Made by a program: the position numbers and the translations under genes. Below, in pieces: positions 1-17,450 of a stretch of 17,450 bases of DNA. The stretch comes from Elusimicrobia bacterium HGW-Elusimicrobia-2 (GTDB lineage Bacteria; CG03), in the NCBI GenBank assembly GCA_002841685.1, contig PHAM01000038.1:1-17450 (forward strand). Reading direction: 5' to 3'. Position 1 is the first letter of the stretch. Each line of letters begins with the position of its first letter. The notes under the pieces were generated by a model, which was not told the DNA's origin, ran no database searches, and saw only the letters and a list, made by a program, of their open reading frames with translations.

Positions 1-311
1 ACCTCGTAATGATGCACCGTTGGAGTGGCGATGCTGACCGCTTCCACTTTTCCTATGAGTTCATCGGGATCCGGGAAAAAACGCGTTCCGTATTTTTCGG
101 CTATTTTGCGGCCGGCCTTCTCATCCGTGTCGGAGACGCCCACCAGCTCCACGCCCCGCCCCGGCGGACTTTCAGCCGCGCCTACCGGCGGACTTTCAGC
201 CGCGCCTACCGGCGGACTTTCAGCTTCCATTAAGGAGTAAAGCCGGGCGTGATGCTGGCCGAGATGGCCCACGCCGACAACCGCGGTTTTAATGACCCTG
301 TCGTTTCCCAT
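1..311 (-). CDS. Gfo/Idh/MocA-family NAD(P)-dependent oxidoreductase, N-terminal part (cut by window edge)
   Basis: Reverse-strand translation from the ATG at 309-311 gives a Rossmann-fold N-terminus. It has beta-1 and the dinucleotide-binding glycine motif GVGHLGQHHARLY (about residues 12-24), then GVELVGVSDTDEKAGRKIAEKYG and SIATPTVHHYEV. This is the usual beginning of the Gfo/Idh/MocA family, which oxidises or reduces sugars and related polyols with NAD(P). About 103 residues are visible and the rest lies left of base 1, so substrate and subfamily cannot be given. Between helix 1 and strand 2, where family members normally have a few residues, there is an extra segment of about 20 residues built from an AESPPVGA octapeptide repeat. 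No Shine-Dalgarno sequence is evident. A -10-like TACAAT lies 8 bases from the ATG, so the message may be nearly leaderless. Confidence 0.85.
   Translation of the reverse strand, partial: MGNDRVIKTAVVGVGHLGQHHARLYSLMEAESPPVGAAESPPVGAAESPPGRGVELVGVSDTDEKAGRKIAEKYGTRFFPDPDELIGKVEAVSIATPTVHHYE
163..224 (-). repeat. 24-bp in-frame tandem repeat inside the oxidoreductase gene
   Basis: Two perfect 24-bp units (163-186 and 187-210) are followed by a partial third (211-224). On the coding strand each unit encodes AESPPVGA, and the last partial unit reads AESPP. Because 24 is a multiple of three, the array keeps the reading frame. It sits in a loop of the Rossmann fold that is short in ordinary family members. 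Confidence 0.9.
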
Positions 312-319
312 GGTTTTGC

Positions 320-347
320 ATTGTACAAAAAAAGACGCCCGCGGCAA
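320..347 (-). promoter_or_regulatory. Possible promoter for the oxidoreductase gene
   Basis: On the minus strand, TTGCCG (342-347) and TACAAT (320-325) are separated by 16 bases. The -10 match is good and the -35 match is weak. Initiation would fall within a few bases of the ATG at 311, giving little or no leader. This is a string match only. Confidence 0.35.
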
Positions 348-350
348 AGT

Positions 351-475
351 CACTAGTGGGGTCAGGTCTTGACATTAGACATTTAAGAGTGAAAAATGGG
401 AAAATGGGGACTAGTGGAAAATGCGCGAAAATGGGGACGGTTCTGGTTTTCGTGCAAAAATGGGGACGGTTCCCA
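351..475. repeat. Cluster of short REP-like repeats between two same-strand genes
   Basis: The non-coding gap holds two families of short repeats. One is ACTAGTGGGGTCAGG followed by TCTTGACATTAGAC (352-380), with ACTAGTGG repeated at 410-417. The other is AAAATGGGGACGGTTC at 428-443, repeated as AAAATGGGGACGGTTCC at 457-473; a shorter AAAATGGGGAC lies at 401-411. The last copy ends directly at the stop codon of the BatA-type gene (476-478). The same core occurs as an inverted pair at 9518-9574. I recall such GGGGACGGTTC and GGGGTCAGGTCTTGAC strings from genomes carrying Y1-type (REP-associated) transposases, but no transposase gene is in this window, so the mobile origin is inferred. No ordinary terminator was seen here. 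Confidence 0.65.
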
Positions 476-2422
476 TTACCGATTGAGTTTATAGGCCAGC
501 GCTATTTCCGCGCAGAGGAGCATCATGAAGATCAGCAAGGCCATATCCGACAGGTTTTTGCCCCGCAGTATATGGGCGATCTCCGCTTCAGGGTTCTTTA
601 TGTCAAAAAACTCAGCCCCCGGGAAAAGTTTTTTTATTTCAGCGCTCGTCATGACGGAAAGATCGTTTTCCTCGCCGCGCCAGAGATTAACCGCTATGCG
701 GCCGGAGACGCCTTTCCCCGACACATCATAAAGGCCCGGATCCTCAACGGGAACGCTGAGCCCCAAGCCGTCAGGCCCGGCTTTGATTTCAACCTCAATG
801 CCTCCGAAACTCAGCGAGGCCCCCTTGGGAAGAGATATCCTCTCGCCCACAAAATAATTGCGGCGGAACTCTTTCCTCTCGTAAACAAAATACTCAAGAG
901 ACCTTAAAAAGAAAGGCGGGAAACCCGCCACAACAGGGAGATTGGAAAAAGCCATATCCGCCGGCAGCGAAAAAAGCATCACGGCGCCCTCACCGAAACG
1001 CACAGCGGAAGAAAGAGTTTCGCCTCCGGCTTTTATGAGCTCGAGCGCGTCTTCCCTGCATCTGACGGGAAAAAATTTTAAAACGCTGAGTTTACCGTAA
1101 TGCTCCGCGCCGAAATCATCGCCGGCCCAGGGCACATCGAGTGAAATACCCCCTTCGATCGTCTGCTCCTTTACGGGATATATACGGCCGGGGAGAAGAT
1201 CCGCGAGCTGCCTGTTCATCGCCTGCGCGGAACTGTCATTGTCCGGGAACAGTATGAGCAGCCCGCCTTTGGCGACCCATACGCGCAGCGCTCCGGCCAA
1301 AGAGGACGAAATAGCGTTCGGCGCCGTAATAACCGCGGCGCGGGCCGCTTTTAGTTTTTCGCCGAACAGGGAGGTGTCGGCAATCGCCTCGGCGCTGAAA
1401 AGCGAAGAACGCTCTATTATCTTCCTGAGAAAGTAAGCGCCGTCTCTGCCGAGCGCCCCTCCGCCGGCTCTCAGGACGGGGATGGATGTTTTTTCCCTGT
1501 CCGGGCGGGAATAAAAAAACACATTGTCGTCAGAAAGAACATCAGCGTTATCAAGCTCTATCCTACCCGATAAATATTCTCCCGGCACCGTTATGGCCGC
1601 GGACGCGGCGGATGCGGAAATGGCGTTTATCCGTTCCGTCCCGCTCCAGGCGCTGAGAGCATATTCCGCTTTCCCGCCGGGAAAGAGCGAGGGGAAAACA
1701 ACAATATGTCTGTCGTAGATCCCGCAGGAGCGTATAAAAAAGTTTTTAGCCGTTTCGCCTACACGCAGGCACAGGAGACGCGCATCGCGGGGAATGGCCG
1801 TTTCACCCTTAAAGGAACCCGGCGAAAAATCCGATATAACAAATACCCGTTTTATGTTCCTGTTCTGCTCTAAAAATTTCGAGAGGCCCTCCGAAAAACT
1901 CCCCGAAACGGCGGCCGGTTTTTTTTTCGCGAAAAGCGCGGCCGCGCCTTCCTCTCCCCTGCCCTCAAAAGAAAAACCTTTATTGAACACAAACACCGAC
2001 GGATTCTCTTCCCCGAGGGCTCTGACGATCTCCCCTGCCGCGCGGCAAGCATCTTCCCACAGGGTGGAACCTCTATGCGCTCTGTTCATAGAATAGGAAT
2101 GATCAGCGAAAACTGCCGACTCCCCCGGCGACGCGGCCTCTTTTTTTCCGAGCACAAAAGACGGCCCCGCGAAATACATGACAAGAAAAAACAGAGCCGC
2201 CGTCCTTATCAGTAGCAGAAGGATACTCATAAGATTGAAATCGGCGGTTTTACTCAGGGCGTCTTTCTTGAGCAGTCGGATCGATGGAAAAACATATATC
2301 ACCGCTTTTTTTCTGCTCAGAAGATGTATCAGCGCGGGAAGCGCCGCCAGCGGAAGATAATATAAAAACTCGCTACGTAAAAATCTCAGCCCTCCGAAGG
2401 CGGACTTCACAAAGTTCAGCAT
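476..2422 (-). CDS. BatA-type membrane protein with degenerate von Willebrand A region
   Basis: This 648-residue protein has the BatA N-terminal arrangement. A first membrane segment lies at about residues 19-37, followed by a short basic stretch and the FPSIRLLKK motif, and a second membrane segment lies at about 66-87. A von Willebrand A-like region follows, with a DxSxS metal-site motif (D107, S109, S111) and a later FVISDFS strand. The middle includes a ThuA/amidotransferase-like stretch (AAVITAPNAI, then GGLLILFPDND). The protein ends in a C-terminal membrane helix and AYKLNR. BatA-type proteins usually work with DUF58 proteins and a MoxR ATPase in envelope stress or protein-complex maturation, and the exact role here is unknown. 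The ATG overlaps the DUF58 stop codon by one base (TGATG), so translation is probably coupled. The last codon abuts a REP-like repeat. Confidence 0.85.
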   Translation of the reverse strand: MLNFVKSAFGGLRFLRSEFLYYLPLAALPALIHLLSRKKAVIYVFPSIRLLKKDALSKTADFNLMSILLLLIRTAALFFLVMYFAGPSFVLGKKEAASPGESAVFADHSYSMNRAHRGSTLWEDACRAAGEIVRALGEENPSVFVFNKGFSFEGRGEEGAAALFAKKKPAAVSGSFSEGLSKFLEQNRNIKRVFVISDFSPGSFKGETAIPRDARLLCLRVGETAKNFFIRSCGIYDRHIVVFPSLFPGGKAEYALSAWSGTERINAISASAASAAITVPGEYLSGRIELDNADVLSDDNVFFYSRPDREKTSIPVLRAGGGALGRDGAYFLRKIIERSSLFSAEAIADTSLFGEKLKAARAAVITAPNAISSSLAGALRVWVAKGGLLILFPDNDSSAQAMNRQLADLLPGRIYPVKEQTIEGGISLDVPWAGDDFGAEHYGKLSVLKFFPVRCREDALELIKAGGETLSSAVRFGEGAVMLFSLPADMAFSNLPVVAGFPPFFLRSLEYFVYERKEFRRNYFVGERISLPKGASLSFGGIEVEIKAGPDGLGLSVPVEDPGLYDVSGKGVSGRIAVNLWRGEENDLSVMTSAEIKKLFPGAEFFDIKNPEAEIAHILRGKNLSDMALLIFMMLLCAEIALAYKLNR

Positions 2423-3336
2423 CAGATAAAAGAGAAACCCGCCTTAAAGAGCCCTTCAGGGATCTCATCCTCGGGACGCGATGAGACAGTGAATCTGAAA
2501 TACCCGCTGCCGCAATTTTTCAGGGAATTTTCAAGCCCTGAGACAAAATCGCTGAACTGGCGTCGGTATGACGCGGCTGAACGGAGAGAATTTATTGTGA
2601 CGCGTTCGCGCGTTTCGCTGTCCACAAAAGTGAATTTCCCGCCGGAGGGCAGCTCACGCTCGGCGGGATCTGTCACATGGAGCACCATGAAATTGTGCTT
2701 CTGTTTTATGAAAGTCCTGACACTCTTGATGATCCCGTCGCTGTCTGTGAGCATATCCGATATGAGGATAATGAGCGTTTTTCTTTTTATTTTAGCTCCG
2801 AGAAGATCCATAGCGGCAGCCACCGCCGTTCCTCCCGACGGCTCTATAGAAGCTATGGCGTTTAAGACACTGACCAGATTTCCCGCGCAGCGCCCCGGGG
2901 GAAAATACTCGTCCACGCCGGTCGAAACCGCCGAAAAGGCCATGCTGTCGCCCCGCTTTGTTATAAGGTAAGCCAGCGTGCTGGCTATGATGCGGGCATA
3001 ATCATATTTACTCATAGCGCCGGAGGCGAAATTCATTGATTCCGACCTGTCCAATATCAGGCAGGAACGCATGTTTGTTTCCTGTTCAAACTGCCTGACA
3101 TAAAATCTTTCGCAGCGGGCGTAGACTTTCCAGTCAAGATGCCTCGTGTCGTCACCCTGCGCGTAAGGCCTGAAAGATGAGAATTCGCTCGAACATCCTC
3201 TGAAGGGGGATGAATGGCTGCCGGCAACGGTGCCTTCGCTTATTTTTCTGCCGGCGAAGTTCATTCTGGAGATCTTCGCGATTATTTCGGGCCGCAGGAA
3301 TTTACTTTTTAGCTTTGGGGAGGAGGTCTTCGGCAT
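2422..3336 (-). CDS. DUF58 (von Willebrand A-like) protein
   Basis: The 304-residue protein carries the DUF58 signature FRPYAQGDDTRHLDWKVYAR (about residues 55-74), followed by FYVRQFEQETNMR. A von Willebrand A fold comes next, with the intact metal-site motif D96-R-S98-E-S100 and a later ISDMLTD. The opening KFLRPEIIAKISRMNFAGRKISEG is the conserved family N-terminus, so translation must begin upstream of it. The only ATG that fits lies at 3334-3336, inside the end of the upstream TPR gene, which gives a 35-bp overlap. Proteins of this family are cytoplasmic partners of MoxR ATPases and BatA-type proteins, and a BatA-type gene follows directly. No MoxR gene is next to it, which is unusual. 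Confidence 0.9.
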   Translation of the reverse strand: MPKTSSPKLKSKFLRPEIIAKISRMNFAGRKISEGTVAGSHSSPFRGCSSEFSSFRPYAQGDDTRHLDWKVYARCERFYVRQFEQETNMRSCLILDRSESMNFASGAMSKYDYARIIASTLAYLITKRGDSMAFSAVSTGVDEYFPPGRCAGNLVSVLNAIASIEPSGGTAVAAAMDLLGAKIKRKTLIILISDMLTDSDGIIKSVRTFIKQKHNFMVLHVTDPAERELPSGGKFTFVDSETRERVTINSLRSAASYRRQFSDFVSGLENSLKNCGSGYFRFTVSSRPEDEIPEGLFKAGFSFI

Positions 3337-3961
3337 ATTTCGCCCATTTACTTCCCTGCGCTCTTCCTTTGATGAGCTCTATGTGGGCGGCCGCCTGGTC
3401 AGGCTTTCCGGTAACGGTGAGTATCCGCGCCATTGAAAGATACACTTCCATAGCGAGATGATGCCTGTCATAATCAGCTATAAATTCCTGATAAAAAGAC
3501 ATCGCCTCGTTAAATTGGCTGAGTGACTCTTTCGCTTTCCCCTGAGCATAGATGATATTTGGCATTATTTCTTTTGCCGCGGCGGGACGGGCTTCAGAAT
3601 ACATCTTGAACGCGCCCTCATAATCCTCTTTAGTAAACAGGGCGTCGCCCTTGATGTAGCGCGCGAGCGCGTGCGTTTTCGCGGAATGCTGTTTCTCCGA
3701 TATTATCTTATCGCACAAGCCGAGAGCGAAATCGGGATTGGAGTAGATATTCGTTCCGGACCTCATGAGAGCGGAATAAGCCGAGTCCCTGTTTTTCAGG
3801 TGCGCGGAAAGCAAAAGCCCCCCAAGTATAAGCGCCGCGATGAACCCGAGCGCGAAAGAAAGCGCTGTCTGCGGCTTCTCTTTCACAAAACGTTCCGCTG
3901 CCGTCGCGAAAGAAACCAGAGGATCGCGCCTCACCGCTTTTTTTACCCACTGTTTTGCCAT
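3302..3961 (-). CDS. Membrane-anchored TPR protein (YfgM/TPR_21-like)
   Basis: The 219-residue protein has a short basic cytoplasmic N-terminus, one membrane helix at about residues 34-56 (ALSFALGFIAALILGGLLL), and then TPR-type helical repeats. Examples are ALARYIKGDALFTKEDYEGAFKMYSEA and AQGKAKESLSQFNEAMSFYQEF. Topology and size resemble YfgM-like proteins, which are inner-membrane anchored with a periplasmic TPR domain and interact with secretion or chaperone machinery. I infer a scaffolding role for the DUF58/BatA pair encoded downstream. A Shine-Dalgarno-like AGAGAGG lies 5 bases upstream of the ATG. The 3' end overlaps the DUF58 start. The family name is from architecture only. Confidence 0.8.
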   Translation of the reverse strand: MAKQWVKKAVRRDPLVSFATAAERFVKEKPQTALSFALGFIAALILGGLLLSAHLKNRDSAYSALMRSGTNIYSNPDFALGLCDKIISEKQHSAKTHALARYIKGDALFTKEDYEGAFKMYSEARPAAAKEIMPNIIYAQGKAKESLSQFNEAMSFYQEFIADYDRHHLAMEVYLSMARILTVTGKPDQAAAHIELIKGRAQGSKWAKYAEDLLPKAKK

Positions 3962-3990
3962 TTTAACCTCTCTTTACCCCGCCTATTTTA

Positions 3991-4009
3991 TTAAGGACGT
4001 CCCCTTTTT
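3991..4009. repeat. Possible REP-like variant with GGACGTCC palindrome
   Basis: The short gap between the GAF-PAS gene and the TPR gene contains, on the minus strand, AAAAAGGGGACGTCCTTAA. It has a perfect 8-bp palindrome (3995-4002) and shares the GGGGACG core with the repeats at 403-475 and 9518-9574. It could be a diverged copy or chance. Confidence 0.35.
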
Positions 4010-4013
4010 CCCT

Positions 4014-4898
4014 TTATGGCAGGCCCTGGATTTTTGTCAGGTCCTGGAATATTATTCCGCTGCCCAGAACTTTGCCGTCGTCGTTTTTCATCAGTATCGT
4101 GCCGTAACCCACTATGAGCTTTTCACCCGTTGTCTTTTTTGTGTTGAGTATAAGGCGGTTGCCGGTGTTGCCCGTCCTCATCACCTCTTTCAGCACACCG
4201 ACCAGTTCCGGCTGCATCTTGAATATGTCATCCGCCTTCATATTATGTACGCTCAAAGCAATGCCCAATATGTGCGCGGCGGCGGTATTGAATTCAAGTA
4301 TTTTTCCGGCATTGTTGATTGATATGAAACCTCCGGGAATGCCGTTGAGCACGCTTTTGATCATATTGTTTTTGTTGGTGAGTGCCGTAAAAAGAGAGAT
4401 ATTCCTTATCACGATGGATATTATTCCGGCCAGGGCCTGTGTGAAATACAAGTCATCCTGCGTAAAATTCCCCGATTTTTTGTTGACAATTTCAAGGACT
4501 CCCATTGATCTCATCCGCGAGATCAGCGGCACGCATATCAGGTTTTTTGTATGATATCCCGTCTTTGAATCCACCACCGGCAAAAACTTGGGATGCGAAT
4601 AAGGGTCATTCAGCAAAACGGCTTTACCCGTGGAAAACACCCATCCGGCAATCCCCTCTTTGACGGGCACAACTTTGAGTTTCCGCAGCTGTTCTTTCGC
4701 GCTGCTTTCAACCGCGTAGAATTTCAGATAATTATTATCCGCCGAGACTAAAAGCACCGACATTCCCTCCGCGCCTATTATTTCGCATGAGCGCTTCAAA
4801 ATCTGCGAAAAAACTTCGTCTTCCTTCAGGGCAAAACTTATACGGGAACACATCTCGTCAAGCGCTCTCAAATGTTTCTGAAGATCATTTTCCGCCAT
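4014..4898 (-). CDS. GAF-PAS sensor protein lacking an output domain
   Basis: Residues of about 22-168 form a GAF domain (EGIAGWVFSTGKAVLLNDP, then KNLICVPLISRMRSMGVLEIVNKK and FTQDDLYFTQALAGIISI). Residues of about 178-290 form a PAS domain (MIKSVLNGIPGGFISINNAGKILEFN, ending GSGIIFQDLTKIQG). GAF and PAS domains sense small ligands, redox state or light and normally drive a histidine kinase, cyclase or regulator. Here the protein stops a few residues after the PAS domain, where a HisKA coiled coil would normally begin. It may act by binding partners, or it may be the truncated remnant of a kinase. The start is supported by AAAGGAG 11 bases upstream. The gene follows tRNA-Arg by 34 bases and precedes the TPR gene by 52 bases. 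Confidence 0.85.
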   Translation of the reverse strand: MAENDLQKHLRALDEMCSRISFALKEDEVFSQILKRSCEIIGAEGMSVLLVSADNNYLKFYAVESSAKEQLRKLKVVPVKEGIAGWVFSTGKAVLLNDPYSHPKFLPVVDSKTGYHTKNLICVPLISRMRSMGVLEIVNKKSGNFTQDDLYFTQALAGIISIVIRNISLFTALTNKNNMIKSVLNGIPGGFISINNAGKILEFNTAAAHILGIALSVHNMKADDIFKMQPELVGVLKEVMRTGNTGNRLILNTKKTTGEKLIVGYGTILMKNDDGKVLGSGIIFQDLTKIQGLP

Positions 4899-4932
4899 AA
4901 TATTATTTCTCCTTTATTATCACCAAATCTTA

Positions 4933-5005
4933 TGCCCCTGGGGCGAATCGAACACCCGGCACGTAGTTTAGGAAACTACTGCTCTATCCACTGAGCTACA
5001 GGGGC
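4933..5005 (-). tRNA. tRNA-Arg, anticodon CCU
   Basis: The reverse strand folds as a complete cloverleaf. The acceptor stem pairs GCCCCTG with CAGGGGC, the D arm is GCTC...GAGC, and the anticodon stem GTAGT/ACTAC encloses loop TTCCTAA (anticodon CCT). The T arm is GGGTG-TTCGATT-CGCCC. The discriminator is A, and CCA is not encoded (the next bases are TA). It reads AGG codons. The first base of the tRNA (5005) is also the last base of the UDP-sugar dehydrogenase stop codon TAG, so the tRNA is probably released from the operon B transcript. Confidence 0.95.
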
Positions 5006-6261
5006 TATAATTTAAATATCTTCGCGCTCTTCCTGCCGGAAAAAGTGTTGCGCAGGTCAAAAATCCGCTTTGAATTTTTGAGTATGAGATCATAATCAAA
5101 ATGGCTGTGGTCGCAGGCTATGACAACCATGTCCGCTTTTTTAAGGATACCGGCGGAAAGTTTTTTAATTCTCTTCCCGGGCACATCCCCGTAGGTTATA
5201 AGATCGTCGTACCACACGACATTCGCGCCCATCTCATCAAGCTCGCTTATCAATTCCAGCGCCGGAGATTCTCTCGTGTCGGACACGTCTTTTTTATACG
5301 CGGCGCCGAGGATGATTATTTTACTGCCTTTCACGGATCTTGAGAATCCGTTGAGTACCATCGCGAGCTTCATCACGGTGAAATGCGGCATGGCGTTGTT
5401 AATCTCCGAGGCGAGATCAATGAACCGCGTGTAGAAATTCAAAGATTTCATCTTCCACGAAAGATAAAGAGGGTCTATGGGTATGCAGTGCCCTCCCAGG
5501 CCCGGCCCGGGATAAAAAGGCATAAAACCGTAGGGCTTGGTCTTGGCCATATCCACGATCTCCCACACGTCAAGTCCGAGGCGGTCTGATATCTGCGCCA
5601 TCTCATTTATGAGACCTATGTTGACTGCCCTGAAAGTGTTCTCCAGGAGCTTCACCATTTCGGCGGCTTCAAGCGACGAGGCCCTCACAATGTGCTCTAT
5701 CGCGAGGCTGTAATAGGAAACGGCCTTTTCAAGAGATGCTTTGTTTATACCTCCAATGACCTTGGGCGTGTTTTTCACATTCCACTTTTTGTTGGACGGG
5801 TCTATTCTCTCAGGAGAAAAAGCGAGAAAAAAATCCTTGCCCGCCTTGAAGTTTTTTCTCTCAAGGATGCCGCAGACGACTTCCCTCGTCGTGCCGGGAT
5901 ATGTCGTGGACTCCAGCACGACGACGGCTCCCTTTTTGATATGATCCTTTATTTTTTCGCAGGATGATATGATATATGAAATATCGGGGTCCTGGGTTTT
6001 TCTCAAAGGCGTCGGCACGCATATCGCTATACAGCCGCAGTCTTTGATGATGCTGAAATCAGTAGACACCGTCAGGAATCCCTTCCGGTTGTGCTCTTTT
6101 ATCTCGGAAGATTTGATATCGCCCACATAGCTGATGCCCTTTTTCAGCATAGCGACTTTCTCACCGGATATATCAACGCCGTACACATGAGCGCCTTTCT
6201 CGGCGAAAGCGCAGGCCAAAGGCAGCCCCACATAACCAAGTCCCACAACAGCTATTTTCAT
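5005..6261 (-). CDS. wbpA: UDP-N-acetylglucosamine 6-dehydrogenase (WbpA type)
   Basis: The 418-residue enzyme has an N-terminal NAD-binding GLGYVG motif (residues 7-12). Strand and active-site motifs follow in order: VPTPL, ESTTYPGTT, FSPERIDP and EMVKLLENTFRAVNIGLINE, which contains the conserved lysine K204. The catalytic cysteine C259 lies in PGPGLGGHCIPIDPLYL, followed by the C-terminal UDP-binding domain (GAAYKKDVSDTRESPALEL). The GGHCIPIDP form is typical of WbpA/TviB-like enzymes that oxidise UDP-GlcNAc to the uronic acid, rather than of WecC or plain UDP-glucose dehydrogenases. A 4-electron, two-NAD reaction is expected, feeding envelope polysaccharide synthesis. It is the first gene after a clear promoter and has a strong CGGAGGA ribosome site 7 bases before the ATG. 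No other polysaccharide gene lies beside it. Confidence 0.92.
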   Translation of the reverse strand: MKIAVVGLGYVGLPLACAFAEKGAHVYGVDISGEKVAMLKKGISYVGDIKSSEIKEHNRKGFLTVSTDFSIIKDCGCIAICVPTPLRKTQDPDISYIISSCEKIKDHIKKGAVVVLESTTYPGTTREVVCGILERKNFKAGKDFFLAFSPERIDPSNKKWNVKNTPKVIGGINKASLEKAVSYYSLAIEHIVRASSLEAAEMVKLLENTFRAVNIGLINEMAQISDRLGLDVWEIVDMAKTKPYGFMPFYPGPGLGGHCIPIDPLYLSWKMKSLNFYTRFIDLASEINNAMPHFTVMKLAMVLNGFSRSVKGSKIIILGAAYKKDVSDTRESPALELISELDEMGANVVWYDDLITYGDVPGKRIKKLSAGILKKADMVVIACDHSHFDYDLILKNSKRIFDLRNTFSGRKSAKIFKL

Positions 6262-6293
6262 ATAATTCCTCCGTTTACGGCCATATTCCGGTT

Positions 6294-6321
6294 ATTGTAG
6301 CAATTTTTACAAAACTGACAA
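6294..6321 (-). promoter_or_regulatory. Sigma-70-like promoter of operon B
   Basis: On the minus strand, TTGTCA (6316-6321) and TACAAT (6294-6299) are 16 bases apart. The -10 is preceded by TG one base upstream, giving an extended -10. The predicted start is near 6287, leaving a leader of about 25 bases with the CGGAGGA ribosome site. The promoter begins only a few bases after the tonB stop codon, which separates the two operons. Confidence 0.65.
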
Positions 6322-6326
6322 AATGT

Positions 6327-7019
6327 TTATTTCAGTTCAAACCTGACGTTGAGAATGCCCCACTGGTCTATCTGCGCCTCGGCCTCGCCCAGCGGCGCGA
6401 AGAGCCACTTCTTAACGGTATCAACCGCCGATCGGTCCAGCTCTTCCGAGCCGCTCGTCTTCTCAATAATAACGCGTTCAATGATACCGTCGGCGGACAC
6501 CCAGAATTTCACCGTCGTCTCTCCGGAAATACCGGCCATCTGAGCGGAGCGGGGATATTCGGGATAAATCCTCCTGAGCACAGTCCTCTTGGAGATGGGG
6601 CCGGATATCTGGAAACTCTGACCCTCTTTTCCCTCAAAAAACGGGAGTATTTTATCGGGCAGCGGGGTTTCAATATCAGGCTCTTCCTCAAAGGCGGATA
6701 TGTCGGGCATTGACTCATCTCTTATCTCGGGAGCGGGCATGGACAGATCCTTTTCGGGGACGATGTTCGAAGCCGGAACCGGCTCACCCTCGCCGGGCGT
6801 CCATGTACGCGGGTGATTTTCTGTCTTTTGCGCATGGCGCCGAGTCCGCTTCAGATCCTGAGGTACGGTGGATATTTCAGCGCTGAGCGAAACCTCCATA
6901 AAACGCATGGGCGCTTTTATGGCCAGATACGGCAGCGCAAGAAAAAAAGCGGCGTGAAGAAGCAGCGAATAGACGAGGTCTCTCTTCATACCCGCGCCGG
7001 TGACCGGATCCGCCGTCAT
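6327..7019 (-). CDS. tonB: TonB energy-transducing protein
   Basis: The 230-residue protein has an N-terminal membrane anchor (DLVYSLLLHAAFFLALPYLAI, about residues 14-34). A Pro/Glu-rich periplasmic spacer follows, and then a TonB C-terminal domain from about residue 148, recognisable by RRIYPEYPRSAQMAGISGE, VKFWVSADG and AVDTVKKWLFAP. TonB links the ExbB-ExbD proton channel to outer-membrane receptors. It follows exbD with a 2-base gap. The second ATG (6987-6989, MKRDLVYSLLL) would also give a normal TonB start, so the first ten residues are uncertain. Its likely clients in this operon are the barrel at 8062-9585 or the PorV-like protein. Confidence 0.92.
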   Translation of the reverse strand: MTADPVTGAGMKRDLVYSLLLHAAFFLALPYLAIKAPMRFMEVSLSAEISTVPQDLKRTRRHAQKTENHPRTWTPGEGEPVPASNIVPEKDLSMPAPEIRDESMPDISAFEEEPDIETPLPDKILPFFEGKEGQSFQISGPISKRTVLRRIYPEYPRSAQMAGISGETTVKFWVSADGIIERVIIEKTSGSEELDRSAVDTVKKWLFAPLGEAEAQIDQWGILNVRFELK

Positions 7020-7021
7020 TA

Positions 7022-7420
7022 TCAGAACCCGCCCTTGGGCTCCGTCGCTATAACCAGCCTTTCGGCGCCCGAAAGTTTCGCCATGTCCATCACCCGCACG
7101 ACCATACCGTGCGGCACATCCCTGTCCGCCTTTATTATCGCCATCTTCTCCCTGGCCGCCGCAAGCGCTATGTTCAGCACCTGAGGCAGTTCTTCTATTG
7201 TCACCTTCGCGTCATTGACGAAAAGCGAGCCGGAAACGGAAATATCCACTATCACCGAGCGGCCGAGGTCTATTTCCGTTGACACCGCCTTGGGAAGTCG
7301 CAGCCGTATTCCCGGCTGAACAATAAAGGCGCTTGATAGCATGAAGAAAATAAGCAGAAGAAAAACAATATCCGCCATGGGCGTGGTGTCCGGCATCTGG
7401 AATTTTCTGCGGCGTCTCAT
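7022..7420 (-). CDS. exbD: ExbD/TolR-family proton-channel subunit
   Basis: The 132-residue protein has a short basic N-terminus and the family motif PDTTPMADIVFLLLIFFML, with the proton-carrying aspartate at D17 at the start of the single membrane helix. A periplasmic domain follows (QPGIRLRLPKAV, then IIKADRDVPHGMVVRVMDMAK). It partners with ExbB in the inner membrane to energise TonB. Its ATG overlaps the exbB stop as ATGA, and its stop lies 2 bases before tonB. TolR is an alternative name, but the adjacent tonB favours ExbD. Confidence 0.93.
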   Translation of the reverse strand: MRRRRKFQMPDTTPMADIVFLLLIFFMLSSAFIVQPGIRLRLPKAVSTEIDLGRSVIVDISVSGSLFVNDAKVTIEELPQVLNIALAAAREKMAIIKADRDVPHGMVVRVMDMAKLSGAERLVIATEPKGGF

Positions 7421-8037
7421 CGCGCCCCGCCGGAGGTTGTTCTCACTTTTGACACCCTGATGAGCTCATGCGTGGCAAAATCTATCTCGTTGACAAAACC
7501 GTCCACCCTGTTTTCAAAATACCTCACGGCTATCACCGTCGGCACCGCTATCAGAAGTCCCGCGGCCGTTGTCAGGAGTGCCTGGGATATGCCGCCTGCC
7601 ACTATCGCGGGAGAGGACGCTCCCGCCTGAGCGATGTTGTTAAAGGCCGCTATCATTCCCGTGACAGTGCCGGTGAAACCCACAAGCGTTGAAACGGAGG
7701 CTATCGTGGAAAGAGTTGAAAGATGCGCTTCCAGACGCGGCATTTCTTTGAGCTCCTGAGACTGGAAAGCCTCTTCCATAACATCCGCGCCTTCGGAATA
7801 ATAATAAAGCCCGGATTTTATAACCGCAGACAGGGGCCCTGATTTTTCTTCGCAGAGGGAAACCGCGCTCTCCGGAGAACCCGCCCTGATATATTTCAGG
7901 ACGCCGCTTATGAGCGCCGGGCCGTCGATACGGCATGACTTGTAAAATCTCAATCTGTTGATTATGATCGCTATCGCCGCCACGGAAAGAGCGACAAGCA
8001 AAAACATCACCGGACCGCCTTTGATCAAATAACTCAT
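7417..8037 (-). CDS. exbB: ExbB/TolQ-family proton-channel subunit
   Basis: The 206-residue protein has a first membrane helix at about residues 8-27 and a cytoplasmic helical section. Two further helices carry the MotA/TolQ/ExbB signature (LVGFTGTVTGMIAAFNNIAQAG, then SQALLTTAAGLLIAVPTVIA). It forms the pentameric inner-membrane channel around ExbD. A strong ribosome site, AGGGAGGA, lies just upstream of the ATG. It is the clearest ribosome site in operon A, suggesting that the motor genes can be translated independently of the preceding barrel gene. Confidence 0.93.
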   Translation of the reverse strand: MSYLIKGGPVMFLLVALSVAAIAIIINRLRFYKSCRIDGPALISGVLKYIRAGSPESAVSLCEEKSGPLSAVIKSGLYYYSEGADVMEEAFQSQELKEMPRLEAHLSTLSTIASVSTLVGFTGTVTGMIAAFNNIAQAGASSPAIVAGGISQALLTTAAGLLIAVPTVIAVRYFENRVDGFVNEIDFATHELIRVSKVRTTSGGAR

Positions 8038-8052
8038 ATTATTCCTCCCTGA

Positions 8053-8072
8053 GACAGCTTTTCAAAACTGTC
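8053..8072 (-). promoter_or_regulatory. Hairpin spanning the barrel stop codon, just before exbB
   Basis: The minus-strand RNA GACAGUUUUGAAAAGCUGUC is a near-perfect palindrome: five outer pairs, one G-U, then A-U pairs. The barrel stop codon UGA (8062-8064) sits at its apex. The exbB ribosome site begins a few bases later. It could affect termination-reinitiation or mRNA processing. There is no U-run, so it is not an intrinsic terminator. Confidence 0.4.
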
Positions 8073-9585
8073 CCCATCTGATCTCAACTCCCGCCGAAAA
8101 AAAAGCGGTGTTTCGCCATTCATAAGGTGACGCCGGTGCCGTAGCCGGTGTCAGAAAAACTTTGTCCCCTAAAACATTATCCGCAGCAAGGAACAGGGTT
8201 GTTCCCGACGGGATATCGTAACATATTTTTACCAGGCCGTTTACAAAACTCTCCGTCCACGGGCCTTTTGAAACCCTGTTGACAAGAGCGGTAATGCCTA
8301 TCCTTCCCTGTTTATACTCGGAAAATACGGCCGCGGAGCTGCGCGGAGCCGGCAGGAAATCAGGAGACGCCGTGTAGCTAAAGCCCACGCCCGATGAAAA
8401 TGGCCCTGATAATAAAGAAAGTTCGGCGCCCAGCTCATAGCGTTTGTAACGCGAGTTTTCCAGAGAACCCGGCGAAGGAGAGCTCTCGTCGGCATAAAAA
8501 AAATTGTGCGTGTCGCGGCGGCGGGCTGTGAGTTTCAGTCCCGCGGGATAGAGCGGCAGAACATATTCCGCCCTGAGATTCTTCCATCCCTCGTGCGCGG
8601 CTCCTGGAAAAGCGCGCAAAAGCGAACCCCGGCGCGCGAAGATGTCCTCTATCCGCGGCGCGCTGTTATCGGGATCGAGGCCCGCCGTCAGGGAACCTCC
8701 GAGCGCCGGAAAAGAGACAAGGAGTTTCCCCGCCGTATACGCCGAGCCCGCCCATTTGATAAATTCAACTCCGGCGTCAAGTTCAAAGCCGTCAAATTTA
8801 TGCGCGAGAGAACAGTCGGACGAGAGAAAATCAAACTTCTTCGCGCCATCAACCCAGTCCCAGTCTTCGCGCGAAAGTCCGACGCGCATGCTCATAGAAG
8901 AATCTCCCATATATTGATCGGCGGATGCCCCTAAACGGATGGATGAAAATTCCCCGTCGCGGCCGGTGACATAGAAACCGGCGGGATATCTCCCTGACAT
9001 AAGGACTTTCTCCGCCGAAAAAGAAATGAAAGAATTTTCAGTCTGCGAGTAAACCTCCACGGGAGCGCCGAAAAGTGTTTCGCCTATATCCTGCCCAGCG
9101 GAGGCGGGCAATTCAAAGACCCGGCCGTAAAAATACGGCAGTGTGGAAAAAGACCACAGGCCTGTTCTCTTATAAAAGAGATCAGCGCCGTATAAAAATC
9201 GCCGGCGGCCTTCCTCCCCGGAGAATCCCGTGTCCGCTCCGGCGATAAAACCGCTCTCATCATGTTCCGAGCGGTTCAAAAAAGCGGCCTTGGCCCCGGC
9301 GGAAGCGGTGGATCCGGCGTCTATCAGCGCAATGAATGATTTGCCCGGGCCGGCCTCTTTGACGAAACCGCTTTTTAAAAATTTTTCGGAAAGGAATCTC
9401 TCTTTATCATATCTCGGAAGATCCGCGGCCGTAATTCCTCCGAGACCATAAAGGGAGAGATCGTCTCCTATAACGTTCATATCCGGTATCCGCACCGAGC
9501 CTTCGGCAAAAACAATATTGGGGACGGTTCCTATTAACGCGGATAAAGCAAATTGTATTAAGAACCGTCCCCAAGGCATTCTCAT
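8062..9585 (-). CDS. Outer-membrane beta-barrel, TonB-receptor-like without a visible plug
   Basis: The 507-residue protein has a signal peptide (residues 1-27, cleavage predicted after VFA). A short segment (VRIPDMNVIGDDLSLYGLGG) follows, and then alternating amphipathic strands to the end. The C-terminus, FLAADNVLGDKVFLTPATAP...FFSAGVEIRWGQF, resembles the last strands of TonB-dependent receptors and ends in Phe, as outer-membrane barrels do. No canonical plug domain of about 150 residues is seen, although IPDMNVIGDD could be a remnant of a TonB-box-like segment. It lies immediately upstream of exbB-exbD-tonB, which supports a TonB-linked role. The ATG overlaps the preceding stop as ATGA, and a second ATG two codons on is possible. 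The signal peptide is encoded by a REP-like hairpin. The substrate is unknown. Confidence 0.75.
   Translation of the reverse strand: MRMPWGRFLIQFALSALIGTVPNIVFAEGSVRIPDMNVIGDDLSLYGLGGITAADLPRYDKERFLSEKFLKSGFVKEAGPGKSFIALIDAGSTASAGAKAAFLNRSEHDESGFIAGADTGFSGEEGRRRFLYGADLFYKRTGLWSFSTLPYFYGRVFELPASAGQDIGETLFGAPVEVYSQTENSFISFSAEKVLMSGRYPAGFYVTGRDGEFSSIRLGASADQYMGDSSMSMRVGLSREDWDWVDGAKKFDFLSSDCSLAHKFDGFELDAGVEFIKWAGSAYTAGKLLVSFPALGGSLTAGLDPDNSAPRIEDIFARRGSLLRAFPGAAHEGWKNLRAEYVLPLYPAGLKLTARRRDTHNFFYADESSPSPGSLENSRYKRYELGAELSLLSGPFSSGVGFSYTASPDFLPAPRSSAAVFSEYKQGRIGITALVNRVSKGPWTESFVNGLVKICYDIPSGTTLFLAADNVLGDKVFLTPATAPASPYEWRNTAFFSAGVEIRWGQF
9518..9574. repeat. REP-like inverted repeat encoding the signal peptide of the barrel gene
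   Basis: TTGGGGACGGTTC (9518-9530) and its exact reverse complement GAACCGTCCCCAA (9562-9574) form a 13-bp inverted repeat. In the minus-strand RNA it extends to 16 pairs, with one U-G, around a 25-base loop. The core GGGGACGGTTC is the same as in the intergenic copies at 433-443 and 461-472. The arms encode residues 4-8 (PWGRF) and 19-23 (GTVPN), and the loop encodes most of the hydrophobic core (LIQFALSALI). Confidence 0.85.
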
Positions 9586-12419
9586 TTCAATTTTTCAAGT
9601 TCTTCCGAGGCCTTGGCCGCCAGGGGAGAATCCGGCCAGTTTTCCAGTATCCTGCCAAAGGCTTTCTCAGCTTCGGATTTTTTTCCCTGCTTTATCCGGA
9701 CAGAGCCTATGCCGTAATAACCCTCGGCGACGATGTCCGGAAATTCAGGGTAAATAAACACCGCTTTTGAATACTCCAGCCACGCCTCATCATACTGCTT
9801 CATACTGAAAAAAGAGGACGCTATCAGTATTTGCGCCCGGGCGGCATCGCTATCGTGAAGGTTGATTGTCACCTTGCGGAGCGCCTCCGCCGCCTCTTTG
9901 TAATTTCCGCTCTCGTAAAGTTTTTTGCCTTCGTCAAAATATATTCTCGCCGAGGGGCCGGACGCGGGATAATCCCTCGTTAAAACGCTCTTCAGCCCGG
10001 AAGCCCGCGCGGAAAGGCCCTGTTCGGTAAGCGCTTTGCGCGCTATTTCAAGGGCGCCGGGAGCAAAAGCCGATGACGGGAAATCATCCCTGAATTTCAA
10101 AGCCTCATCAGCGGCGGAAGCATAATTCTTTTCGTTAAAAAAAGTTTCGCATATCCTGAACCTCGCCTCTTCAAGGTAGGGGCTCTTTTTCCCCGCCAGT
10201 TCCCCGTAAAATTGTCTGGCGAGAGCGTAATTCTCCGCGCGCGATGCGCTGCGGGCGGCGCGGTACAGGGAATCCACCGCGAGCGGGGATTTGGGATATC
10301 CTGAATATATCCTGCCGTAAATCTCCCCTGATGAAACATAATCGTTGCGCTCCTCGTATATTTCGCCAAGAGTGAAAAGCGCGTCGGGGGCGATCTCGGA
10401 AGACGGGTACTCCCTGTCTATGCGGCGGATCAGTTCGGATGCGCCCTCCAGCCTGCCTTCCTTTCTGTCCACCAGGGCCATGCTGTAAAGCGCCTGCGGT
10501 ATTTTAGGCGACGACGGAAACTTATCCAGAAGTTCGGCGTAACAGGACCTGGCTTCGGCGCCCCGTGCCGCGTTGTAATAGGCGTCGCCTATCCGCAAAA
10601 GCACATCCTCGGAAGGTTGTATTTCATAATGCCGTTTCCAGAATTCAATAGAAGCTGTCCAGTCCTTGAGGATGAAAGCCGACCAGCCCGCGTAAAGATA
10701 AGCGTCGGCTATTCTGGGGCTTGCGGGGTACTTGGCCGCGAAATCCATCAGATGCGAGCGGGCCGAAGCCCAGTTTTTTTCTTTATAGAAACTCACACCT
10801 ACCGAAAAAGCGGCGTCTTCCGCGGCGGGCGAGTCCGGATATGAATCCACCGTTTCCCTGTAAGATTCGCGGGCCTTATCGAATTTTTTCCAGTTAAGAT
10901 ACGCGTGCCCTGAAGCGGCCAGAGCATCAGCTATAAGAGACGGGGCTGACACTTTGCCGTAATAGCGTACCGCCTCCGAAAATCTGCCGAGCTTAACGCA
11001 GGCGTTGCCCAATTCAAAAGCCAGCTCATCCTTTTCCATATCTGTGCCTTTGACAGATAGCCCCTTTTCCAATTCAATGGCCGCGGCGCTGTGATCCCCT
11101 GCGAGCGCAAGGCTTTTGCCCAGGCCCAGATAAGCACGGGACAGAAAGCCCGAGGCCTCGCCGCGTTTTATCACTTCTCTGAAGACGGAGGCCGCTTCAC
11201 TGAAACGGGACGCTTTTAAGAGAGACGCGCCCTGCCAGTAATGGGCATCTCCGGCGAGTTCATCGCCCGGGAAAGCGGAAAGAAGCCGGGCATAGGCATC
11301 CGAGGCCGCGTCGTAATCCCGCTCAAAAAAATAACAATGGCCTATGAGGAACTGGGCTTTCGGAAAATATGCTGTTTTGGAATGCTTGAGGATCAGCTCC
11401 GCGAAAGCCTTTCTTCCACGCAGATAATCCTGAAGATGCGTATAACTCCAGCCCAGCGAAAAAAGCGACTTTTCCGCCCATTCACTGCCGGGATGCTTAT
11501 CCGCGCAGGACCTGTAATAAACAGCCGCCTGCGCGAAACTTTTTTTCGCGTAGAAAGCCTGCCCTGTCAGATACAGGGCCTCGGCCGCTGAAGCGCCTGA
11601 CGCGCGCCTGATCGGTTCCAGTATTTTTTCCGCTTCATCAAACTTTTTATCCTTTATCAGTATCTCGGCTTTTTTGAGATTAGCTTTCGCCGCCCAGGGG
11701 CTATCCTTAAAGCCGGCGGCGATGTTGTCAAACCGCTTCAGGGCAGACGCCATATCTGATGAGTGGATAAAAGAAAGGCCTTCGTAGAACAGGCTCTCCG
11801 CTTTTATTTTTTTATCTGAAACCCCTGCGAAAAGACCGGCGGCTTTGTCATAATTGCCCGTTTTAAAATAAGCGTATCCCGCCGAATACATGGCGTATTC
11901 CCTGAAGACTGATTTGGGATATTTCTCAAGTATTTTTCTGTAATATTTCCCGCTCTCATCATATTTCTTCAGTTCAGATAAAGATTGAGCGAGATAAAAA
12001 AGAGCGTCTTCATTTTCATCATATAAATTGATGAATTTAGCGTAAATATCCGCGGCATCGCCGTATCTCTTCATATGATAGGAGCAATCGCCCATGCGCG
12101 AAAGAGACCTCTCCTTTACTTCGCGTGCAAAGGAAGAAAATGTTTTTTCGAACTCTTTATAGGCGAGAGGGAAATTTTTCATCCGGAACAGGCATTCCGC
12201 CTGCATAAAAGCAGCCTCCTCGCCGATACCGGGATAAGATGAACCTGCTATTTCAAGGAACTGTTTTCTCGCCATCTCATACATCCCGTCCCTGAAAAGG
12301 CCGTTGGCGAACTGCAGCTTATTCAGCGTTTCTATGTCATTGCCGCTGATAAGTCCCGTCAACCCGGACAACATTACCGTAACCGCCGCGATCTGCACAA
12401 ACCGTTTATTTCTCACCAT
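9582..12419 (-). CDS. Large exported TPR-repeat protein
   Basis: The 945-residue protein has an N-terminal signal sequence (FVQIAAVTVMLSGLTGLISG). No lipobox cysteine is present, so a soluble periplasmic protein is expected. The remainder is tandem helical repeats of about 34-40 residues with the TPR pattern (for example GYAYFKTGNYDKAAGLFAGV, GDCSYHMKRYGDAADIYAKF and GSVRIKQGKKSEAEKAFGRI). Many units include the PxS-type linker seen in YbgF/BamD-like TPRs (EKYPKSVF, DKFPSSPK). About two dozen units would fit. It probably acts as a long periplasmic scaffold. It follows the CNBD gene after 4 bases and overlaps the barrel gene as ATGA, so I infer that it supports assembly or operation of the barrel. 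The partner is unknown. Confidence 0.88.
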   Translation of the reverse strand: MVRNKRFVQIAAVTVMLSGLTGLISGNDIETLNKLQFANGLFRDGMYEMARKQFLEIAGSSYPGIGEEAAFMQAECLFRMKNFPLAYKEFEKTFSSFAREVKERSLSRMGDCSYHMKRYGDAADIYAKFINLYDENEDALFYLAQSLSELKKYDESGKYYRKILEKYPKSVFREYAMYSAGYAYFKTGNYDKAAGLFAGVSDKKIKAESLFYEGLSFIHSSDMASALKRFDNIAAGFKDSPWAAKANLKKAEILIKDKKFDEAEKILEPIRRASGASAAEALYLTGQAFYAKKSFAQAAVYYRSCADKHPGSEWAEKSLFSLGWSYTHLQDYLRGRKAFAELILKHSKTAYFPKAQFLIGHCYFFERDYDAASDAYARLLSAFPGDELAGDAHYWQGASLLKASRFSEAASVFREVIKRGEASGFLSRAYLGLGKSLALAGDHSAAAIELEKGLSVKGTDMEKDELAFELGNACVKLGRFSEAVRYYGKVSAPSLIADALAASGHAYLNWKKFDKARESYRETVDSYPDSPAAEDAAFSVGVSFYKEKNWASARSHLMDFAAKYPASPRIADAYLYAGWSAFILKDWTASIEFWKRHYEIQPSEDVLLRIGDAYYNAARGAEARSCYAELLDKFPSSPKIPQALYSMALVDRKEGRLEGASELIRRIDREYPSSEIAPDALFTLGEIYEERNDYVSSGEIYGRIYSGYPKSPLAVDSLYRAARSASRAENYALARQFYGELAGKKSPYLEEARFRICETFFNEKNYASAADEALKFRDDFPSSAFAPGALEIARKALTEQGLSARASGLKSVLTRDYPASGPSARIYFDEGKKLYESGNYKEAAEALRKVTINLHDSDAARAQILIASSFFSMKQYDEAWLEYSKAVFIYPEFPDIVAEGYYGIGSVRIKQGKKSEAEKAFGRILENWPDSPLAAKASEELEKLK

Positions 12420-12423
12420 TTTG

Positions 12424-12924
12424 TCACAGGCCGAACATCTTCCTGATTTTCTGCCACAGCCCCTGCTCCGGGCGCGATTCCATATCAGCCACTCGTTTTT
12501 TAAACAGGTTCAACTCGCCCTGACGCTTTTTATAATATGCGTCCAGGCCCTTGACAATACGGGGATTGGTCATAAAAAGCTTTTTGAATTTTTGGGAATC
12601 CATGGCGGCTACCTGCACCTCGGTTAAAGTTTTTACGGTGGCTGTTCTTTTGACATTCGCGAGCATCGCCATTTCTCCAAAAAAATCCCCGGGAACGAGC
12701 CGCGCCACAGAGCCTGCCGCAGGCGTCGTCGGCGACAGGAAAACGCCGCATTCTCCCCGGACAATAAAATAGACCATGTTTCCCATCTCGCCGCCTCTTA
12801 TAAGTATTTCGCCCGAGGCAAAAGTGAAAAGCCGTACATTCTCCATAAACAGAGCGCGCTCATCCCCGTCAAGAAAAGAAAAAGGTTCTTTTGAGAATAC
12901 TATTTCGCCGTCAGATGTTCCCAT
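12424..12924 (-). CDS. Stand-alone cyclic-nucleotide-binding domain protein
   Basis: The 166-residue protein is essentially one CAP/PKA-type cyclic-nucleotide-binding domain (about residues 15-125). It has the beta-roll glycines (GGEMGNMVYFIVRGECGVF) and the phosphate-binding cassette PGDFFGEMAMLANVKRTATV, where the ligand-contacting glutamate E84 and arginine R93 are both present. A basic helical tail of about 40 residues follows (KKRQGELNLFKKRVADME) and ends in WQKIRKMFGL. There is no helix-turn-helix and no catalytic or channel domain, so it is not a CRP-type regulator. It has no signal peptide and should be cytoplasmic. Its place between two envelope-protein genes suggests nucleotide-dependent control of the envelope module, which is inference. 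The start follows the PorV-like stop by 7 bases, with GGGGA upstream. Confidence 0.88.
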   Translation of the reverse strand: MGTSDGEIVFSKEPFSFLDGDERALFMENVRLFTFASGEILIRGGEMGNMVYFIVRGECGVFLSPTTPAAGSVARLVPGDFFGEMAMLANVKRTATVKTLTEVQVAAMDSQKFKKLFMTNPRIVKGLDAYYKKRQGELNLFKKRVADMESRPEQGLWQKIRKMFGL

Positions 12925-12931
12925 GTCGGTG

Positions 12932-14437
12932 TTATTCCCCTCGGAGCCCAGTGCCCTTCTGTCCGGCTTTGAGCAAATCGTTGATGCCTTTCAACAGCAT
13001 GATGCATTCGGAATCGTCAGGGTACATTTTAAAAGCCTCCAGCAGATGTTCTTTCGCCTGATAATAATCTCCCTTGTCTATGAATATTCTCGCGTTTATC
13101 ATATTATAGAGAAACTTCGCGTCTCCGTGGTCCCTGTTGAGACGAATGGCTTTCTTCGCTTTTTTCAGAGCCATTTTGTAATCGTCGTTTTTATAGTACT
13201 GGTAGGCTAGAGCGTAATGCAGGTCGGCTTTCAAGCGCCCCGAAGAAATATCTTTTTTGAGTCTTAACGCGTTCTCATTCTCGGGACTGATTTTCAGCAC
13301 AGCGTTGAGCTCATCCATGGCTCTGGAATATTCATGATTTTTCACATAACGCTTGGCCGCGAAAAAACGCGACCTGACCGCTTCCGCAGTCTGCTCGTCA
13401 ACATTTCTCTCTTTTTCAATCGTATAGGCCTTTTCTATTTCCAGATTTTTGGAAAAATCATTGAGAAAATTTTCTCTGTCCATAAGGCGCTTCTGCCACA
13501 ATTGAGGCATCATCCCCCATTTAATAGAAAGACCGGCGGCAAAAAAATTGCCCTCATCGCGGATTTGCATGGCCCAGTCGAAGTCGGTCTTACCCATATC
13601 AACGCCGAATCCCGCCGAAAAAGAAGACGGGTTATACCCCGCGCGGAGGCGAAACATCTCTTTTACCGCATATTCCACGCCCAGCGCAAAAAAGCTATTG
13701 CTCTTTTCAGAGGCTGCCGGGGTGAGATTCTCGTAAACGGCGTCAATTTTAAAGTCAAGCTTTTTCAGAGGTTTAGTATCCAGCGAAAATCTCGCGTTCA
13801 AAGGGAATTCATCCGGAACACCCTCTTTGCGCAGAAGGAGTGACGGAGCGACAATATTCTGCAGAGAAAAAGAGGGAATAAAATTTTTGCTTTTCACAAA
13901 TCTTATACCCGCGTCCAGGCCGTATCCCTCGGCTGAATAAAGATGCATGTCCTGCGTCACAATTTTAAAAGCCGCCCCAATATCCAGATTTTTTGAAACC
14001 GGAGCGGAATAAGCGGCAAAATAAGCGCTGTTCTTGTCAGAAAATGTGCCGCGGTTGCCTATGCCAAAATCATCCACCCATTCGGCGCCGTCCACCCCGC
14101 AGGAAACAAAACCGAAAGACATCACTCTTCTTTCCGAGAGCGGGAAGCCAAAAAAAGATGCCATATACACACCCCCCGAAAGCAGAGACGACCGCATAAA
14201 AGAAAATTCCTTTGAACGCAGAGCGGAAAGCCGCGAGGGATTAAAAAAAACTGAAGAAGCTCCATCAGACGGCACCCCACCCATGGAAAGAGAAGCCGCC
14301 GTAGGCGAATAAAGAAGAAGGTATTCCCCGGGATAACCGCCGCCGATAACAGAACCTGCAAGTCCGCCGGGGCAAAAAGCCAGCCAGAACGTAATGCAGA
14401 AAAACAGAACGCTTAATTTTTTTATCCCGCCCGTCAT
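12932..14437 (-). CDS. PorV/PorQ-like outer-membrane barrel with C-terminal TPR domain
   Basis: The 501-residue protein starts with a signal peptide (LSVLFFCITFWLAFCPGGLAG). Its opening YLLLYSPTAASLSMGG, followed by ASSVFFNPSRLSAL, is characteristic of PorV/PorQ-type proteins, a FadL-like barrel family. The barrel runs to about residue 305 (FFAAGLSIKWG). A charged coiled-coil-like stretch and TPR-type repeats follow (RFFAAKRYVKNHEYSRAMDELN, YALAYQYYKNDDYKMALKKA and DKGDYYQAKEHLLEAF). In Bacteroidota, PorV shuttles type IX secretion cargo to the surface attachment machinery. Here the immediate upstream gene encodes a protein with a T9SS/FlgD-Ig-like tail, and the two genes overlap as ATGA. Whether a full T9SS exists in this organism cannot be seen. 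The TPR fusion is not part of classical PorV. Confidence 0.82.
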   Translation of the reverse strand: MTGGIKKLSVLFFCITFWLAFCPGGLAGSVIGGGYPGEYLLLYSPTAASLSMGGVPSDGASSVFFNPSRLSALRSKEFSFMRSSLLSGGVYMASFFGFPLSERRVMSFGFVSCGVDGAEWVDDFGIGNRGTFSDKNSAYFAAYSAPVSKNLDIGAAFKIVTQDMHLYSAEGYGLDAGIRFVKSKNFIPSFSLQNIVAPSLLLRKEGVPDEFPLNARFSLDTKPLKKLDFKIDAVYENLTPAASEKSNSFFALGVEYAVKEMFRLRAGYNPSSFSAGFGVDMGKTDFDWAMQIRDEGNFFAAGLSIKWGMMPQLWQKRLMDRENFLNDFSKNLEIEKAYTIEKERNVDEQTAEAVRSRFFAAKRYVKNHEYSRAMDELNAVLKISPENENALRLKKDISSGRLKADLHYALAYQYYKNDDYKMALKKAKKAIRLNRDHGDAKFLYNMINARIFIDKGDYYQAKEHLLEAFKMYPDDSECIMLLKGINDLLKAGQKGTGLRGE

Positions 14438-17010
14438 CTTATGAAACCTATCTTCCTTGTTCTCGCGTCCTCACCGGCTATTTCAAGGCGCAAAAGATAA
14501 ATCCCCGAAGCCACATAAGCGCCTGACTTGTTTTTGCCGTCCCATGTTATTGAATTGACAGCCGCCTGGCCGCCGGGAGCGCCTGCGGCGTATTCCTGCT
14601 CGTATATCAGGTGGCCTATCTGCGTGTATATTTTCGCCTTCACAGACACGGCGGCGGAAAGATAATATGTTATCGCCGTCAGGCTGCCTCTGTAAAAGGG
14701 GTTCGGCGTGTTCCTTAACTGCACATTCGCGGCCGGGTTTGACGGATAAGCCAGAAGAGAGAATGTCCCGCCGGAAGCCGGATAAGCCGTCACCGTTTTT
14801 GAGACGGTGTCAACGGCCTGATTGCCGGGAACAAGCCCCCACTGGGAAGAATTCTCATTAAGCTTGAACACGCGCAGAAGTTCGGGAGGCACAGTTATGT
14901 TGTCAGATAAAGCGCGTCGCCCGGCAGAAAGAGCTACGGCCGACAGAGAAACGCTGAGAGAAACCGGCTCATACGGCAGCTTAACGGTCAGTCCCGTCAG
15001 GGAAATTATCTCGGCCCCCGCGGAATTGGTGATGCTGTAGGAAAAAGCCTCAGAGCTGAGCGCTATGACGAAAGCCGTGGAATTCGCCAAATTATTGGCG
15101 GTGAGAAGATCGGTATTCTCCGTGGGGCTTATGGCGAGATTCGCGGGAATGACAAAAAAATCCTCGGGGCTCCCCCCCGCGCTGATTGTTATGGATGAGC
15201 CGGCCACGGTTGTTGTATACGCGGCTGTCTTGCTGTTGAGCGTGCCGAAATACACGCTCGCTTCTTCCCTTATGCCCAGGCCCACAGTATCCTTAAGAGA
15301 AAGCCCCACTGAAAAATAATAGCTTTTACAGGGTTCTATGGTGTCTGACGGCAGCACCCTCACACTTGAAGGCGTCGGAGCGGAAAAAGTGCAGACGACC
15401 GGCGACGAGGATGCGTCTATAAAAGTGAAAGCTCCGGAAAAAGTGCCGAAATTTATATCTTTGGAAAACTGCAGAACAAAACCGTTCTGAACATAAGAAG
15501 TGATCACGCGCGAGCCGTTTATTATATCCGAATCTGCAAGATAAAGCGGCATCAGCTCCGTTTTAAAAGAAAATGTCTGCTCATATCCCGTGAAGGCCCC
15601 GTTGGAATCCTCGGCGTCTATTCTGAAAAAATATGTCGTCTTATCATCAAGCTCCACCGGACAATTCACGGCAACATAAGTTGACGACGGAACGGAAACG
15701 GCTGTTGTTGAAAAAACAAGGTCGTCAAAAGAAGCCGTATCCGAAAGAGACAATGTATATGTCACCATATCGCCGTCATTATCTTCGGCCGGCGACCACC
15801 TGAAAACAGGCGACGACGCCGTGACGAGAGCGCCTTCGGCGGGCGAGACGCTTGAAGCCTCTATGGCCTCGGGGTAGCAGTTATAGCTTATATTCACTGA
15901 ATCCACGATGGGCGTTATCCCTCTGTGTTCTGTCGTCAATTCCATGCGGATCTTTATATAACGCTTGTCTATAACGCCCGCGAAGGCCGTCTGAAATGCC
16001 CCGAAATTATCACCGTCCGACGATTGCGCTATAGAAAAAACCGCTGAGCACTTAGGCGCCCGCCTCAATTTGGAGATATAATTATATGTGATGTCATAAG
16101 CCATCGCGCCGCTTTTTGTAACTGGCCCACCGGCTTCAAAACCTATTTTCGCGTTGGATGTTTGAAATGTCGCCTGAAAATCGCTTACGGCCACTTTTGT
16201 CGCGCCCAAATCAATTTTTTTGCTGATGAGGGCTCCCGCGGCGTTAAAGCGGTTGAGCCTTAAATCCGGAACACCGTATAAATTCGGCGCCCCCGCAAAC
16301 TCCAGATTTTCCGAAGGGCTGCTATCACTGCCGGGAGGCGTCTCGTCATTCTTTATATACCACCGCTGGGGCTGGCCGCCAACAACAGCAACACTCACAT
16401 AATCACAACCCGATGTCGCGGCTCCGGCATCCCCGACTTGATGAGCGGGAATACCATCGGCGACATTGGCCAGCCAGTATGTGTTGCCCGCGGTGAGAGG
16501 ATAGAGACTAAGAGAAAAATCAACCGATCTTTCCACCCATCCCTGATAGTTGCCGACGCCCATATCAACCCACGGATAAGTGATTCCCCCCGCGTATTCC
16601 TCAGTATCATTGGTCCACATTCTCACAATGGGATTGCCGCCGTTTGCGCCAGCCCAGCGGGCAACACCGCTAATATAGCAGTCATCCTGAACAACCAGCG
16701 AACAGCCCATCTGAGCTGTGAGATTTGGCGGGTTGACCGGGGAGAGATTGGGATACTTGGTTGAGAAAACATTTTTTTGCGTGCCCAGAGGCAGATAGAG
16801 ATAAGAGCGGGTGGAATCCCATGTGAGTGATGAGGAGGAAGCGTCATAATACGCGCTCGCGGAAGCCTCGCTGAAATTTATGTTCACTCCGCCGCAAATG
16901 CCCCTCACGGCGGACACGGCGCAAAACACGGCAACGGCAAAAGCCCGCCCGGAAAGGCAGAACCGCCGCCGCAATTGCCATAGCGCAAATAATTCCGGAT
17001 GTTTGTTCAT
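14434..17010 (-). CDS. Large secreted multi-domain protein with FlgD-Ig/T9SS-like C-terminal domain
   Basis: The 858-residue protein has a signal sequence preceded by a basic stretch (AFAVAVFCAVSAVRGICGG, cleavage near residue 40). An N-terminal beta-rich region follows, and then a fibronectin-III-like domain (about residues 382-485, SPVFRWSPAEDNDGD...TYFFRIDAEDSNG). Next is a Big_5/SbsA-type Ig-like domain (about 490-595, VLQFSKDINFGTF), then a beta-rich segment. The FlgD-Ig-like C-terminal domain starts near 767 (NTPNPFYRG, then SITWDGKNKSGAYVASGIYLLRL) and ends KIGFIR. Such tails act as sorting or attachment signals in type IX-like secretion and are common in surface proteins of uncultured phyla. 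No catalytic motif was recognised. It is the first gene of operon A. No Shine-Dalgarno sequence is visible, and the leader may be only about 7 bases. Confidence 0.85.
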   Translation of the reverse strand: MNKHPELFALWQLRRRFCLSGRAFAVAVFCAVSAVRGICGGVNINFSEASASAYYDASSSSLTWDSTRSYLYLPLGTQKNVFSTKYPNLSPVNPPNLTAQMGCSLVVQDDCYISGVARWAGANGGNPIVRMWTNDTEEYAGGITYPWVDMGVGNYQGWVERSVDFSLSLYPLTAGNTYWLANVADGIPAHQVGDAGAATSGCDYVSVAVVGGQPQRWYIKNDETPPGSDSSPSENLEFAGAPNLYGVPDLRLNRFNAAGALISKKIDLGATKVAVSDFQATFQTSNAKIGFEAGGPVTKSGAMAYDITYNYISKLRRAPKCSAVFSIAQSSDGDNFGAFQTAFAGVIDKRYIKIRMELTTEHRGITPIVDSVNISYNCYPEAIEASSVSPAEGALVTASSPVFRWSPAEDNDGDMVTYTLSLSDTASFDDLVFSTTAVSVPSSTYVAVNCPVELDDKTTYFFRIDAEDSNGAFTGYEQTFSFKTELMPLYLADSDIINGSRVITSYVQNGFVLQFSKDINFGTFSGAFTFIDASSSPVVCTFSAPTPSSVRVLPSDTIEPCKSYYFSVGLSLKDTVGLGIREEASVYFGTLNSKTAAYTTTVAGSSITISAGGSPEDFFVIPANLAISPTENTDLLTANNLANSTAFVIALSSEAFSYSITNSAGAEIISLTGLTVKLPYEPVSLSVSLSAVALSAGRRALSDNITVPPELLRVFKLNENSSQWGLVPGNQAVDTVSKTVTAYPASGGTFSLLAYPSNPAANVQLRNTPNPFYRGSLTAITYYLSAAVSVKAKIYTQIGHLIYEQEYAAGAPGGQAAVNSITWDGKNKSGAYVASGIYLLRLEIAGEDARTRKIGFIR

Positions 17011-17023
17011 AATTTTTCAGTAT

Positions 17024-17053
17024 ATGATAGCATAAAGTTGATTTCATTGTAAA
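17024..17053 (-). promoter_or_regulatory. Promoter of operon A
   Basis: On the minus strand, TTTACA (17048-17053) and TATCAT (17024-17029) are separated by 18 bases. TGC directly before the -10 makes it an extended -10. The predicted start is near 17017, only about 7 bases before the ATG of the cargo-like gene. It overlaps the oppositely oriented promoter of tRNA-Met. Confidence 0.5.
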
Positions 17054-17066
17054 TTTTTATTAGAAT
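17038..17066 (+). promoter_or_regulatory. Promoter of tRNA-Met
   Basis: On the plus strand, TTGATT (17038-17043) and TAGAAT (17061-17066) have the ideal 17-base spacing. The predicted start is a few bases before the tRNA 5' end at 17077. It shares bases with the divergent operon A promoter. Confidence 0.6.
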
Positions 17067-17076
17067 GACTTTCGCT

Positions 17077-17153
17077 GGCGGTGTAGCTCAGTTGGTTAGA
17101 GCAGTGGAATCATAATCCACGTGTCCGGGGTTCGAGTCCCTGCACCGCTACCA
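17077..17153 (+). tRNA. tRNA-Met (CAU), elongator type
   Basis: The cloverleaf is complete. The acceptor stem pairs GGCGGTG with CACCGCT (one terminal G-U), the D arm is GCTC...GAGC, and the anticodon stem GTGGA/TCCAC encloses loop ATCATAA (anticodon CAT). The T arm is CCGGG-GTTCGAG-TCCCTG-like, the discriminator is A, and CCA is encoded at 17151-17153. The terminal G-U and the lack of initiator features argue against initiator tRNA. A lysidine-modified tRNA-Ile cannot be excluded from sequence alone. Confidence 0.93.
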
Positions 17154-17333
17154 TAATTAGAACGGTATTAAGGTGAGCGGGCCAACTGCTTGGCCCGCGT
17201 CAGGACTCGAAAGCCGCAGCGATGCGCGAGTTTGACGAGCAATAGCGAGGAAAGGCGAGCGCCGCGAGGCGGGGTCGCGAAAAATTTCCGTCAGGAAATT
17301 TATTTGTGACCGAGTCCCCCTGCACCGCTACCA
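17154..17333 (+). repeat. Structured segment ending in a duplicate of the tRNA-Met 3' end
   Basis: The 3' part of the tRNA, CGAGTCCCTGCACCGCTACCA (17133-17153, 21 bases), recurs at 17311-17333 with two extra C residues. The 157 bases between the copies are rich in self-complementarity. There is a perfect hairpin GCGGGCC/GGCCCGC (17177-17198). GGACTCG (17203-17209) is complementary to CGAGTCC at 17311-17317. A hairpin at 17273-17311 has about 17 pairs (GGTCGCG, then AAATTTCC-GTCA-GGAAATTT, then GTGACC). No open reading frame of note is present. It may be a small element at a tRNA attachment site or a tRNA-derived structured RNA; the second copy is only a half tRNA. Confidence 0.7.
17177..17198 (+). 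other. Perfect GC-rich hairpin after tRNA-Met
   Basis: GCGGGCC and GGCCCGC pair perfectly (7 bp) around an 8-base loop, starting 24 bases after the tRNA CCA. It has no following T-run, so if it terminates or processes the tRNA transcript it would be Rho-dependent or nuclease-dependent. It is the first of several hairpins in the tRNA-tail segment. Confidence 0.6.
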
Positions 17334-17355
17334 TTATTAACCGGGAAATTGATGA

Positions 17356-17450
17356 GTGCGCCGAGCAAAGCTCGTAATAGCCAGTTGGTGAAAGTCCAAT
17401 CTGAGGAAAGGTTAGCCGCCACTTCAGAACTGAACTCTGCGCCCGGTTTG
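17356..17450 (+). mobile_element. Probable 5' end of a bacterial group II intron (runs off window)
   Basis: The sequence begins GTGCGCCGAGC, matching the GUGYG start of group II introns. A small hairpin CGAGCAAAGCTCG follows, and then the domain I-like stem-loop TTGGTGAAAGTCCAA with flanking AGCC and GGTTAGCC. This is the same order as the well-known start GTGCGCCCGGCATGGG...GGGTGAGAGTCCC found in bacterial introns. Only 95 bases are visible, so neither the reverse-transcriptase ORF nor domains II-VI can be seen. A fragment is possible. Confidence 0.6.

Follow-up and report, generated by a model that had tools for sequence, protein, structure and literature searches.

We consider it very probable that a solo hairpin of the RAYT type was inserted at the junction between a TPR protein gene and the gene for a predicted outer-membrane barrel protein, that it is translated as the signal peptide of the barrel protein, and that this process is recurrent in the lineage. 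The stretch of DNA analysed, here called the window, is 17,450 nucleotides long and is contig C78 of the source Elusimicrobiota draft genome (G000; 1.78 Mb). It contains the following features:

357..384, plus strand: family-B terminal repeat TGGGGTCAGGTCTTGACATTAGACATTT, identical in its first 26 nt to the terminal sequences of the RAYT unit at G000:C27
430..475, plus strand: two intergenic family-A arms (430-446 and 459-475), with a truncated copy (AATGGGGACTAG) just before them at about 403
3990..4004, plus strand: intergenic family-D terminal repeat ATTAAGGACGTCCCC
8062..9585, minus strand: predicted outer-membrane barrel gene, 507 aa, without a match in Pfam and NCBIfam searches
9505..9585, minus strand: predicted signal peptide MRMPWGRFLIQFALSALIGTVPNIVFA, judged by eye and a simple hydrophobicity rule, not by SignalP
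9518..9530, minus strand: right arm of the family-A palindrome, GAACCGTCCCCAA on the coding strand, encoding GTVPN
9531..9561, minus strand: loop of the palindrome, encoding the hydrophobic core LIQFALSALI
9562..9574, minus strand: left arm (gene orientation) of the family-A palindrome, TTGGGGACGGTTC on the coding strand, encoding PWGRF
9582..12419, minus strand: TPR protein gene, the stop codon (TGA) of which overlaps the barrel start

The inverted repeat at 9518-9530/9562-9574 (plus-strand letters TTGGGGACGGTTC and GAACCGTCCCCAA, respectively) is 13 bp long and perfect, and when the arms are extended to 9518-9536/9556-9574 (19 nt each) they are 89% complementary. In RNA, the palindrome folds into a 16-pair stem with -28.7 kcal/mol and a z of -3.0; both the 13 bp and the 16 pairs had been claimed in the earlier note made from the sequence alone. 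The window contains no other perfect 13-bp inverted repeat with a spacer of at most 60 nt, and none was found in 40 dinucleotide shuffles. The palindrome spans codons 4-23 of the minus-strand ORF 9585-8062, and the ORF translation bears out the coding of the arms and the hydrophobic loop as described in that note. In this translation, the product begins with MRMPWGRFLIQFALSALIGTVPNIVFA followed by EGSVRIPDMNV, and the predicted signal MRMPWGR-FLIQFALSALIG-TVPNIVFA has a basic n-region and a hydrophobic core (both by a simple rule) as well as an AxA-type cleavage site (by eye). The only in-frame starts ahead of the mature part, M1 and M3, are both upstream of the palindrome; thus, if the barrel protein is exported via a signal peptide, the palindrome must form part of it.

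The outer-membrane barrel identity of the product is a prediction. The protein ends in RWGQF, and ExbB/TonB genes neighbour its gene. An AlphaFold model based on five sequences, which at a mean pLDDT of 33 is not trustworthy, shows a single N-terminal helix (6-17) and, after it, about 20 strands. Elsewhere in the window, an oxidoreductase-like ORF contains three in-frame 24-bp tandem copies at 161-232 (CCGGCGGACTTTCAGCCGCGCCTA, the third degenerate), giving a repeated AESPPVG.

The palindrome belongs to a dispersed family, family A, with the consensus AATGGGGACGGTTCCTATTGC..n..GCAATAGGAACCGTCCCCATT, which occurs as singles, inverted pairs and direct pairs. In the genome-wide motif search that had been proposed, the 11-mer core GGGGACGGTTC had 24 exact copies in the 1.78 Mb of G000, compared with 0.89 expected from base composition and none for the reversed pattern; 17-mers with at most three mismatches gave 40 copies vs 2 in the control. 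The intergenic repeats at 403-475, which had been reported to share the core, were recovered as the copies at 430-446 and 459-475 and the truncated copy at about 403. Five of the six frames of the consensus, read by hand, are open, and the GTVPI frame is readable from either strand. In a 15-mer survey of 386 genomes, the repeat was abundant only in five genomes (G000-G004) of two sister genera, g1 and g2, and was absent from the other two genera of the same family; two genomes from other phyla had three stray matches. The genomes are all draft MAGs, gene starts are from a home-made caller, signal peptides were called throughout by a simple rule for the n- and h-regions with cleavage sites judged by eye, and the genome-wide statistics for G000 are from pattern searches and a 317-kb sample; several genes were searched at once with a chimeric protein query.

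G000-G004 have genes for Y1_Tnp (PF01797) proteins and G005 and G006 have none; the repeat shows the same split, and this co-occurrence suggests that the copies were mobilised by RAYT. In G004, from the sister genus, the RAYT gene at C25 is bounded by 24-nt inverted family-A ends. A-type ends were not found around the two RAYT genes of G000, which carry families B and C; a complete RAYT with A-type ends was seen in the sister genus only, not in G000 itself. Other RAYTs are bounded by related ends, i.e. families B (GGGGTCAGGTCTTGACATTAGACAT), C (GGGGACGGAGGTAATT), D (GGGGACGTCCTTAAT) and E (GGGGACGGTGCTTGACATTGTGACAATAGC). The best NCBIfam match of four tested RAYTs was 'REP-associated tyrosine transposase', just or well below the cut-off, and the B-type RAYT carries a DnaA-type C-terminal HTH. 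Altogether, the sequence comparisons indicate that palindrome family A represents the terminal inverted repeats of RAYT (IS200-like Y1) transposases.

The published TIR-flanked RAYTs ('TIRYT/TIRtron', Di Nocera et al. 2013, PMC3733652; TnpAREP subclass 2.1, PMC6006769) resemble those found here: they are Y1 HUH transposase genes enclosed by inverted terminal repeats that start with GGGG, and solo and dimer copies of the repeats are dispersed. The motif given for the repeats, GGGGWSAS (GGGG[AT][CG]A[CG]), is matched by family B (GGGGTCAG). The first bases of families A, C and E are GGGGACGG, which deviates from the motif at one position, and those of family D are GGGGACGT. Because the RAYTs bounded by family-A or related ends match TIR-flanked RAYTs, the barrel palindrome is best read as a solo hairpin of a TIR-flanked RAYT element. 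Similar to REPINs (Bertels and Rainey 2011, PMC3116915), i.e. REP doublets forming hairpins and described in extragenic space, the repeats here are inverted doublets of short repeats with a short loop and a RAYT link and occur as singlets and doublets; unlike REPINs, copies are kept in frame within genes, and no GTAG tetranucleotide tag is shared among copies, which side by side show AATGGGGACGGTTCC..GGAACCGTCCCCATT. As a separate observation on family B, in three species the RAYT unit seen at G000:C27 (L025; also L195 and L196) has an ABC transporter gene on one side and a cca-like gene on the other; in G000, it gives the tail VGSGLDIRHNKY to the former and the start MSRPDPIV to the latter.

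Positions were scanned with an exact 12-mer in the five genomes G000-G004. Fifty-two of the 76 copies are intergenic, although intergenic DNA makes up about 8.5% of the 317-kb G000 sample. Among the 24 coding copies, nine fall in hydrophobic N-terminal segments, which make up 3.1% of the sample, and one of the nine, in G003 trpB, is certainly no signal peptide; seven are elsewhere in the first 35 codons, six in the last 15 codons, and two are mid-gene in a single gene. With orthologues merged by hand, the coding copies fall into 16 gene families, six of which have them in signal or anchor sequences (P ~ 9e-6 against all coding sequence), and in all six the repeat is read in the hydrophobic GTVP frame:

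barrel: family-A capture in the signal peptide
C68: repeat-bearing signal peptide MKKTAIGIVTAIIGTVPIIICQAPSPISA
L107: repeat-bearing signal/anchor sequence MKRIRTVPILLVPILLLLLGTVPNRAYA
L133/L139: MKxxNLIKxLLKRIGTVPILSLLLFSVPVFA
L140: repeat-bearing signal peptide MKNIKRFTARLTRKFITLLGTVPNTPVFA
L159, lipoprotein-like: ..AAIGTVPIVIIFLVFGC

Among N-terminal captures, signal peptides were not significantly in excess (6/10 vs 37% background, P = 0.13). The bias of the copies is toward gene junctions and N-termini, not toward signal peptides specifically. Thus, the proposal that a dispersed repeat was captured as an export signal holds in that the repeat supplies signal codons, and does so recurrently, but not in the sense of a special preference for signal peptides. 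When a few mismatches are allowed, SpoIID-like and multi-pass membrane proteins join the list, and families C, D and E supply further captures; in C68, family A (IGTVPI) and family E (CQAPSP) together form a mosaic signal peptide. L133 (G001) and L139 (G003) are different, very large surface-type proteins with near-identical repeat-bearing signal peptides, which suggests spread of the leader within the protein family.

Two alternatives would do without capture of the repeat as coding sequence. It is very unlikely that insertions are purely extragenic and that the coding overlaps are annotation artefacts: most copies are indeed intergenic, and some N-terminal overlaps, the QueC-like one among them, may reflect mis-called starts; however, a barrel start downstream of the palindrome would leave no signal peptide, the repeat lies within the predicted hydrophobic signal segment in C68, L140, L107, L133, L139 and L159, and a 36-nt insertion that distinguishes G003 from G000 in the L140 family preserves the frame. 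Convergence, by which the residue preferences of signal peptides yield GTVP codons, has a negligible probability. While signal peptides accept the residues G, T, V, P and I, the copies are identical over exactly 12-13 nt including synonymous positions, have inverted partner arms, and identical DNA is also found between genes, in other frames and on both strands. Convergence is excluded by this DNA-level identity.

In G000, family-A copies also flank or precede genes in other ways. At C48:4514-4575 (L036), the palindrome forms a short upstream ORF, MGTVPIATIVTVPILIDKA*, the stop codon of which overlaps the ATG of the next gene; at C58:4550-4685 (L039/L040), a gene that is tRNA-like by sequence, not by ARAGORN, lies between two direct copies of the arm.

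Barrel orthologues were found only within the same family, with identities of 93% in G003, 73% in G002, 58% in G001 and 27% in G006, which is from another genus. Traces of the repeat at the barrel start are present in all four genus members (G000-G003). In G001, the right arm is exact (LGTVPNPIAYA) and the left arm decayed; in G002, the right arm is kept as GTCCCCAAT, about 57 nt are inserted between the two halves of the left arm, and pairing is through new sequence; and in G003 the repeat, including the right arm, is degenerate and extra copies are present. By contrast, the signal peptide of the G006 orthologue is unrelated, and nothing of the repeat is seen in it. Therefore, the insertion probably predates the genus, i.e. 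it would have occurred in the genus ancestor. The right arm is identical in G000 and G001 although the barrel proteins are only 58% identical, and it is possible that this exact arm stems from re-insertion or arm homogenisation rather than from one old insertion. The earlier note had named orthologues in distant relatives with the same signal-peptide residues but no palindrome as evidence against its proposal; the outcome is mixed, since GTVPN in G001 comes with an exact right arm, while the left arm is decayed there and the G006 signal is repeat-free.

The same comparison bears on the suggestion that the hairpin enforces translational coupling, i.e. that it is a regulatory RNA and a ribosome terminating on the TPR gene melts the stem, coupling barrel translation to that of the TPR gene. 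As had been described, the TGA of the TPR gene overlaps the barrel ATG (aATGA), and a stable stem begins about 12 nt into the barrel gene; moreover, G002 also has a strong stem, formed by another sequence (TTGGGGACGCCTGC/GCAGGCGTCCCCAA). The ATGA overlap is kept in all four genus members; however, in G003 and G001 the long stem is disrupted, and the G002 stem is a rebuilt one of different sequence that could come from arm-templated mutation without selection. The palindrome is also found in many contexts without a start/stop overlap. Conservation of the overlap but not of the hairpin argues against a coupling role, which we regard as improbable, and the lack of conservation of the stem rules out the hairpin as a conserved regulator.

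Orthologous pairs with and without the element were observed directly. In the L140 family, G003 has a 36-nt in-frame insertion with the core inside the signal peptide, G000 is without it, and the flanks are closely similar. In C68, the signal segment differs almost wholly between G000, where it is repeat-bearing, and G003, where it is repeat-free, and again the flanks are closely similar. The TPR gene beside the barrel gene has the signal MVRNKRFVQIAAVTVMLSGLTGLISG|NDIETL in G000 and a nearly identical one in G003, and MRRQIIGIFRIVRKALSTVPLFVALISG|NDIETL, with the same mature start, in G002. In G002, a RAYT unit of about 725 nt lies between the TPR gene and its upstream gene, the TPR ATG is 13 nt before the RAYT stop, and the right terminal repeat of the unit encodes STVPL in the TPR signal. 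Judged from these sequences, the signal peptide of the G002 TPR protein was replaced by the right end of a RAYT unit. The earlier note had seen in such capture a simple route to new secreted proteins. This part was not supported: in the pairs examined, the element-free relative already has a signal peptide of its own, so that the pairs speak for remodelling or swapping of export signals and do not prove the birth of secreted proteins.

Presence and absence were also observed outside signal peptides. The linker of a large protein carries the repeat in G000 and G002 only, and the TrpB N-terminus carries it in three genomes, not in G002. In G000 (C90:7210-7302; L055/L056), the palindrome spans the trpF/trpB junction, with the left arm forming the TrpF C-terminus and the right arm the TrpB N-terminus, and both arms read LGTVPNG. 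Identity of trpB to G000 over the query is 96% in G001 and 80% in G003, against the species order, which suggests recombination or mixed bins. The signature loop of a MobA/GlmU-like nucleotidyltransferase has extra residues in G000 and G003 only; there, a family-A copy (G000:C33:282-410, L034; G003:C101, L082) adds KNSNRNRPHY, and relatives without the copy are shorter at the loop (RMKTPKALL, RMKESGRGIKALL). Upstream of this gene, family B is found at the same junction in G001 and G003.

We propose that a solo, non-autonomous hairpin of the RAYT-type (Y1/IS200-like, 'TIRYT') family was inserted at the TPR/barrel junction and, because the barrel start codon is just upstream of the element, is translated as signal peptide: PWGRF, from the left arm, closes the n-region, the loop gives the hydrophobic core, and GTVPN, from the right arm, precedes the cleavage site VFA. 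Elements would land mainly between genes in tight operons and build up at operon junctions. Overlaps with gene starts would survive if the frame is open and hydrophobic-compatible (GTVPI/N, from either strand) and the residues are acceptable; signal peptides would tolerate GTVPI/N because only charge and hydrophobicity, plus a small-residue cleavage site, are needed. Complete RAYT units would act alike via their right end. What the element is, how it is dispersed, where it lies, in which frame it is read and how orthologues differ in it were all observed in the sequences. We infer that signal peptides derived from the element work in export, and their retention probably reflects tolerance rather than benefit, i.e. 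neutrality. A stronger reading, which we regard as rather unlikely, is that RAYT right ends are portable signal-peptide cassettes, in which a start codon at or near the RAYT stop and a basic stretch would be followed by a terminal repeat with a hydrophobic open frame (MIRKLGIIGKLITSVPFF, MRRQIIGIFRIVRKALSTVPLF, MRKLRTSPFSMLLIAL). If so, insertion upstream of a secreted gene would swap its signal peptide and keep its expression, and the element would be tolerated or favoured at such sites.

Insertion and translation of the hairpin, as proposed, have partial precedents. Rickettsia palindromic elements (RPE; PMC10969869, PMC2229807) are about 150 bp long and are found in metabolic and other conserved genes. 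Similar to them, the element here is a palindromic mobile element translated in frame inside unrelated proteins (24 coding copies, 16 families), a likeness by description that is confined to in-frame translation and implies no membership in the RPE families; unlike them, it is about 20-60 nt long, is concentrated at gene ends and signal peptides, and has an identified transposase with matching ends. For YPAL/RU-2, the predicted signal peptide of Yersinia YPO1552 is partly made of a MITE (Delihas 2007, PMC2759123); that case is one small putative protein and another MITE family, whereas here several envelope genes, several repeat families and before/after pairs are involved. The available sections of PMC3733652 report no signal-peptide capture and treat most N-terminal REP overlaps as possible misannotation. 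Among titles and abstract openings, a literature search for RAYT in Elusimicrobiota apparently gave nothing on RAYT elements, and one for the motif string gave nothing relevant. Within the literature searched, recurrence over several envelope genes and repeat families, the involvement of whole RAYT units and the direct orthologous comparisons appear to be new.

Signal peptides diverge too fast to align, and their origin and turnover are therefore hard to trace. Here, the source DNA is still recognisable, copies can be set against empty orthologous sites and several mobile families are involved; thus, the effect of mobile elements on export signals becomes directly testable. RAYT-linked repeats are usually regarded as extragenic, and the copies described here indicate that they can persist as coding sequence. 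Among these few uncultured Elusimicrobiota, the addressing of proteins for export thus appears to be subject to remodelling by a genomic parasite.
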